This document shows positions 1 to 64,000 of a DNA stretch of 64,000 nucleotides, in pieces. The notes under the pieces are model-generated. The model ran no database searches. It worked only from the letters and a program-made list of their open reading frames with translations, and was not told the origin of the DNA. The position numbers and the translations under genes were made by a program. Each line of letters opens with the position of its first letter. The first letter of the stretch is position 1. This stretch comes from Flavobacteriales bacterium (lineage in GTDB: Bacteria > Bacteroidota > Bacteroidia > CAIKAF01): the NCBI GenBank assembly GCA_022402535.1, contig JAKRSD010000012.1, positions 124,001 through 188,000 of the forward strand. The letters are read 5' to 3'.

Positions 1-403
1 GTTTTATTTCATTTCCATATTTAGTGTCCAGCTCATCTTCCACGTTTTTCATGTATTCTTTGCGCTCTTTTTTAGACATACCGAGGGTTTCTTTTTCCTT
101 TTCAGCCATTAATACACCCGCCTTATGGGCATATGGGTAAACCCTTTTGATATTTGAAACCAGCTTATCATACTTTTTTTGTTCTTTGGGTTTAGCAAAT
201 GTTCTGAGAGATAAAATTTCAACCGGTTTTAATCCACTGATTAATATTGTGTCTCCAAATTCATTTACCGTGTAACGCATCAAAGAAAATTCATCCGCAT
301 GCTCTACTTTGTTGCGGTTCATTTTTGCCAATGCAGCCTCTTTTTGGGCATAAGATGCAGAGTAAATAAAAGAGAAAACTGAAAGAAAAAACAACCTATT
401 CAT
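1..403 (-). CDS. DUF4294 family secreted protein, C-terminus cut by window edge
   Basis: The ATG at 403 opens a frame that stays open to base 1, so about 134 residues are visible and the C-terminus lies outside the window. The N-terminus is a signal peptide ending near SASYAQ. The segment KYDKLVSNIKRVYPYAHKAG, followed by a charged Lys/Glu-rich helix, resembles the conserved core of the Bacteroidetes family DUF4294, whose function is unknown. It is probably an envelope protein. The family call is from memory of the YxxLvxxvkkvYPYA pattern. Confidence 0.75.
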   Translation of the reverse strand, partial: MNRLFFLSVFSFIYSASYAQKEAALAKMNRNKVEHADEFSLMRYTVNEFGDTILISGLKPVEILSLRTFAKPKEQKKYDKLVSNIKRVYPYAHKAGVLMAEKEKETLGMSKKERKEYMKNVEDELDTKYGNEIK

Positions 404-442
404 ACTCAATCTTTCATTTGATTAGGCAATATATATGCCAAA

Positions 443-472
443 AAAAAGCCGTCTCATACGAGACGGCTTTTT
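443..472 (-). terminator. Rho-independent terminator of the 492-962 lipoprotein gene
   Basis: An inverted repeat AAAGCCGTCTC / GAGACGGCTTT with a four-base loop is followed on the minus strand by a run of T. It lies 20 bases beyond the stop codon of the minus-strand lipoprotein gene and ahead of the DUF4294 gene, which separates the two transcription units. Confidence 0.85.
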
Positions 473-491
473 AAAATTTTATATTGTACAA

Positions 492-962
492 TTATTGCTT
501 GGTAGCAGTTAACGTACAAGTATCTGTATTACCAGATAAAGATAATGTATATGTTACAGTAAGTGTGTTACCGCTTAATGTACCAGCACCCGATACAGTT
601 ACACCCGATACAGTTTGGTTAGCTACAGTAAACTCATTTTGAGAAACAGAAGCAGTCAAAACAAATGTAGAACCTGCATTGTACATGTTGGCAACTAAAA
701 TAGTGTACTCATTAGCTGAAGCAGTAATTGTAATGGTGTAAGCATCGTTACCGCTGGTACAAGTTTCAGTACCTGCGAAAGAACCTACAAATGCGGCTAC
801 TGTTCCATCAGGATCACAAGCCTCAGGATCTGATTCTGTTGCAGCAGCATCAAAATTGATGTCAGCTTCGTTCATACAACCTTTTTTACCACAACCGGTG
901 TAAGCTACTGCACCTACTGCTACTACGGCAGCCAATGCAATGTTCATAAAGTTCTTTTTCAT
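492..962 (-). CDS. Small predicted lipoprotein, function unknown
   Basis: 156 residues. A Lys-rich start, a hydrophobic alanine/valine helix and YTGC at residues 21-24 form a plausible lipoprotein signal, giving a Cys-anchored mature protein. The mature part has several Cys (GCGKKGC, DPEACDPDG, TETCTSG, DTCTL) that could pair, and Thr/Ser-rich beta strands typical of a small extracellular beta-sandwich. No family is recognised. A TATATTTG -7-like box is readable on the minus strand at 984-991, but no matching -33 box is seen. It has its own terminator. Confidence 0.7.
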   Translation of the reverse strand: MKKNFMNIALAAVVAVGAVAYTGCGKKGCMNEADINFDAAATESDPEACDPDGTVAAFVGSFAGTETCTSGNDAYTITITASANEYTILVANMYNAGSTFVLTASVSQNEFTVANQTVSGVTVSGAGTLSGNTLTVTYTLSLSGNTDTCTLTATKQ

Positions 963-1060
963 TTTTATTTTTGTTTAATGCCGCAAATATACTCAAATAC
1001 TTTAATTAACCACATTCTAACAGAATAATTATTAAAAAAGCACATTTTTGTTTCAAGCAT

Positions 1061-1092
1061 TTGTAAAAAACAAATAAGTACCTATACCTTTG
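1061..1092 (+). promoter_or_regulatory. Bacteroidetes-type promoter of the FAS1 lipoprotein gene
   Basis: TTG at 1061-1063, a 21-base spacer, then TACCTTTG at 1085-1092 match the phylum consensus TTG-N17-23-TAnnTTTG. The start codon is 23 bases further on, leaving a short leader of about 20 bases. Confidence 0.8.
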
Positions 1093-1115
1093 CACGGTTA
1101 AACAAAAAATAAACA

Positions 1116-1907
1116 ATGAAAAAAGTAATGTATTTGGCGGCTACAGCTGCCGTGATGGTGTTAGCCTCTTGTGGAGGTGGTGCCGATAAAGAAGCGGAAC
1201 GCAAAAAAAGAGAAGCTGACTCATTAGCTAAAATTGAGCAGGCTCGCAAAGACTCTATGGATGCTGCCATGGCGGTTCAAACTGTTAACGTTTACGAAAC
1301 GGCAAAAGCTAATCCAGACTTTTCTACTTTGGTAAGTTTATTGGATCAGGCCGGATTGTCTGCCACATTACAGGATGAGTCAGTTAATTTCACTGTATTC
1401 GCTCCTACTAATGCCGCTTTCGACAAATTGGGTGCTAAAACATTAGAAGATTTAAAAGCCCCAAAAAGTGCCGAAAAATTAAAAGACATCCTTTTATACC
1501 ACGTGGTAAGAGGCAAGTTAATGGCCGGAGATGTGGCCAACTCTGGAGAGTTACAAGGTATGGACGATAAAGTAATCGTGGTAAAACAATCTGAATCAGG
1601 AACTGTGATGGTGGGTAACGCTGCCGTAACTACAGCAGATGTAGATGCTTCTAACGGAGTAATCCATATTGTGGATGCCGTTTTAACTCCTCCTGCTAAA
1701 AAAGGAACGGCTAAAACAAATCCTCCCGCAACAGCTCCTGCTACTCCTGAAGATAAAAAACCAGGCACTACTACACAAGATAAAGTAGGCGATAAAATGA
1801 GCGGTGATCGTACTAACGAAACTACCAATAAAGTTGGTGACAAAATGAGTGGTGATCGCACTAACGAAACTACCAATAAAGTTGGTGACAAAATGAACAG
1901 AAAATAA
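1116..1907 (+). CDS. Fasciclin (FAS1) domain lipoprotein with C-terminal tandem repeats
   Basis: 263 residues. The lipobox LASC at about residues 16-19 marks a lipoprotein. A short charged coiled segment (residues 20-50) precedes one FAS1 domain (about 52-190) with the two family signatures: FTVFAPTNAAFDKL and, near the domain end, VIHIVDAVL. FAS1 domains mediate adhesion or matrix contacts. The C-terminal tail is Pro/Thr-rich and ends in two and a third copies of a 16-residue hydrophilic repeat beginning VGDKMSGD. It is likely envelope-anchored. It has its own promoter and terminator, so it is monocistronic. Confidence 0.88.
   Translation: MKKVMYLAATAAVMVLASCGGGADKEAERKKREADSLAKIEQARKDSMDAAMAVQTVNVYETAKANPDFSTLVSLLDQAGLSATLQDESVNFTVFAPTNAAFDKLGAKTLEDLKAPKSAEKLKDILLYHVVRGKLMAGDVANSGELQGMDDKVIVVKQSESGTVMVGNAAVTTADVDASNGVIHIVDAVLTPPAKKGTAKTNPPATAPATPEDKKPGTTTQDKVGDKMSGDRTNETTNKVGDKMSGDRTNETTNKVGDKMNRK
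1785..1895 (+). repeat. 48-base in-frame tandem repeat at the end of the FAS1 gene
   Basis: Two full units (1785-1832 and 1833-1880) and a 15-base third start (1881-1895). The units differ only at a few third codon positions and encode the same 16 residues. This type of array expands and contracts by slippage or recombination. Confidence 0.9.
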
Positions 1908-1925
1908 TATTCTGTTCTCCAAAAT

Positions 1926-1958
1926 AAAAAAAGGCCCGAATTATTCGGGCCTTTTTTT
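1926..1958. terminator. Bidirectional Rho-independent terminator
   Basis: AAAAAGGCCCGAA / TTCGGGCCTTTTT around a TTAT loop, with A-run and T-run on the two sides, so it can end transcription of the FAS1 gene and of the convergent phosphatase gene. The latter's stop codon lies in the T-run. Confidence 0.92.
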
Positions 1959-2793
1959 ATACAACCGATTTTAAAAGATCCAACACGGGCAAAAATTCTT
2001 GTGTAATATCATGAACGGGCACTTCCTCTTTATCTTCAATTTCAGATGAAACCCTAATATCGTGTTTGTGTAAATGCCAAGCTATACCGTCAAACTCCAG
2101 TGCTGTACAATTTTCTACCCAATCGCCCGAATTTAAATACATAACACTCCCCTGCTCATTTTTACATTCCATAATTTTAGGTTGATGAATGTGTCCGCAA
2201 ATCACAAAATCATATCCGTGATAAATGGCCATTTCTACCGCTGTGGTTTCAAAGTCTGAAATAAACTTAACGGCACGTTTTACCGAATCTTTCACTTTTT
2301 TAGAAAGTGATATTTTATCTCTTCCCATTTTTTCGAGCAGATGATTTAAAAACCGGTTAATCAATATCAAGGTATCGTACCCTTTACCTCCCAATTTTGC
2401 CAGCCATTTTGAATTTTTCATGGTCACATCAAATACATCACCATGAAAAAACCAGGCTTTTTGTCCATCATGCATATCTAAAATCAACTTATTTGATAAT
2501 GAAAAATTACCTAACGAAAAATCGGTAAATCGCCTTAACAGTTCATCATGATTTCCTGTTATATAATGCACACGAACACCACCGGCAATCATCTCCAACA
2601 AATGATTCAGAACGTTCATATGTGATTTGGGCCAATAGTTTTTACTGAACTGCCATACATCAATAATATCTCCATTAAGTATCAATACTTCGGGATTTAT
2701 TGATTTCAGGTAATCCAATAACAAATCAGCATGACATCCATATGTTCCCAAGTGGACATCTGAAATAACGCATATTTTTATATTTCTTTTCAT
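1957..2793 (-). CDS. LpxH-like calcineurin-type metallophosphoesterase (UDP-2,3-diacylglucosamine diphosphatase family)
   Basis: 278 residues with the full metallophosphoesterase motif series in order: SDVHLG near residue 11, NGDIIDVW near 40, GNHDE near 80, HGDVFD near 118 and GHIHQPK near 200. These provide the two-metal ligands. The DVW after the second motif and the overall length fit the LpxH-like family, which cleaves UDP-2,3-diacylglucosamine to lipid X in lipid A synthesis at the inner membrane. Other metallophosphatases of this size share the motifs, so the substrate is inferred. It converges on the FAS1 gene across a shared terminator. Confidence 0.75.
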   Translation of the reverse strand: MKRNIKICVISDVHLGTYGCHADLLLDYLKSINPEVLILNGDIIDVWQFSKNYWPKSHMNVLNHLLEMIAGGVRVHYITGNHDELLRRFTDFSLGNFSLSNKLILDMHDGQKAWFFHGDVFDVTMKNSKWLAKLGGKGYDTLILINRFLNHLLEKMGRDKISLSKKVKDSVKRAVKFISDFETTAVEMAIYHGYDFVICGHIHQPKIMECKNEQGSVMYLNSGDWVENCTALEFDGIAWHLHKHDIRVSSEIEDKEEVPVHDITQEFLPVLDLLKSVV

Positions 2794-3076
2794 GGCGTGA
2801 ATTGTCAGTTAATTAACTTTTTTCACCAATTCTAACGGTTGAACCTTGTATTCTCTAAAAAGAATATTCGGATGAAAATCACTCAATACTATTTTCTGCT
2901 TAAAACTACTTCTCTGATTTTAATCCAATATGACGTAATAATTAAAAATCAATGGAATAACCAATGCCTTTTTACCTATTCAACAGATGGTAATTTATCC
3001 TAACACTACGTGAATGTTAGAAGTATTGTCTGACGATTGGAATAACGTTTTATATAAATGTATTTTTACGAAAAAA

Positions 3077-3829
3077 ATGGTGAGGTATTTTATTGAACTT
3101 TCCTATTTGGGCGACAATTATTGCGGTTGGCAAATTCAACCCAATGGAATGACTGTGCAGAAAACCGTTGAAAAAGCACTATCCACCATACTGCGAAGTC
3201 CGATAAAAATTACCGGACAAGGACGTACCGATTCCGGAGTGCATGCCTTAAAATCCTTTGCGCACTTTGATGTTTCTGGACTTCAGATGGAAACAGAATT
3301 ACTTGTGTTTAAATTAAATTCGTTACTTCCTTTCGACATATCTATTCACAACATTGTACCTGTTTCCGATGAGGCCCATGCCCGTTTTTCTGCATTAAGC
3401 CGATCATACCGTTATATTTATTGTTTAAGAAAAAATCCATTTTATCATAAAAGATCCTGGCACATTTTCAAACCCTTAAACCTTGAACTCATGAACAGCA
3501 GTACGGGTTATATTTTAGGTACTCATGACTTCACCTCCTTTTCTAGTGCAAAATCGGATACTGAAAACAGGATTTGCATGGTAAAACAATTTGAATTCAC
3601 ACAGGAAAATGATTTTATTTATCTGGACATAACGGCAGACCGATTTGTGATGAACATGGTGAGAACCCTTGCCGGCACATTTGCTGAAATCGGTTTGGGT
3701 AAAAGATTGCCAGAAGAACTTCCTGCACTGTTGGAATCAAAAAACAGGCAAACCACTGGCGAAAACGCTCCGCCTTACGGATTGTATCTTAAGGATGTAA
3801 AATATCCTGAACATATTTTCGGGGTGTGA
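3077..3829 (+). CDS. truA: tRNA pseudouridine(38-40) synthase TruA
   Basis: 250 residues from the ATG at 3077, chosen because MVRYFIELSYLGDNYCGWQ is the usual TruA N-terminus; an in-frame upstream ATG at 3014 would add 21 residues without homology. The catalytic Asp is in GRTDSGVHA (D52). The C-terminal half carries the expected FVMNMVRTLAG motif. TruA isomerises uridines 38-40 in the anticodon arm of many tRNAs. The ABC exporter gene follows 27 bases later. Confidence 0.95.
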   Translation: MVRYFIELSYLGDNYCGWQIQPNGMTVQKTVEKALSTILRSPIKITGQGRTDSGVHALKSFAHFDVSGLQMETELLVFKLNSLLPFDISIHNIVPVSDEAHARFSALSRSYRYIYCLRKNPFYHKRSWHIFKPLNLELMNSSTGYILGTHDFTSFSSAKSDTENRICMVKQFEFTQENDFIYLDITADRFVMNMVRTLAGTFAEIGLGKRLPEELPALLESKNRQTTGENAPPYGLYLKDVKYPEHIFGV

Positions 3830-3848
3830 AGTTAGTTAGGTACTTTTG
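3817..3848 (+). promoter_or_regulatory. Possible promoter of the ABC exporter gene
   Basis: TACTTTTG at 3841-3848 fits the -7 consensus. TTTC at 3817-3820 (20-base spacer) is a one-mismatch -33 box. It lies over the 3' end of truA and its -7 box ends 8 bases before the ATG at 3857, so the leader would be very short. Confidence 0.45.
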
Positions 3849-3856
3849 GGGCAAGC

Positions 3857-5614
3857 ATGAAAAAAGAGAATTCGCCTAAAAAAACATCCCTGTTTAATAA
3901 GTTATATGGTTTTACCAAACCTCATAAGACGTACTTTTTGAGTGCATTACTCACGGTTGTACTTATTTCTGTTATTGCTCCTACCCGTCCCTATCTGATT
4001 CAATACACATTTGACCGGTATATTTTATCACCCGATCCGGTCATGTTGCAAAACATGATTATACTAATGATCGGACTGCTGCTGATTGAGACAATTATTC
4101 AATTCGGCGTTACCTATTTAAGTAACCGACTCGGCCAACTGATCATATTAGACATACGTAAACAGGTATTTGGAAAAATATCCTCTTTTAAACTTAAATA
4201 TTTTGATAATACACCCGTAGGAACCCTGGTTACAAGGGTGGTGAGTGATATTGAAACCATAGCCAGTGTTTTTTCTGAAGGGTTTCTTCAAATTATGGGC
4301 GATTTGCTGAAAATATTTGCCGCCATTGGATTTATGCTGTGGATAGATTGGAAACTTACACTGGTAACCCTGATACCCATTCCCTTGTTGATTATTGCCA
4401 CCAATGCCTTTAAAAACGGAATTAAAAAAAGTTTTAAAGAAGTCAGAAACCGGGTAGCCGAACTAAATGCATTTCTGCAGGAACATATTACGGGTATGAG
4501 CATCGTGCAGATTTTCAACAGAGAAAATCAGGAGTTTAAAAAGTTTGAAGAAATTAATGAAGAACACAAGAAGGCCCACATCCGTTCCATTTGGTATTAT
4601 TCTATATTTTTCCCGATTGTAGAAATCATAACGGCTTTTTCAATCGGGCTGGCTATATGGTACGGGGCTACCGATGTCATGAAATCTACGTCGCCTGAGG
4701 CTTCGCCGGGTAAAATCATATCCTTTATTTTATATGTGTATATGCTTTACAGGCCTATGCGCCAGTTGGCCGACCGGTTTAATACCATGCAGATGGGAAT
4801 TGTTGCTTCTGAACGGGTTTTTCACCTTCTGGATTCCGATGAAACCATTCCAGACAATGGACACATAATGTTAGATAATCTGAAAGGGAGAATTGAATTT
4901 AAAAACGTATGGTTTGCTTATCATGGCGACGAGTTTGTATTGAAAGGTATACACCTGAACATTGAACCCGGAGAAAAAATTGCCATCGTGGGTACCACGG
5001 GTTCCGGAAAAACATCCATTATTAACGTGTTAAGCCGCTCTTATGAGTTTTCAGAAGGTGATATTTCTTTAGATGGTGTATCTATCCGTGATATAAGATC
5101 CGATTCTTTGGCAGAAAACATATCTGTTGTATTACAGGATGTTTTTTTATTCTCAGGTTCCATTCTTGAAAATATCAGATTGCAAAATGAGCAAATCCGT
5201 CGTGAAGAAATCATAGAAGCATCAAAATTTATAGGCACACATGCATTTATTGAAAAACTGCCAGGAGGATATGATTTTGATGTGAAAGAACGAGGCAATA
5301 TGCTATCCGCCGGACAGCGCCAATTATTAGCATTTTTGAGGGCCTATGTACATAAACCTAAAATCTTAATTTTAGATGAAGCCACCTCATCGGTAGATAC
5401 AGAATCGGAGCAATTGATTCAAAAAGCAACCGAAATTATTTCTCAAAACAGAACCTCTATCATCATTGCCCACCGCTTATCTACGGTTAGAAATGCCAAT
5501 CGTATACTGGTGATGGAGTCCGGAAAAATAATAGAATCAGGTAGTCACGATGAATTAATGTCATTTGACAGTAATTATAAAAAACTGATTGAAAAACAAT
5601 ATGCCTTATCCTAA
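3857..5614 (+). CDS. ABC exporter half-transporter, MsbA-like (fused membrane and ATPase domains)
   Basis: 585 residues. Six membrane helices occupy about residues 25-320, followed by a nucleotide-binding domain. Walker A GTTGSGKTS starts at residue 379; the signature is LSAGQRQ; Walker B is ILILDEATSSVD around residues 503-514; the switch His is in IIAHRLST. Order and length fit homodimeric type IV exporters such as MsbA (lipid A) or multidrug exporters; the substrate cannot be told from the sequence. The end of the gene overlaps the start of the paraoxonase-like lipoprotein gene by 14 bases, suggesting translational coupling. Confidence 0.93.
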   Translation: MKKENSPKKTSLFNKLYGFTKPHKTYFLSALLTVVLISVIAPTRPYLIQYTFDRYILSPDPVMLQNMIILMIGLLLIETIIQFGVTYLSNRLGQLIILDIRKQVFGKISSFKLKYFDNTPVGTLVTRVVSDIETIASVFSEGFLQIMGDLLKIFAAIGFMLWIDWKLTLVTLIPIPLLIIATNAFKNGIKKSFKEVRNRVAELNAFLQEHITGMSIVQIFNRENQEFKKFEEINEEHKKAHIRSIWYYSIFFPIVEIITAFSIGLAIWYGATDVMKSTSPEASPGKIISFILYVYMLYRPMRQLADRFNTMQMGIVASERVFHLLDSDETIPDNGHIMLDNLKGRIEFKNVWFAYHGDEFVLKGIHLNIEPGEKIAIVGTTGSGKTSIINVLSRSYEFSEGDISLDGVSIRDIRSDSLAENISVVLQDVFLFSGSILENIRLQNEQIRREEIIEASKFIGTHAFIEKLPGGYDFDVKERGNMLSAGQRQLLAFLRAYVHKPKILILDEATSSVDTESEQLIQKATEIISQNRTSIIIAHRLSTVRNANRILVMESGKIIESGSHDELMSFDSNYKKLIEKQYALS

Positions 5615-6614
5615 ATTTCTTGCCTTTATTCTGTTTATCACATTGTTTTCTTCATGTGCTAAATTACCAACGGATACCCATCCTGAGTTTACAAAACTGA
5701 ACACCGGGCCTGGGCCTGAAGACATGGTACTGGATACTTTTTCTGTTCCTGAAAAAGCAAGGCTTCTGATTTCGTGCAGCTCCCGTAGAAAAAATGAAGA
5801 CCACCATCGTGAAATATGGACTTTAGACCTGAATACGGAAAAGTCAAGCATATTGCCACGAATCGGAGAACCCGAAAAATTTATTTTTAATCCGCACGGA
5901 ATAGATATAATTAAAAATGCAGATGGTTCTGTCACGCTGTTTGTGGTCAGTCATATGGATGAATTAAAAAAACAGGCTATTGTTGAATATCGGGTTCATG
6001 AAAATTATCTGGAATGGCAAAACACATACACGCACAATCTTTTAACCTCACCAAACGACGTTTGTGCTATACCCGGTGGCGGATTTTATTGGTCTAATGA
6101 CGGAGCTAAAAGAAACAGTGCGCTCAGAGAAGCGCTTTGGGGAATTAAAGGCGGATATATTGGCTTAAAAAACTCAACACAGGAGTGGCATAAAAGCAAA
6201 ACAAGATTCGGTTATCCGAATGGAGTAATTATCTGGAACAACAATCTGATTATAAGTACGGTTATCCAATCTAAAATATTTCAGTTTTCTGAGGCTGAAA
6301 TACAGTCTAAGCCTATTTTAATAACCAAAGTTAAAGGAGGCGATAATTTCTCTCAAACACCCCAAAACAACTTATTGGTGACCGCGCATTTAAGGCAATT
6401 GAAATTTATCCGACATGCTCTAAATTCAAAGCATAAATCACCAACCGTAGTTTACTGGATTAATCCCAAGACAATGGAGAATCGGGTTGTTTATGCAGAT
6501 TCAGGAAAATCTATCAGTGCGGCTTCCACGGCAATTTATTTCAAAGGAAATCTGTACATATGTCAGATTTTTGATCATTTCATTATTAAAGTTACCACAG
6601 AACTTACTGAATGA
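5601..6614 (+). CDS. Paraoxonase/arylesterase-like (SMP-30 superfamily) lipoprotein
   Basis: 337 residues from the ATG at 5601; a TTG 12 bases upstream is possible but less likely. LFSSC gives a lipobox. The body looks like a six-bladed beta-propeller of the serum paraoxonase type: FNPHGIDI with LFVVSH, then LLTSPNDVCA, then YWSNDGA and FGYPNGV, which correspond to calcium- and active-site loops of PON enzymes (PHGI, NDI, NDHY, NGI). Such enzymes hydrolyse lactones, aryl esters or organophosphates. The substrate is unknown. It overlaps the ABC exporter gene and ends one base before the stop of the convergent T9SS cargo gene. Confidence 0.8.
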   Translation: MPYPKFLAFILFITLFSSCAKLPTDTHPEFTKLNTGPGPEDMVLDTFSVPEKARLLISCSSRRKNEDHHREIWTLDLNTEKSSILPRIGEPEKFIFNPHGIDIIKNADGSVTLFVVSHMDELKKQAIVEYRVHENYLEWQNTYTHNLLTSPNDVCAIPGGGFYWSNDGAKRNSALREALWGIKGGYIGLKNSTQEWHKSKTRFGYPNGVIIWNNNLIISTVIQSKIFQFSEAEIQSKPILITKVKGGDNFSQTPQNNLLVTAHLRQLKFIRHALNSKHKSPTVVYWINPKTMENRVVYADSGKSISAASTAIYFKGNLYICQIFDHFIIKVTTELTE

Positions 6615-8243
6615 CTATTTGGTTCCGGCCAAAGTAATTGAACCTTTTTTGAGTATTTTCTTTTCGCCATTGGGGCCGATTCCATCAGCGCTCAATACCC
6701 AGAAGTACACACCGTCGGTCAATTTACTGCCCAATCCTGAAATACCTTCAAATCCTTTGGTTGAAGACTCTGTTTCAAAAACTTTTGCGCCCCAACGGTT
6801 GAACACTGCAAACGAATAGTTGTAGCATTCATCGTGTATCGGTAAAAAGGTAAAGTCATCGTTTGTGTTGTCTCCATTAGGTGTGAGAACATTTGGCAAA
6901 TCTGAAAAGCCCGGCGTTTCAGTCACATCTACCTGCATAAGCGTATCGCTAACACAACCGGCAGTATCCGTAATGGTAAGTGATACCATATAACTGGACG
7001 GAGAGTCATAGGAATAACTTACCAATGAATCAGGACCGGTAAATGTACCTGAACCATCCCCAAAATTCCAGTTTACAGATTGAAAGGGATAGTCCCCCTG
7101 CTGAGATAAATTCGTAAACAATACTTCCTGAAAACAGAGCATTTCGTATGAAAAGTTCGGTTTGGGTTTATCTATTACCTTAAACTCCTGGGTGATGGAA
7201 TCACGACATCCAAAATTAGACTCTACCCAAAACCCAACCTGATAATTTCCCGGTTCAGGAAATGTATGGGTAGGGTTTTCCTCTGTAGATGTTGCCGGAT
7301 TTCCAACATTATCATTATGTCCAAAACTCCAAAACCAAGAGTCTTGTGTACTTCCCAAATTATCAGAAAGTGTTGTCGTGTTAAGAAAATTGACGGGGTC
7401 TTCATGGCAAATCACCAGCGGTAAGAAACCGGCATCAGGTCTTCCATAAATGATAACATCCGTAAAAGATGTGTCGGCATCACCGTTTGAAACATCATTT
7501 ACCACAAAAGCATATGTTCCTGATTGAGAAGTTACGGTTGGGAAAATGACAACTTCAGAAGTACTTCCTACCGGTGTAGAGTAATCAGGTAACAAATACC
7601 AATTATACGTGTAGGTTCCGCCTGTTTGCTCCGATCCGGTTAAAATCAATGTATCCCCTTCACAAATAGGGCCATTATTATCCGCTTCACTTAATATTCC
7701 ACAATCTGTGGAACCGGCCCCCGGTGCACCCGCATTACTTTGAGAGAAAATAATGTTACAAGGCTGATTAGAAAAATTAGTAATCAATAATAAATAAAAA
7801 TTTCCGGTTTGTGCATTCGGTATATCGACAGTTTCTGTCGGAGCGGCTGAATAGGAACAATCCACCGTATTTCCTGCAGTTAACTGTCCGGTACATACAT
7901 TAGCCAACGAGGCAAACGGACCGTAACATATAAAATCGATATCATTAGTAGGAGTGGTTCCATTATTGGTTCCCACCATATAAATTTGAATCAGTCCCGG
8001 ATCTTCCACCTGCATATAATACCAAACAGGATTAGGTTCACTTCCTAAACATCCATAGTCTGGCCCCGGCTGTGCCGTTCCGCTATTTACACCTGCAGGG
8101 AAATTATAATTTGTACCTGTACAAAAAGGAAGCGGATCCGCACAGGTATTACCCGTTTGGGCAGATAGTTTTAATCCGCCAATGGTTATAATAAGTATAA
8201 GAAATGAGGTTTTAAGATTAAATGATAAAGTTCGACTTTTCAT
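6615..8243 (-). CDS. PKD-domain secreted protein with type B T9SS sorting domain (paralogue 1)
   Basis: 542 residues: signal peptide ending near KLSAQ, a Cys-containing N-terminal domain (about 25-190) starting with CADPLPFCTG, an Ig-like stretch, one or two PKD-like domains (SWFWSFGHND, NWNFGDGSG) and a C-terminal type B sorting domain (CHU_C type, about 455-542) with PNVLTPNGDNTNDDF, VFNRWGAKVFE and LTDGVYFW. Such proteins are exported by the type IX system and released or surface-bound. It shares architecture and many residues with the upstream paralogue (8364-10631), so this is a tandem duplication. It has its own promoter at 8278-8309. Confidence 0.9.
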   Translation of the reverse strand: MKSRTLSFNLKTSFLILIITIGGLKLSAQTGNTCADPLPFCTGTNYNFPAGVNSGTAQPGPDYGCLGSEPNPVWYYMQVEDPGLIQIYMVGTNNGTTPTNDIDFICYGPFASLANVCTGQLTAGNTVDCSYSAAPTETVDIPNAQTGNFYLLLITNFSNQPCNIIFSQSNAGAPGAGSTDCGILSEADNNGPICEGDTLILTGSEQTGGTYTYNWYLLPDYSTPVGSTSEVVIFPTVTSQSGTYAFVVNDVSNGDADTSFTDVIIYGRPDAGFLPLVICHEDPVNFLNTTTLSDNLGSTQDSWFWSFGHNDNVGNPATSTEENPTHTFPEPGNYQVGFWVESNFGCRDSITQEFKVIDKPKPNFSYEMLCFQEVLFTNLSQQGDYPFQSVNWNFGDGSGTFTGPDSLVSYSYDSPSSYMVSLTITDTAGCVSDTLMQVDVTETPGFSDLPNVLTPNGDNTNDDFTFLPIHDECYNYSFAVFNRWGAKVFETESSTKGFEGISGLGSKLTDGVYFWVLSADGIGPNGEKKILKKGSITLAGTK

Positions 8244-8277
8244 CGTTACGATAGTGTTAGGTGAAATTTACTAAATA

Positions 8278-8309
8278 CAAACCTAATAGTTTTAAAAGGG
8301 AATTGCAAA
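8278..8309 (-). promoter_or_regulatory. Promoter of the 6615-8243 T9SS cargo gene
   Basis: On the minus strand, TTTG (8306-8309), a 20-base spacer and TAGGTTTG (8278-8285) match the Bacteroidetes consensus. The -33 box sits in the T-run of the preceding gene's terminator, so the two cargo genes are separate units packed with no spare sequence. Confidence 0.75.
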
Positions 8310-8342
8310 AAAAAGAGGATAAGCAGCTCAGCCTATCCTCTT
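8307..8342 (-). terminator. Rho-independent terminator of the 8364-10631 gene
   Basis: AAGAGGATA / TATCCTCTT stem with a 12-base loop, followed on the minus strand by eight T. It starts 21 bases after the stop codon of the larger cargo gene. Confidence 0.85.
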
Positions 8343-8363
8343 GTATCGTAATGAATTGATTTC

Positions 8364-10631
8364 TTACTTAGTTCCGGCAACCGTTATGGTTCCTTTTTTA
8401 ACCACTTTCGTTTCCTGACCGGCTCCTGTTCCGTTTCCCGTCAATGTCCAAAAGAAAACACCATCATTAAGTTTACTTCCTAAATTGGAAATACCTTCAA
8501 ATCCGTTGTTTGATGATGTAGTTTGAAATACTTTTCCACCCCAACGATTGAAGATGGTGAATGTGTAGTTATAACAATCATCTAAAATGGCTGGGAAAGT
8601 AAAATCATCATTAACCCCGTCACCATTAGGCGTAATGATATTAGGTAAATCATCAAAAGTGGGTGTATCATTTAATTGAATGCTTGCCACCTGAGAACTT
8701 GGACAACCCGAAGTATCTGTTATACTGATAGTAACATTATAAGTGGATACTTGGGCATAGGTATAATAAACCAAAGAATCCATAGAGTTTGAAGTGCCTA
8801 CTCCATCTCCGAAATCCCAAGTAACGGTTTCAAAAGGATATGTTCCCTGCTCAGAAGTGTTAAAGAACGCTACTTCGCCAAAGCATAATGATTCATAGTA
8901 AAACTGTGGTGTAGGTCTTTCAATAACTAAAAATGGGAAAACAATTGTGTCCTTACAGCCAAAATTTGAAGTCACTTCAAAAATAACGTTGTATGTACCG
9001 TGAGTCGGAAACACATGACCCGGATTTTCTAAATCAGAAGTTGCAGGAGTTATGGAATCATTTTCTAAGTGATCAAAACTCCAAAACCAAGTCGTCTGAT
9101 TACTTCCGTAAACATCTGACAATAAGGTTTCATTTTGGAAACTTACCGGATCTCCATCACATATTTTTGCAGGAGAAAATGCGGCTTCGGGTTTATCGTA
9201 CATTTTTACATACAAGCTATCGGAACGATTACATCCTTCAGTACTTACCACAGAAACTATCACTAAACCATCTTGAGAAACTTCTGTAGAATCTACAGTA
9301 CTACCTGTAGACCAGGTATAGGATTGTTTGCCTGGCGTTGCAATCAACGTGATGGGTGAGCCTTCACAAAAAGCATCAGGCCCTGTAATTTCCAAGGGAT
9401 TAGGTATTAAGGTAACCGTATATGGTGCTGAAGTTGTAACACACCCATTAAGGTCGGTTACTTCTACAGTGTATGTACCTGCAGTTAAAAATTGTGGATT
9501 AGTTCCTGTTACACCATTCCACACAAAATTGTTGAACAAATTACCGTTTGTAACCTCCAATGGAACCAAAGCCCCTTCGCACACTTCCGTTGGACCGGAT
9601 ATAATGGGAACTGTAGTAGGAAACACGGTCAGTGTCTGGCTGAATGGAGGACTTTGGCAACCGTTTATAGTAACCTGTAAGGTATACGTGTCATTAAAAA
9701 ACGGCTGTGCATTATTGAATGTAACGGAAGAGGTGTTGTTTACATAACCTCCGACAGATGTCCATGAATAAATGGTGCCAACCGGTAGTGCCGGATTAGG
9801 AACCATCGTTACTGTAGTGCCCTGACAAGCAGGAGAAGTAATATCAAATGTGGGAGCCGGAGGAATCGCGTTAACCACGGCCTGGGTATATGAAGTATCG
9901 CTTTCTAATGAAAAATTGTCAGTAACAATTACGGCAATATCATAAATACCGACAGCCGGAGGAACAATGGATACATTTTGTGTATTAGCTAACGGAGTAG
10001 TAAAATCGGGCATCAGATACCATGCAAATGAATATGAACCAGAAGCCGATCCTCCGTTTGCCGTCAAGGTCAATTGTTCACCTAAGCAGATTGGACCATT
10101 ATTTTGGGCATTACTTAAAACCCCGCAGTTAGTGGTTCCGTTACCACCTGTTTGATTTAAATTAATCGTACCCGCCTGACCGGAAAAGTTGGTGATAAGC
10201 AATATGTAGAACTGCCCCGTAACCCCATTGTTAATATTCACAAACTCAGTAGCAGAAGCAGAATAACTACAGTCATGATTAAAGGCTGCCACATTATTTC
10301 CGATGGAAGTACACCCTTCCGCCACGGAATTAAATGGCCCCCAAAGCATAAAATCCACATCAATCCCTCCCCCGTTCAAATTGGTTTGCGTAAGAGTCAT
10401 ATCAATATTTCCGCTTTGACCCACCTGCATATAAAACCAGTTGGGATTCGGTGTGGTAAAAAGACAATTAATGGTGCCTAAACTTGGCTGTCCGGTAGGA
10501 CTTGCAAATGTTAAGCCTTGTTGGGCGCAAATGGGCTGTGCATTGTTGTTACACAATGCGGTAAGCTGTGCCGAAACATCCTGATTGAGTGCTCCAAACA
10601 AAATACCGCACGATAGAAGAAATTTTTTCAT
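8364..10631 (-). CDS. Large PKD/Ig-domain secreted protein with type B T9SS sorting domain (paralogue 2)
   Basis: 755 residues. A signal peptide (to about residue 22, VSAQ) is followed by a Cys-rich N-terminal domain like that of the downstream paralogue, at least two Ig-like repeats absent from the paralogue (about 255-480, with Cys pairs and GxYTVEVTDLNGC), PKD-like domains (TTWFWSFDH, VTWDFGDGVG) and a type B sorting domain (about 670-755; PNIITPNGDGVNDDF, IFNRWGGKVFQ, LNDGVFFW). It is predicted to be an extracellular adhesin or matrix protein. The gene starts 17 bases after the small secreted protein gene at 10649, so both share the promoter at 11059. Confidence 0.9.
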   Translation of the reverse strand: MKKFLLSCGILFGALNQDVSAQLTALCNNNAQPICAQQGLTFASPTGQPSLGTINCLFTTPNPNWFYMQVGQSGNIDMTLTQTNLNGGGIDVDFMLWGPFNSVAEGCTSIGNNVAAFNHDCSYSASATEFVNINNGVTGQFYILLITNFSGQAGTINLNQTGGNGTTNCGVLSNAQNNGPICLGEQLTLTANGGSASGSYSFAWYLMPDFTTPLANTQNVSIVPPAVGIYDIAVIVTDNFSLESDTSYTQAVVNAIPPAPTFDITSPACQGTTVTMVPNPALPVGTIYSWTSVGGYVNNTSSVTFNNAQPFFNDTYTLQVTINGCQSPPFSQTLTVFPTTVPIISGPTEVCEGALVPLEVTNGNLFNNFVWNGVTGTNPQFLTAGTYTVEVTDLNGCVTTSAPYTVTLIPNPLEITGPDAFCEGSPITLIATPGKQSYTWSTGSTVDSTEVSQDGLVIVSVVSTEGCNRSDSLYVKMYDKPEAAFSPAKICDGDPVSFQNETLLSDVYGSNQTTWFWSFDHLENDSITPATSDLENPGHVFPTHGTYNVIFEVTSNFGCKDTIVFPFLVIERPTPQFYYESLCFGEVAFFNTSEQGTYPFETVTWDFGDGVGTSNSMDSLVYYTYAQVSTYNVTISITDTSGCPSSQVASIQLNDTPTFDDLPNIITPNGDGVNDDFTFPAILDDCYNYTFTIFNRWGGKVFQTTSSNNGFEGISNLGSKLNDGVFFWTLTGNGTGAGQETKVVKKGTITVAGTK

Positions 10632-10648
10632 TTACTCGTTTTTGAAAA

Positions 10649-11029
10649 TTATTTTGATTTCAATTTTTCAACGGACGCAGGACTTGCCGCATTTCCCGAT
10701 GTGCTATTCTTAAATCCGTTTAAAAGCATAGTGGCATCAGCCGCGCTGATTACAGATTCAAAACCACATAAAAGCCAGGTATTATTTTCACGGATGGTAG
10801 ATACCGGGAATACACGCTTTTCTGCATATACCATTTCCATAAATTCTGCTCTTTGGGCTTGAGAAGCAAACTGGGCTAAATCCACGGAATAAAAAACCTT
10901 ACCGGCTTCCTTCATTTCAGTTGAAATAGTAACAAATTCTTTGGATGGATTTTGAGCAGAATTATTCTGCGAATACATTGCCAATGAACCGGTTAAAATG
11001 GTAAAGATTACAAGAATGCACTTTTTCAT
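10649..11029 (-). CDS. Small secreted protein, function unknown
   Basis: 126 residues with a clear signal peptide (MKKCILVIFTILTGSLAMYSQ). The mature part is mainly helical and charged (KEFVTISTEMKEAGKVFYSVD and a Lys-rich end), with a single Cys in LLCGFESV. No family is recognised. It is first in a two-gene minus-strand unit with the large T9SS cargo protein, which suggests a joint envelope or secretion role, but nothing in the sequence gives a specific function. Confidence 0.7.
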   Translation of the reverse strand: MKKCILVIFTILTGSLAMYSQNNSAQNPSKEFVTISTEMKEAGKVFYSVDLAQFASQAQRAEFMEMVYAEKRVFPVSTIRENNTWLLCGFESVISAADATMLLNGFKNSTSGNAASPASVEKLKSK

Positions 11030-11058
11030 ATTATTATAGATAGTCTGATTATATCAGC

Positions 11059-11091
11059 CAAAAATACTATTAAAAGTTAATAACCCGCAAA
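11059..11091 (-). promoter_or_regulatory. Promoter of the 11029-8364 two-gene unit
   Basis: On the minus strand, TTTG (11088-11091), a 21-base spacer and TATTTTTG (11059-11066) give a full consensus match. The ATG of the small secreted protein is 29 bases past the -7 box. Confidence 0.78.
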
Positions 11092-11180
11092 ATTGTTCAG
11101 AAATATACACTTCACATATGGGGGTTTTCCTCTACATGTCTTATTAAATCGTTAATTTCACCGCCGATTTTTGTTTACTT

Positions 11181-13712
11181 ATGAGAGCTATTTTATACAT
11201 TTCTACACTTATTTTCACTATGTTATGGGTGAATTTAAGTGCTTTTTCTCAAGAAGGTAAGATTGTGGGAACCGTTAAAGATGCCGAAAGCGGACAACCC
11301 ATTCCATTTGTAAATATTTCCATCAAAGATTCTCCCGGAGGAACCGCCTCCGACCTGGATGGAAAATTTTCCATGAGTGTAACGCCGGGTTTAAAGACCC
11401 TTATATTTTCGGCCATCAACTACGACAAAACCAGCAAAATTGTTGAAGTAAAAGCGGGAGCTACCGTACAGGTTAACATTACACTTCTCCAAACAGCCAA
11501 ACAGTTAGATGTAATGGTTGTATCCTCATCAAAATATGAAACCAAACAGCAGGAACTCACTTCATCTGTTGAAGTGATTAAGCCTACGCTTATTGAAAAT
11601 AAAAATGTAACCAGTATAGACAAAGCCATCGAGCAGACTCCCGGTGTGGCGATCATTGACAATGAGCCTCAAATTCGGGGAGGAAGCGGTTTCAGTTCAG
11701 GTTTAGGAAGCCGGGTTATGGTGTTGGTGGATGATATTCCGATGATGCGAGGAGATGCAGGAAGACCGGTTTGGGGATTTATTCCCATTGAAAATGTGGA
11801 GCAGATTGAAGTACTTAAAGGCGCCTCCTCTGTTTTATATGGTTCATCTGCATTAAATGGTGCCATTAACGTGCGTACTGCATACGCCAAAGAAAAACCG
11901 ATTACTAAAGTTACCCTCATGAGCGGGGTATACAGCCGCCCCGAAAATGCAGACCAGCGTGATTTCCTTTATGGTCCCACAGATTCCATCAAACCTTACC
12001 GAAAAAAAGGACTTCCGTTTTTCTCTGGACTCAGTGCCATGCATGCCCGCAAAGTGGACAATTTTGACTTTGTGGTTGCAGGTAATCTCTTTTGGGATGA
12101 AAGCTATATCGGCCCTGAAAACAGAAAAATCGTAAATCCTCCCTATACCCCTTTGGCTGATTACGATGCACTAATCAGTCAAAAGAACAGAGGTAAATAT
12201 GAAAAAAGAGCCCGGGTAAACTTCAGCACCCGTATCCGCAACAAAAAAGTAGAAGGACTGATGTATGGACTGAATGGAAATTTCATGTATCAGGAAGAAG
12301 CCCAGACTTATTTCTGGCTGAACGATTCATCGGGTATGTACAACGCCTTTCCGGGTTCACTCATTAACTTTAAAAACCTGATGTTTTATCTGGATCCGTT
12401 CCTGATATACAACAGCAAAAGCGGCGATAAACACTCACTGAGAGGGCGCTATTTCCGTTCGGACGGTAAAACAGACAGACAACAAAACACGCAGAGTGAT
12501 TTGTATTATGTAGATTACCAATATCAGCGCCTGTTTAAAAAATTAAATTTCAACCTGATTACTGGGTTAACAGCAATATATACAAACTCCCGCGGTGAAA
12601 TTTTTATCGGCACACCCGATGGAAGCAATAAAAGCCATCAGTTAAATGCTTCGCTGTATACCCAGATTGAAAAGAAGTTCTTCAAACGTCTGACCATACA
12701 GGGAGGAGCCCGTTTTGAATATTTTGAAATCAACGGAGAATATTCAGGCAAACCGGTTTTCAGAGCCGGAACCAACCTGATGATAACTGAAGGAACCTAT
12801 ATGCGGGCTTCCATCGGTCAGGGTTATCGTTTTCCTTCCATTGGTGAAAGATACATTATTACCAGTGTGGGCGGATTCGGTTTTTATCCCAATCCGGACC
12901 TGAAACCTGAAACTTCCTGGACCACAGAAATCGGTTTTAAACAAATGTTCCGTATCAAAAACTTTGTGGGTTTTGTGGATCTGGTCGGTTTCTATCAGAA
13001 GTTTGACAATTTTGTGGAATTCTATGCCGGACTTTGGGGCGATCCTCCGCCACCGCCTAATCAATTTGACATAGGACAAAGACTCGGTTTTAAATTTGTA
13101 AACACAGGAAAAGCCCGGGTTTACGGAGCCGAAATTACCGTGGCCGGTACCGGGAAAATCGCCAAAAACGTGGAATTACAGGTATTGGCAGGTTATACGT
13201 ATTCAAAACCCCAGTCTTTGTCGAGAGACAAAGTGGTAGGTTCATATATCAGCAATCCTAATACAGGTGCTGAATACGAACTGACTTACAACAATTCTAC
13301 TGCAGGTGATACTTCGAAAGGACTGCTGAAATACCGCATAGAACATCTGGCAAAATTTGATGCTGAGATTGTCCTCGGGAGTTTTACCTCAAAAGCCGGA
13401 AGAATTTTCAACGGACTTTCCATCGGTGGTTCCATACGCTATTACAGCGGAATGAGAAATATAGACCAGTTTTTTGTGGATTATGACAATCCGGGCGGAT
13501 TCGGAACGGGTATCGTAAATTATTCAAAACAAAATAATGGACGGTTTACCAGCAATGCGCTTATCTTTGATGCCCGGATAGGATACGAACTGAGAAAACA
13601 TTTCCGTTTCGGGATCATTATGAATAATATTTTAAACAAAGCCTATACACTTCGTCCTATGACTCCCGAAGCCCCACGCGCAACTTCGCTTCAGGTAGTT
13701 TATAAAATCTAA
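11181..13712 (+). CDS. TonB-dependent outer-membrane receptor with carboxypeptidase-regulatory-like domain
   Basis: 843 residues. The signal peptide ends near AFSQ. A carboxypeptidase-regulatory-like domain (about 28-105) starts with GKIVGTVKDAESGQPIPFVNI and is followed by the plug (about 120-235: PGVAIIDNEPQIRGGSGFSS, VLVDDIPMMRGD, IEVLKGASSVLYGSSALNGAINVRT). The remaining 600 residues are beta-barrel strands ending in an aromatic-poor VVYKI. It imports a large ligand with TonB energy; the ligand is not evident. The T9SS cargo gene follows after 16 bases, so the receptor and a secreted protein are probably co-expressed. Confidence 0.92.
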   Translation: MRAILYISTLIFTMLWVNLSAFSQEGKIVGTVKDAESGQPIPFVNISIKDSPGGTASDLDGKFSMSVTPGLKTLIFSAINYDKTSKIVEVKAGATVQVNITLLQTAKQLDVMVVSSSKYETKQQELTSSVEVIKPTLIENKNVTSIDKAIEQTPGVAIIDNEPQIRGGSGFSSGLGSRVMVLVDDIPMMRGDAGRPVWGFIPIENVEQIEVLKGASSVLYGSSALNGAINVRTAYAKEKPITKVTLMSGVYSRPENADQRDFLYGPTDSIKPYRKKGLPFFSGLSAMHARKVDNFDFVVAGNLFWDESYIGPENRKIVNPPYTPLADYDALISQKNRGKYEKRARVNFSTRIRNKKVEGLMYGLNGNFMYQEEAQTYFWLNDSSGMYNAFPGSLINFKNLMFYLDPFLIYNSKSGDKHSLRGRYFRSDGKTDRQQNTQSDLYYVDYQYQRLFKKLNFNLITGLTAIYTNSRGEIFIGTPDGSNKSHQLNASLYTQIEKKFFKRLTIQGGARFEYFEINGEYSGKPVFRAGTNLMITEGTYMRASIGQGYRFPSIGERYIITSVGGFGFYPNPDLKPETSWTTEIGFKQMFRIKNFVGFVDLVGFYQKFDNFVEFYAGLWGDPPPPPNQFDIGQRLGFKFVNTGKARVYGAEITVAGTGKIAKNVELQVLAGYTYSKPQSLSRDKVVGSYISNPNTGAEYELTYNNSTAGDTSKGLLKYRIEHLAKFDAEIVLGSFTSKAGRIFNGLSIGGSIRYYSGMRNIDQFFVDYDNPGGFGTGIVNYSKQNNGRFTSNALIFDARIGYELRKHFRFGIIMNNILNKAYTLRPMTPEAPRATSLQVVYKI

Positions 13713-13728
13713 CATAAAAAGAAAAAAC

Positions 13729-14658
13729 ATGAAAAAACAAGTACTTACTATTGCCGGCGCTATCGTATTCGGTATGTTCACGGTACAGGCTCAACAACCA
13801 GCGATTCCGAACGGAAACTTGGAATCTTGGACAGCCTTAGGTTCTGCAGAAGAACCAACAGGAGGTTTTCTGAAATCATTAAACCAGATTACCAACTTTC
13901 CCGGAAACCCACCGATTACCTGCTTCAAAGAAGGGAATGCACACGGAGGTCAGTTTTGCGCGAAAATCGTTTCGGCAAACTTTGCGTCTTTGGGCATTTT
14001 TATTCCCGGAGCTTTGGGTACCATCACTCCGATTGCTAACCCGGTTTCGGCCCAGTTGGCTGAACCGTTTACTGCTAAACCCGAAAAAATTCGTGCATGG
14101 ATTAAATACACTCCCGTAACCGGTGACTCAGCCGAAATTTTCGGATATCTTTTCAAAACCACGTCGGGGGTTCGCGAAACATTAGCCACGGCTTCTATGG
14201 TATATACTCAGGCCATCAGCAACTGGACTGAAGTGGAAATTCCATTTGTATATTCCAATGCTACGGCAACCCCGGATTCCGCATCTCTATTGTTTGTTTC
14301 CAGTGCGGGGTATAACTTCGACAACCTATTCCTTTGTCAGGGAAGTGCAAACTCTACCATGTTTATTGACGATGTAGAGTTTATTTATCCGGCCGGTATT
14401 TCAGAAAATCTGGGTAACAACGACCTGTTGAATGTATTCCCCAATCCTGCGGAAAATATGGTTACAATTACCTATGCTACCGAAGTCCAAAACGGATCGG
14501 TATCGGTTCTGGATATGAGCGGACGTGAGGTGCTTCAAACTAATGTGAAAGGCAATTCTTTCCAGATTGATGTTGCGTCTTTAAGAAGCGGAAACTACAC
14601 CCTTCTTTTGAAAGAAAATGCATCCATTCTTGCCAGAAAGAATTTCTTGAAGAAATAA
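13729..14658 (+). CDS. Secreted protein with type A T9SS sorting domain (PCMD-like fold possible)
   Basis: 309 residues. The signal peptide ends VQAQ. The body (about 22-225) begins IPNGNLESW and has the strand pattern of jelly-roll carbohydrate-binding domains of the PCMD type, including IRAWIKYTPV and MFIDDVEFIY. The C-terminal 75 residues are a type A sorting domain: NVFPNPAENMVTI, SVLDMSGREV, LRSGNYTLLL and a short basic tail. It is likely exported by T9SS and attached to the surface. It sits directly downstream of a TonB receptor gene and ends at a strong terminator. Confidence 0.88.
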   Translation: MKKQVLTIAGAIVFGMFTVQAQQPAIPNGNLESWTALGSAEEPTGGFLKSLNQITNFPGNPPITCFKEGNAHGGQFCAKIVSANFASLGIFIPGALGTITPIANPVSAQLAEPFTAKPEKIRAWIKYTPVTGDSAEIFGYLFKTTSGVRETLATASMVYTQAISNWTEVEIPFVYSNATATPDSASLLFVSSAGYNFDNLFLCQGSANSTMFIDDVEFIYPAGISENLGNNDLLNVFPNPAENMVTITYATEVQNGSVSVLDMSGREVLQTNVKGNSFQIDVASLRSGNYTLLLKENASILARKNFLKK

Positions 14659-14677
14659 ATCATTCGATTTAACTCAG

Positions 14678-14714
14678 AAAAGCCGGACTTCAACCTATGG
14701 AGTCCGGCTTTTTT
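14678..14714 (+). terminator. Rho-independent terminator after the TonB receptor/T9SS cargo pair
   Basis: AAAAGCCGGACT / AGTCCGGCTTTT with an 11-base loop and following T-run, 20 bases after the stop at 14658. Confidence 0.92.
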
Positions 14715-14817
14715 AGTTTTTACATTTCCTACAAGCTATTTATTCATCGTATACCCCTAGTGCTTAAAGCATTTCAAACGGAAAAGAAATTTATACTCTT
14801 GAAACTCGGATTTAGGA

Positions 14818-14847
14818 TTGAAAAGCCGGGGTTTTTCCATAATTTTG
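14818..14847 (+). promoter_or_regulatory. Promoter of pyrG
   Basis: TTG at 14818-14820, a 19-base spacer and TAATTTTG at 14840-14847. The ATG is 31 bases further on. pyrG attenuation by a C-run at the transcript start, known in some Firmicutes, is not visible. Confidence 0.8.
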
Positions 14848-14863
14848 CATCCCGTTACATTGA

Positions 14864-16546
<1,683 letters not shown>

Positions 16547-17092
16547 ATGAAATTCTGTTCACAATGCGGCAATACGGTAACCCTTTCCCAAATTCCGGGA
16601 GATACAGTCCGTAGATTTTACTGCGCACATTGTGAAACCGTTCATTATCAGAACCCGAAAATTATAGTAGGCTGTCTGGCCGAAAAAGACGGCAAAATTC
16701 TGCTCTGCAAAAGAGCCATAGAACCACGCATCGGTAAATGGGGCATCCCCGCCGGCTATCTTGAAAACGGTGAAACCATTGAAGAAGGTGCCGTGCGCGA
16801 AACGTTTGAAGAATCGAACGGTGTGGTTGCCGGGCTAAAACTTCAGAGTATTTATAACCTTCCGCATGTAAACCAGGTGTATATTTATTTCACGGCAAAA
16901 TTGGTTTCCTGGGATTTTACACCCAATTCCGAAACTTCGGAAGCGGCCCTTTTTTCACCCGATGAAATACCCTGGGACGAACTTGCGTTTACCTCCAATA
17001 AATTCGCACTAGAAAAATTTCTTTCTGATGAAAAATCCGAAAATGACAATGTTTTCGTGGGTACCTACGACCTCAATCATCGCCAGTTTTAG
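16547..17092 (+). CDS. NUDIX hydrolase with N-terminal zinc ribbon
   Basis: 181 residues. CSQCG at 4-8 and CAHC near 26-29 form a four-Cys zinc ribbon, as in NADH pyrophosphatases. The NUDIX box is GYLENGETIEEGAV-RETFEESNGV (about 67-90) with the catalytic Glu residues present. Proteins of this layout hydrolyse NAD(H), ADP-ribose or related nucleotide diphosphates; the exact substrate is not readable. It abuts the pyrG stop, so both are in one operon, and its 3' end overlaps the next small lipoprotein gene by about 50 bases. Confidence 0.88.
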   Translation: MKFCSQCGNTVTLSQIPGDTVRRFYCAHCETVHYQNPKIIVGCLAEKDGKILLCKRAIEPRIGKWGIPAGYLENGETIEEGAVRETFEESNGVVAGLKLQSIYNLPHVNQVYIYFTAKLVSWDFTPNSETSEAALFSPDEIPWDELAFTSNKFALEKFLSDEKSENDNVFVGTYDLNHRQF

Positions 17093-17390
17093 CCTGATAT
17101 TATTGGGTTTGTCGGGCTGCAAAAAGCCCTGGATGGGAAAATACACCTCACCGGGGTATGACAACTGTATGCTGTTGGAATATGTGGAAGTGTATGCCGA
17201 CCAGAGCGCCGATGTAAAGTACCTGGGTTTGCGCCACGAAGCCAATTTCTCGGCCTATTTTCGTGAGGAAGACAGTGTGCTCAATATCCGCGAATTGAAT
17301 AAAGAGTGGTTTTTTAAATGGAACGGAAACGATACCCTATTCGAAGTCTCAAACATAGACCCTTACTGCTTTCTGGTAAAATCTAAATAA
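17043..17390 (+). CDS. Small predicted lipoprotein overlapping the NUDIX gene
   Basis: 115 residues from the ATG at 17043 (17049 is an equal alternative). The N-terminus is a signal helix ending LLGLSGC (lipobox). The mature part is short and rich in Tyr, Asp and Glu with two further Cys. No family is recognised. Its first ~50 bases lie in another frame inside the end of the NUDIX gene, so its signal peptide is constrained by the NUDIX C-terminus and translation is probably coupled. Confidence 0.65.
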   Translation: MTMFSWVPTTSIIASFSLILLGLSGCKKPWMGKYTSPGYDNCMLLEYVEVYADQSADVKYLGLRHEANFSAYFREEDSVLNIRELNKEWFFKWNGNDTLFEVSNIDPYCFLVKSK

Positions 17391-17433
17391 AATTATTTTC
17401 AACAAATTTCATTTGGCTTTAACATATATCGTA

Positions 17434-17445
17434 ATATTGCAATAT
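17434..17445. promoter_or_regulatory. Probable ArsR operator upstream of arsR
   Basis: Perfect 12-base palindrome ATATTGCAATAT, 11 bases before the arsR start codon. It overlaps a near-consensus -7 box (TAATATTG, 17432-17439); TTTG at 17412-17415 is a possible -33 box with a short 16-base spacer. A second ATATTG half-site lies at 17450-17455. The position suits an autorepressor that blocks RNA polymerase until As(III) binds. That ArsR binds it is inferred. Confidence 0.6.
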
Positions 17446-17456
17446 AAAAATATTGT

Positions 17457-17789
17457 ATGGGAAGCAGTAAATCCTCCTTATTTTCCGAACAGGAAAACCG
17501 AATGGCCGATTTAACCAAAGCGTTGGCACATCCGGCCCGTATTGCCATTGTCAATCACCTGCTGAAAGAACCCGGCTGTATATGTGGCGATATCGTGCTG
17601 AAACTCCCTCTTGCCCAGCCCACCATTTCACAACATCTGAAAGAATTAAAAAATGCGGGAATCATTCAGGGCAATGTGGAAGGAAATGCAATCTGCTATT
17701 GTTTAAATGCAACCGTATTAGAGGAAATCCTGCAGTATTTCAGTCAGATTAAAGAACAGCTTACACATCAACAGAATTCCTGTTGCTAA
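17457..17789 (+). CDS. arsR: ArsR-family metalloregulatory repressor
   Basis: 110 residues with the winged helix-turn-helix of ArsR/SmtB proteins (about 18-85: [37 protein letters not shown]). Candidate thiol ligands come in three pairs: C41/C43 in the ligand-helix region (GCICGDIV), C80/C82 and C109/C110 at the end. The CxC near the recognition helix resembles the site of classical ArsR, although the flanking residues differ from ELCVCDL. It leads the operon arsR-arsM-arsC-acr3 and has a palindrome in its promoter. As(III) is the likely inducer. Confidence 0.9.
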
Positions 17790-17801
17790 AACATAAAAAT
17801 C

Positions 17802-18635
17802 ATGGAAAACAAAGAACAAATTAAGGAAATGGTACGGCAGAAATACGCCGAAATTGCCAATCAAAGTAAAGACATGAATGCCGCTTCCTGCTGCGGTGCA
17901 GGCGGATGTTCCACTGAAATGTACAACATCATGTCTGAAGAATACACTGATTTACAAGGTTATAATCCTGATGCCGATCTGGCATTGGGCTGCGGACTTC
18001 CGACGCAATTTGCGCAAATTAAAAAAGGAGATACGGTAATTGATTTAGGCAGCGGAGCCGGGAATGATTGTTTTGTTGCCCGAGCCGAAACGGGCGAAGA
18101 AGGCAAAGTGATCGGTATTGATTTTACTGAAGCCATGATTGACAAGGCACGCGAAAATGCTGAAAAAATGGGGTTCAATAATGTGGAATTCCGATACGGT
18201 GATATTGAAAAAATTCCCGTTACGGCAAACCGGGCCGATGTGGTTGTGAGTAATTGTGTGTTGAATCTGGTACCTGACAAAGAAAAGGCTTTTGCCGAAA
18301 TATTCAGAGTGTTAAAACCGGGCGGCCATTTCAGTATTTCGGATGTGGTTTTGTCGGGAAAACTGCCCGAGAAAATTCAAAATGCAGCCGAAATGTATGC
18401 CGGATGTGTTTCGGGAGCCATTGCTATGCAGGAGTACCTCGAGATTATTCAAAAAGCAGGATTTACTGAAATTACCATTCAAAAAGAAAAACCCATTCTG
18501 ATTCCTCAGGATATTCTTGCGAACTATCTGACAGATGAAGAAATCAGCCAATACCTGCAAAACCCGAATACGATAAAAAGTATCACGGTGTTTGGTCGAA
18601 AACCCAATGCATGCACAGGAACCGGATGTTGTTAA
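17802..18635 (+). CDS. arsM: Arsenite S-adenosylmethionine methyltransferase ArsM
   Basis: 277 residues. The SAM-binding motif is VIDLGSGAGNDC (79-90), followed by GIDFTEAMIDKAR. As(III)-binding Cys of the family can be placed: an N-terminal cluster CCGAGGC (30-36), C64 in ALGCGLP, C152 in VVSNCVLNLV and C202 in YAGCVSGA. It methylates arsenite stepwise to methylated, partly volatile forms in the cytoplasm. The C-terminus adds a second Cys cluster, CTGTGCC. It lies 12 bases after arsR and 3 before arsC. Confidence 0.95.
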   Translation: MENKEQIKEMVRQKYAEIANQSKDMNAASCCGAGGCSTEMYNIMSEEYTDLQGYNPDADLALGCGLPTQFAQIKKGDTVIDLGSGAGNDCFVARAETGEEGKVIGIDFTEAMIDKARENAEKMGFNNVEFRYGDIEKIPVTANRADVVVSNCVLNLVPDKEKAFAEIFRVLKPGGHFSISDVVLSGKLPEKIQNAAEMYAGCVSGAIAMQEYLEIIQKAGFTEITIQKEKPILIPQDILANYLTDEEISQYLQNPNTIKSITVFGRKPNACTGTGCC

Positions 18636-18638
18636 ATC

Positions 18639-19067
18639 ATGAAAAAAGTATTGATTTTATGTACGGGAAACAGTTGCCGAAGTCAGATGGCACATGGGTT
18701 CCTTCAACAATTGGATAAAAACCTGATGGTGGCCTCCGCTGGAACCGAAGCTTCGGGAGCTCTGAATGCCAAAGCAGTTGAAGTGATGAAAGAAGTAGGC
18801 ATTGATATCAGCCATCACACTTCAGACCCGGTTGAAAAATACCTGCACGAGGAATGGGATTATGTAATTACCGTTTGCGGTGGCGCTAATGAAAACTGCC
18901 CCACGTTTGTCGGAAAAGTAAAAAACAGAATACATCTGGGGTTTGAAGATCCTTCTCATGCCCGTGGCAGCGAAGCCTTTATTGACTCGGAATTCAGAAG
19001 AATTCGCGACCTCATTAAAGAAGAATTCACCCGTTTTTACAATATCCATCTTTCAACCAAACCATAA
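18639..19067 (+). CDS. arsC: Arsenate reductase, thioredoxin-coupled (low-molecular-weight phosphatase fold)
   Basis: 142 residues. The P-loop CTGNSCRS gives C8-x5-R14. C80 and C87 in [13 protein letters not shown] complete the redox triad of the Staphylococcus-type enzyme, in which arsenate attacks the first Cys and a disulfide shuttles outward to thioredoxin. The product, arsenite, is the substrate of ArsM and Acr3 on either side. The acr3 start codon follows after two bases. Confidence 0.95.
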
Positions 19068-19069
19068 TA

Positions 19070-20100
19070 TGAATCCACCTAAAAAACAGATTGCTTTTTT
19101 TGAAAAATACTTATCGCTCTGGGTCGCACTGTGTATAGCCGCTGGCATCGGCATCGGGCATTTTGCGCCCGGTTTTTCAGAAACACTGAGCCGCTTGGAA
19201 GTAGCCAAAATTAATCTGCCTGTGGCCGTATTAATCTGGCTGATGATTTATCCCATGATGCTGCAGATTGATTTTTCGAGTATTAGAAACGTGGGGAAAA
19301 ATCCGCGCGGTTTGATGCTTACCGTTATCGTGAACTGGCTCATCAAACCGTTTACCATGGCATTTTTTGCGTGGATTTTCTTTTCTCATCTCTACAAAGC
19401 CTACATAAGCCCCGACTTAGTGGGAGAATATATCGCAGGAGCTATTTTATTGGGAGCGGCTCCCTGCACGGCCATGGTTTTTGTATGGTCATATCTCACG
19501 GATGGCGATGCAAACTACACCCTGGTTCAGGTATCGGTGAATGACCTGATTCTGCTTTTTGCCTTTGTACCCATCGTAGGCTTATTACTGGGTATTACAG
19601 ATATACAGATACCTTATGATACGCTCATTGCCAGTGTGGGTTTGTTTGTGGTAGTTCCGCTTTTGGCGGGATTTATTACGAATAGACTGCTCATCAAATC
19701 CAAAGGAAAAGAATGGTTTAACAGCCGCTTTCTGCCCCGTTTTAAACCTGTATCCATATCGGCTTTATTGGCCACTTTGGTATTGCTTTTTGCGTTTCAG
19801 GGAGAGATTATCACGTCAAACCCGTTCATCATATTGTTAGTGGCTATTCCGCTGATTTTGCAGACCTACATCATATTCATCATCACCTGGATTTCGGGTA
19901 AAAAGTTAAAACTACCCCATGCCATTAATTCGCCCGCAGCCATGATCGGGGCCAGTAACTTTTTTGAATTGGCGGTGGCGGTTGCCATTGCACTTTTCGG
20001 ATTACATTCACCCGCAGCACTGGTTACGGTGGTTGGTGTTTTGGTGGAAGTGCCCGTTATGCTTTCGTTGGTGGCTTTTGCTAATCGCAACAAATACTAA
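19070..20100 (+). CDS. acr3: Acr3-type arsenite efflux permease
   Basis: 343 residues from the ATG at 19070 ([15 protein letters not shown]); longer in-frame readings lie within arsC. About ten hydrophobic helices are visible. Conserved Acr3 segments include [16 protein letters not shown], the Cys-bearing [32 protein letters not shown] and [15 protein letters not shown]. It expels arsenite using the membrane potential. It is the last gene of the ars operon; its stop TAA shares bases with the stop TAG of the convergent DUF819 gene. Confidence 0.95.
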
Positions 20101-21206
20101 CCACCCAGCATTTTTCCGATAAAAATTCCCAACAGGTTTCCTACCGCATTTCCTAATATTCCCGCAGCAATTCCGGGTAAAATGACTGCATTATTTTTTA
20201 TGGAACGGGCTATGGCCGGCACAAAAGGGGAACTCATGATTCCTGCCGAGGCCGTAATTAACACCGTATCGCGGTCCAGTTTGAGCAACGCGGAAAATAA
20301 CAGGTGCAACACTAACGAAACCAACAACACAAAACCCATATTAAGGGCCAAATCCAACCCATCTTCAGAGAACTTAGAAAAGTCACTCATCAGGCCCATG
20401 GCCGTTCCAAAAATGAGCAGAAAAAAATCGCCTGTGGCAAAGGAACCTTTCCACGATTTTACCACGGAAAACTGAGAAGCGCCCACGGCAGTTATCGTAA
20501 TGAAAGGAATGATAAATCCGGCATTCATGTTACCGAATATCCACAGACTGCCTCCCACAGAAACGCCAAGAATAGCGATTGCCAGCAATAAGGACCATAC
20601 AACGCCTTTGATTTCAGGTTTTACCTGTGAAGGATCATCTATCAAACCGGTTTGTTCCTGCAAGTTTTTAACGGGCAAAAATTTACCATACACCCAGCGT
20701 CCTGCAGTCATTACAAACAGCAGATACCCCCCACCCAACACGACATCGTACATGTTCAACAATCCAAACAATTCGGGTGGGGCATCCAATGCCACTGCCA
20801 CTGCTGCCATATTGGGCGTGCCGCCTGTATATACACCGGTAAACATACCTGCCAACAAATGGGCATTTTCAATCTGGTTATGAAATATAAAATATCCGGA
20901 AACAGAGGCAATCACAACGGAAATGACCATAATCAGAAATGAAATACCCGCTCCACCGGCTACTTTTTTCCACACGCTCAAGTCGCTCGAAAAAAGCAAT
21001 AAAATAATGGCTAAGGGAACCGCGCCCTGCATGGCAGTTTCAGCAATTTCAGGATTCACAAAAGGGGCTTTCAGATTCACGGCCAAAATACCGAACAGAT
21101 AACAAACCACTACAGGCCCCAGTATTTCAAACACTTTAAACTTCGCACACAAATACTTGGTAAGTAACGGAATGCCGAGAAGAAACAGAATTAAAACAAC
21201 TTCCAT
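20097..21206 (-). CDS. DUF819 family integral membrane protein
   Basis: 369 residues, about ten predicted membrane helices. Family-like segments are [22 protein letters not shown] (near 115-136), [14 protein letters not shown] and, close to the end, [24 protein letters not shown]819 proteins resemble sodium-linked transporters but have no established substrate. It converges on acr3 with overlapping stop codons and no visible terminator between, so read-through from either side would give antisense RNA. Confidence 0.88.
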
Positions 21207-21350
21207 GCGGTGAAATATTCATCGCAAAGTAAAACAAATAAGCATTCCATGTACACGAAAGATTACCGCCAAAATCAATTCATCATTTTAAGCATTCTTA
21301 TAAATTATTTTTAGTCTTATCTAATTTTATATTTTTGCAGACAGAATTTT

Positions 21351-23801
21351 ATGAAACGTTTCCTGTTTAGTCTACTTTTCATTCTAATATCCACATCTGC
21401 GGTGTTGGGGCAGACATTCGTACACGGCTTCATTGCTGATGAATCGGGCATACCGTTATCCTTGGTGCACATCAGTACAGATAAAAGCAATCAGGTACAC
21501 GTTTCAGATTCTGCGGGCTATTTCAGACTGGAAAATATTTCAGCCGAAGGGGAAAAAATACACATCAGCCGGGTGGGATTTGAAACGCTTATCACCACGT
21601 TAAAGCCAAACGACTCACCTATCCGTATACGCCTGCGCAAACAGGCAATCAGTCTGCCCGAAACAGTGATCAACAGCGACCGTTTTGTGTTTATCCAATC
21701 CGAAAGTCCCATTAACATGGAAGTGATTGACAAAAAAATGCTGGAAAAAAATCAATCCGTTTCCTTGGCTGAGGGGCTTTCCTTCAGCACGGGGGTTCGG
21801 GTAGAAAACAATTGCCAATCCTGCGGATTCACCCAGGTAAGACTGAACGGGTTAGACGGAAGATATACCCAAATATTAATTGACGGAAGACCTATTTTCG
21901 GACAGATGGCAGGCGTTTATGCACTTGAGCATATTCCGGCTTCATCCATTGAACAAATTGAAATTATCAAAGGCGGAGGCAGTAGTTTATTCGGCAGAAA
22001 TGCCATTGCCGGCACTGTGAACATTTTAACCAAAACGCCCCAATACAATGCCTTTGAAGGCGGCACCCGGATTCGGGTTTTAGAAAAAGGAATTCCCGAT
22101 GTTTCGGCATTTGCGAGTATTTCGCGGGTGCACCCAAAGGGAAATGCAGGATTCCGATTTTCGTATTCCGGGCGTTACCGCGAGGCCGCAGATATTAACG
22201 GAGATGACATTTCGGATATTCCCCGCCTGCAGAACCACGCTTATTTTCTGGATTTATTTGCTTCGAAAGAAAAACGATTTCGCTTTAAAGCCAAAGCTTT
22301 TCACCTGATTGAAAACCGCCGGGGCGGAAACGAATTCGGGCAGGTTCCTCATCTTTCCGACATCACGGAAGCCCTCAAACATCATAGTACCGGGGTGAAT
22401 CTGAACATGGAAATTTTGCACTCAGAAAAACAGAATATACAACTCTATGCCGCCGCTGTTTTTACCCGTAGAAGCAGCTATTACGGTTCGGGAGGCAGAA
22501 CCGCTTTTCAATATCTGGATTCAGCAGGGATTTATAATACAGGTCCCAAAACAACAACAGACAGCCTGTTTTGGAATCAATATCAAACGGCCTTAAACGC
22601 CTATGGAAAATCGTCTGAAATCCCGTTGAATGCCGGGGTGCAATGGACTTCCGCGTGGCATGCAAAGTGCAAAACCCTCTTTGGTGGCGAATTTCAGGGC
22701 CAATTCATGTGGGACGAAATTCCGGGATATTCACGCAAAATCCGTCAGGAAACCTATTCGGGTGCACTGGTGGGACAGATCCAATACACGCCCTTTCCTT
22801 TTCTTATTCTTTCCGGGGGTATACGGCTCGATTACAGCACCGTGAATGCAGCCTATCGACTATCCGAATTTCAGGGAAATGTGAGCACCTCCGCATGGGT
22901 TCCGGTTCCCCGTGTGCATGTAATGATTACTCCTTTGAAAAATTGGCAGATCCGGGCCGGATATGGGCGGGGATTCCGGCTTCCGCAATTTGCTGATGAA
23001 GACCTGCATATTAATCTGGCCGGAGGTAATGCCGTTTTTGTGATTCCCTCCGAAAACTTAAAGCCCGAAATATCGGATGCAATCAACTTCCATACCGAGT
23101 ACACCTGGACAAAAAATAAACTAAGTCTGAAACCCGGTATCGGGGCTTTCTATAATTGGGTTTCCAATGTTTTTGTGCTTTCGGGTCAGGAATCCTATGC
23201 CAATAACACTTCGGTAATCACCAAACGAAACGGATCGGGGGCACGCGTTTACGGACTAAATGCCGAATTAGCTGCCCTGTATGGTTCCTGGTTAGAAGTT
23301 TCGGGCGGCATAACCATTCAGCGGGCGCTTTATAATCAGGAAGAAATCCTGTGGGAAAATGATGAAACCGGACTCATCGAAGCGCCAGGACTTACCCAAA
23401 CCACCTCCCGAAATCTGCTCAGAACACCCTCCGTTTACGGACATATCAACTGCACTGTTAAACCCTACAAAACCCTTGAAATCAACCTATCCGGAGTGTT
23501 AACGGGTTCTATGGATGTACCCAAAATTTCGGGACCTTATCTTTTTCCCGAAAGCAATTCCTCTGCCTTGGCCGATTATACCGAGATTCGCAGAACCCGT
23601 TCATTTTTTGATTTGCTGGCAGGGCTCTCCTATTCCATATTGCTGAAAAAAACCTGGAAAATCCGATTCGATGCCGGTGTTTCCAATCTGCTGAATGCAT
23701 TTCAGAAAGACTTAGATTTTGGCATACAGCGCGATGCCGGGTACATATACGGCCCCATGCGCCCCCGGACTTATTTTATGGGTATTACCTTCTACCGGTA
23801 A
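21351..23801 (+). CDS. TonB-dependent receptor with a Cys-x2-Cys plug motif
   Basis: 816 residues. Signal peptide to about AVLGQ; a carboxypeptidase-regulatory-like domain (about 22-100, GFIADESGIPLSLVHIS); a plug (about 110-225) with ENNCQSCGFTQVRLNGL, ILIDGRPIFG and IEIIKGGGSSLFGRNAIAGTVNI; then the barrel, ending in GITFYR. The NCxxCGF motif in the plug is typical of one Bacteroidetes receptor group that I associate with metals or metal complexes, from memory. A TATTTTTG -7 box is at 21330-21337, without a good -33. The ligand is unknown. Confidence 0.9.
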   Translation: MKRFLFSLLFILISTSAVLGQTFVHGFIADESGIPLSLVHISTDKSNQVHVSDSAGYFRLENISAEGEKIHISRVGFETLITTLKPNDSPIRIRLRKQAISLPETVINSDRFVFIQSESPINMEVIDKKMLEKNQSVSLAEGLSFSTGVRVENNCQSCGFTQVRLNGLDGRYTQILIDGRPIFGQMAGVYALEHIPASSIEQIEIIKGGGSSLFGRNAIAGTVNILTKTPQYNAFEGGTRIRVLEKGIPDVSAFASISRVHPKGNAGFRFSYSGRYREAADINGDDISDIPRLQNHAYFLDLFASKEKRFRFKAKAFHLIENRRGGNEFGQVPHLSDITEALKHHSTGVNLNMEILHSEKQNIQLYAAAVFTRRSSYYGSGGRTAFQYLDSAGIYNTGPKTTTDSLFWNQYQTALNAYGKSSEIPLNAGVQWTSAWHAKCKTLFGGEFQGQFMWDEIPGYSRKIRQETYSGALVGQIQYTPFPFLILSGGIRLDYSTVNAAYRLSEFQGNVSTSAWVPVPRVHVMITPLKNWQIRAGYGRGFRLPQFADEDLHINLAGGNAVFVIPSENLKPEISDAINFHTEYTWTKNKLSLKPGIGAFYNWVSNVFVLSGQESYANNTSVITKRNGSGARVYGLNAELAALYGSWLEVSGGITIQRALYNQEEILWENDETGLIEAPGLTQTTSRNLLRTPSVYGHINCTVKPYKTLEINLSGVLTGSMDVPKISGPYLFPESNSSALADYTEIRRTRSFFDLLAGLSYSILLKKTWKIRFDAGVSNLLNAFQKDLDFGIQRDAGYIYGPMRPRTYFMGITFYR

Positions 23802-23826
23802 ATGCGGTATTTGCTACCTTTGGGGC

Positions 23827-24240
23827 ATGCAATTCACCAGCGAAACACCTACCGATTTAACGAGTGCCGCACATTATGCCATGGAACAACTCCGGCACAA
23901 CCCTATTATGGTTTTTCGTGGTGAAATGGGTGCGGGAAAAACCACCTTCATCAAAACCTTATGCCAACAAATGGGCATCACCGAAGAGGTTTCCAGTCCA
24001 ACTTTTTCGTTGGTGAATGAATATCGTCTTCCCGACGGAATGCCCGTTTTTCATTTTGATTTTTACCGCATTCAGAACGAAAGCGAAGCGCTGGACATGG
24101 GCATTTATGAATATTTTGATTCGGGAATCTGCCTGATTGAGTGGGGCGAAAAAATTGAAGGCATACTGGCGAAGGAAAAACATACCTCCGTGCGCATTTG
24201 CGAAGAAAACGGAAAAAGAATTCTTACCTTTGGAAACTAA
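23827..24240 (+). CDS. tsaE: tRNA threonylcarbamoyladenosine biosynthesis ATPase TsaE
   Basis: 137 residues from the ATG at 23827; longer in-frame readings run back into the receptor gene. The P-loop GEMGAGKTT is at 32-40, followed by SSPTFSLVNEY and FHFDFYRI, all TsaE signatures. TsaE with TsaB and TsaD installs t6A37 on ANN-decoding tRNAs. A TACCTTTG -7-like box at 23815-23822 ends four bases before the start codon, which would give a leaderless or nearly leaderless mRNA. Confidence 0.94.
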   Translation: MQFTSETPTDLTSAAHYAMEQLRHNPIMVFRGEMGAGKTTFIKTLCQQMGITEEVSSPTFSLVNEYRLPDGMPVFHFDFYRIQNESEALDMGIYEYFDSGICLIEWGEKIEGILAKEKHTSVRICEENGKRILTFGN

Positions 24241-24274
24241 GTTTTTCAGACAATACAACTAAACGGGAACACCC

Positions 24275-25483
24275 ATGAACATATCCCCTGACGCACTGAA
24301 AAGTCTTCACCTGCTGCCGCAGGAAGAGACCCTCGAAATAGCCAAAAAACAGCAATCCCTGAAAATAGGGCTTCCGAAAGAAACCAGTTTCAAAGAAAAC
24401 CGCATAGGCCTTGTGCCCGACACCGTGGCGTATTTAAAAGCGCTGGGGCACAATATCGTGATAGAAACCGACGCCGGTTCCAATGCCTTTTTTCAGGATA
24501 AAGATTACAGCGAAGCAGGGGCCGAAATTGCCTATAACCGGGAGGAAATCTACAAGTCGGACATTGTGCTGAAAATTTCACCGCCTACGGAAGAAGAAAT
24601 TGAACTCTGCCGTCCCGGACAGACCGTTATTTCGGCCATACAGCTCACCAACCGTTACGAATCCATCATCCGCAAACTGATGAACAAACGGGTAAATGCC
24701 CTTGCATTTAATTATATCCGCGATGAGGCAGGCGTGTATCCCGTGGTGCGCAGCATGAGTGAAATTGCCGGAAGCGCTTCCATCCTCATTGCCGGCGAAT
24801 ATCTCAGTTCCGTGAGCAAAGGAAAAGGACTCGTAATTGGAGGGATTTCGGGGGTTCCCCCCACCGAAGTGGTGATTATAGGCGCCGGTACCGTGGGCGA
24901 ATTTGCGGCCCGTGCCGCTTTGGGTTTAGGGGCTTCCGTAAAAGTATTTGACGATAATATTCACCGTCTGCGCCGCTTTCAGGTGGATATAGGCCAACGC
25001 GTATATACCTCCCTGCTCAACCAGAATCATCTGACCAATGCACTGAAAAATGCCGATGTGGTGATCGGATGTATGCGGGCACCCGAGGGCCGCACGCCCT
25101 GTGTGGTGAGCGAGCGGATGGTGAGCGAAATGAAATACGGTTCGGTGATTGTGGATGTGAGCATAGATCAGGGCGGTGTGTTCGAAACCAGCGAACCCAC
25201 CGACCATACGCGGCCCGTGTTTAAAAAGTATGGGGTGATTCATTACTGTGTGCCCAATATTTCATCGCGGGTGGCCCATACGGCCTCCTTTGCCCTCAGC
25301 AATATCATGGGCCCCATTTTGCAGCATATAGGCCATGAAGGCGGCCTGCAAAAAGCCCTCGTAAACGATGTGGGCATCCGCTCGGGAGTTTATATTTACA
25401 ACGGCTCGCTTACCAACAAGTTTTTTGCCGACATGTACAACATTCCCTTTACCGATTTAAATTTAATCATGGCGGCCATGTAG
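24275..25483 (+). CDS. ald: Alanine dehydrogenase
   Basis: 402 residues. The N-terminal half has the substrate-binding segment IGLPKETSFKENRIGLVP; the NAD-binding Rossmann motif is VVIIGAGTVGEFAARAALGLGA (about 198-219); the C-terminal signature is HYCVPNISSRVAHTASFALSN. About 35 residues precede the usual family start, as in other Bacteroidetes copies. It interconverts alanine and pyruvate plus ammonia with NAD. It lies 34 bases after tsaE and 12 before the DUF4258-like gene, so the three may form one unit. Confidence 0.93.
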   Translation: MNISPDALKSLHLLPQEETLEIAKKQQSLKIGLPKETSFKENRIGLVPDTVAYLKALGHNIVIETDAGSNAFFQDKDYSEAGAEIAYNREEIYKSDIVLKISPPTEEEIELCRPGQTVISAIQLTNRYESIIRKLMNKRVNALAFNYIRDEAGVYPVVRSMSEIAGSASILIAGEYLSSVSKGKGLVIGGISGVPPTEVVIIGAGTVGEFAARAALGLGASVKVFDDNIHRLRRFQVDIGQRVYTSLLNQNHLTNALKNADVVIGCMRAPEGRTPCVVSERMVSEMKYGSVIVDVSIDQGGVFETSEPTDHTRPVFKKYGVIHYCVPNISSRVAHTASFALSNIMGPILQHIGHEGGLQKALVNDVGIRSGVYIYNGSLTNKFFADMYNIPFTDLNLIMAAM

Positions 25484-25495
25484 GCCCTGAGTATT

Positions 25496-25906
25496 ATGGA
25501 TAAAAAGTTTTTGAGACGCCTGATGTTATTCGGAATCGGCTTTGCCATCAGCAGTGTGTTTGTGTATTTTTTCATGTATGCCAACCGCGATTTACCGGCC
25601 TTTTGGCCTGCCGGGAAAGTGAAAGAAAAAATCCAGAAATCGGCAAGGGCTTCGGAGGCCGATTCGTGTTATTACCGCTGTTTAGGCTGGAATGAAGAGG
25701 AACTGAAAAAATCACTGGACGATGGAAAAGTATATTTCAGCAAGAGTAAACCCCGCATAAAACCCTGCCCCGAATACCTGATCGGTTTAAAAAATCCTAC
25801 CCTGGGTTCGGTGCGGGTAAACATCCAATCCTGCGACAGCACCTTTACCCTGCGGGATGTATTGGACGATTCGGAAGAAAAAAAGAAGCTTTGTGCGTGT
25901 AAGTAA
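25496..25906 (+). CDS. DUF4258-like membrane-anchored protein
   Basis: 136 residues: basic N-terminus, one membrane helix (about 9-28) and a periplasmic or cytoplasmic part with five Cys. The segment from WNEEELKKSLDDGKVYFSKS to KPRIKPCPEYLIG recalls the DUF4258-type proteins common next to ald or tsaE in Bacteroidetes; that link is from memory. No enzymatic motif is seen. It is the last gene before the AT-rich accessory cassette. Confidence 0.7.
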   Translation: MDKKFLRRLMLFGIGFAISSVFVYFFMYANRDLPAFWPAGKVKEKIQKSARASEADSCYYRCLGWNEEELKKSLDDGKVYFSKSKPRIKPCPEYLIGLKNPTLGSVRVNIQSCDSTFTLRDVLDDSEEKKKLCACK

Positions 25907-25913
25907 AGTGAAT

Positions 25914-25924
25914 TTGAAATAGAA
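25914..25924 (+). repeat. Left copy of an 11-base direct repeat flanking the accessory cassette
   Basis: TTGAAATAGAA, 7 bases after the DUF4258-like stop codon. The identical 11-mer recurs at 27317-27327 on the other side of the HEPN/HigBA genes. It could be a target duplication, a recombination site or chance. Confidence 0.5.
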
Positions 25925-26009
25925 TATTGTGTTGATTAAAGTCCGAATATTCGAATAAACAAGTAACAATAACGTAAAAATTTAGTAATAAGCCAACTAA
26001 AAAGAGAAG

Positions 26010-26486
26010 ATGACTGAATTATATCAAATACTTGGGCAGATTACATTTTCATTTTCTCGAATTGATTTTCTCATAAGCAGTGTTGCTTTCGATTTCGGTT
26101 TGACTGAATCCCCTTACATTTATTTTGCGAATTCTCGATTTGAAGAAAAGTTGAATAATTTTAATGACGAGTTATCTATACAATTTAAAAATCCAGACTT
26201 TATCAATGAAGTAAACTCATGGGTTTCAAGACTTCAAGAACTTCGTAAGAAAAGAAATAATCTCACACATTCAATTATTCTATCCAATATTAAAGATGGT
26301 GAGGACTTGGTCTTTTATAATTATCGTCTTAACAAAAAAGTTCTAGTTAGAGAAGTAAATTATTACTCACTCACTGATCTTAAAAACTTAAATAACGACT
26401 TTATTAAAGCACACAATGACGGTTTTACTTTGTTCACCAAGTTAAAGGACGCAAAGACAAAACTTGATGTGACTGACAACATATAG
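26010..26486 (+). CDS. Uncharacterised protein with a HEPN-like R-x4-H motif
   Basis: 158 residues, AT-rich codon use unlike the flanking genes. Mostly helical, with a Phe-rich N-terminus and the motif RKKRNNLTHS, where R82-x4-H87 matches the RNase motif of HEPN domains (R-x4-6-H). The helix before the motif (EVNSWVSRLQELRKKR) is as expected for that fold. HEPN proteins cut RNA in toxin-antitoxin and antiviral systems. No family is otherwise recognised and a non-enzymatic role is possible. It stands 93 bases before a HigB/HigA pair that has its own promoter. Confidence 0.6.
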   Translation: MTELYQILGQITFSFSRIDFLISSVAFDFGLTESPYIYFANSRFEEKLNNFNDELSIQFKNPDFINEVNSWVSRLQELRKKRNNLTHSIILSNIKDGEDLVFYNYRLNKKVLVREVNYYSLTDLKNLNNDFIKAHNDGFTLFTKLKDAKTKLDVTDNI

Positions 26487-26508
26487 CAGCAGCTTTTCAA
26501 ACGTATAA

Positions 26509-26523
26509 TGCCATTTCATGGCA
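26509..26523. repeat. Short inverted repeat between the HEPN-like gene and higB
   Basis: TGCCAT-TTC-ATGGCA, a perfect 6-base-arm inverted repeat 22 bases after the HEPN-like stop. It is followed by an A-run on the plus strand, not a T-run, so it is a weak terminator candidate for plus-strand transcription and may instead be a protein-binding site. Confidence 0.5.
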
Positions 26524-26542
26524 CAAAAAAATGCGCGAAAAC

Positions 26543-26574
26543 TTTGGATAAAGTAAACTAATTAGTTAACTTTG
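26543..26574 (+). promoter_or_regulatory. Promoter of the higBA toxin-antitoxin operon
   Basis: TTTG (26543-26546), a 20-base spacer and TAACTTTG (26567-26574) form a full consensus match. The -7 box ends five bases before the GTG start codon of the toxin gene, so the transcript should begin at or next to the start codon. Confidence 0.82.
26550..26573. promoter_or_regulatory. Operator of the higBA operon (near-perfect 24-base palindrome)
   Basis: The arms AAAGTAAACTAA and TTAGTTAACTTT pair at 11 of 12 positions; the exception is A at 26555 against A at 26568. The core AACTAATTAGTT is perfect. The palindrome fills the space between the -33 and -7 boxes and covers most of the -7 box, as expected for repression by the HTH antitoxin dimer. 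Binding by HigA is inferred. Confidence 0.75.
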
Positions 26575-26579
26575 CGTTC

Positions 26580-26936
26580 GTGACAAGAGGAATCATTTTT
26601 TTCGGGAATAACGTAATTGATTTTTACAAATCACAGGATTCAAAAGTTCAGTTGAAAATTGAATATGTTTTGGATTTAGTTCGTTTTGAAAGACAAGTCC
26701 CTATTAAGTTCTTTAAAAAACTGGAAAGCACTAACGGAATTTATGAAGTAAGAATCATTACATCACAAAAAAGCATTCGGATTCTATGTTTCATGGACGA
26801 AGGAACATTAGTGGTTTTAACCAACGCATTTGTCAAGAAAACCCAAAAAACTCCAAAAAATGAAATCAAACTCGCTCAGTATTTAAAAACAGAATATTTA
26901 AAACAGAAAGAAGATGAAAAACATAAAAACATTTGA
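26580..26936 (+). CDS. higB: HigB-like toxin, RelE/phage Gp49-like family
   Basis: 118 residues from a GTG start at 26580. The segment KFFKKLESTNGIYEVRI, then IRILCFMDEGTLVVLTNAFVKKTQKTP, followed by an AxYL-type helix, is the Gp49-like/HigB pattern of ribosome-dependent mRNA interferases. The toxin gene comes first and overlaps the antitoxin gene by 23 bases, the usual order of higBA. A C-terminal Lys/Glu-rich tail encodes the overlap. The start choice is supported by the -7 box directly upstream. Confidence 0.88.
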   Translation: MTRGIIFFGNNVIDFYKSQDSKVQLKIEYVLDLVRFERQVPIKFFKKLESTNGIYEVRIITSQKSIRILCFMDEGTLVVLTNAFVKKTQKTPKNEIKLAQYLKTEYLKQKEDEKHKNI

Positions 26937-27204
26937 TCAACTCCTTGACGAGAAATACGGAAAAAAAGGAAACACAGAAAGAGATCAGTTTGATGCGGAT
27001 TCTCTTGCATTCAGATTAGGTGTGATGCTGAAAGAAGCACGTGTAGAAGCGAACTTAACACAAGAAGAGCTTGCTGAAAAAACGGGGACTAAAAAAAGTT
27101 ACATTTCTAGAATTGAACGGGGCTTAAGTGATATCCAAATTTCTACATATTTCAAATTAATTGAAATCGGTTTAGGGAAACAGCTGAACATTTCAATCGG
27201 TTAA
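26914..27204 (+). CDS. higA: HigA-like XRE-family antitoxin
   Basis: 96 residues. The HTH domain spans about 37-91 (MLKEARVEANLTQEELAEKTGTKKSYISRIERG in pieces), a standard Cro/CI-type fold. The N-terminal 35 residues are charged and probably contact the toxin. It overlaps the toxin gene by 23 bases and should be translated by coupling. It is expected to neutralise HigB and repress from the palindrome at 26550-26573. Confidence 0.88.
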   Translation: MKNIKTFDQLLDEKYGKKGNTERDQFDADSLAFRLGVMLKEARVEANLTQEELAEKTGTKKSYISRIERGLSDIQISTYFKLIEIGLGKQLNISIG

Positions 27205-27316
27205 ATCATAACTCCGAAGAAACACGAGCCCTTTGCTAATAGAGCACAATTAAGGTTTTTGCTTATTATAAAGTCTTTCCTTTTATAAGGATTTATGAAG
27301 CTAGCCGTTAGCCAAC

Positions 27317-27327
27317 TTGAAATAGAA
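27317..27327 (+). repeat. Right copy of the 11-base direct repeat flanking the accessory cassette
   Basis: TTGAAATAGAA, identical to 25914-25924 and about 1.4 kb from it, placed just before the stem-loop that ends the cassette. Confidence 0.5.
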
Positions 27328-27332
27328 ACCTG

Positions 27333-27366
27333 ATATGCGGTGAAAACACCTTTTATCACCGCATAT
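27333..27366. terminator. Stem-loop between higA and the convergent lipoprotein gene
   Basis: ATATGCGGTGA / TCACCGCATAT, an 11-base perfect stem with a 12-base loop, followed on the plus strand by TTTTG only four bases long. It is a probable, rather weak, two-way terminator between convergent units. Confidence 0.6.
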
Positions 27367-27401
27367 TTTGCGTAGAATTTTCAACTCATCAACACGAAAC
27401 C

Positions 27402-27788
27402 TCAATCTACCTTCCTTAACCAAATTTGATATTCGCCCTGGGCGCCAATCTGCCCAAAGGTCTGCCCGATTATGTGGCCGTTCTGGATCATGGAAAGCTG
27501 CACCAATCCGGAAATGTCGCCAAATGGGGTTCCGTTCATGAGTAAGCGGATTACTCCCGCATTGCCTGTATCGTATATCCGGTAAACTGTCTGGTTTCCA
27601 TTATACAGCATGTTGGGTTCCTGCCCAAAAAATAAGGTATCGGTCAGGGGCAACGGATTAGCCAGATTAGGAAGCGTATATTGATACAGTTCCCAGCGGG
27701 TTTCCACAAACGGATTCACCAATGTGGTGTTGACACAGGAGGCAAAGAATATGATCATTACCCCGGATAGAAACAGCACTTTTTTCAT
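27402..27788 (-). CDS. Small predicted lipoprotein
   Basis: 128 residues from the ATG at 27788, chosen because MKKVLFLSGVMIIFFASC is a complete lipoprotein signal; a longer in-frame reading would overlap the TerC gene. The mature part (VETRWELYQYTL, a YDTGNAGVIRLLMNG strand pair, EYQIWLRKVD end) looks like a small lipocalin-like or META-like beta-barrel, but no family is identified. It lies 77 bases downstream of terC on the same strand. Confidence 0.7.
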   Translation of the reverse strand: MKKVLFLSGVMIIFFASCVNTTLVNPFVETRWELYQYTLPNLANPLPLTDTLFFGQEPNMLYNGNQTVYRIYDTGNAGVIRLLMNGTPFGDISGLVQLSMIQNGHIIGQTFGQIGAQGEYQIWLRKVD

Positions 27789-27865
27789 ACGGGTAAGGTA
27801 CAATAATCCGGAGTTCCGGCAGAAACCGATTGTACAAAACCCCAAAACGGATTTATGAACGGGAA

Positions 27866-28651
27866 TTACTGTTTGGTCAGCCTGCGGTAACGGATAATCA
27901 GTGCTTCGCAGATTAGAGCGAACAACAGCGAAAAATAGAGGTATTCTTTTTTGAAGAATTCCCAATGGAAACCCTCCAGAAACAGGTATAGACCGATCAT
28001 TACCAAAAAGGCCAGGGCAATGATTTTAATGCCCGGATATTTATCGATAAAATCGCTGACCCATTTGCTGGCCACCATCATAAAAATCATGGAAACCACC
28101 ACGGCCGCAATCATAATGCGTACATCATCCACCAAACCCACAGCCGTGAGAATGGAATCGAAACTGAAAATGATATCCACCAAAATAATCTGCAGAAAAA
28201 TGGAAACGACGGACGGATAAATCCGTTTGCCTTCGGCGTCCACATGGTCGGTTTCTACTTTGGTAAGCTTCAGATACAGTTCATATCCGGTTTTAAAAAC
28301 CAGAAACAGTCCGCCGATAATGAGTATCAAATCACGCCCCGAAACGGGATGCCCTTCGGGATTTACGCCACAGGAAGCATCCAGCGCCACATGGGCACCG
28401 GGAATATGAAAAGGCAATTCAAACAAGGGACAACGCAGACTTACAATCCACCCGATAAGCAACAAGAGCAATACACGCATGGCTAAAGCCAGGCTGAGCC
28501 CGATAAAACGTGTGGATGCCTGTTTAGATTTTTCGAGTTTGCCGGTAAGTATGGAAATGAAAATGATGTTATCTACCCCCAATACAATTTCCATGAGCAC
28601 GAGGGTAAGAAAACTTACCCATACATCGGGATTAGAAAGCAATTCGCCCAT
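27866..28651 (-). CDS. TerC/Alx-family integral membrane protein
   Basis: 261 residues, about seven to eight helices. It carries the two acidic family motifs: EIVLGVDNIIFISIL (about 21-35) and IFSFDSILTAVGL (about 155-167), whose Asp residues lie in the membrane. TerC-family proteins export manganese or calcium, and are sometimes called tellurium resistance proteins. The loop near residues 85-105 contains two Cys. It precedes the lipoprotein gene and follows the OmpH-like gene. Confidence 0.9.
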   Translation of the reverse strand: MGELLSNPDVWVSFLTLVLMEIVLGVDNIIFISILTGKLEKSKQASTRFIGLSLALAMRVLLLLLIGWIVSLRCPLFELPFHIPGAHVALDASCGVNPEGHPVSGRDLILIIGGLFLVFKTGYELYLKLTKVETDHVDAEGKRIYPSVVSIFLQIILVDIIFSFDSILTAVGLVDDVRIMIAAVVVSMIFMMVASKWVSDFIDKYPGIKIIALAFLVMIGLYLFLEGFHWEFFKKEYLYFSLLFALICEALIIRYRRLTKQ

Positions 28652-28669
28652 AGCAAGCGGTTTTTACTC

Positions 28670-29278
28670 TTAAGGTTTGGGGGCTGCAGCGGCGTTTTCA
28701 TTTACCGATTTGTAGCGGGCATTCAATTGTTCAATTACATCTGCCGTTACATCATTGGCCGGATTGCGGTAAAAAATAGTTCCATTTTTTTGATACCCCA
28801 ACACATAATCAACCGGTTTTCCGCGGGTAAAATCAACCATAAAGTTTTCGAGCGTGTCGATGATGCTGAGCAATAAGGCCTGCTCTTCCATCATGGCGTC
28901 CTGCTGAAACTGCTGCTGAAGCTGCATGAGTTCATTTTCCTGTTTCATGATCTGCTCCTGCTTGGCCATTTTTTCGCGCTCGGTCATGATAGGCAGTTCG
29001 CTCTGAAATTTGCGGATGGCATTTTCATAAGCGCCCTGTTTGCTTCTCAGCAATTGCTCACGCTGTTTATTATTTTCGTCGATAAAAGCAGACTTGTCTT
29101 TGGTGAAGTTATATGCCATCACTACACTGTCGGTATTGATATACAACACTTTCGCATCCGGGTTGGCATTACTGAGCGGTGTATCATTTCCTCCTTTTCC
29201 GGAAGAAAAATGCAGATAGTAAAGCACACCCACGGCTACAATTAAAACCCCATTTAAAATCAAAGACAAATTTTTCAT
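28670..29278 (-). CDS. OmpH/Skp-family periplasmic chaperone-like protein
   Basis: 202 residues from the ATG at 29278. A membrane or signal helix (about 5-24) is followed by VLYINTDSVVMAYNF, the strand that opens Skp/OmpH domains, then a long coiled-coil arm (about 60-135, Gln/Glu/Met-rich) and a return strand with VDYVLGYQKNGTIFY. Skp-type trimers hold unfolded outer-membrane proteins in the periplasm. Here the uncleaved-looking N-terminal helix suggests membrane anchoring. The call rests on fold pattern, not on catalytic residues. Confidence 0.8.
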   Translation of the reverse strand: MKNLSLILNGVLIVAVGVLYYLHFSSGKGGNDTPLSNANPDAKVLYINTDSVVMAYNFTKDKSAFIDENNKQREQLLRSKQGAYENAIRKFQSELPIMTEREKMAKQEQIMKQENELMQLQQQFQQDAMMEEQALLLSIIDTLENFMVDFTRGKPVDYVLGYQKNGTIFYRNPANDVTADVIEQLNARYKSVNENAAAAPKP

Positions 29279-29326
29279 GAACAAATAAATATGTTGCAAA
29301 GGTAATTTTCCTTTTCAGATTTTACT

Positions 29327-29791
29327 TTAAGGGCTTGTTTTTGTTTTCTGTTCAGATTCAGCCATTTCTTTGAGTATCTGCATGGATTTCACAAATAAAT
29401 CATTCATGAAGGCCAGGTATTTATCCGCCGTATCTACCAAAACCGTGAGCTTTACCCCGTTTTCGGTTGGCGTAATTTCATAACTTTCCAAGGCATTGCC
29501 CCAAACCTCTTGGTCTTCTTTCATCTGCTGTTCCTCAAAGTTTTTAAGTTCGCCCAGATGCCTGAACACCAGAATATGGTTTTCTTCCAAACGGTCGATG
29601 ATACTGTACATGCCGTCTCCTTCGGGAGTGAGTAAATGAATGCGGCTGCCTTGAGCAAACTGTTCAGTCTGGTAATAGCTGCCTGCACAAAACACGCTGG
29701 TCCACTTTTTATAATTTTCGGGTTCCCACAGGCAATGCCAAAGAGTCTGAGGCTTACAGGCTATTTCGGTTTGAAATTCCAGTCTGGTCAA
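29327..29791 (-). CDS. SRPBCC (START-like) domain protein
   Basis: 154 residues. The N-terminus RLEFQTEIACKPQTLWHCLWEPENYKKWTSVF in sections is the usual strand-helix-helix opening of SRPBCC/AHSA1-like domains; GDGMYSIIDRLEENHILVFRHLGE and NGVKLTVLVDT are the middle strands. A C-terminal amphipathic helix follows. These domains bind hydrophobic ligands; no specific role can be given. It is 48 bases upstream of the OmpH-like gene on the same strand. Confidence 0.8.
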   Translation of the reverse strand: MTRLEFQTEIACKPQTLWHCLWEPENYKKWTSVFCAGSYYQTEQFAQGSRIHLLTPEGDGMYSIIDRLEENHILVFRHLGELKNFEEQQMKEDQEVWGNALESYEITPTENGVKLTVLVDTADKYLAFMNDLFVKSMQILKEMAESEQKTKTSP

Positions 29792-29882
29792 GTTAATCTT
29801 TTTATCTGGCGAAGGTAGTGCATTACGGCTAAATCAGCCTCTCGGGGTATTATCCTATATTTGGGGCTCGATAAAACGCAAT

Positions 29883-30722
29883 ATGAACTTATACACTATC
29901 AATACAGGTCATTTCCGCTTAGACGGAGGCGCGATGTTCGGTGTGGTGCCCAAAACCATGTGGAATAAAATAAACCCTGCCGATGAAAACAATATGTGTC
30001 CCTGGGCTATGCGTTCTCTATTGGTGGAAGCCGGAAACCGGTTGGTGCTGATTGATAACGGAATCGGCAATAAACAGGATGAGAAGTTTTTCGGTCATTA
30101 TTACCTGCATGGACCCGATACGCTGGATAAAAGCCTTGCCAAATACGGATTTACCCGGGATGATATCACGGATGTATTTCTGACGCACCTGCATTTTGAT
30201 CATTGCGGCGGCAGTTTTGAATGGAATACAGCCAAAGATCGTTTCAGACCTGCATTTAAAAATGCACATTTCTGGAGCAACGAAAAACATTGGAACCATG
30301 CCATAAAACCCAATGTGCGCGAAAAAGCCTCTTTTTTGTCTGAAAATATTTTACCTATTCAGGAGAGTGGACAATTGAAATTTTTGAACGAAGGGGAATC
30401 GCTTTTTGAAGGTTTTAATGTGTATTGGGCCAATGGCCACACCGAATCGCAGATGATTCCTGTGGTGGATTACAAAGGCACGCAGGTGGTTTTTTGTGCT
30501 GATGTGGCGCCTTCCGTGGGACATATACGCCCATCATGGGTGATGGCCTATGATATTCGTCCGCTGGATAGTATGAAAGAACGTGAACTCGTGATGAATA
30601 CGGCCGCCGAGAAAAAACAGATTCTCTTTTTTGAGCATGATCCCGTGCATGAATGCGCCACATTAATCCAAACCGAAAAAGGACCGGCGGTGGAAAGAAC
30701 CTTCCGGCTTGAAGAATACTAA
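29883..30722 (+). CDS. Metallo-beta-lactamase-fold hydrolase
   Basis: 279 residues. The zinc motif HLHFDH is at 102-107 within THLHFDHCGG; further ligands are in NGHTESQM (about 180-185), VFCADVAP and the His of FFEHDP. Size and the LLVEAGNRLVLIDNGIG opening fit the lactonase/AttM-like subgroup, but general hydrolases share it. The glycosyltransferase gene starts on the next base after the stop. A TATATTTG -7-like box is at 29856-29863 with no -33 box. Confidence 0.85.
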   Translation: MNLYTINTGHFRLDGGAMFGVVPKTMWNKINPADENNMCPWAMRSLLVEAGNRLVLIDNGIGNKQDEKFFGHYYLHGPDTLDKSLAKYGFTRDDITDVFLTHLHFDHCGGSFEWNTAKDRFRPAFKNAHFWSNEKHWNHAIKPNVREKASFLSENILPIQESGQLKFLNEGESLFEGFNVYWANGHTESQMIPVVDYKGTQVVFCADVAPSVGHIRPSWVMAYDIRPLDSMKERELVMNTAAEKKQILFFEHDPVHECATLIQTEKGPAVERTFRLEEY

Positions 30723-31913
30723 ATGAGCCAATCACTCCTCACCATTTATTTTTACCCGGCCTGGTATCCGCACCGAAACGACCCCATGTTCGGGCTTTTT
30801 GTGCAGCGCCACGCTGAAGCGGTTGCACAGATTTTAAATGTGGGCGTGGTATTTGCCCTGGGCGAAAACCGGGAACAGGGTCCTGTGTATGAATTGGTGG
30901 CTGCATCAGAAAACGGAGTGGAAACCGTCCGGATTTATTTCAAAAAATCAAAACTTCCCCTATTCAAAAGTCTGATTAACGGGTACCGATATCTGAATGC
31001 CGTACGCAAAGGATATATCCACCTGAATGGTGTAATGGGATTGCCCGACGTGAATCATGTGCACGTGCTTACCCGAGCCGGAATTTTTCCGCTGATTCTA
31101 CATTCTATAAGCAGTGCTCCTTATCTGATTACGGAACATTGGTCGCGCTATCTACCCCAAAATAAAGGCGATTACAAAGGTTTTTTGCGAAAATACCTAA
31201 CCCGGGTTATCGTGAAAAGGGCGACTTCCGTTTCGCCGGTGAGCCGCAAACTGGCAGAAGCCATGCAGGCTCACGGATTGAAAAATCCACATTATACCTT
31301 GGTCAACAATGTGGTGGATACCTCCCTTTTTAGACCCGAACCTAAAGGAAATCAGTGCCTGAAATGGGTGCATGTTTCCTGTTTTGATGATAAACCCAAA
31401 AACATCAGCGGACTGCTGCATGCATTTGCCGATGCGCACAAACAGAATCCACAGCTTTCGCTCACGCTCATCGGAGATGGCATTGATTTTGAAAATATGC
31501 AGAAACTGGCGTATAGTCTAACGGGAAATTCAGATTGCATCCGTTTCACGGGTTTGTTGCAAGGAAAGGCAATTGCCGATGAACTTCGAAAACACGATGG
31601 ATTTGTGATGTTCAGCCGGTACGAAAACCAGCCGGTGGTGATTACCGAAGCATTTGCCTGCGGTTTGCCCGTAGTGGCTACGGCGGTAGGCGCTATTCCA
31701 GAAATGCTGGAAAACGGCCGGGGAACCACTGTGGAATCTGAAAATGAAAAGCAACTCACCCAAACCCTGCTGGATTATGCTGCGGGAAAGGTTTCTTTCT
31801 CGCGTGAAGACATACGGAAATATGCTGTGGAAAACCACAGTATGGAAGCGGTAGGAAATCGTTTCTTTGAGTTGTATCTTGCGGCCCTTCAACATAACTC
31901 ACCGGATTTGTGA
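30723..31913 (+). CDS. Glycosyltransferase family 4-type protein
   Basis: 396 residues, GT-B fold. The N-terminal domain has YPAWYPHRNDPMFGLFVQRHAEA, common in sugar transferases acting on cell-surface polymers; the C-terminal domain has FDDKPKNISGLLHAF, LTLIGDG and the donor-binding EAFACGLPVVATAVGAIPE with an upstream Glu. Donor and acceptor are unknown. It directly abuts the hydrolase gene and overlaps the flippase gene by four bases (GTGA), so the three are co-translated. Confidence 0.9.
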   Translation: MSQSLLTIYFYPAWYPHRNDPMFGLFVQRHAEAVAQILNVGVVFALGENREQGPVYELVAASENGVETVRIYFKKSKLPLFKSLINGYRYLNAVRKGYIHLNGVMGLPDVNHVHVLTRAGIFPLILHSISSAPYLITEHWSRYLPQNKGDYKGFLRKYLTRVIVKRATSVSPVSRKLAEAMQAHGLKNPHYTLVNNVVDTSLFRPEPKGNQCLKWVHVSCFDDKPKNISGLLHAFADAHKQNPQLSLTLIGDGIDFENMQKLAYSLTGNSDCIRFTGLLQGKAIADELRKHDGFVMFSRYENQPVVITEAFACGLPVVATAVGAIPEMLENGRGTTVESENEKQLTQTLLDYAAGKVSFSREDIRKYAVENHSMEAVGNRFFELYLAALQHNSPDL

Positions 31914-33109
31914 ATTGGGCCATCCTCTTTAATCTGTTTTCCAGGGTTTCTTCGGCCGCATTTGGTCTGTTGGTGAGTGTGCTCATTTCGCGCGAGCTTG
32001 GTGCCGAAGTCAAAGGAGACCATGCGCTTTTTGTGGTAGGCGTTTCCATCATTCATTTGTTTACCAATTTATTCGGAGGCGGTTCGCTCGGTTATCTGGC
32101 TCCCCGGCATCCTCTCCCCTTTTTGATAAATCTTTCTACGGTATGGAGCATTTTTTCGGGCATTTTCTGCGGATTGATTCTCTGGGTTTCGGGGCTACTT
32201 CCCAAAGGTTATGAGATATACATTATCCTTTCAGGCGTGTTGTATGCCTGCTGGAGCAGTTATGTAACCCTTTTACTCGGAAGACAACATAACAAGGCCT
32301 ATAATTTTTTGCAATTTCTGAATCCGCTGATGAGTGCCGGATTTTTAACCCTTTTACTTTTTCTGTATCAAAAGAGTCTGTTTTCATTTGCATACGCCTA
32401 TACAGCTTCGCAAGGCATTACAGCCATTGTATCATTGATATGGATTAAAACCATCACCGATCAGGTAACGTTGAAAGAAGAACGCAGTTGGAAAGCCTTG
32501 TTTAAACACGGTATTTTTATCCAGTTGGCCAACCTTACGCAGTTCATGAATTACCGGGTGCTTTTTTATCTGATTGATACCTATTTCGGGCGGGCCTTTT
32601 TGGGTGTGTATTCCAATGCTCTTGCTTTGGCCGAATCCATCTGGATGGTTTCTAAAAGCATTTCCACCGTTCAGTTTTCGCGTATTGTTAATACCCATTC
32701 TGATGAAGACGCGAGGACCATCACCCGGAAATACATTCCCATCAGCGGGTTTATCAGCGCGGCCGGTATTTTGGTATTGGTTTTTATACCGCCTTCGTTT
32801 TTCACTTTTCTATTTGGAAAAGATTTTTCCGAAGTTTCTTCGTTGATGGTTTGGCTGAGTCCTGCCATTCTGGCTTTGAGCGTAGGAAATATTTATGCCC
32901 ATTACTTTGCCGGAAAAGGACTAAACCGCATCAATTTTTACGGTTCACTGATTAATCTGGCGGTATTAATTGTGCTGTTTTTTATATTCAAGCCCATACT
33001 GAACGAAATGGCCGCTCCTTTCAGTGCTTCACTCAGTTTCGTTTTCACGGCGGTGTATCACGGAGTGATGTATTATGCGATGAAGCCCAAAACCGAACCC
33101 ACGGCTTAA
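31910..33109 (+). CDS. Polysaccharide/oligosaccharide flippase-like membrane protein (MOP/Wzx type)
   Basis: 399 residues from a GTG start overlapping the preceding TGA stop. Twelve or so hydrophobic helices; the first (FNLFSRVSSAAFGLLVSVLISRELG) is the characteristic opening of Wzx/MATE-like lipid-linked sugar flippases. With the upstream glycosyltransferase it suggests synthesis and transfer of a surface glycan, though the small operon lacks other sugar genes. Its 3' end overlaps the convergent RluA-type gene by four bases. Confidence 0.85.
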   Translation: MNWAILFNLFSRVSSAAFGLLVSVLISRELGAEVKGDHALFVVGVSIIHLFTNLFGGGSLGYLAPRHPLPFLINLSTVWSIFSGIFCGLILWVSGLLPKGYEIYIILSGVLYACWSSYVTLLLGRQHNKAYNFLQFLNPLMSAGFLTLLLFLYQKSLFSFAYAYTASQGITAIVSLIWIKTITDQVTLKEERSWKALFKHGIFIQLANLTQFMNYRVLFYLIDTYFGRAFLGVYSNALALAESIWMVSKSISTVQFSRIVNTHSDEDARTITRKYIPISGFISAAGILVLVFIPPSFFTFLFGKDFSEVSSLMVWLSPAILALSVGNIYAHYFAGKGLNRINFYGSLINLAVLIVLFFIFKPILNEMAAPFSASLSFVFTAVYHGVMYYAMKPKTEPTA

Positions 33110-34824
33110 AATTCCGGAGCCACTTCTATGACTGTTTTCTGCCACGTAACCGGATGCAAAAATTCCAGTCTTTCGGCATGCAGATGAAGCCGGTTTGCTT
33201 TATTTCCATATATATCATCGCCCACAATAGGACAGCCCAAGCCTTCGCGGTGCGCAGCATGTACACGGAGTTGATGGGTTCTGCCCGTTACGGGATAAAA
33301 ATAAATCCGGGTAAATCCGTTCTTTCGTTCAATGACTTCAAAACGGGTGCGGGCATGTTTTCCAAATTCATAACACACCACCTGTCGGGGCCGGTCGTCC
33401 AAATCGACGCGAAGAGGCAGATTGATAAAGCCTTCATCTACTTCCACATTGCCTTCCAACAGGGCAATATAGCGTTTTTGAATACTTCGGCCAATAAACT
33501 GACTTTGCAGTTTTTTATGAATGTCTTTGGTTTTGGCAATCAACATCAAACCCGATGTACTCTGATCTAACCGATGCACCACCAAAGGACCCGTAGCATT
33601 AGGATACATGCGTTTGAGGCGCGAATACACGGAATCCTGAATCAGTTTACCGGGAACAGACAGAAACTCGGCGGGCTTGTTGACCACCAACAGTATCTCA
33701 TCTTCAAACACAATATCAAACTCTTTGCCCTCTGCCGGGTTTTGCTCCATAGGATTTTCATCCGTAGGAATTCCGCTGAGCATGTGCTGCAGAATGGGTT
33801 CGCATTTTCCGCGGCAGGCGGGATAAAAATGTCCGTGAATACGAATTTCGGAAGCCGGCGATTGTCCCCACCAGAATTCGGCCATGGAAACGGGTCTATA
33901 CCCTTTGATGAATGCATACTGCAACAGTTTGGGAGCCGCACACTCCCCTGCCCCGGCCGGCGGTTTTTTATCTGCCGTAAATTCAAAAATAGAAGTCAGG
34001 TTTTTCTCTTCACCCCGGATATTCAAAAACGTGTAGGTATCAAATAATTTTTGTTGTAAAAGCGCCGACTTCCGCTTTCGTTCTTCTTTAAGGGCTACTA
34101 TTTCCTGCTGCTTTTGCTTGACCAATTCTTCCAATTCGGTATAATGTTCCTTAAGCCGTGTGAATTCTCTCTTAAAATGGGTTTTCTGCCGTATGCTTTC
34201 TTCATTGAGGTTTTTCAGGAATTCGGAAAGTGCTTCATCTGAAAGTTTTTTTTGGGCTGATTCGCGCTTGGCATAACGATCCGATTTCGCTTTTTTGAGT
34301 GCTTCTTTTCCTTCTTTTTCAAACCGTAGTAACTGTTCATACTGCTTGGTAAACCTTTGTTCAAGATTAATCAATTCCTCCGCATTTTCGAGCGATTCAA
34401 TTTGCCGGTTTAAAGCAATGAGTTGCTCTTCTTCCTTTTTGAAAAACCCTTCGGATTTCAGTGTATCAAAAACGGGCGGAACAAAGCGGGTATGCTCATT
34501 TTTACCGGCCAGTTTACCCGAAAAAGCCGCCAGATAACCTAATTCGCCCGCTTGATTCTGAACCACCAAAACCCCGAACATTTTGCCGTTTACCACTCCG
34601 CTTTTGCCCGGAATATGCCCGAAATTATGTTCCCATTCGGTCTGATGATTCAAATAATGCTGCAAATCTTCGGCAGCTGCCAGACATAGTGGATGAGGCT
34701 CATAATAAAACGGAAAGGTGAATTTTTCGGGCAGGGAAACAAACAGCCTTTCGTCTTCCAACTTTCTGAAAAACGGATCAATCTCCGAATGATTAGAATC
34801 GCTATGTGTTGATGAATCGGTCAA
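33106..34824 (-). CDS. RluA-family pseudouridine synthase with long N-terminal coiled-coil extension
   Basis: 572 residues, about twice the normal RluA length. The C-terminal third (about 370-572) is the catalytic domain, with the active Asp D420 in VVHRLDQSTSG and later GRTHQLRVHAA. The N-terminal part holds a globular domain (30-120), a Lys/Glu-rich coiled coil (about 125-265) and a conserved-looking block PPAGAGECAAPKLLQYAF (288-305) with FYPACRGKC (333-341) that could bind metal. Similar long RluA proteins exist in other bacteria, from memory. The target uridine (rRNA or tRNA) is not readable. Confidence 0.9.
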   Translation of the reverse strand: MTDSSTHSDSNHSEIDPFFRKLEDERLFVSLPEKFTFPFYYEPHPLCLAAAEDLQHYLNHQTEWEHNFGHIPGKSGVVNGKMFGVLVVQNQAGELGYLAAFSGKLAGKNEHTRFVPPVFDTLKSEGFFKKEEEQLIALNRQIESLENAEELINLEQRFTKQYEQLLRFEKEGKEALKKAKSDRYAKRESAQKKLSDEALSEFLKNLNEESIRQKTHFKREFTRLKEHYTELEELVKQKQQEIVALKEERKRKSALLQQKLFDTYTFLNIRGEEKNLTSIFEFTADKKPPAGAGECAAPKLLQYAFIKGYRPVSMAEFWWGQSPASEIRIHGHFYPACRGKCEPILQHMLSGIPTDENPMEQNPAEGKEFDIVFEDEILLVVNKPAEFLSVPGKLIQDSVYSRLKRMYPNATGPLVVHRLDQSTSGLMLIAKTKDIHKKLQSQFIGRSIQKRYIALLEGNVEVDEGFINLPLRVDLDDRPRQVVCYEFGKHARTRFEVIERKNGFTRIYFYPVTGRTHQLRVHAAHREGLGCPIVGDDIYGNKANRLHLHAERLEFLHPVTWQKTVIEVAPEF

Positions 34825-34971
34825 TTGCCTGTTTTATGCGCCAAAAGTAATAAAGTTGACTTCGGCAAAGAGTACTATTTATACGCTTCGTATATCCGAA
34901 ACATGGTTTCACAAAATCAATTCCATTATTCTGCATTCAAAACCTATTTTTGGCGATATAAAATAAGGCTC

Positions 34972-35727
34972 ATGAGAATTTCATTGTGGATTGCATTTTT
35001 TGTGTTGATAAGCGGGTCTCTTTTTTCGCAGAATGAATTACCTTCCATACAAACCGACCGCCCCAGCTGGGCAAGGGCTCCATTCATTGTACCCAAAGGA
35101 CGGTTTCAGTTTGAAACCGGTTTTCTTTTTGAAAGGTCAGGAGGCCTTTCAAATGTATATCTGCCGTCAACAGCTATTCGTATCGGCATATTAAAACGAG
35201 CGGAACTTCGCTTACTGACCGATGTATTTTACACCCTGAAATCTCCAGGAAACTCTTGGAATGTAAGGCCATTACAAATAGGAACCAAGGTTAATCTTTT
35301 TGAAGGAAATGAAAAACTGATTCCGGCGGTTTCGCTTCTGGCTCATGTGGCTATTCCTCAGGCGGCTACTAAAAATCAGCGGGTGGCTCATCCGGCACCC
35401 AATCTTACGTTGACTGCGCAACATGTAATTTATAAAACCTTGGCGTTTAATTACAACCTGGGGATGGAATGGTACGGAAATTCAGCCGTGCCTACATATA
35501 CCTATTCCTTTTCACCGGGTCTGGGCATTTTAAGTAATTTATCTGCTTTTGGAGAAATTTACGGGTTTGTGGGCAATTTAGGTTTGCCCGTGCATGTGGC
35601 CCAAGCAGGGTTTGCGTATCAACCCAAAAGCAATTGGCAGTTGGATATTCATGGCGGGGCGGGGCTCACGCAGGCTTCGCCTGATTTTTTTGTGGGGATA
35701 GGCATATCAGGAAGATTGAAAAACTGA
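34972..35727 (+). CDS. Predicted outer-membrane beta-barrel protein (phenol-degradation MetA/transporter-like)
   Basis: 251 residues from the ATG at 34972 (MRISLWIAFFVLISG, signal to LFSQ); a frame extension to 34825 lacks similarity and would lie in the leader. The opening ELPSIQTDRPSWARAPFIVPKGRFQFETGF is typical of proteins annotated as MetA-pathway transporters, which are short barrels of unknown function. Alternating aromatic strands follow and the protein ends in GIGISGRLKN. A TATTTTTG -7 box is at 34945-34952. Confidence 0.78.
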   Translation: MRISLWIAFFVLISGSLFSQNELPSIQTDRPSWARAPFIVPKGRFQFETGFLFERSGGLSNVYLPSTAIRIGILKRAELRLLTDVFYTLKSPGNSWNVRPLQIGTKVNLFEGNEKLIPAVSLLAHVAIPQAATKNQRVAHPAPNLTLTAQHVIYKTLAFNYNLGMEWYGNSAVPTYTYSFSPGLGILSNLSAFGEIYGFVGNLGLPVHVAQAGFAYQPKSNWQLDIHGGAGLTQASPDFFVGIGISGRLKN

Positions 35728-35753
35728 CGAATTCTACATAATTCTTAAATTAA

Positions 35754-35783
35754 TTTGTTTTAACAAGTTATTAATTAAATTTG
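35754..35783 (+). promoter_or_regulatory. Promoter of the 35803-37200 PKD/T9SS gene
   Basis: TTTG (35754-35757), an 18-base spacer and TAAATTTG (35776-35783). The start codon follows 19 bases later. Confidence 0.8.
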
Positions 35784-35802
35784 GGTAATAAATTCCTTAC
35801 TC

Positions 35803-37200
35803 ATGAAACAGTTTATATACATTGTTCTTGTTATAAGTGGATTATACTATCAATCCACATATTCACAATGCACAAATAATTTGTTGACGAACGCTGATTT
35901 TAATGCAGGGTTAACAGGTTGGCAGACGTTCAACGGTTTTGTTCCTCCTCCTGTAAATCAAGTCCAAGGTTGCCTAAATAATTTTGTGGTATTAAGAGCT
36001 AACAATTTACCCCCTCAGGATGGAGACGGAATGTATCAGACCGTTCAGATTGACTCAGGTAAATGTTATAATCTGTGTATGTGTATGGGCATTCCATTGG
36101 GTGCCACATCTATGAACGATGTTCAGTTTTGGGCTGCCGACAATAATCCGGGAGTTACCTATAATTCTCTGATTAATAATACCTATCCGCCCGGCTCGGC
36201 TATGCTTATCGGCATTGAACAGGTAAATTTTCCTGCCACACCCCAACAATATTGTATAAACGGTTGGTATGCTCCCCAAAATTTTACAAGACTCATCATT
36301 TTCAACTCTACGCTTTCTCCCACTTCAGAAGTGCTGATTGACAATATCTGTCTGGAAGAAAGCGCCACATGCGCACTATGTGATTCAGCCAATATTCAGC
36401 CTTCGTTCACATTTACTAATAATGGGACTACAGCTCAATTTACAAACACATCCACTACTTCCCAAGGTTCTATTACGGCTTATGAGTGGAATTTTGGAGA
36501 TTTACCTAATTCTCCCAACGACACCTCCACCTTACAAAATCCAACCTATACTTTTTCAAGCATGGGAGCCTTTTTTGTGTGTTTAAAGGTATATGTACAG
36601 GTTGCCACAGCCGATGGCACCACCATTGAATGCGTGGACAGCGTTTGCATGGATATAACCCTGATGAACAATCCACCGCCCTGCGACACCACAGGAAACG
36701 GATTCACATATATCATAACCAATAATACCGTCTCTTTCACAGGAACTACGGGAGGCAGTGCAATCGGTTGGAATTGGAATTTTGGCGATCCGGCTTCGGG
36801 CCCCAACAATACTTCTTCACTCCAAAATCCTTCTCATACGTTTTCAGGACCAGGAACATACAACGTCTGTCTTATTATTTCTTATGCAGGAACAACCGGA
36901 ACACTTTGTTATGACACCATTTGTAAAAGCATTACCATATCCAATGTTGGCTTTGAGGAAATTCAATACGAAACAATATTCAGGATATTCCCCAATCCGG
37001 TTCAACATATTCTGTATATCCAATCTCCTGAAAATACAGTCATTCACATTTATGGAACGGATGGCAGACTAATTCGATCGGATTATTTAATCGATACGCA
37101 GCAGGCAATGGATGTTTCCATATTGAAATCGGGTATTTACTTTGTTGAATTCCGAAAAGCGGGTATGTTGCCCTACCGGAAAAAGTTTGTAAAAATGTAA
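35803..37200 (+). CDS. PKD-domain secreted protein with type A T9SS sorting domain
   Basis: 465 residues. Signal peptide to about TYSQ; an N-terminal Cys-rich jelly-roll-like domain (about 22-185, NLLTNADFNAGLTGW opening, NICLEES end); two PKD domains (about 200-290 and 300-385) each with WNFGD, a LQNPxxTFS segment and a Cys pair; and a type A sorting domain (about 390-465: IFPNPVQHILYI, IYGTDGRLI, LKSGIYFVEF). It is exported by T9SS and likely surface-attached. The stop is seven bases from the convergent glycosylase gene. Confidence 0.9.
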   Translation: MKQFIYIVLVISGLYYQSTYSQCTNNLLTNADFNAGLTGWQTFNGFVPPPVNQVQGCLNNFVVLRANNLPPQDGDGMYQTVQIDSGKCYNLCMCMGIPLGATSMNDVQFWAADNNPGVTYNSLINNTYPPGSAMLIGIEQVNFPATPQQYCINGWYAPQNFTRLIIFNSTLSPTSEVLIDNICLEESATCALCDSANIQPSFTFTNNGTTAQFTNTSTTSQGSITAYEWNFGDLPNSPNDTSTLQNPTYTFSSMGAFFVCLKVYVQVATADGTTIECVDSVCMDITLMNNPPPCDTTGNGFTYIITNNTVSFTGTTGGSAIGWNWNFGDPASGPNNTSSLQNPSHTFSGPGTYNVCLIISYAGTTGTLCYDTICKSITISNVGFEEIQYETIFRIFPNPVQHILYIQSPENTVIHIYGTDGRLIRSDYLIDTQQAMDVSILKSGIYFVEFRKAGMLPYRKKFVKM

Positions 37201-37207
37201 GGAGATT

Positions 37208-37804
37208 TTACTTCCCGTCTTTCCAAGCCCAAATATACCGGGTGGCCAAGCTGCGGTGGGGTTTCCAAGACTCTGCAATTTCTGTCATGCGGGTTTTCTT
37301 TTCTTTCATTGTCATTACAGAAGGCAAAGAATACAACTTTTCCATACCTTTTATGATACCGTAATCATCCACGGGAAATACATCGGGCCTTTGCATGGCA
37401 AATATGAGCAGCATTTCCACCGTCCACCTGCCCACACCTTTTATCTGTGTCAGATGACGAATTACAGCTTCATCTTCCAATGCATTTACATATTCATCCG
37501 TCATATTTTGGGTTAGGGAAAACTCGGCGATGTTTTTAATATACCCTGATTTTTGAGCCGATAACCCCACGGCACGGAATGTTTCCAAAGGAATCGAAAT
37601 TATTCGCTCTGCCTCGGGAAAATAATCTGGAAACAAAGCTTCAAACCGCCCATAAATGGTTGATGCCGCTTTACCGCTTAACTGTTGATACACCACAGAA
37701 CGAATCAGATAGGAATAATAATCACTCACCGGACTCAGTACCGGCAATAGGATATTTTTTACCGCTTTAGAAAGCACAGGGTCGTTGAACGGCAGCATTT
37801 TCAT
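37208..37804 (-). CDS. DNA-3-methyladenine glycosylase II-like (HhH-GPD) base-excision enzyme
   Basis: 198 residues. The helix-hairpin-helix is LTQIKGVGRWTVEMLL (118-133) and the catalytic Asp is in FPVDDYGI (143-150), the AlkA/MAG arrangement; no iron-sulfur Cys cluster follows. It removes alkylated purines from DNA. It overlaps the preceding ligA gene by four bases, so a glycosylase and the NAD-dependent ligase are translated together, which makes biological sense for base-excision repair. Confidence 0.9.
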   Translation of the reverse strand: MKMLPFNDPVLSKAVKNILLPVLSPVSDYYSYLIRSVVYQQLSGKAASTIYGRFEALFPDYFPEAERIISIPLETFRAVGLSAQKSGYIKNIAEFSLTQNMTDEYVNALEDEAVIRHLTQIKGVGRWTVEMLLIFAMQRPDVFPVDDYGIIKGMEKLYSLPSVMTMKEKKTRMTEIAESWKPHRSLATRYIWAWKDGK

Positions 37805-39846
37805 TGACCGATAAGAGCAAAAAATGAATCTTCAGAAAGTAGCGGAACACCCAGACTTTCCGCCTTTTTCACTTTATCGGGACCCGGTTTATCTCCCGCA
37901 AGCAGATAATCTGTTTTTTTGGTAACTCCCGAAGTGCTTTTGCCTCCGTTTTGTTCAATGATTTTTTTCAGCTCATCGCGCGAAACACGACTGAAAACAC
38001 CCGATATCACAAAGGTTTTACCTTCCAGTTTCGTACTCATTTTTTGCAGTTTAGATTCATCGAGGGTAAACTGCACACCATATGATTTAAGCCGTTGGCA
38101 AAGCAAACGGTTTTCTTCGTTACCGAACCATTCTTTCACACTTTCCGCAATGCGGATTCCTATTTCTTCCACCGAAGCCAATTCCTCAATTCCAGCAGCC
38201 GAAAGAGCCTCCAGATTATGAAAGGCAAACGCCAACTTTTTAGCCACCGTTTCGCCCACATAGCGTATTCCTAGACCAAAAAGTACCCGTTCAAAAGGAA
38301 TAGATTTAGAGGCTTCTATTCCTTCCAGTATATTTTTAGCGGAAAGTTCCTTATAGCCTTCCATGGATAAAACCTGCTCGGCACGAAGGATGTATAAATC
38401 CGCAGGATTTTTTATAAAACCGGATTTCAATAACTCTTCCAGCGTTTTTTCGCCCAGCGTATTGATATCCAAGGCTTTTTTGCTTACAAAATGAATGAGT
38501 TTACCCAGAATAATCGGCGGACAGCCTTTTTCGTTGGGACAGTAATAAGCAGCCTCCCCTTCGGCTCTCACGAGGGCCGTTTGGCACTCAGGACAGTTTT
38601 GTATAAAATGAACCGGCTTTGCTCCGGGTTGCCGTTTACTGATGTCCACGCCTGTAATTTTAGGGATGATTTCACCGCCTTTTTCCACAAACACGGTATC
38701 CCCTTCGTGAAGATCTAACTGAGAAATGATGTCCGCATTATGCAAAGAGGCTCTTTTTACGGTGGTTCCGGCCAGCTGAACGGGTTTTAGGTTGGCTACC
38801 GGCGTTACGGCTCCCGTCCGGCCCACCTGATAAGAAACCGATAAGAGCACGGTGGCTTCGTTTTGAGGTTTGTATTTGAAGGCCGTGGCCCAACGGGGCG
38901 ATTTGGCCGTAAAACCCAACGAACGTTGAAAACCGTAATTATTCACTTTAATTACGATGCCATCCGTTTCGTAATCCAACGTATTTCGGCGTGTTTCCCA
39001 TTCGTGGATAAAATGCAATACTTCCGAAATTCCCTTTACCCTTCGGGCAAAAGGATTGATTTTAAATCCCCAAACGGCCGATTGTTCCAGATTTTCGAAA
39101 TGAGAACTGAATGGCAGATTATCACCCAACATGCCATACACAAAACAATCCAATTTGCGGGCTGCCACGGCTTTGCTGTCCTGCTGTTTCAGCGTTCCTG
39201 CAGCTGCATTACGTGGGTTTTTCAATAGTTTGTCGGTGATTTCATCTTCATGTAATCCTTTATCTTCCAATTCAGCCCGAATAGCCTCATTGATAGCCAA
39301 AAAAACCGGGGAAGGCATAAATATTTCACCCCGCATTTCAAATAAATCCGGCCATCCTGAGCCCATTAGTGTAAGCGGAATACTGTTCACGGTGCGCACA
39401 TTGGCGGTAATATCATCGCCTTTGGTACCGTCTCCGCGGGTTACTGCCCTCACCAATCGGCCTTTTTCATATAACAGAGATATGGCTGCCCCGTCAATTT
39501 TTAATTCACATACATACTCAATTTCTACTTCTTGTAAGGTTTCCCGCACTCTACGGTCAAAATCAAACAATTCTTCTTCGTTATAAGTATTATCCAACGA
39601 GAGCATGGGAAAACGATGTTCTGCCACGGGAAACTTTTTGGTGATATCTCCCCCCACCCGTTTGGTAGGCGAATTGGGATCGGCCAACTGCGGAAACTCC
39701 TTTTCCAGCGCTTCCAGTTCTTTCAGCTTCATGTCAAAATCATAATCACTGATTACCGGCGCAGCCTTCACGTAATACAGATAATTATGTCGGTTCAGCT
39801 CCTCCGTGAGGATTGCGATACGTTCTTGTGCTTCAAAAATATCCAT
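37801..39846 (-). CDS. ligA: NAD-dependent DNA ligase
   Basis: 681 residues, normal length. The adenylation motif CELKIDG places the reactive Lys at K116. The order adenylation domain, OB fold, four-Cys zinc finger (FIQNCPECQTAL ... YYCPNEKGC, about 403-428), helix-hairpin-helix repeats and a C-terminal BRCT domain (about 600-681, GKTFVISGVFSRVSRDEL) is complete. It seals nicks in replication and repair using NAD. Confidence 0.97.
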   Translation of the reverse strand: MDIFEAQERIAILTEELNRHNYLYYVKAAPVISDYDFDMKLKELEALEKEFPQLADPNSPTKRVGGDITKKFPVAEHRFPMLSLDNTYNEEELFDFDRRVRETLQEVEIEYVCELKIDGAAISLLYEKGRLVRAVTRGDGTKGDDITANVRTVNSIPLTLMGSGWPDLFEMRGEIFMPSPVFLAINEAIRAELEDKGLHEDEITDKLLKNPRNAAAGTLKQQDSKAVAARKLDCFVYGMLGDNLPFSSHFENLEQSAVWGFKINPFARRVKGISEVLHFIHEWETRRNTLDYETDGIVIKVNNYGFQRSLGFTAKSPRWATAFKYKPQNEATVLLSVSYQVGRTGAVTPVANLKPVQLAGTTVKRASLHNADIISQLDLHEGDTVFVEKGGEIIPKITGVDISKRQPGAKPVHFIQNCPECQTALVRAEGEAAYYCPNEKGCPPIILGKLIHFVSKKALDINTLGEKTLEELLKSGFIKNPADLYILRAEQVLSMEGYKELSAKNILEGIEASKSIPFERVLFGLGIRYVGETVAKKLAFAFHNLEALSAAGIEELASVEEIGIRIAESVKEWFGNEENRLLCQRLKSYGVQFTLDESKLQKMSTKLEGKTFVISGVFSRVSRDELKKIIEQNGGKSTSGVTKKTDYLLAGDKPGPDKVKKAESLGVPLLSEDSFFALIGQ

Positions 39847-39885
39847 AGAGAAATAGCGCTTAAAGGTAATACCTGAATATGTATT

Positions 39886-40500
39886 CTATACCTCTTTACC
39901 CGGGTAAAAACGCCGCATTTCTTGGGCAAGCGCTTTATTATGCGTTTCTAACTCATTCAAAATACGCAAGAAATCTTGGGGATTACGGTTTTGACTTAAT
40001 TTAAAAGCCGCTTGAATGGATGTTTCCTCTATGTTGAATCCGGTAATCATATTCATGTAGGAATCAATAAGCGATGAGGGTAATTCGTGCGGATTTATAT
40101 GTCCGCTTACTGTTTTTTCGTGATGAAAAGTCAGTTCATTCAATCTTGCAAACAGTTCTTCCTGAGTTTGTTTTTTCACCTTTCCATATACATGTACAGC
40201 CATATAATTCCATGTGGGCACATTGGGATGACCGTACCACGAAGAAGAAACATATCCGTGAGTTCCGGTGAAAATAAGTTGCACCTCCTGTCCGTCACTC
40301 AAAAGAGAAAGTGGATTTTTATTGGCAAGATGGGTGTAGAACCTACGAATGCCATTTTCTTCAGAAATCACAAAAGGAAGATGAGCCGAAAGTATCCGTC
40401 CCTGCGGATTTACAGCGGATAAAATACCAAAAGAATGTAGGGATAAAAAAGTGCGGATGGCCTCATTATCGGTAATTTCAAATTCGGGCGGTATGTACAT
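39886..40500 (-). CDS. PaiB-like FMN-binding split-barrel protein
   Basis: 204 residues. MYIPPEFEITDN at the start, then GRILSAHLPFV, FYTHLANKNP, WYGHPNVPTWNYMAVHVYG and MITGFNIEETSIQAAFKLSQNR are the standard blocks of the PaiB/FMN-binding family. Bacillus PaiB was described as a transcriptional repressor of sporulation and protease genes, but the fold is that of a flavin or heme split barrel and a redox role is equally plausible. It lies between ligA and gpsA on the same strand. Confidence 0.9.
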   Translation of the reverse strand: MYIPPEFEITDNEAIRTFLSLHSFGILSAVNPQGRILSAHLPFVISEENGIRRFYTHLANKNPLSLLSDGQEVQLIFTGTHGYVSSSWYGHPNVPTWNYMAVHVYGKVKKQTQEELFARLNELTFHHEKTVSGHINPHELPSSLIDSYMNMITGFNIEETSIQAAFKLSQNRNPQDFLRILNELETHNKALAQEMRRFYPGKEV

Positions 40501-40506
40501 AATTGT

Positions 40507-41493
40507 TTAATGAATTTGGCTTTGCAGCGTTTTTATGGCTTCTCCGGCAGGTAGTCCTTCATGCATGCAGGCATACACCATTTCTATGATGGGAAAACCT
40601 TTTAAATCAAACCGTATATCCAGTCCTTTAACGGCATAATATCCTTCGGCTACCATCGCCATTTCGGTTTTAGCTTCCGCCGGACTGTATCCTCTGCCCA
40701 CCAGCATGCCAAAGCCACGGTTGCGGCTGTGAGGCGAATAACAGGTAACCAATAAATCGCCCAGATAAGCACTATGGTTTACGTCGCGCTCCGTACCCGG
40801 AAAATGCGTATTCAAAAACAATTCGGTTTCACGGGCAGCGGCACTCACCAATACGGATAAAAAATTATCGCCACATCCTGTTCCCAAGGCAATTCCACAG
40901 GCTACAGCCATTACGTTTTTCAGCACGGCTGAAAACTCAACGCCCCGCAAATCGCTCGAGCTGCTGCATGAAATATAGCCGGGATTAAATAAATCGGTGT
41001 AGGTTTTCAAAGGCAAAATTCCGTTTCCGGCCATGGTGAGGTACGAACGTTTTTCCTTGGCTACTTCTTCGCTGTGGCAGGGGCCGCCAATCATAAACAG
41101 GTTATCGCGGTTTACTTTTCCGCTCAATTCGAGCCATTCGGTAACGGTGAGCTGATGCTTGGGAATCAATCCTTTTGCTGCGGAAATCACAGGACCTGCA
41201 TACGAGGACAACGGAAGTTGTTCCAACACTTCGCCCGAAAAAGCGGCCGGCAGGGCCACCACCAAAGCATCTGTATTTTCAGGCAATTCAGGCAGTCCCG
41301 TTTGTGTGGTAATTCTTGAGGAATCTAATTTTATATCTGATAAATACACCGGATTTCGTCCCGTACTACTGATTGCATTGGCCACATCGGGGCGACGGAT
41401 ATACCAGGTTAAGGCATATTCGGGAGAATCCAAGATTATTTTAGCCAGGGCGGTTCCCCAGCTTCCGGCTCCTATTAATACAATGTTTTTCAT
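40507..41493 (-). CDS. gpsA: Glycerol-3-phosphate dehydrogenase [NAD(P)+]
   Basis: 328 residues. Rossmann motif VLIGAGSWGTALAKI (about 5-19), the SAAKGL segment with the catalytic-region Lys (near 109), GGPCHSEEVA and the C-terminal domain with NVMAVACGIALGTGCGDNF and SHNRGFG-like SRNRGFGMLVGRG. It reduces dihydroxyacetone phosphate to sn-glycerol-3-phosphate for phospholipids. It sits six bases upstream of the PaiB-like gene and 13 after kdsC. Confidence 0.95.
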   Translation of the reverse strand: MKNIVLIGAGSWGTALAKIILDSPEYALTWYIRRPDVANAISSTGRNPVYLSDIKLDSSRITTQTGLPELPENTDALVVALPAAFSGEVLEQLPLSSYAGPVISAAKGLIPKHQLTVTEWLELSGKVNRDNLFMIGGPCHSEEVAKEKRSYLTMAGNGILPLKTYTDLFNPGYISCSSSSDLRGVEFSAVLKNVMAVACGIALGTGCGDNFLSVLVSAAARETELFLNTHFPGTERDVNHSAYLGDLLVTCYSPHSRNRGFGMLVGRGYSPAEAKTEMAMVAEGYYAVKGLDIRFDLKGFPIIEMVYACMHEGLPAGEAIKTLQSQIH

Positions 41494-41506
41494 ATCCGGC
41501 TTTATT

Positions 41507-42013
41507 TTATTCGGGAAAAAGCAACAACTCCCTAAAAGCCCTGTCTGCCAATTCTCTAAAGCATCCGCCTCCGCCTTGGGAACGCAAAACTAAGGTGGCT
41601 TTTTTTCTGATCAGCTCATCGGCATCAGCCGGACAAACCCCTACTCCTGCCAATTGAAATGCATCCCAATCATTTAAATCATCGCCCATATAGAGCACAT
41701 TTTCAGGTTGCAGATTTAACTCATCCATCCACTTTTGGAGTAATACCGATTTTTTTTCATTGCCGGCATACCAGGTTTCCAAACCCAGCATGTCTGCTCG
41801 TTTTTTTATGATATCCACATTTTTACTGTGGGATAAAATCGCCACGCAGATTCCGTTTTTATTGAGCCGGCTCATGGCCAGTCCGTCGCGAGCATTAAAC
41901 TTTTTAATTTCTTCGCCTGAAGCGGTGAGATAAATCCCTGCATCTGTGAGAGTACCGTCGGCATCTAAGGCAATCAATTTTATTTTGTGAGGCTCAAATC
42001 CTAATTCTTCCAT
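41507..42013 (-). CDS. kdsC: KdsC-like 3-deoxy-D-manno-octulosonate 8-phosphate phosphatase
   Basis: 168 residues, HAD superfamily without a cap domain. The nucleophile motif is DADGTLTD (D17, D19), then LSHSKNVDIIKKRADMLG and GNEKKSVLLQ, and finally YMGDDLNDWDAF and the glycine-rich end SQGGGGCFRELAD that closes the active site of the neighbouring subunit in KdsC tetramers. It releases phosphate from KDO-8-phosphate on the way to lipopolysaccharide core sugar. The N-terminal 9 residues are slightly longer than usual. Confidence 0.9.
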   Translation of the reverse strand: MEELGFEPHKIKLIALDADGTLTDAGIYLTASGEEIKKFNARDGLAMSRLNKNGICVAILSHSKNVDIIKKRADMLGLETWYAGNEKKSVLLQKWMDELNLQPENVLYMGDDLNDWDAFQLAGVGVCPADADELIRKKATLVLRSQGGGGCFRELADRAFRELLLFPE

Positions 42014-42059
42014 AGGTTGCTAAAGTAATGATTTTGTCCGGGTTTATACACCTACTAAA

Positions 42060-42093
42060 AACAAAGAAGTCCTCCCGAATCGGAAGGACTTCT
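42060..42093 (-). terminator. Rho-independent terminator of rplS
   Basis: AGAAGTCCT / AGGACTTCT stem (42065-42073 and 42085-42093) followed on the minus strand by TTGTTTTT. It lies 22 bases after the rplS stop and before kdsC. Confidence 0.82.
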
Positions 42094-42114
42094 CCTGTAT
42101 AAACGTAATGTATA

Positions 42115-42465
42115 TTAGCTGCGCTTTTCTTTGATACGGGCTGCTTTACCTTGAAGTTCGCGTAGATAAAACAGGCGGGCACGACGTACCTTACCTTTTT
42201 TAACGATGCTGATTCCGGTAATGAAAGGAGAGTTAACAGGGAAAATACGCTCTACACCTACACCGTTAGAAATTTTACGAACTGTAAATGTTTCGGTAGC
42301 CCCCTCGCCACGACGCTGGATAACAACGCCCTGAAAATTTTGAACACGCTCTTTGTTACCTTCAACTATTTTGTAAGAAACCACGATAGTATCACCGCTT
42401 TTGAAAGCAGGAAGTTCGTTCTTGTTAATGAGCGTGTCTTGTACGTATTGAATCAGGTTTTCCAT
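42115..42465 (-). CDS. rplS: 50S ribosomal protein L19
   Basis: 116 residues. The segments [50 protein letters not shown] and [26 protein letters not shown] (shown in pieces of the conserved protein) are diagnostic. L19 sits at the interface of the ribosomal subunits. It is monocistronic here, with its own promoter, a hairpin in the leader and its own terminator. Confidence 0.97.
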
Positions 42466-42481
42466 TTCCTTTAATATTAAT

Positions 42482-42498
42482 ACCCCTATTTTGGGGGT
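42482..42498 (-). promoter_or_regulatory. Hairpin in the rplS leader
   Basis: ACCCC (42482-42486) and GGGGT (42494-42498) can pair around a seven-base loop. It falls at the very 5' end of the predicted rplS transcript (the -7 box is at 42500-42507) and 17 bases upstream of the start codon. It could stabilise the mRNA or take part in feedback by L19. Confidence 0.5.
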
Positions 42499-42499
42499 G

Positions 42500-42528
42500 C
42501 AAACATAGCGCTTTTTTTTTATTTCAAA
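42500..42528 (-). promoter_or_regulatory. Promoter of rplS
   Basis: On the minus strand, TTTG (42525-42528), a 17-base spacer and TATGTTTG (42500-42507) match the consensus at its shortest allowed spacing. Confidence 0.75.
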
Positions 42529-42639
42529 AACTACGATTCAAAATTACATGATTTTTTCTTCACAATACCCTTTTGAAAAGAATGGTTATAAATTGGGAAG
42601 CCGAAGTTATTTAACCTTTAATCGTATTTTACAATTCAC

Positions 42640-42660
42640 TAAATTTGAGTTCACTCAAAT
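42640..42660 (+). promoter_or_regulatory. -7 box overlapped by an inverted repeat, upstream of a small basic ORF
   Basis: TAAATTTG at 42640-42647 fits the -7 consensus. It overlaps the perfect inverted repeat ATTTGAGT-TC-ACTCAAAT (42643-42660), which ends nine bases before the ATG at 42670. No TTG is seen at the -33 position (TTTA at 42617-42620). The repeat is either an operator or a leader hairpin. Confidence 0.55.
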
Positions 42661-42669
42661 CTATTTAAC

Positions 42670-42819
42670 ATGAAAAAGAATGCTAATTCAGATCCTAAAA
42701 AACCCGAATCTAAAAAACCACGTCCTGAAATCAGAGATGACCTTGACAGCAGAAAAAACCGAGAGGCCGGCTATAAAGGGGACATCAGCAAAAAAGGAGA
42801 CCGAAAGAAAAAAGAATAA
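42670..42819 (+). CDS. Small Lys-rich protein, 49 residues
   Basis: The ATG at 42670 opens a 49-codon frame ending in TAA at 42817-42819. The product is very hydrophilic: KKNANSDPKKPESKKPRPE, then IRDDLDSRKNREAGYKGD and a tail of Lys. It has no membrane helix and looks disordered. Support comes from the consensus -7 box upstream and from its isolated position between two minus-strand genes. Function unknown; RNA or ribosome binding is only a composition-based guess. Confidence 0.55.
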   Translation: MKKNANSDPKKPESKKPRPEIRDDLDSRKNREAGYKGDISKKGDRKKKE

Positions 42820-42842
42820 AGCATTCTTTGGGGTGGTTTATG

Positions 42843-44663
42843 TTAACCTATCATTTCGAGAGATCGTTTGATAAAGCCCGTCAACTCTTCGCCTTTCAAT
42901 AAATTTTTACCCAAGAGGGCTAAATCTATAGCCTGCTTGGCTACTTTTTCACGCGCATTTTCGTCTGATTCGGTCAAAATTTTTCCCATAAGCGGGTGAT
43001 TGGTATTCAACACGAGATTATAACTCTCAGGCAGATTGCCGAACATACTCATACCTCCTCCGCCTACGGCATTCATTTCTGTCATTCGGCGCATGAATTC
43101 ATTTTGGGTTACAATCACGGGCGAATCCGTTTCTGACAGCACTTCACACTGCAGCACAAATTTCTGACTGTCAGTTACTTTTTCAAAAACAGATTTTATT
43201 GTATTGGTTTCCTCTTCAGACAGTTTACTGAATTGTTCTTCGCCCTTATCAATCAGTTTGTCAATGGAATCTGAATCTACCCGGGCAAACTTCACCTCCG
43301 GGAATTTTCCTTCCAGGTGTTGTAACAAATGCGCATCCAAGGGAGTATTTAAAATGAGCACTTCATAGCCTTTTTCTTTTGCCCTTTGAATGTAACTGTG
43401 TTCTTTATCCTTGTCAGAAGTATATAATACAACCAGTTTATTGTTTTTATCGGTCTGAATGGGTTTTAAGGCTTCCTGCCATTCTGCCCAAGATTTAAAT
43501 TCGCCTCCGGCACTTTGGAATAATAAAAACTTGGCCGCTCTTTCAGCAAATTTTTCATCTGTCAGCATGCCATAGGCCACAAACAGCTTAATATCTTCCC
43601 ACTTTTCTTCCAACTCGGGGCGGCTGTTTTTAAACATCTCTTCCAAGCGGTCTGCCACTTTTTTGGTGATGTGATTACTGATTTTTTTCACATTCGGATC
43701 ACCCTGTAGGTAAGAACGCGAAACATTGAGCGGAATATCAGGAGAATCGAGCACACCATGGAGCAGCATTAAAAAATCGGGCACGATACCTTCTACCGAA
43801 TCCGTAACAAATACGCGGTTGCTGTAAAGGCTGATTTTATTTTTCTGAAGTTCAAGCCTTCCGTCAATTTTAGGAAAATACAATACACCGGTGAGTGTAA
43901 AGGGATAATCCACATTCAGATGAATATGAAATAACGGATCCTGAAACGTCATCGGGTACAATTCTCTGTAAAAAGTATTGTATTCTTCGGCAGATAAATC
44001 GGCCGGTTTTTTAGTCCAGATAGGTTCTACGGCATTTACCTGTTGGCCATTAAACCAAATGGGCACCGGCATGAACTTGCAGAATTTTTTGAGCAATCCT
44101 GTAATTTTATCTTCTGACAGATACTCCGCACCGGTTTCATTCAAATGCAGAATAATATCTGTTCCTCGTTCCGTTCTTTCAGCGGTTTCTTCCAACGTAA
44201 ATGAAGTGGAACCGTCACAAATCCATTTAACCGCAGGGGCGTCTGTATAGGATTTAGTAATGATTTCCACATTATCGGCCACCATAAACGCCGAATAGAA
44301 ACCAAGCCCAAAGTGTCCGATTATTCCTGCCGGTGAGTCGTTTTTAAATTTTTCCACAAACTCTTTAGCTCCCGAAAAGGCAATCCTGTTGATGTATTTA
44401 TCCACTTCCTCTTCGCTCATACCGATTCCGGTATCTTTCACGGTGAGGGTTTTTGCTTCTTTATCTATCGAAATTTCAATTTTAAGTTCTCCGATTTCGC
44501 CCTGTACTTCTCCTTTTTCTGCCAAGGTTTTAAGCTTGGTGCAGGCATCGGTGGCGTTAGACACTAATTCGCGTAAAAAAATTTCCTGTTCGCTGTAAAG
44601 GAACTTTTTGATGATAGGAAAAATGTTTTCTGTTTCTACACTGATTGTACCTTGTTTGCTCAT
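42843..44663 (-). CDS. htpG: Chaperone HtpG (Hsp90)
   Basis: 606 residues. The ATP-binding N-domain has FLRELVSNATDAC (about 24-36, with the catalytic Glu), VKDTGIGMSEEEV and GHFGLGFYSAFMVAD; the middle domain has the conserved SNRVFVTD and LNVSRSYLQGDPNV blocks. The C-terminal dimerisation domain is present but the protein is somewhat shorter than E. coli HtpG. ATP-dependent folding chaperone in the cytoplasm. Confidence 0.97.
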   Translation of the reverse strand: MSKQGTISVETENIFPIIKKFLYSEQEIFLRELVSNATDACTKLKTLAEKGEVQGEIGELKIEISIDKEAKTLTVKDTGIGMSEEEVDKYINRIAFSGAKEFVEKFKNDSPAGIIGHFGLGFYSAFMVADNVEIITKSYTDAPAVKWICDGSTSFTLEETAERTERGTDIILHLNETGAEYLSEDKITGLLKKFCKFMPVPIWFNGQQVNAVEPIWTKKPADLSAEEYNTFYRELYPMTFQDPLFHIHLNVDYPFTLTGVLYFPKIDGRLELQKNKISLYSNRVFVTDSVEGIVPDFLMLLHGVLDSPDIPLNVSRSYLQGDPNVKKISNHITKKVADRLEEMFKNSRPELEEKWEDIKLFVAYGMLTDEKFAERAAKFLLFQSAGGEFKSWAEWQEALKPIQTDKNNKLVVLYTSDKDKEHSYIQRAKEKGYEVLILNTPLDAHLLQHLEGKFPEVKFARVDSDSIDKLIDKGEEQFSKLSEEETNTIKSVFEKVTDSQKFVLQCEVLSETDSPVIVTQNEFMRRMTEMNAVGGGGMSMFGNLPESYNLVLNTNHPLMGKILTESDENAREKVAKQAIDLALLGKNLLKGEELTGFIKRSLEMIG

Positions 44664-44732
44664 AACTACTTTTCTTTGGATACCAGCTTCTCAAACGGAA
44701 TACCAAGCGTTTTTACTCTGACAAATTGACGC

Positions 44733-44768
44733 AAAAAAAAATCCTGTTCTTAATACAGAACAGGATTT
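44733..44768 (-). terminator. Rho-independent terminator of the M23 peptidase gene
   Basis: AAATCCTGTTCT / AGAACAGGATTT with a six-base loop, followed on the minus strand by a long T-run. It ends 20 bases after the peptidase stop. Confidence 0.9.
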
Positions 44769-44788
44769 AAATACGATTTTATACTGTT

Positions 44789-45625
44789 TTACTGAAAACG
44801 AATTTTACTGTCGATTAGCAACATCGTATTCTCAGAAATGGAATTCAATTCAATCAATGATGCTACCGGAACACAATATTTTTCTGCAATAGATTGTAAA
44901 TCATCACCGGGTTGCACGGTATGGTATTTTTCAGCAGTACGGATAGTGGCCACTTTTTCAGATTTACGGTTAATGACCAAACTTTCTAAAGCCAATTTAT
45001 ATTCGCCTTCTTTGATAATGGAAAAGGGGTCAATAGCCACACCCAGAAAACGGACTTCGAAGTGCAGGTGCGAACCTCTTGAACGTCCGGTATTTCCTCC
45101 GGTGCCCAAAAAATCTCCCGCCTGAACATAATCTCCGGAAGCTACACCCAATTTATCAAGGTGGGCATAATAAGTCTCTAATCCGTTGGGATGTCTTACC
45201 ACCACACAGTTTCCATAAGAATCATTGTAGGCGGCATAACGAACTTTACCTTCAAAAGCAGAATACACGGGATCTCCGGTTTCCAAATCGATGTCAATGC
45301 CTTTGTGCATTCTTCCTTTGCGTCCACGGGGCCCGAATTTGGATGTAATTCGGCCATTAGGAATCGGGAAAAAGAAATCGCAGTTGCTGTTATGAGCCAA
45401 AACCAAACGAGTATTGGCAAATTGTTCGATGGTCTGTTGACCATAGTAATGCACGGCATCGGTATCCCACTGGCCATAAATATTTTCGGCCGGAAAAATA
45501 TCTTCGAAGTGATTACAGGTATGTCCCTCCGTTTCAACGGAGTCGCCGGGATTCGGCTGATATGACATTCCAAACATTGTTGCGGTGAGGAGGGCAAACA
45601 GGTTTGTAGTCAGTATCTCTTTCAT
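44789..45625 (-). CDS. M23-family (LytM-like) peptidase with C-terminal LysM domain
   Basis: 278 residues, a signal-like hydrophobic N-terminus (about 5-21). The M23 domain (about 88-205) has the zinc ligands H107 and D111 in HKGIDIDL and H188 in HLHFEV, so it should be an active endopeptidase of peptidoglycan cross-links. A LysM domain (about 235-278, YHTVQPGDDLQSIAEKY, LIELN) binds peptidoglycan. A TATGTTTG box on the minus strand (45655-45662) may be the -7 element. Periplasmic cell-wall remodelling is the expected role. Confidence 0.92.
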   Translation of the reverse strand: MKEILTTNLFALLTATMFGMSYQPNPGDSVETEGHTCNHFEDIFPAENIYGQWDTDAVHYYGQQTIEQFANTRLVLAHNSNCDFFFPIPNGRITSKFGPRGRKGRMHKGIDIDLETGDPVYSAFEGKVRYAAYNDSYGNCVVVRHPNGLETYYAHLDKLGVASGDYVQAGDFLGTGGNTGRSRGSHLHFEVRFLGVAIDPFSIIKEGEYKLALESLVINRKSEKVATIRTAEKYHTVQPGDDLQSIAEKYCVPVASLIELNSISENTMLLIDSKIRFQ

Positions 45626-45685
45626 TCGATAAATATATAATTTCTATTCGTAAACAAACATATTTTTAAATCTTAATAAACCATG

Positions 45686-46276
45686 TTAACCGATGCTAAA
45701 TAACATATTTTTAACATGCCTGTCTAAATCGGGAAAGAACGCATCAAATGCGGATTTCAGCTCATTTTCGTTTTCGAGGAATGCTTCAAAAACAGGGGTA
45801 GTATTTTCAATCAATTTTGTCCGGTAAGTAACACTTTGGATACTTCGTGCCATATTTTCCCGGATTCTGTAATTGTACAGCCAATTGCGGGTTTTCATAT
45901 TCTCAAACAATTCTTGAAAACGGGGCTGAGTATGATGCAGCTGACCTTCTATTTTTACATAAGTGGCCAAAGCAAAGTCGTGAAGAGCCAATTCGTTCTG
46001 AAAAAAATGGACATGGTTTGCCAAAAAGTAATCGTAAACAATATCTAAGAAAACCGGCGCCAATCGCCCACCCGATGATCTGAATATCCGGTATGCTTCA
46101 TGATTCACGGGATGTTCATCGGTAAAACGGTCTATTTCCCGGTGCAGCTCTATCCCTTTTTTTATTCTCTCCGGCAGTACTGTCAAGGGTTTCCCTCTCA
46201 CCAGATCGGCCATCAGATTTCCCGTGAGTAATTCATCATCACCGAAAGACAGATAGGCATGTGCTAAAAAATTCAC
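45686..46276 (-). CDS. Acyl carrier protein phosphodiesterase-like (AcpH family)
   Basis: 196 residues. MNFLAHAYLSFGDDELLTGN, the HREIDRFTDEHP segment with conserved His and Asp, and YDYFLANHVHFF are the AcpH blocks of the HD-like superfamily. AcpH removes the 4'-phosphopantetheine arm from acyl carrier protein. Length and motif order are normal. It lies between the M23 peptidase and the small lipoprotein genes on the same strand; the latter has its own terminator, so AcpH probably starts its own transcript. Confidence 0.9.
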   Translation of the reverse strand: MNFLAHAYLSFGDDELLTGNLMADLVRGKPLTVLPERIKKGIELHREIDRFTDEHPVNHEAYRIFRSSGGRLAPVFLDIVYDYFLANHVHFFQNELALHDFALATYVKIEGQLHHTQPRFQELFENMKTRNWLYNYRIRENMARSIQSVTYRTKLIENTTPVFEAFLENENELKSAFDAFFPDLDRHVKNMLFSIG

Positions 46277-46317
46277 GGTGTTTTCCCCTTTTTCCTTTTG
46301 ACGAATTTATAAAATAA

Positions 46318-46343
46318 AAACGGCCTCCGTATGGAGACCGTTT
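46318..46343 (-). terminator. Rho-independent terminator of the 46367-46897 lipoprotein gene
   Basis: AAACGGCCTCC / GGAGACCGTTT with a GTAT loop and one mismatched pair, followed on the minus strand by TTATTTT. Confidence 0.8.
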
Positions 46344-46366
46344 AAGAACTAAACTTTCAACAAAGG

Positions 46367-46897
46367 CTATTGGCCTAATTGATCAATTTCTTTTTGAATT
46401 TCATTGTCATACAAAGAAAGGTTGTGTTTTTTGGCGAATGCCTGCTGAGCTCCCTGGAAGGCATCATCAAGAGGACCTTCTCTTTGGGCAATTTGCTCTT
46501 CCAACTTGGTCAATACTTCAATATCGGCCAGTTCGATTTCTTCTTTTTTAAGTATATCAATCATTTCTTTGTACTCTTTTTCACTGATTTCTTTGTAGAA
46601 GGTAAAAAGAGCCACACCGGCATCTCTGAATTCTTTATCTCCTTTATAATCGGGTAATTCTTTCAGAAAATCAATTGATTTTTGACACTGATCCACCAAC
46701 TCAAGACGCACTTTATCAGACTCATTCAAGTCTGTAGAAAAGTAATCAGCCATGCGAATCATTACTTTAGAAATTTTTGTCTGCTCACCGATAATGGCAT
46801 CATTGTATTCAACAGGAGTCATTTTGGGTTCACCGCCTCCACAAGAAGCCAACACAAGCATTCCCAGAGAAAGGGAAAGTAAGAATAGTTTTTTCAT
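46367..46897 (-). CDS. Helical lipoprotein, LIC11966-like
   Basis: 176 residues. MKKLFLLSLSLGMLVLASC is a full lipoprotein signal with lipobox LASC. The mature part is all-helical and acidic, starting TPVEYNDAIIGEQTKI and ending in a Gln/Glu-rich helix. This recalls the LIC11966 family of surface lipoproteins, from memory of the EYNDxIV pattern, which has no known function. A TACTTTTG box is on the minus strand at 46914-46921 with no -33 partner. Confidence 0.7.
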   Translation of the reverse strand: MKKLFLLSLSLGMLVLASCGGGEPKMTPVEYNDAIIGEQTKISKVMIRMADYFSTDLNESDKVRLELVDQCQKSIDFLKELPDYKGDKEFRDAGVALFTFYKEISEKEYKEMIDILKKEEIELADIEVLTKLEEQIAQREGPLDDAFQGAQQAFAKKHNLSLYDNEIQKEIDQLGQ

Positions 46898-46944
46898 GAT
46901 GTATAAATTTATTCAAAAGTAATAAAATATATTACTACTGTTAC

Positions 46945-49266
46945 CTACTCCTTTAATTCGACCTTAAGAGCTTCTGCAAGTTCTTTCACGGCGTTGCGGT
47001 TCCAGGGCAAATCCATTGATTTTGCAATTTTTCGTTTTTCAGCTTCCGTCAGATGCAGACTCATGGAAATTTCTTTGCTGGAATAATCGGTAAGGTCAAA
47101 AACCACATGTTGTAATTTTCCGCCCAAAGCTTCGGCGACATAATAAAAATACTGTTGATTATGATAAACCTGTATACTGGTCACATTGCCTAAAATTCCA
47201 CCCAAAGGCGCTATAAATCCTTCTACCAGATTACGGATCGGTCTTCTGTCTTTAGCTCTTTCATAATCGGATCGAAGCCCATCGCTGATTTCCAGTAAAA
47301 TCACCCCATCCGTATTTTCTTCAATCCATTTTCTGAAGGTAAAAATGTATTTAAGTGCCGTATGAAAACCATAGTTATCCCGAATACCGGCATCCATCAC
47401 CTCTACTACCGGAATTGTAGGCAGCGAAACGGGCGGAAGGATAAAAGGAAATGTAGCGTTCATCCGGATGGCCGTGGTCAATGTCAGGTTTTCGGCTCCA
47501 TGATTTTCGAACAGTCGCGAAAATTCAATGTCTTCGATTTTGGGATGATAGTTGAATTCTTTGATGGGGGTTTTGTGCGATAAAAATGACATCGGTTGGG
47601 CCGAAATCAACAATCTGCGTCCATCATTTATTATAGTTGGTGCGAATACAATCAATGGAATCTGAGCTTTGTATTCGGCCGATTTATGTGACACTAAGGG
47701 TTTATCCAACAAGTATCCGGTATTTTCATTTAATAGTTTTTCAAAGGCGTATCCTCTGTCTTTGGGGTATTCATGGCCCGCGTATTCGAATTTTCCATTT
47801 CGGATAAACAAGTCATTGAGTGAAAGGGTAAGCGCCACAAAATTCAATAAATCTTTGCCCACATTCCTCCTGAGACTGTCTCCATAGTATGAACCCAGCA
47901 TTTCATTCTGCTTTTTCCACATTAATTCGCGCAGATAAGTGGATCCGATCATTCCTCCGGAAGAACCCGTCATCATGTATGTGTGGTTCAGAAGTTCTCC
48001 CTGCAGCAGACTGTCGGCATGTTGTAATGAAGTCATGGTCCAATAAGCAGCCTTTGAGCCTCCGCCACTGGCGACCGTAATAATGAGTTTGGGCTTTTTA
48101 TATTTATTTTTTCCTTGCGATACCTTTTTCTTCCAGTTATTCAAAATGTTTTCGTGATGGATTTTATCTTCATCCATCACATTTTTCATGGAAAAAATGT
48201 GATCGGCTATGGAGTCGGTATTGTAAAAAACCGGCTCTCTTTTGTAATCCAATCCGTAAACATAGTTTGTATAGACCAAAACCCTTTCAGATACCAAAAA
48301 ATTTATAATACCAAAAAGAAGAATCACGACAAAAATGGCCCATCGGCCAAATGCAAAACGAAAAAAACCGGCAAGCATTAAAAGTACGGTACTGGCCAGC
48401 AAAATCGCAGCGGCAGCGGGAATCTGAAAGGCTGGTTCTTCTCTGAAAATACCAAATATCAACAGGGATATCATGGTTAAAATTTGAAATACAGCCGAAT
48501 TGAAATGATTTTTACGAAATACTTCGTCCAACATTTCGTACGGATAATGCATACCGGAACGGGCGTAACGAATACTTATAGGATTATTCAGATAGGTTTC
48601 CACAGGCCATTCTTCGGCCCGTTGTGAATAAGTAGAATCAAAAATTCGCCAAAATTTTCTTCCCGGTTTTAGCTTTCTTTTTTTCCCCCGACCCACTGTG
48701 CTCCTTGCCCGGCTTTTACGAAGTACTTTTCGCCCAAATAGTTTTTTCAAATCGCGACTCAGGGCAAAAAAGTAGGTGTACATTAAAAAGTTAAATACCA
48801 AAATCCCTAACACCAATGCGCCGGCAAAATAGTAAGGGTTAATCCCCGTGAGCAGTTCAGCTTTATACTGAAAGCGTATTATACCCACAATATAAGAAGC
48901 TACAAAAGCAAATGGGATAAGTGAGTTATTGAGCGAGTATTTAAAAAACGGACGGGATAAAGTGGCCAGAAAAGGGAAAGCCCTACTGTTCAGTATATAG
49001 CTGGAAATTTGGAAAGCAGCAATAAACCCACCCAAAGCAATTCCGATAATAAAAAAGGATGTGAACGAAATCTTACCCAAATATTCAGGTGCAAGAAAAA
49101 GATACCGGATACCCAACGAATTGCCGACCCATCCATGCAAGAAGGCGGTTATAATAGCCCAAAAGAAAAGAAGCAAAAAATTTCGTTGTAACTGGATAAG
49201 CAACAACTGGATAGGGAAAAAATAAACCACTCGTTTCCAAAGGGCTATTTTTTCGGTGCGTTTCAT
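46945..49266 (-). CDS. Patatin-like phospholipase fused to a multi-helix membrane domain
   Basis: 773 residues. The N-terminal 335 residues hold about seven to eight membrane helices in two groups (20-170 and 255-330), separated by a basic loop. The C-terminal part (about 392-650) is patatin-like: oxyanion hole ASGGGSKAA (399-407), nucleophile S436 in GSSGG and catalytic D625 in MDAGIRDNYG. The dyad is therefore complete and lipid acyl hydrolase activity is likely. The active domain should face the cytoplasm or periplasm close to the inner membrane. The role is unknown. Confidence 0.88.
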   Translation of the reverse strand: MKRTEKIALWKRVVYFFPIQLLLIQLQRNFLLLFFWAIITAFLHGWVGNSLGIRYLFLAPEYLGKISFTSFFIIGIALGGFIAAFQISSYILNSRAFPFLATLSRPFFKYSLNNSLIPFAFVASYIVGIIRFQYKAELLTGINPYYFAGALVLGILVFNFLMYTYFFALSRDLKKLFGRKVLRKSRARSTVGRGKKRKLKPGRKFWRIFDSTYSQRAEEWPVETYLNNPISIRYARSGMHYPYEMLDEVFRKNHFNSAVFQILTMISLLIFGIFREEPAFQIPAAAAILLASTVLLMLAGFFRFAFGRWAIFVVILLFGIINFLVSERVLVYTNYVYGLDYKREPVFYNTDSIADHIFSMKNVMDEDKIHHENILNNWKKKVSQGKNKYKKPKLIITVASGGGSKAAYWTMTSLQHADSLLQGELLNHTYMMTGSSGGMIGSTYLRELMWKKQNEMLGSYYGDSLRRNVGKDLLNFVALTLSLNDLFIRNGKFEYAGHEYPKDRGYAFEKLLNENTGYLLDKPLVSHKSAEYKAQIPLIVFAPTIINDGRRLLISAQPMSFLSHKTPIKEFNYHPKIEDIEFSRLFENHGAENLTLTTAIRMNATFPFILPPVSLPTIPVVEVMDAGIRDNYGFHTALKYIFTFRKWIEENTDGVILLEISDGLRSDYERAKDRRPIRNLVEGFIAPLGGILGNVTSIQVYHNQQYFYYVAEALGGKLQHVVFDLTDYSSKEISMSLHLTEAEKRKIAKSMDLPWNRNAVKELAEALKVELKE

Positions 49267-49385
49267 GTATTCAGCAATGTCATTTTCTGGTCAGGTAAAT
49301 GTAACAGAAAAGAAACAAGAAACGAAATTAATTTAGTGCGTAGTGAAAATTATTAAATCTGGTTTGTGAAACCGAACAATGCATT

Positions 49386-50552
49386 TTAAGAAAACAATCC
49401 TCTAAACCATTCGGCAATGGAATTTCGTATTCCTTCATTTACACCAATAGCCAAAAGCATTGATACGGCCAAACCAATAGCTGCCATAAGAGAGTCTTTT
49501 CCAACCATTCTCAAGGCTTTTTTCTTGTGGATATTACCTTCCTTTTTGCGGGAAAGGCTTACGGCAATTTCTCTACCCCCGATTACACCCAAAAATACCC
49601 AGGTTGTACTCATGGGAATAGTACTTATAAACAATTTGTATATCATCAGTAACACGTAGGTCATATCTACCAGTGTAGCGGCTCTCACATCCGAAATACG
49701 AACTTTTTCGCTCACCACGTCCTGAATTTTATCACCCCTCAGGTAAAAGAGTATTCCCAACCCGGCAAATATTACCCCGGCAAATCCCAAAAATTCATAT
49801 AAATTCAGTTTCCTGGGAAGAAAAACGGCAATATTAGACGCATCCTGCATAAGCCATACTGACCACAAAGAACCACTGATAACCCACTGGGCTACTGTCC
49901 AACCCACATGGGCTTTTCTGGATTTAAAATAGGTTTTTATAAAATTGTAACCGGCATACCAGATAATAAATGAAAGTATAAATGCTAAGGCATATCCACT
50001 CAAGCTTTTACCTACCACTGACGTAATTCCCGATGTATTGGCACTGAATACACTTAAAAGTAGAAAAGTGGTAGAAACGGGCATCTTAAGGCGGGTTAAA
50101 ACTAAAAGTACCAAAGGGGCTACCAGTTGTAAATAAGAAAATCCATTTCCGATTCCCTGTTGCTCCAATTCGTAAGGATTCGGGTATTTTGTATTTCCTT
50201 CAGAATCTAAAAGCCTTTGATATGTTACGTCTCCATCATAAATCAAGTAACTTGCTGTAACAGTGCCTAAAAAAATCAATCCGGTGAAAATCCAAAGAAA
50301 CCACCATTTTTTATCGCGGTTCGACTCAATGAAAGTGCCTAAAGACTGAATACTGTCATTCGCCACAGCCGAATACGCAGCAAAAATAAAACCTAACCAC
50401 ATGGCAATGTAAGTATACTGCAATACCAATGCAGAAAGAACAAGGCAGAAACCGATAAAAATGGCGAAAGTTTTTTCTTCAGCAACTAATCGAACTACAT
50501 CTAATGGAAATTTTCTTTTTCCGGGTTTGGGGATGATTTTCTTTTTGCCCAT
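49386..50552 (-). CDS. PiT-family (inorganic phosphate transporter-like) membrane protein
   Basis: 388 residues with about ten helices. The two inverted repeats of PiT transporters are recognisable: VANDSIQSLGTF (about 64-75, variant of GANDxANxxG) with PVSTTFLLLS in the first, and PMSTTWVFLGVIGGRE in the second, where the ND motif is weak (RAATLVDMTYVLL). It therefore diverges from classical phosphate transporters and may move another anion or act as a sensor. Two palindromes lie upstream at 50618-50653. Confidence 0.82.
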   Translation of the reverse strand: MGKKKIIPKPGKRKFPLDVVRLVAEEKTFAIFIGFCLVLSALVLQYTYIAMWLGFIFAAYSAVANDSIQSLGTFIESNRDKKWWFLWIFTGLIFLGTVTASYLIYDGDVTYQRLLDSEGNTKYPNPYELEQQGIGNGFSYLQLVAPLVLLVLTRLKMPVSTTFLLLSVFSANTSGITSVVGKSLSGYALAFILSFIIWYAGYNFIKTYFKSRKAHVGWTVAQWVISGSLWSVWLMQDASNIAVFLPRKLNLYEFLGFAGVIFAGLGILFYLRGDKIQDVVSEKVRISDVRAATLVDMTYVLLMIYKLFISTIPMSTTWVFLGVIGGREIAVSLSRKKEGNIHKKKALRMVGKDSLMAAIGLAVSMLLAIGVNEGIRNSIAEWFRGLFS

Positions 50553-50617
50553 ACTAAATGGCTGCTATAATTTGCGCAAAGGTGAGAAGTTAACAGAATG
50601 CAGACCCGATTCTAATA

Positions 50618-50653
50618 TTAACAAATTGTTAAGCGGGCATTACATTAATGTAA
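50618..50653. repeat. Two short palindromes upstream of the PiT-like gene
   Basis: TTAACA-AAT-TGTTAA (50618-50632) and TTACATTAATGTAA (50640-50653). They occupy most of the spacer between the DoxX-like gene and the PiT-like gene and are placed as operators or as weak terminator stems; neither has a T-run. Confidence 0.5.
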
Positions 50654-50666
50654 CAAATCTACATGC

Positions 50667-51086
50667 TTAAACAAACAAAAATAACACTAAAGCATTGAAT
50701 ATCATATAAGGTACAAGTGATGCGGCTCCGGCATAATCCTTTGCAAGGCGCTGGCCCAAAAACAAGGACACAAAAGTGAGCAGCCCTAAAGAAAGCCCAA
50801 TAATGGCAATAGGCGTATGCCCTATAATAAGTAAAACACCAAGTCCGGAAAGACATAGAACACCCGTGAGCACTTCCTGAAGCGTAAGTACCGTTAAAAT
50901 GAAAGGCACAGTATTTTTAAGTGGAGAATTGGCAAAATGCCCTTTCAGCCACTCCAGATTTCCTTTTCGGTCAGAAATTTTGTCTAATCCTGACTGAATA
51001 AAGAGAATAGACAAAACAATCAATCCAAATGATTTTAAAATCAGGTAAATAAGACCAGAATCAAAACAGGAGCCATGATCGCACAT
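50667..51086 (-). CDS. DoxX-like small membrane protein
   Basis: 139 residues, four predicted membrane helices. GLIVLSILFIQSGLDKISDRKGNLEWLKGHF is the usual DoxX/MauE-like opening, with the GLDKI motif; the third helix contains GLxCLSGLG. The N-terminus MCDHGSC carries two Cys and a His that might bind a metal or form a disulfide. DoxX relatives take part in quinone or thiol redox processes; the role here is not determined. Confidence 0.75.
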   Translation of the reverse strand: MCDHGSCFDSGLIYLILKSFGLIVLSILFIQSGLDKISDRKGNLEWLKGHFANSPLKNTVPFILTVLTLQEVLTGVLCLSGLGVLLIIGHTPIAIIGLSLGLLTFVSLFLGQRLAKDYAGAASLVPYMIFNALVLFLFV

Positions 51087-51119
51087 ATATCAATACGTTT
51101 ATTGTGTAGTACAAATAAA

Positions 51120-51644
51120 CTAAAATTCAATAAACTGCCTGCAATGTTTTTCGAGTGCCTTCAACGTATCGGCATCCTTAATTTCTTTTTGTTCTCCCAA
51201 AAGCGAATTAAAACGCGAAACCGGAAGCCGGTTGTGCATTACGTGTACGCCTAAATGCATGAGCACATCCGTGAGGTGATCCATCCCACGGAGATTGCCG
51301 GCTCGTCCGGTAGCCATTCCGATTAAGGCTGCTTTTTTTCCCTTGATCCAATCAGGTGATATCCCATCAATAAAAACTTTAAGCACTCCAGGGTAACTCC
51401 CATTATATTCGGGAATTACGAAAACTAATTTTTCTGAAGGAAGAATAAAATCTTCCGCTACTTGTTGCAGTTTACTGCCAGCTCCTGAGAACACCGGATT
51501 GGTAAACAACATATCCTCCGGAAGCTTCCTGAAATCTAAGTAAACCGTATCGGGATGAATATTTTTTAACGTATCGAAATATTTTTTCGCCAGAATCTGA
51601 GTCTGATTATGTTCACGATTTGTGCATGAAAGTACTGTAATCAT
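51120..51644 (-). CDS. NADPH-dependent FMN reductase-like flavoprotein
   Basis: 174 residues from the ATG at 51644, chosen because MITVLSCTNREHNQT is the flavodoxin-like phosphate-binding start (loop SCTNREHNQTQ). Further motifs: FVIPEYNGSYPGVLKVFIDGI (about 87-107) and GMATGRAGNLRGMDHL, both typical of the NADPH-dependent FMN/azobenzene/quinone reductase family. It reduces flavin or quinones with NAD(P)H. It is divergent from parA, with the parA promoter between them. Confidence 0.88.
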   Translation of the reverse strand: MITVLSCTNREHNQTQILAKKYFDTLKNIHPDTVYLDFRKLPEDMLFTNPVFSGAGSKLQQVAEDFILPSEKLVFVIPEYNGSYPGVLKVFIDGISPDWIKGKKAALIGMATGRAGNLRGMDHLTDVLMHLGVHVMHNRLPVSRFNSLLGEQKEIKDADTLKALEKHCRQFIEF

Positions 51645-51687
51645 TGATAACCAATAAAATAACCTATGTTTAAAACTACCCCTATAA

Positions 51688-51721
51688 TTGCGCCCAAAAG
51701 GGCAATTAATGATTAAATTTG
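51688..51721 (+). promoter_or_regulatory. Promoter of the parAB-DUF5683-dapB operon
   Basis: TTG (51688-51690), a 23-base spacer and TAAATTTG (51714-51721). The spacer contains an imperfect inverted repeat with arms GCCC and GGGC around AAAA, bordered by AATT on both sides, which might bind a regulator. Confidence 0.65.
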
Positions 51722-51765
51722 CCTTCCTGATTTTAGGACGAACAATTGCAAAGTAACACAACAAA

Positions 51766-52575
51766 ATGGGAAAAGTTATTTCCATAGCGAATCAAAAAGG
51801 CGGAGTGGGCAAAACCACTACGGCCATCAATCTGGCAGCCGGGTTGGCTGTATTAGAGTATAAAACCTTAATTATTGATGCCGATCCACAGGCTAATGCT
51901 ACATCGGGTATAGGATTTGACCAACGCAATATCAAAACCAGCATCTATGACTGTATGCTGAACGATGTTGCTCCTGAAGACATTATTTTACAAACGGGCA
52001 CGCCCAATCTGGATATCATTCCTTCGCATATTGACCTGGTGGGCGCCGAACTGGAAATGAAAGATATGCCCCGCAGGGAATACATGATGAAGCGGGTATT
52101 GGACAAGCTCAAAGAAAAATACCAATTTATCATCATTGACTGTTCTCCTTCGCTGGGATTGGTTACCGTAAATGCGCTGGTGGCTTCTGATTCGGTGATT
52201 ATTCCCGTGCAGTGTGAGTATTTTGCCTTAGAAGGTTTAGGAAAACTGCTGAATACGGTAAAAATCGTGCAGTCTCGCCTGAACACCGAGCTCGAAATTG
52301 AAGGCATCCTGCTCACTATGTTCGACCGCAGGTTAAGACTGAGCAATCAGGTGGTGGAAGATGTACAGACTAATTTCGGGAGTCTGGTTTTCGAAACACT
52401 GATTAACCGAAATACCACCCTGGGCGAAGCTCCCAGTCATGGTGAATCGGTGATTATGTACGACATTGAATCAAAAGGAGCACAGAATTACCTGGATTTG
52501 GCCAGAGAAATTCTACAACGAAACGACCTGACCCAAATGAAAAATAAGGATAAAATTATCAACACCGAAGAATGA
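51766..52575 (+). CDS. parA: Chromosome-partitioning ATPase ParA (Soj)
   Basis: 269 residues. The deviant Walker A motif KGGVGKTTT starts at K11; Walker A' is DADPQANAT and Walker B lies in FIIIDCSPSLG. It binds DNA non-specifically when ATP-bound and moves ParB-parS complexes. The C-terminal tail is short and charged. The parB start ATG overlaps the parA stop (ATGA). Confidence 0.97.
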   Translation: MGKVISIANQKGGVGKTTTAINLAAGLAVLEYKTLIIDADPQANATSGIGFDQRNIKTSIYDCMLNDVAPEDIILQTGTPNLDIIPSHIDLVGAELEMKDMPRREYMMKRVLDKLKEKYQFIIIDCSPSLGLVTVNALVASDSVIIPVQCEYFALEGLGKLLNTVKIVQSRLNTELEIEGILLTMFDRRLRLSNQVVEDVQTNFGSLVFETLINRNTTLGEAPSHGESVIMYDIESKGAQNYLDLAREILQRNDLTQMKNKDKIINTEE

Positions 52576-53465
52576 ACGCAAAGAAAAAAGGGCTTGGAAG
52601 AGGCTTAAGCGCTCTGCTTAGCAACCATGAAGACAATGCAGAATTACTGACTCCGGAAGCCGCAGAAAAAATGCCGACCGGGGTGGCCGCCATTCCCATT
52701 GATAAAATTGAAACCAATCCGTTTCAACCCAGAACCGAGTTCGACAGCGAAGCCTTGGAAGAACTTGCCGAATCCATCAGGGCATTAGGAATCATACAGC
52801 CCATTTCCGTTAGGAAAATGGATGACGGCTCGTTCCAGCTTATTTCGGGCGAAAGGCGATTCAGAGCCTCCAAAATGGCCGGGTTATCTGAAATTCCGGC
52901 CTATGTGCGTACGGCAAATGACCAGGGAATGCTGGAAATGGCCATTGTGGAAAACATTCAGCGCGAAAACCTGAATGCCATTGAGGTGGCACTCTCTTTC
53001 AAAAGATTGGCCGATGAATGTAATCTGACCCAGGAAAAACTGAGTGAAAGAGTAGCCAAAAAACGCTCCACCATCACCAATTATCTGAGATTATTAAAAT
53101 TACCGGTTGAAATTCAACTGGGAATACAGAAAAATATTATCAGCATGGGGCATGCCCGAGCCCTGATTAATCTGCCCACCGAAGCGAAACAGCTCAAAAT
53201 ATTCAATAAAATCATTGAAGAAGGACTGTCCGTTAGAGCGGTGGAAGATTTGGTAAGAAAACTTTCAGAAAATAAGACTAAAACAACAGGAAATAAGACA
53301 CCGGGCGACGATAAACATCCTTATGAATCGTTGGTGGTGAAGCTGGTTGACTTTTTCCGGACTAATGTTGAAATCAAAGAAGGCAAAAAGGGCGATGGAA
53401 AAATAACCCTGAGTTATTCATCTCCCGAAGACCTTAACCGGATATTAAAACTTATCGAAAAATAA
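52572..53465 (+). CDS. parB: Chromosome-partitioning protein ParB (Spo0J)
   Basis: 297 residues. KKGLGRGLSALL near the start contacts ParA; the CTP-binding ParB/Srx core has NPFQPRTEFD, GERRFRASKMAGL and ENIQRENLNAIE; the HTH is TQEKLSERVAKKRSTITNYLRLL; a C-terminal dimerisation part follows after a Lys/Thr linker. No parS 16-mer was searched exhaustively. ParA and ParB together fit the chromosomal locus near the origin. Confidence 0.96.
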   Translation: MNAKKKGLGRGLSALLSNHEDNAELLTPEAAEKMPTGVAAIPIDKIETNPFQPRTEFDSEALEELAESIRALGIIQPISVRKMDDGSFQLISGERRFRASKMAGLSEIPAYVRTANDQGMLEMAIVENIQRENLNAIEVALSFKRLADECNLTQEKLSERVAKKRSTITNYLRLLKLPVEIQLGIQKNIISMGHARALINLPTEAKQLKIFNKIIEEGLSVRAVEDLVRKLSENKTKTTGNKTPGDDKHPYESLVVKLVDFFRTNVEIKEGKKGDGKITLSYSSPEDLNRILKLIEK

Positions 53466-53498
53466 AGCCCTTCGTTTCACGTTTGGGTGGGACGATTT

Positions 53499-54182
53499 AT
53501 GAAAAAAAGTCTGCACATATTCCTTATTTCAGGCGTTTTTAGCCTCTTTGGAATATTGTGTACTTTCCACTCTGCGTCAGCTCAGACTGAACCGGATTCT
53601 ACCCAGATAAAAACAGGCGGAAAAATTAAAATTTCTTCTTCTGATTCCGCTTCGGTTATTGCGGTGGCTGATTCTGCCAACACATCAAAAAGCAAGAAAC
53701 CCAAACCTGATTTCCGCTACCATTCTCCCGTAAAAGCCACTTGGATGTCGGCTGTATTGCCCAGTCTGGGCCAATTTTACAATCGAAGGTACTGGAAACC
53801 ACCTATCATTTATGTGGGTTTGGGTGTTTCGCTTTATTTTTTGATAGACAACCAACAAAAATTCATCATTGCCCGGAATTCTTATCGGGCCCGGGTAGGC
53901 GTTTCAGGTTTCACCGTTCATCCCAAATACGAAACCTATTCAGCCGATCAGATTCTATCTGACCGCGATTTCTACAGAACAAACCGCGATTACAGCATCA
54001 TCGGTGTAGGGCTGGTTTACGCACTGAACATAGTAGATGCGGCTGTAGATGCCCATTTGCGCACCTTTGATGTAAGTGACGATTTAAGCATGAAAATCAG
54101 ACCCGCCCTGCAATGGACGGCAAACAATACAAATACTTGGGGCTCGCCCAACACAGGAATTAAAGTAGCGTTGACTTTTTAA
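53499..54182 (+). CDS. DUF5683 protein (Bacteroidetes envelope protein of unknown function)
   Basis: 227 residues from the ATG at 53499 (MKKSLHIFLISGVFS; a GTG/ATG at 53487 is an alternative). Signal peptide to about SASAQ, a Ser/Lys-rich linker, then the DUF5683 core: HSPVKATWMSAVLPSLGQFYNRRYWKPPIIY, in which the Gly-Gln-Phe-Tyr-Asn and Tyr-Trp-Lys-Pro motifs are diagnostic, and a second hydrophobic helix near VYALNIVDAAVDAHL. Always seen near parAB and dapB in this phylum; function unknown. Confidence 0.9.
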   Translation: MKKSLHIFLISGVFSLFGILCTFHSASAQTEPDSTQIKTGGKIKISSSDSASVIAVADSANTSKSKKPKPDFRYHSPVKATWMSAVLPSLGQFYNRRYWKPPIIYVGLGVSLYFLIDNQQKFIIARNSYRARVGVSGFTVHPKYETYSADQILSDRDFYRTNRDYSIIGVGLVYALNIVDAAVDAHLRTFDVSDDLSMKIRPALQWTANNTNTWGSPNTGIKVALTF

Positions 54183-54196
54183 AAAATCATGAAACC

Positions 54197-54919
54197 GTGA
54201 AGATTGGAATTTTAGGTTATGGAAAAATGGGCCGCGAAGTGGAATCGGCCGCACTGGATAAAGGACACGAAATCGTCTGGAAAATTGATGCGTCCAATAA
54301 GGATACGCTCACTCCCGAATTGCTTAAAAAGGCGGATGTTGTGATTGAATTTACTACACCCCACACAGCCGAAGAAAACATAAAAATGGTGCTGAAGGCT
54401 GGAATTCCTATCGTGACAGGTTCTACAGGATGGTATGAAAATCTGGATGAAATAACCGCCTTTTGCCACACACAGAACGGGACGCTGTTTTATGCTTCAA
54501 ATTTCAGTATCGGGGTGAATCTGTTTTTTGAAGCCTCCAGATATCTTTCCGAACTTGCTTCTAAATACGCTGAATACACCGTGGATATTGAAGAAATTCA
54601 TCATACGCAAAAATTAGATGCACCCAGCGGCACAGCCATTACCCTGGCTCAGAAAGTGTGCTCGGCACATCCACATTATACGAGTTGGTGTATGGACACC
54701 TCTCCCCGCCCCGATGAAATTCCAATTCGGGCTATTCGCACAGATGCCGTTCCGGGTACCCACACCCTCACTTTTCAGGGGCCAAATGATAAATTAGTGT
54801 TTACCCACGAAGCATTCAACCGGAAAGGATTTGCCTCAGGAGCCGTTACCGCAGCTGAATGGATTATCGGCAAAAAAGGGGTTTACAACATGGATGACCT
54901 GCTAAATCTGAAAAAGTAA
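54197..54919 (+). CDS. dapB: 4-hydroxy-tetrahydrodipicolinate reductase
   Basis: 240 residues from a GTG start at 54197; the ATG at 54189 is out of frame and hits a stop at once. The N-terminal nucleotide-binding motif is GILGYGKMGREVE; the substrate-binding region is EEIHHTQKLDAPSGTAI (about 133-149) with the catalytic His pair and Lys. It reduces the dihydrodipicolinate precursor for lysine and peptidoglycan diaminopimelate. Its stop TAA overlaps the next ATG (TAATG). Confidence 0.95.
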   Translation: MKIGILGYGKMGREVESAALDKGHEIVWKIDASNKDTLTPELLKKADVVIEFTTPHTAEENIKMVLKAGIPIVTGSTGWYENLDEITAFCHTQNGTLFYASNFSIGVNLFFEASRYLSELASKYAEYTVDIEEIHHTQKLDAPSGTAITLAQKVCSAHPHYTSWCMDTSPRPDEIPIRAIRTDAVPGTHTLTFQGPNDKLVFTHEAFNRKGFASGAVTAAEWIIGKKGVYNMDDLLNLKK

Positions 54920-55071
54920 TGAGCAAACCTGATTTTATCAAATACAAAAAACGCGATAAAATCGGAGGCGGCTATCTGCTGAAAACTCTTGTAGCCGTGC
55001 TTATTTTATTTGCCCTGGGGTATCTGACCGTTGAATTTTTTCGCATTTTTACACAATCCGTGAATAATTAA
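54919..55071 (+). CDS. 50-residue membrane protein coupled to dapB
   Basis: The frame starts at the ATG that shares bases with the dapB stop and encodes 50 residues: a basic N-terminus (MSKPDFIKYKKRDKIGGGY), one membrane helix (about 21-40, LLKTLVAVLILFALGYLTVE) and a short tail. The positive-inside rule puts the N-terminus in the cytoplasm. The overlap and the Gly-Gly-Gly hinge argue for a real gene. No family is recognised. In many relatives lepB occupies this position. Confidence 0.65.
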   Translation: MSKPDFIKYKKRDKIGGGYLLKTLVAVLILFALGYLTVEFFRIFTQSVNN

Positions 55072-55082
55072 TTCGCAATTCT

Positions 55083-55961
55083 ATGAAGTATCTTTTTTCT
55101 GTTTGTTTTCTGTTTAGCTCCTTTTCTTTCCTGGCGGCACAAACACAGCCCGCTGTAATTAAAAAAATTGAAGGAGGATTTAAACATCCCGAATCGGTAG
55201 CCTCTGACGGCAGATTCTATTATGTAAGTAATCTGGGCGATGTATTAGATCCGATGGCTAAAGACGGAGATGGTTTTATCATGAAACTGAACAAATTTGG
55301 CGAAATCATGGAAATGAATGCATTTCCCAATATCCGCCTGAATTCTCCTAAAGGCATGACCGTTTTGAATGAAGTGCTTTTTGTAACCGATGTGGACAGT
55401 ATTTTAGGGATTGACGTAAGAACACGCAAACAGGTTTGGGGGATGCATATTGAAGGCCCCAAATTTTTAAATGACATTTTAGCCCGCGACGAAAACACCC
55501 TGTATGTTACCGCTACGGACGTTCACCAGATTTATGAAATCGACCTTCTCTCCGATTCTGTGCGCATTATCAGCAATGAATTTACTCCCATGTCGCCCAA
55601 CGGACTTGGAGCCGATTTGGTAAGCAGTTTTTTATTTGTGGTTTCCTACGGTACGAATAAAGGACCTGGAGAAATCGGCCGGCTGAACCTGCGAACGGGC
55701 GAATATGAAAAAGTGATTGAAGAATCCGGCTTGTTTGACGGCGTGTTTTACAGCAACGGCAGATATTACGTTTCCGATTGGGGAATAGACGGTAAAGGAA
55801 GATTATTTATTTACGATATCCGAAAATCCGGGCTTAGGGAAATAAAACCGGAAGAAGGTTTCTTCAAAGGTCCTGCCGATTTCTTTTTTGATATACCCAC
55901 GAAACGCATCTGGCTTCCCTGTATGTTGGAAAATGCCGTGTATATTCTGAATTCCAAGTAA
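55083..55961 (+). CDS. Secreted beta-propeller (SMP-30/NHL-like) protein
   Basis: 292 residues. Signal peptide to about LAAQ. The rest consists of four-stranded blade-like repeats with hydrophobic turns (HPESVASDGRFYYVSNLG, SPKGMTVLNEVLFVTDV, LNDILARDENTLYVTATD, FDGVFYSNGRYYVSDWG). SMP-30/gluconolactonase-like propellers often have acidic residues at the central pore; D and N of SPNGLG and FDGV could fill that role. Substrate unknown. It follows the dapB small protein after 11 bases and may be in the same operon. Confidence 0.8.
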   Translation: MKYLFSVCFLFSSFSFLAAQTQPAVIKKIEGGFKHPESVASDGRFYYVSNLGDVLDPMAKDGDGFIMKLNKFGEIMEMNAFPNIRLNSPKGMTVLNEVLFVTDVDSILGIDVRTRKQVWGMHIEGPKFLNDILARDENTLYVTATDVHQIYEIDLLSDSVRIISNEFTPMSPNGLGADLVSSFLFVVSYGTNKGPGEIGRLNLRTGEYEKVIEESGLFDGVFYSNGRYYVSDWGIDGKGRLFIYDIRKSGLREIKPEEGFFKGPADFFFDIPTKRIWLPCMLENAVYILNSK

Positions 55962-55963
55962 TT

Positions 55964-56932
55964 TTATCGATACAAATCCGCCACGCGGATGCATAGTTCG
56001 GGATCATCGGTAATAATTCCGTCAACGCCCATTTCAATTACTTTCATCATTTCCAAAGAATCGTTTATGGTCCATGGAATCACTTTCATGCCTTTGGCCT
56101 GCATTTTTTCTACCATGGGTTTATCCAAAAAGGTATAATTGGGGCTGAATGAATAAGGAGTAAAACCTAAATCAGCAAATCGGGTTTCCACATCCTCCGC
56201 TTTTTCCACCAGTAAAACCAGTGCCACCTGCGGATCTATCTTATTCATGGCAATCAGTGAGCGGGGATCAAAAGATTGAATGGTAACTCTTTTCTGCAGA
56301 CCGGCACTGGCAATTACATCATAAACCAGACGGGCAAATTTATCAGGGGCGGGTGTCATAAAGTTATCCCAATCCGGATGGCTTTTGATTTCAATATTAA
56401 AATTCACATCGGGCAGCTGCTTCTCCGCCGAATACTCAATAACGGCTTCCAAAACCTCGCTCAACAATGGCTTTACCTGAGCTTTGGGTTTCTGTTTGGG
56501 AAAGGTTTTATTCCAACGCATGCCGCAGTCAAATTTTATGATTTCGTCGTAGGTCATGTCATACAATCTAATTTTTTCGTCATCGAAAGGCATAAGCCGG
56601 TCCCCATTGGAAAATGAGCAGATTTCACTGCTCATCCAGGGTTCATGCGATAAAACCACCTGATTATCTTTAGAAATGACCACATCCATTTCTAAGGTTG
56701 TCATGCCTTTGAAACGCAAAGCGCTGATCATACCATGCAAGGTATTTTCGGGAAAATAAGCCCGAGCCCCTCTATGTCCCTGAATATCAAAATCGGGCTT
56801 AATTTTAATTTGTGGATTTTGAATAAAATCATTCACGGGTTTATGCTCTGAAATTTCATTAGGATGCGGAGCTTTGGGTCCGCATGAAGCGATTAATAAT
56901 ATTGAAAACGCTATATATATCGTATTTTTCAT
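55964..56932 (-). CDS. Glycerophosphodiester phosphodiesterase family lipoprotein
   Basis: 322 residues from the ATG at 56932 (lipoprotein signal ending LLIASC). Catalytic blocks: DIQGHRGARAYFPENTL (His and Glu), then TLEMDVVISKDNQVVLSHEPW (Glu-x-Asp and the second His) and, later, NIEIKS and SFDPRSLIAMN. The end has PWTINDSLEMMKVIEMGVDGIITDDP. It hydrolyses glycerophosphodiesters to glycerol-3-phosphate in the periplasm or at the outer surface. It starts 13 bases after the preceding PorE-like gene on the same strand. Confidence 0.93.
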   Translation of the reverse strand: MKNTIYIAFSILLIASCGPKAPHPNEISEHKPVNDFIQNPQIKIKPDFDIQGHRGARAYFPENTLHGMISALRFKGMTTLEMDVVISKDNQVVLSHEPWMSSEICSFSNGDRLMPFDDEKIRLYDMTYDEIIKFDCGMRWNKTFPKQKPKAQVKPLLSEVLEAVIEYSAEKQLPDVNFNIEIKSHPDWDNFMTPAPDKFARLVYDVIASAGLQKRVTIQSFDPRSLIAMNKIDPQVALVLLVEKAEDVETRFADLGFTPYSFSPNYTFLDKPMVEKMQAKGMKVIPWTINDSLEMMKVIEMGVDGIITDDPELCIRVADLYR

Positions 56933-56945
56933 CGTGTGATTTATA

Positions 56946-58913
56946 TTATATCTCAGTAACTTTAAATTCGGTCCGGCGATTGTTTGCCCTTCCTTCTGCC
57001 GTGTTATTATCATCCACCGGCTGTGTATCGCCATATCCTTTAAAGGTTAACCGCGAAGAAGTAATTCCGGCTTTCACCAGATAATTTACCACTGATTTAG
57101 CCCGTTCATCCGATAGTTTCATATTCGATTCCTTGGAGCCTACATTATCGGTATGACCTGATATTTCAATCTTCATGGTCGGATTTTTCTGAAGCAGCTC
57201 CACCAGTTTGTCCAATTCTACACGGCTTTCATTTTTGAGTTGGGCCGACCCGGTTTCAAAAAAGATATTTTTCAATACCACAGATTGGCCGGTATTTACC
57301 GGCGTAAGTTTCACATTTTTACGGTAGGGTTCTACCCTATCCTTCACTTCCTTCAGTTCAAAATTTTCAGAATGGAAAAGGTATCCGTTTCTGCTTACGT
57401 TCAACGCATAATTTCGGTTTACGGGGATGGCCACCAAAAATTCACCCGAAATTTTATCGGAAAAAGACTGAATAATTACCTCACCCGATTCCAGATCGAT
57501 CAACTCAAAACGCGCTTCCAAAGAAGCTGCAGTATATGCATCGGTTACTCGGCCTTTCATATAAGTAACCGGAACCGGACGCGCATCCTGGTATAATTCA
57601 AATTTGTACAGATCAAAATCACCAAACCCTTCCAAGGCATTGGAAGCATAATAACCCGTTTTCCCGTCGGCACTGATTACCAGACTCCGCTCATCGCCCA
57701 AGGTGTTTATGGGATAGCCCAGATTCACGGGTTTCCCGAATTTACCATCGGTGCCTTTGCGGCTGTAAAAAATGTCGAATCCACCCACTCCAGGATGGAA
57801 ATCTGACACAAAATAAAGCGTCTGATTATCGGGGTGAATGAACGGTGAAAACTCATCGCCGGGAGTATTAATATCGGGACCCAGATTTACGGGTCTTGTC
57901 CATTTTCCATCCGCCATTTTTTCTGTTTTCCATATATCGGCACCGCCTTGTCCGCCCGGCATGGTACTTACAAAATAGAGCGTTTTTCCATCGGAAGCAA
58001 TGAAAGGCTGACTTTCCCAACTGCGGGTATTAACTGGCGCGCCGATATTTTTGGGGTTAATCCACCGGTCGCCCATTTTTTCAGCCACATATATATCGCT
58101 GGCTTCACTCATAGCCTCTTTGCGGCCTACGGCTGCATAAAACAAATAACGGCCATCCGGAGAAATACTCTGTGCTCCTTCATTGCAATCGGTATTTAAC
58201 GGCGGACCCATATTTTGGGCGGTTTTCCAAGCCCCGTCTTTTAACTCCGAAAAATAAAAATCTTCCAGCCTTCCATCGGGTGTGGGGCATGAACGGCGGG
58301 CTGTGGGCTCTAACCTTGTGAATATGATGAGTTGCTCATCGGTAGAAACCGTAGGTCCGTATTCCGCATTTTGGGTGTTGATTTCCGGACCCAGATTAAT
58401 CGGCTTAAACGGTTTCGGATTGGCCATGATATCGGCTCCCACGCGGCATCGCATCAATAAATCATTGGCATCTGAAATAAGCCTGGGGTCTTCCAACTGT
58501 CTTTTATATAATGATGCATATTCTTCCGCTTTCTTAAAATTCGCTCTGCCTTTTTCGGCTAAAGCGGAATACAGAGCGCCTTTGTTAGCAAACTTTGGAG
58601 ATAAGGAATAGGCCTTCATATAACTTTCGGTAGCCCGGTCCACATCCTTTTTATCATTACGGATATCTCCCATCAGCATGTGGGCTTCCCAAAAATTGGG
58701 ATCGCGCGAGATGGCTTTCTGCACATTTTTTTCGGCATTTTTCAAGTCTTTTGCCAGATAAGCCGAAAACCCTTTTCTGAACGAATCCACCGCTTTTTTG
58801 TCGGATGAAGAATACTTTCCTCCCGGCTGAGCCAAAAGGGAAACCGAGCAAAATAAAGCGATTAAGAAAACAGGGATACCAAGCAGTTTATTTGAAATCA
58901 TGTTATATTTCAT
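56946..58913 (-). CDS. OmpA-family protein with TPR, WD40-like, CRD and OmpA domains (PorE-like)
   Basis: 655 residues from the ATG at 58913, which overlaps the queE stop by one base; ATG 58901 is an alternative. In order: signal peptide (to LLAQPGG); TPR-like helices (about 20-140); PD40/WD40-type propeller repeats, e.g. DGRYLFYAA, DGKTLYFVSTMPGG and NQTLYFVSDFHPG (about 190-430); a carboxypeptidase-regulatory-like domain (about 450-530, MKGRVTDAYTAASLEARF); and an OmpA C-terminal domain (540-655, NVGSKESNMKLSDERAKSVVNYL). This is the layout of PorE of the T9SS core, but paralogues are common, so identity is not proven. Confidence 0.85.
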   Translation of the reverse strand: MKYNMISNKLLGIPVFLIALFCSVSLLAQPGGKYSSSDKKAVDSFRKGFSAYLAKDLKNAEKNVQKAISRDPNFWEAHMLMGDIRNDKKDVDRATESYMKAYSLSPKFANKGALYSALAEKGRANFKKAEEYASLYKRQLEDPRLISDANDLLMRCRVGADIMANPKPFKPINLGPEINTQNAEYGPTVSTDEQLIIFTRLEPTARRSCPTPDGRLEDFYFSELKDGAWKTAQNMGPPLNTDCNEGAQSISPDGRYLFYAAVGRKEAMSEASDIYVAEKMGDRWINPKNIGAPVNTRSWESQPFIASDGKTLYFVSTMPGGQGGADIWKTEKMADGKWTRPVNLGPDINTPGDEFSPFIHPDNQTLYFVSDFHPGVGGFDIFYSRKGTDGKFGKPVNLGYPINTLGDERSLVISADGKTGYYASNALEGFGDFDLYKFELYQDARPVPVTYMKGRVTDAYTAASLEARFELIDLESGEVIIQSFSDKISGEFLVAIPVNRNYALNVSRNGYLFHSENFELKEVKDRVEPYRKNVKLTPVNTGQSVVLKNIFFETGSAQLKNESRVELDKLVELLQKNPTMKIEISGHTDNVGSKESNMKLSDERAKSVVNYLVKAGITSSRLTFKGYGDTQPVDDNNTAEGRANNRRTEFKVTEI

Positions 58914-59515
58914 TACGGAATATTTAAAAATTTGTGGGTTTGAAGCGAAATCCGCCATTGGGGGTTTTTCTTCACAAAATCCACAATTAATTCGCTCATT
59001 TCTTTTTCACGGCTCCATTCGGGCTGTAAATAGAGGCGGCAATCGGGTCTTACCTTTTGGGCCAGCTCTTCGGCCCAGGGAATATCAGATTTGTGGTAAA
59101 CCACAATTTTTAATTCATCGGCAAGGGCAAATGCAGACTCAACCGGTTTTTTGAATTTTTTGGGTGAAAGCACAATCCAATCAAAATTACCGGTAATCGG
59201 ATGGGCTCCCGAAGTTTCAATCCATACGGCCATTCCGGCATTTTTCAGGGCCGTTGTTAATTCTGTTAAATCATACATAGCGGGTTCTCCTCCGGTAATA
59301 ACCACTGAAGCCGCCCCCGCTTTTTGGGCAAAATCTACCATTTCATCCACAGAAACCTTCGGATGTTTATCAGCCTCCCACGAATCCTTCACATCGCACC
59401 ATACACAGCCCACATCGCAACCGCCTAATCTTAAAAAATAGGCAGCCGTACCCGAATTGGCACCTTCGCCCTGTACGGTGTAAAAATGTTCCATTAATGG
59501 ATATTGTGCGCTCAT
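58913..59515 (-). CDS. queE: 7-carboxy-7-deazaguanine synthase QueE (radical SAM)
   Basis: 200 residues from the ATG at 59515. The 4Fe-4S cluster Cys are C33, C37 and C40 in GGCDVGCVWCD, a C-x3-C-x2-C motif. SAM-binding GGEP follows near residue 84. Substrate recognition starts with FYTVQGEGANSG. It converts 6-carboxytetrahydropterin into 7-carboxy-7-deazaguanine for queuosine or archaeosine-type modified bases. The stop overlaps the start of the PorE-like gene. Confidence 0.92.
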   Translation of the reverse strand: MSAQYPLMEHFYTVQGEGANSGTAAYFLRLGGCDVGCVWCDVKDSWEADKHPKVSVDEMVDFAQKAGAASVVITGGEPAMYDLTELTTALKNAGMAVWIETSGAHPITGNFDWIVLSPKKFKKPVESAFALADELKIVVYHKSDIPWAEELAQKVRPDCRLYLQPEWSREKEMSELIVDFVKKNPQWRISLQTHKFLNIP

Positions 59516-59560
59516 TTGTATCTGCCCATGTTTTAGGTAACGAAGAAACAAAGGGAATTC

Positions 59561-60448
59561 CTATGCCCCAAATACTTTTTTTAACGAATATCGGATCATT
59601 TTGTCCACGTCTGCATCGGCATCTGCGCTGAACTCCCCTCGGATACGGTTAGCCACAATAACAGAAACTGAAACGGCTTTATGTCCCAAAACTTTACTCA
59701 AGCCGTAAATAGCCGATGTTTCCATCTCAAAATTGGTAACGGCTAGTCCGTTCCAATGTACTTTCTGAAAACGTTCCAAAAGATTATCGGTTTGAGGCTG
59801 AGCCCTTAAGATACGCCCCTGAGGACCGTAAAAACCACAGGCCGTAACAGTTATACCTGTAAAAGTTTCAGTAGAAAGTGTATCAAGCAATTCAGCATCC
59901 GCTTCACAGGCATAAGGCTTCGCAAACGCGGATGGATAATCAGTCTGAGCAATAAAAGCATCCGTCAGGCTTTTTTCATTTTCCGAAGGAGTATGCACAT
60001 AATAATTCAATAAGCCATCGGTACCCATACCATAAGCAGAAATTACGATAGAACCAGCCGGTATATCAGACGAAAGAGAGCCTGAAGTTCCCAATCTCAT
60101 AATACGCAGTGAGGTGAAATGTTCTTTCAGCTTTCGGGTTTCAAAATTAATATTTGCAAGGGCATCCAGTTCATTAAGTACAATATCAATATTGTCTGTA
60201 CCAATACCGCTGCTCAGTACCGTAATTCGTTCGGAACCGATTGTTCCCGTTATCCATTTAAATTCCCTGTGTTCATTTTTACATTCAACCGTATCAAAGT
60301 AGCGGGCTACTTTTTCGGTTCGAGCCGGATCGCCCACCAATATTACGTTTGTCGCCAGTTCATCAGGACGAATATTCAGATGATAAACCGCCCCACGGGA
60401 GTTTATAATTAATTCGGAAGGTTTGAATATTTCAGTATGCATTCCCAT
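59561..60448 (-). CDS. Nucleoside phosphorylase (uridine/purine phosphorylase family)
   Basis: 295 residues. Phosphate-binding GDPARTEKVARYF (about 39-51) with the conserved Arg; GIGTDNIDIVLNEL; RLGTSGSLSSDIPAG; and FEMETSAIYGLSKVLGHKA (about 243-262) with the nucleoside-binding Met/Glu. These fit the Udp/DeoD fold; the TSG and EMETS pattern favours uridine phosphorylase-like activity. It splits nucleosides reversibly with phosphate. A TAAATTTG -7 box is on the minus strand at 60471-60478. Confidence 0.9.
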   Translation of the reverse strand: MGMHTEIFKPSELIINSRGAVYHLNIRPDELATNVILVGDPARTEKVARYFDTVECKNEHREFKWITGTIGSERITVLSSGIGTDNIDIVLNELDALANINFETRKLKEHFTSLRIMRLGTSGSLSSDIPAGSIVISAYGMGTDGLLNYYVHTPSENEKSLTDAFIAQTDYPSAFAKPYACEADAELLDTLSTETFTGITVTACGFYGPQGRILRAQPQTDNLLERFQKVHWNGLAVTNFEMETSAIYGLSKVLGHKAVSVSVIVANRIRGEFSADADADVDKMIRYSLKKVFGA

Positions 60449-60458
60449 AGGGTTTTTG

Positions 60459-60478
60459 TAATTTTGCGCTCAAATTTA
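60459..60478. promoter_or_regulatory. Back-to-back -7 boxes of the nucleoside phosphorylase and usp operons
   Basis: TAATTTTG at 60459-60466 (plus) and TAAATTTG at 60471-60478 (minus) face opposite ways with four bases between them. Neither has a good TTG at -33. The two transcripts start on opposite sides of the same short region. Confidence 0.5.
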
Positions 60479-60497
60479 ACAAACTCGTTATATTCTC

Positions 60498-61364
60498 ATG
60501 TCTCAACAACCATTAATCATCGTTCCCATAGATTGGAGTGAACAATCTATGATTGCTTTAGAACAAGCCTGCAGTGTGGCTAAAACATTAAATCATACTC
60601 TGTTACTTTTACATGTAAAAGATGCCCCCGGCATTTTCAAAACCGCATCGGCAAAGGCTTTCCATGAAGAAGAAGAAAAAGAAATAACGGAACACTTGAA
60701 AAAAACAGCCGATGAATTGGTTCAAAAATGGGGAATAAACGTAAATTTTGAGGTTAAAACCGGGAAAATTTATGATAAAATCAGCGAAATTGCTGAAGAG
60801 AAAGAATCTTCTTTTATCATCATGGGCACTAACGGCAGTGTGGGAATCAAAAGATTTATAGGTTCCAATGCCCTTCGCGTGGTAAAGGAAAGTAAAGTGC
60901 CGGTTATCACTATTAAAGGGAAAGTGCATTCACGCGGATGTAAAACCATTGTACTTCCTTTGGATTTAACCAAAGAAACCCGGGAAAAAGTGGGCAAAGC
61001 ATTGGATTTTGCCAAATCATTCGGTTCTGAAATTTTTGTAGTGTCTGTATTAGAAACCAATGATGAGTTTACATTGAATCATCTTCAGCGTCAGTTGAGT
61101 CAGGTACATAGATATATTGAAGATCATGGGATTAAGGCCCAATCAGAGCTTATTGAGAAAAACGGAACGGTAGCCAATACCATTGTTGAGTATTCCAATA
61201 AGGTAAATGCGGATTTAATCATGATTATGACGCAGCAGGAGAATGATTTTACGGATCTGTTCATCGGTTCTCAGGCGCAGGCCATTATTAATCATAGTGA
61301 GATTCCGGTATTGAGTATTGTCCCAAGACCGACCGAATCACACATGTCTTCCATTTTCCAATAA
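60498..61364 (+). CDS. Tandem UspA-domain universal stress protein
   Basis: 288 residues, two UspA domains (about 5-138 and 148-280). The first has the ATP-binding signature MGTNGSVGIKRFIGSNALRVV (G-x2-G-x8-GS); the second ends MTQQENDFTDLFIGSQAQAII, where the signature is degenerate. VPVITI and IPVLSI close each domain. Adenylate-binding stress proteins; usually respond to energy or redox state. It begins an operon with the epimerase/CBS gene (six bases on) and the DAHP synthase gene. Confidence 0.92.
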   Translation: MSQQPLIIVPIDWSEQSMIALEQACSVAKTLNHTLLLLHVKDAPGIFKTASAKAFHEEEEKEITEHLKKTADELVQKWGINVNFEVKTGKIYDKISEIAEEKESSFIIMGTNGSVGIKRFIGSNALRVVKESKVPVITIKGKVHSRGCKTIVLPLDLTKETREKVGKALDFAKSFGSEIFVVSVLETNDEFTLNHLQRQLSQVHRYIEDHGIKAQSELIEKNGTVANTIVEYSNKVNADLIMIMTQQENDFTDLFIGSQAQAIINHSEIPVLSIVPRPTESHMSSIFQ

Positions 61365-61370
61365 GGGCAG

Positions 61371-62378
61371 ATGAAAATATCTGCTTCGGTATACTCCCAA
61401 AAAGAAAAAAATCTTCCTGAGCTTATTCCTATGTTGGATGCTTATCAGGTGGATTCTTTTCATATTGATTGCAATAACAATCCGGGAGTATTTGAAGATA
61501 TAAAACAGATACGCTCACTCAGCAAAACCCCTATAGATCTTCACATCATTTCAGATGATCCGCAGCCCTTTATAAACAAGGCGGCTGAAATGGAAATAGA
61601 ATATGTGCAGGTTCAGTTGGAAAATGCGGTTCAGCCGTTTCAATTTCCCAAAGAAAGTAAATGCCGGTTTGGAATTTCAATCATCTCTGAAACACCGGTA
61701 GAAGCTTTTACGCCCTTTGCCGACTCCGCCTTTTTTGTGCTGTTTATGACCACTACTCCCGGCCAAAGCGGAGGGGTTTTTAATAAAGAGAACTTTCGTC
61801 GCATACGGAAATTTGCAAGCCTGTTTCCGGGTAAAAGAATCCATGTGGATGGTGGTGTAAATGGCGAAGTATCTTTCATCTTGAGGCTATTGGGCGCCGA
61901 TTCTGTGGTATCAGGTTCATTTTTGGTGAATCATCAATTTCCGGGGGCTGCCATGTTAGATCTGCTCCATCGTGAAGTGAATTCATCCTATAAAATTGCA
62001 GACTTCATGCACGACGGCCCTGAAATGCCCGTAATGCCTGAAAAAAACTGTACTTTCTTAGACTCTGTAGCCGCCATTGAAAAATATAAAAACGGATTTG
62101 TTTTTTACACCGACGAGAACGGCAGATTAACAGGAATCAGCAGTAATGCCGATATACGCAAGGCAGTGCTGAAACATCCGCTCAAATTGAACGATGTGCC
62201 GCCTCATGATTTCATCAACAGAAATCCGCTCACAGTAAATCAAAACCTAAACATTACGGAGCTCCTGAGATTGATTAAAAAACAAACGTTCATTGTTAAT
62301 TTTTTACCTGTGGTGGACGATGAATTTCGTTTAACAGGTTACCTTACATTCAATTCACTAATCCGGGGAGAATCATGA
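61371..62378 (+). CDS. Ribulose-phosphate 3-epimerase-like domain fused to a CBS-domain pair
   Basis: 335 residues. Residues 1-205 are an RPE-type TIM barrel: the metal ligands H31/D33 (FHIDC), H58 (IDLHII) and D160 (HVDGGV) are all present, as is the phosphate loop TTTPGQSGG (127-135). The usual catalytic VMDGHF segment is replaced by NNNPGV. Residues 215-335 are two CBS repeats, GRLTGISSNADIRKAVL and LPVVDDEFRLTGYLTFNSLIRG, closest in pattern to the CBS pair of KdsD/KpsF. An unusual fusion; the exact substrate and the regulatory ligand are inferred. It overlaps the DAHP synthase gene by four bases. Confidence 0.85.
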   Translation: MKISASVYSQKEKNLPELIPMLDAYQVDSFHIDCNNNPGVFEDIKQIRSLSKTPIDLHIISDDPQPFINKAAEMEIEYVQVQLENAVQPFQFPKESKCRFGISIISETPVEAFTPFADSAFFVLFMTTTPGQSGGVFNKENFRRIRKFASLFPGKRIHVDGGVNGEVSFILRLLGADSVVSGSFLVNHQFPGAAMLDLLHREVNSSYKIADFMHDGPEMPVMPEKNCTFLDSVAAIEKYKNGFVFYTDENGRLTGISSNADIRKAVLKHPLKLNDVPPHDFINRNPLTVNQNLNITELLRLIKKQTFIVNFLPVVDDEFRLTGYLTFNSLIRGES

Positions 62379-63373
62379 TTATTCATTTAAAAAATTCCGT
62401 TTCCGAAGAAACTGCAAAAGAACTGGGCATTCTTCATAAATCTATTTTACTCAAAGAAAACAATACCCACATCCTGATAACCGCGGGCAGTGTGAAAAAC
62501 TTACCTCAAGGATTGGAAGACCTCACAGAGTCTTTTTATGTAACCGATTCAGATATTCAACTTGCCTCAAGAAATTACCGAAAAGAAACCCGTGAGGTTA
62601 AACTGGGTTCCGTTACCATTGGCGGAAATTCAGGAAACACGGTGATGATCAGCGGTCCATGTTCTGTTGAATCTGAAGAACAGATAACCCTGGCTGCCGA
62701 ATTGTGTGTGAAACTGGGTGTAAAAATTTTACGGGCCGGATGCTACAAACCGCGCACATCCCCCTATTCATTTCAGGGCTTAGGGCTCGAAGGACTGAAG
62801 TTACTGGCAAAAATGCGCGAAAAGTATGGACTGGCAGTAATCACCGAAGTGAAGGACGCTTCGCATATTGAAGAAATTATCGAATACAGTGACATCATTC
62901 AAATCGGTGCGAAGGCAATGTATGACCATGGTATTCTAAACCGTTGCGGTAAAACCCAAAAACCGGTACTAATCAAGCGAGGATTTGGCTCTACCCTTCA
63001 GGAGTTTGTGCAATCGGCAGAGTTTGTGCTTTCGGGCGGAAACCCTAACGTAATTTTATGCGAGAGAGGCATCCGTACCTTTGAAACCAAAACCCGCTTT
63101 ACATTGGATTTATGCGGAGTTGCCTACCTGAAAGAATATACCAATCTGCCCGTGGTTCTTGACCCAAGTCATGCCATGGGATATGCCTATGGGGTTCCGG
63201 ATCTTACCAGGGCCTGTATGGCAATGGGTGTGGATGGACTGCTTATCGAAACACACCCGACTCCCAAATCAGCCTTATCTGATGCATCGCAACAACTGGA
63301 TTTTAACGAATTTACAGAGTTGTACAATTCATTAAAACCACTGGCTACAGCCCTGAACAGAAATCTGGTATAA
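62375..63373 (+). CDS. aroF: 3-deoxy-7-phosphoheptulonate (DAHP) synthase, class I beta
   Basis: 332 residues. An N-terminal ferredoxin-like (ACT-like) domain of about 75 residues is followed by the TIM barrel with SGPCSVES (93-100), RAGCYKPRTSPYSFQG (120-135), IKRGFGST, LCERGIRTFE and VLDPSHAMG, the family blocks for phosphoenolpyruvate and metal binding (Cys and His). It condenses phosphoenolpyruvate with erythrose-4-phosphate, the first shikimate step. The ATG overlaps the stop of the epimerase/CBS gene (ATGA). Feedback regulation through the N-terminal domain is likely. Confidence 0.95.
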   Translation: MIIHLKNSVSEETAKELGILHKSILLKENNTHILITAGSVKNLPQGLEDLTESFYVTDSDIQLASRNYRKETREVKLGSVTIGGNSGNTVMISGPCSVESEEQITLAAELCVKLGVKILRAGCYKPRTSPYSFQGLGLEGLKLLAKMREKYGLAVITEVKDASHIEEIIEYSDIIQIGAKAMYDHGILNRCGKTQKPVLIKRGFGSTLQEFVQSAEFVLSGGNPNVILCERGIRTFETKTRFTLDLCGVAYLKEYTNLPVVLDPSHAMGYAYGVPDLTRACMAMGVDGLLIETHPTPKSALSDASQQLDFNEFTELYNSLKPLATALNRNLV

Positions 63374-63400
63374 AAAAAATCCCCGCTTTCCGGCGGGGAT
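63373..63400 (-). terminator. Stem-loop with T-run on the minus strand, beyond aroF
   Basis: ATCCCCGC / GCGGGGAT with a six-base loop. The eight A before it mean a T-run only for minus-strand RNA; the plus strand continues AGAGG. It is therefore built to stop minus-strand transcription arriving from the 63.4-63.6 kb spacer. Confidence 0.65.
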
Positions 63401-63619
63401 AGAGGTTTGGGATAGAGGATGGTCAACATTCAACCTGATTTTAGGGACTTCCGTTTGGGGGCTGACGGAGAGGTTTGTGTTTTGATTGATACAAATGTCG
63501 GCCGGTAACTTCGCCGCCACAACAGGAAAAACCCTGTAATTAAAAAATCACACGTATATGACTAAAATCATGGGCTGTGTTTAATGGCATTCGGATATTT
63601 GTTGTATAAATTTCTGGAT
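63401..63619. other. Intergenic spacer with short repeats, no gene recognised
   Basis: It holds two copies of GGGATAGAGG (63396-63405 and 63409-63418), stem candidates TCCGT / ACGGA and ACAGG / CCTGT, and no convincing coding frame. No known structured RNA was recognised. A minus-strand RNA ending at the adjacent terminator is possible. Confidence 0.5.
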
Positions 63620-64000
63620 TATGGAAACCCCAATGCTTGCAGCCCTTGTAATTACAATCTTAGGTCTAATCAACACCCTTTATCTGAGTTATCATGCTAT
63701 AAATGGCACAGCAGTGTATTGCCTCTTTTTCCCCGATGAATGGTGTAAAAAAGTACAAATCAGCCAATACAGCAAAACCATGGGAATCAAAAACCCTTAT
63801 TTAGGGCTGGGCATGCTTTTGGCAATTCTAACTCTGTTGTTGCTGGCCAATCAAAACATTATTCCCCTCTGGCCCGCCATGGCGTTAATCAGTTTTGGCT
63901 TTTTATTTTCTATGTATTTTCTTTACATTCAAGCCTTTGTTATTAAAGCATTCTGCACTTGGTGCGTAGTTTCGGCGATGGTATTTGCAGGATTATTTAT
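63620..64000 (+). CDS. VKOR-family membrane protein, N-terminal part
   Basis: 126 residues visible before the right window edge. At least three membrane helices. The vitamin K epoxide reductase pattern is present: a loop Cys pair C34/C42 in AVYCLFFPDEWCKK, then the short segment SKTMGIKNPYLGL, and the active CxxC C112/C115 in KAFCTWCVVSAM. These enzymes pass electrons between quinones and thiol-disulfide oxidoreductases in the envelope. The C-terminus, possibly with a thioredoxin domain, is outside the window. Confidence 0.85.

Follow-up and report, generated by a model that had tools for sequence, protein, structure and literature searches.

We begin by considering the described enzymes to which this locus lies closest. 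KDO is an outer-membrane sugar needed by most Gram-negative bacteria, and the first enzymes of its synthesis serve both as drug targets and as annotation markers. The first two steps belong to KdsD, the arabinose-5-phosphate (A5P) isomerase, and KdsA, the KDO 8-phosphate (KDO8P) synthase; KdsC, KdsB and KdtA act after them. With the help of a metal and two aspartates, ribulose-phosphate 3-epimerase (RPE) takes a proton from the carbon next to a carbonyl and delivers it back to the opposite face; its superfamily includes 1,2-isomerases of the TrpF/HisA type. Among the type I-beta DAHP synthases (DAHPS-Ib), some enzymes without a regulatory domain reportedly accept A5P.

The window, a stretch of 64,000 nucleotides from a Flavobacteriales genome (GenBank assembly GCA_022402535.1, contig JAKRSD010000012.1; genome G000, 3.41 Mb, 100% complete), contains a gene in which an RPE-type barrel is fused to a pair of CBS repeats (Table 1). 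From the comparison of genomes and sequences described below, we propose, with a probability of about two in three, that this fusion stands in for KdsD, and the DAHPS-like enzyme encoded by the overlapping gene for KdsA, in KDO biosynthesis.

Table 1. Features of the window and of related loci; positions without a locus prefix are those of the window.
Feature	Position	Strand	Remarks
RPE-CBS fusion gene, 335 aa	61371..62378	+	proposed A5P-forming enzyme
RPE-type (beta/alpha)8 barrel of the fusion, ~residues 1-200	61371..61970	+	PF00834, Foldseek
Metal ligands of the barrel	H31 61461-61463; D33 61467-61469; H58 61542-61544; D160 61848-61850	+	invariant in 22/22 aligned relatives
CBS pair of the fusion, ~residues 206-334	61986..62372	+	second repeat (62208-62366) alone exceeds the Pfam cut-off
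DAHPS-like synthase	62375..63373	+	4-base overlap with the fusion; proposed KDO8P synthase in place of KdsA
Universal stress protein (Usp), two Usp domains	60498..61364	+	ends 6 bases before the fusion
KdsC-type KDO8P phosphatase of the source genome	41507..42013	-	TIGR01670 124.7 bits, cut-off 106.95; 19 kb upstream of the fusion
TAL/FSA-CBS genes	L101:3209-4231; L103:2951-3973; L104:5987-7042	-; -; +	also in 33 class genomes

The fusion is confirmed to be real and conserved, far beyond chance. Full-length homologues with 37-52% identity occur in many Bacteroidia; a contig scan with a single-sequence query returned only six relatives. The earlier note, made from the letters of the window, had described an RPE barrel that keeps its four metal ligands, has lost the segment after HxD and ends in two KdsD-like CBS repeats, and this description holds in every part. 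The HMM search that it proposed returns both domains: the Pfam model Ribul_P_3_epim (PF00834) covers residues 2-184 with 73.5 bits (cut-off 21.1), and the CBS model covers the second repeat only (residues 280-332, 40.9 bits, cut-off 24). The kpsF/KdsD models of NCBIfam align to residues 207-332, that is, to the entire CBS pair. In an AlphaFold2 model built with 22 relatives as input (pLDDT 91, pTM 0.87), the C-terminus adopts the CBS-pair fold; the best Foldseek matches in the PDB are the RPEs 1h1y, 3qc3 and 3ovq for the barrel and the KdsD CBS pairs 4o9k and 3k2v for the C-terminus. No SIS catalytic domain is matched in the fusion, where TIGR00393 and PRK10892 align to the CBS part only.

The earlier note had also allowed that the fusion might turn out to be the standard RPE of the phylum, a candidate that we reject. 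A canonical RPE (255 bits) sits 73 kb from the fusion in the same genome, so the fusion is not the RPE of this cell, and a separate canonical RPE is present in all 16 fusion-bearing genomes of a first survey (60 relatives and the source genome). The fusion reaches 63.9 bits against the RPE equivalog model TIGR01163, whose cut-off is 212.6. We compare the pockets of 22 fusion relatives with those of 15 Bacteroidia RPEs. The barrel keeps S6, M126, the phosphate-binding PGxSGG, DGG and G182. At five positions that are uniform in the RPEs (15/15 each) it differs: M41 becomes N35 (Asn or others among the relatives), M72 becomes I60, and H94, V143 and G148 become Q82, T128 and S133, all three invariant in the fusion family. 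In the segment after HxD, the six columns that hold PNxxFG of the FVPNxxFG loop in canonical RPEs are gaps in 22/22 relatives. Judged by these residues, the barrel is evidently under catalytic constraint, with a carbon-chain pocket that is systematically re-shaped. The invariant metal site together with the changed pocket suggests a metal-dependent sugar-phosphate enzyme that would hold its substrate in a different orientation. As the earlier note had proposed, the fusion is probably an enzyme of pentose phosphates.

We turn our attention to the neighbouring gene. Its product exceeds the NCBIfam cut-offs for DAHP synthase and scores 123.6 bits against the KdsA model TIGR01362, below the cut-off of 314. 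A tree of 47 sequences groups the 24 DAHPS of the fusion type in one clade (support 98/94), apart from ordinary DAHPS-Ib, including second copies from the same genomes. In and around the active site, the clade carries the invariant changes GARNMQN to GAKxMYD, TRNT to TRFT and SHG to SHA. It does, however, keep the motif KPRTS, which is typical of DAHPS and is not the KdsA motif, and this counts against reading the enzyme as a KDO8P synthase. A shikimate operon is unlikely for the gene pair because the source genome has a separate DAHPS-chorismate mutase (Pfam DAHP_synth_1 and CM_2) for that pathway, and because the pair is linked to KdsC. For the same reasons it is very improbable that the fusion is a true, regulated RPE that supplies the pentose phosphate and shikimate pathways by way of a neighbouring DAHP synthase. 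The clear RPE homology and the DAHPS scores of the neighbour would fit such an enzyme, but the altered pocket residues, the presence of a canonical RPE in every fusion genome checked and the linkage to KdsC rather than to aro genes speak against it, and the exclusion of KdsA and KdsD described below would be left unexplained.

In 23 of the 28 related loci, the fusion and the DAHPS-like gene are directly followed by a third gene, for a KdsC-type phosphatase. These downstream phosphatases (e.g., L034:8010-8690) often have about 65-75 extra N-terminal residues, which resemble a degenerate helix-turn-helix and which the KdsC of the window lacks. The remaining pathway genes are retained as well: KdsB (217.8 bits) and KdtA (149.9 bits) lie on other contigs of the source genome, and of the 16 genomes with the fusion in the first survey, 15 have KdsB and 13 have KdtA, so that CMP-KDO should still be made. 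The Usp gene upstream adjoins the fusion only in the family of the source genome (G001, G002), and a functional link between the two is uncertain. The KdsC-type neighbours score nearly as well, or better, with a KDN-9-phosphatase model than with KdsC, and the pocket of the DAHPS-like enzyme fits neither DAHPS nor KdsA. Both observations would suit a gene pair whose product is some ulosonic acid other than KDO, such as a KDO stereoisomer derived from a different aldose phosphate, and is accepted by KdsB and KdtA. We consider this quite improbable, since the KdsB and KdtA of the fusion genomes score as ordinary KDO enzymes, and since close relatives switch between the KdsA route and the fusion route, which suggests that the product is the same.

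We next consider the distribution of these genes. In the first survey, neither KdsD nor KdsA is found over cut-off in any of the 16 fusion genomes. In a class survey of 169 Bacteroidia genomes, 39 have the fusion, 123 have KdsA, none has both and seven have neither (Fisher test, 1.7e-31, calculated on genomes that are not independent samples). KdsD is present in 100 of the 169 and overlaps with the fusion only in G161, where the match is a SIS domain on its own. Forty genomes have the DAHPS-like gene, namely all 39 fusion genomes and G038; the two genes are on the same strand in 39/39, with 38 pairs within 330 bases and one pair 1,750 apart (between matched ends). Incompleteness of the metagenome-assembled genomes was considered as the cause of the pattern and rejected, as completeness exceeds 95% for most genomes and the exclusion has no exception. 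The fusion state and the KdsA state are each represented inside seven families (f1, f5, f16, f21, f24, f28, f45) and inside four genera (g21, g26, g29, g50); the exclusion is thus not the result of one shared ancestry. Different KDO entry modules are used by G030/G073 and G109/G140/G170 of g21, by G078/G145 and G035/G113/G175 of g26, and by G159 and G059/G129 of g50. The pattern within genera suggests a repeated exchange of the KDO entry operon. In a wider sample of the phylum the fusion is found in only 2 of 395 genomes, which places the family mainly in certain lineages of the Bacteroidia.

There are exceptions that count against the reading of the fusion as a replacement for KdsD. In G006 the fusion has been lost cleanly from its place between the Usp gene and the DAHPS-like gene (L106:7732-7777); this genome retains the order uridine phosphorylase-like gene, Usp, DAHPS-like gene, has KdsB and KdtA, and gives no match to KdsD or KdsA. 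In G038 the DAHPS-like gene and KdsC are present and the fusion is not; KdsA and a SIS domain are found at other places in this genome. In family f3 (G017, G063, G099, G131, G161; L052, L129-L132) the barrel of the fusion is kept and its CBS part has decayed, and 4/5 of its fusion members carry a divergent transaldolase-CBS protein as well. One may ask, then, whether the DAHPS-like enzyme alone makes octulosonate 8-phosphate, in which case the fusion would not supply A5P but would be an accessory or regulatory partner, as a sensor of CMP-KDO whose barrel binds metal. The two genomes with the DAHPS-like gene and no fusion, G006 and G038, favour this explanation, yet we regard it as unlikely: the fusion accompanies the DAHPS-like gene in 39 of 40 genomes, all of its catalytic metal ligands are invariant, in f3 it is the CBS sensor that decays and the barrel that stays, where a pure sensor should do the reverse, and without the fusion most of these genomes would have no A5P source left.

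A second combination of barrel and CBS pair bears on the replacement of KdsD by the fusion. Of the 169 class genomes, 27 have KdsA and lack KdsD, and all 27 carry a transaldolase/fructose-6-phosphate aldolase-type (TAL/FSA) barrel fused to a CBS pair; this protein is found in none of the 96 genomes of the same survey that have both KdsA and KdsD. It is about 340 aa long, the one protein scanned matches TAL_FSA with 122.6 bits, and its gene often adjoins KdsA and sometimes KdsB. FSA is known to yield A5P from glycolaldehyde and glyceraldehyde-3-phosphate (PMC9947464). TAL/FSA-CBS is therefore likely to be a second substitute for KdsD, and as an independent case it backs the view that a barrel followed by a KdsD-like CBS pair would be an A5P-forming, feedback-regulated enzyme.

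The CBS pair itself gives a hint of what might regulate the barrel. When a profile of the fusion-family CBS pairs is compared with 177,635 PDB sequences, the best match is the KdsD CBS pair 4o9k (57.1 bits; the next scores 51.0), and the KdsD CBS pairs 3k2v and 3fna are also matched. The same profile gives 45-57 bits for nine Bacteroidia KdsD CBS pairs and 34-42 for IMPDH, and all nine outscore IMPDH and the other CBS proteins. A nucleotide-sugar ligand, as the earlier note had suggested among others, is plausible. Because the profile is closest to 4o9k, which was reportedly solved with CMP-KDO, CMP-KDO is our leading guess for the feedback ligand.

The neighbouring DAHPS-like gene, the linkage to KdsC and the exclusion of KdsA and KdsD, none of which the earlier note had taken into account, together point to A5P supply for KDO rather than epimerisation as the role of the fusion. 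This role appears well supported by the genome comparison, from which, together with the sequences, we infer the reaction, the substrate, the use of A5P by the DAHPS-like enzyme and the ligand. The fusion would probably be a new enzyme of a variant KDO pathway. Its barrel would convert a pentose 5-phosphate into D-arabinose 5-phosphate by means of the metal site that it has kept and of two aspartates facing each other, D33 and D160. It would do so in one of two ways: by 1,2-isomerisation of ribulose-5-phosphate through a 1,2-enediolate, or by 2-epimerisation of ribose-5-phosphate, which would be the chemistry of RPE moved by one carbon. Since the chemistry of RPE takes place at C3, the proposal needs either a shifted site or a different proton transfer, which counts against it. 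The DAHPS-like enzyme would then condense A5P, instead of erythrose-4-phosphate, with PEP to KDO8P, and KdsC, KdsB and KdtA would finish the pathway. The end product CMP-KDO would most likely bind to the CBS pair and feed back on the barrel, as has been proposed for KdsD. For the full version of this scheme, in which both initial KDO steps are taken over completely by non-orthologous enzymes, a CMP-KDO-inhibited, A5P-forming barrel of the RPE superfamily and a DAHPS-derived KDO8P synthase, we lean only slightly in favour.

About a quarter of the sampled Bacteroidia appear to be without the standard first two KDO enzymes while the rest of the pathway is kept. If our proposal is true, the RPE superfamily gains a new catalytic activity, and a new clade of KDO8P synthases is currently named DAHP synthase. 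After SIS-CBS and TAL/FSA-CBS, the fusion would be the third case of an unrelated catalytic domain placed on the same CBS module for the same metabolic step. A literature search, with most subscription journals outside its coverage, returned no paper in which KDO synthesis involves an RPE-CBS or a transaldolase-CBS enzyme.

Set beside the known systems, the fusion shares with KdsD/KpsF/GutQ (SIS domain and CBS pair) the C-terminal CBS-pair layout, the proposed product and the place in the pathway, but has an RPE-type TIM barrel instead of the SIS domain, the catalytic parts being without homology. With RPE (PF00834, TIGR01163) and D-allulose-6-phosphate 3-epimerase it has in common the fold, the metal ligands and the phosphate-binding motifs; it differs from them in its low identity (about 25%), in scores far under the equivalog cut-offs, in the changed pocket and PNxxFG loop and in its C-terminal CBS pair, and a true RPE coexists with it. 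The DAHPS-like neighbour resembles the type I-beta DAHP synthases of Thermotoga maritima (1rzm) and Pyrococcus furiosus (1zco) in fold, KPRTS motif and metal cysteine, whereas it forms a separate clade with invariant pocket changes and is present in the 39 fusion genomes, with KdsA in 0/39, and in one other. Finally, TAL/FSA-CBS and the RPE-CBS fusion both join a TIM barrel to a KdsD-like CBS pair where the same A5P step is missing, but the former has an aldolase barrel, is partnered by an ordinary KdsA and occurs in other genomes.
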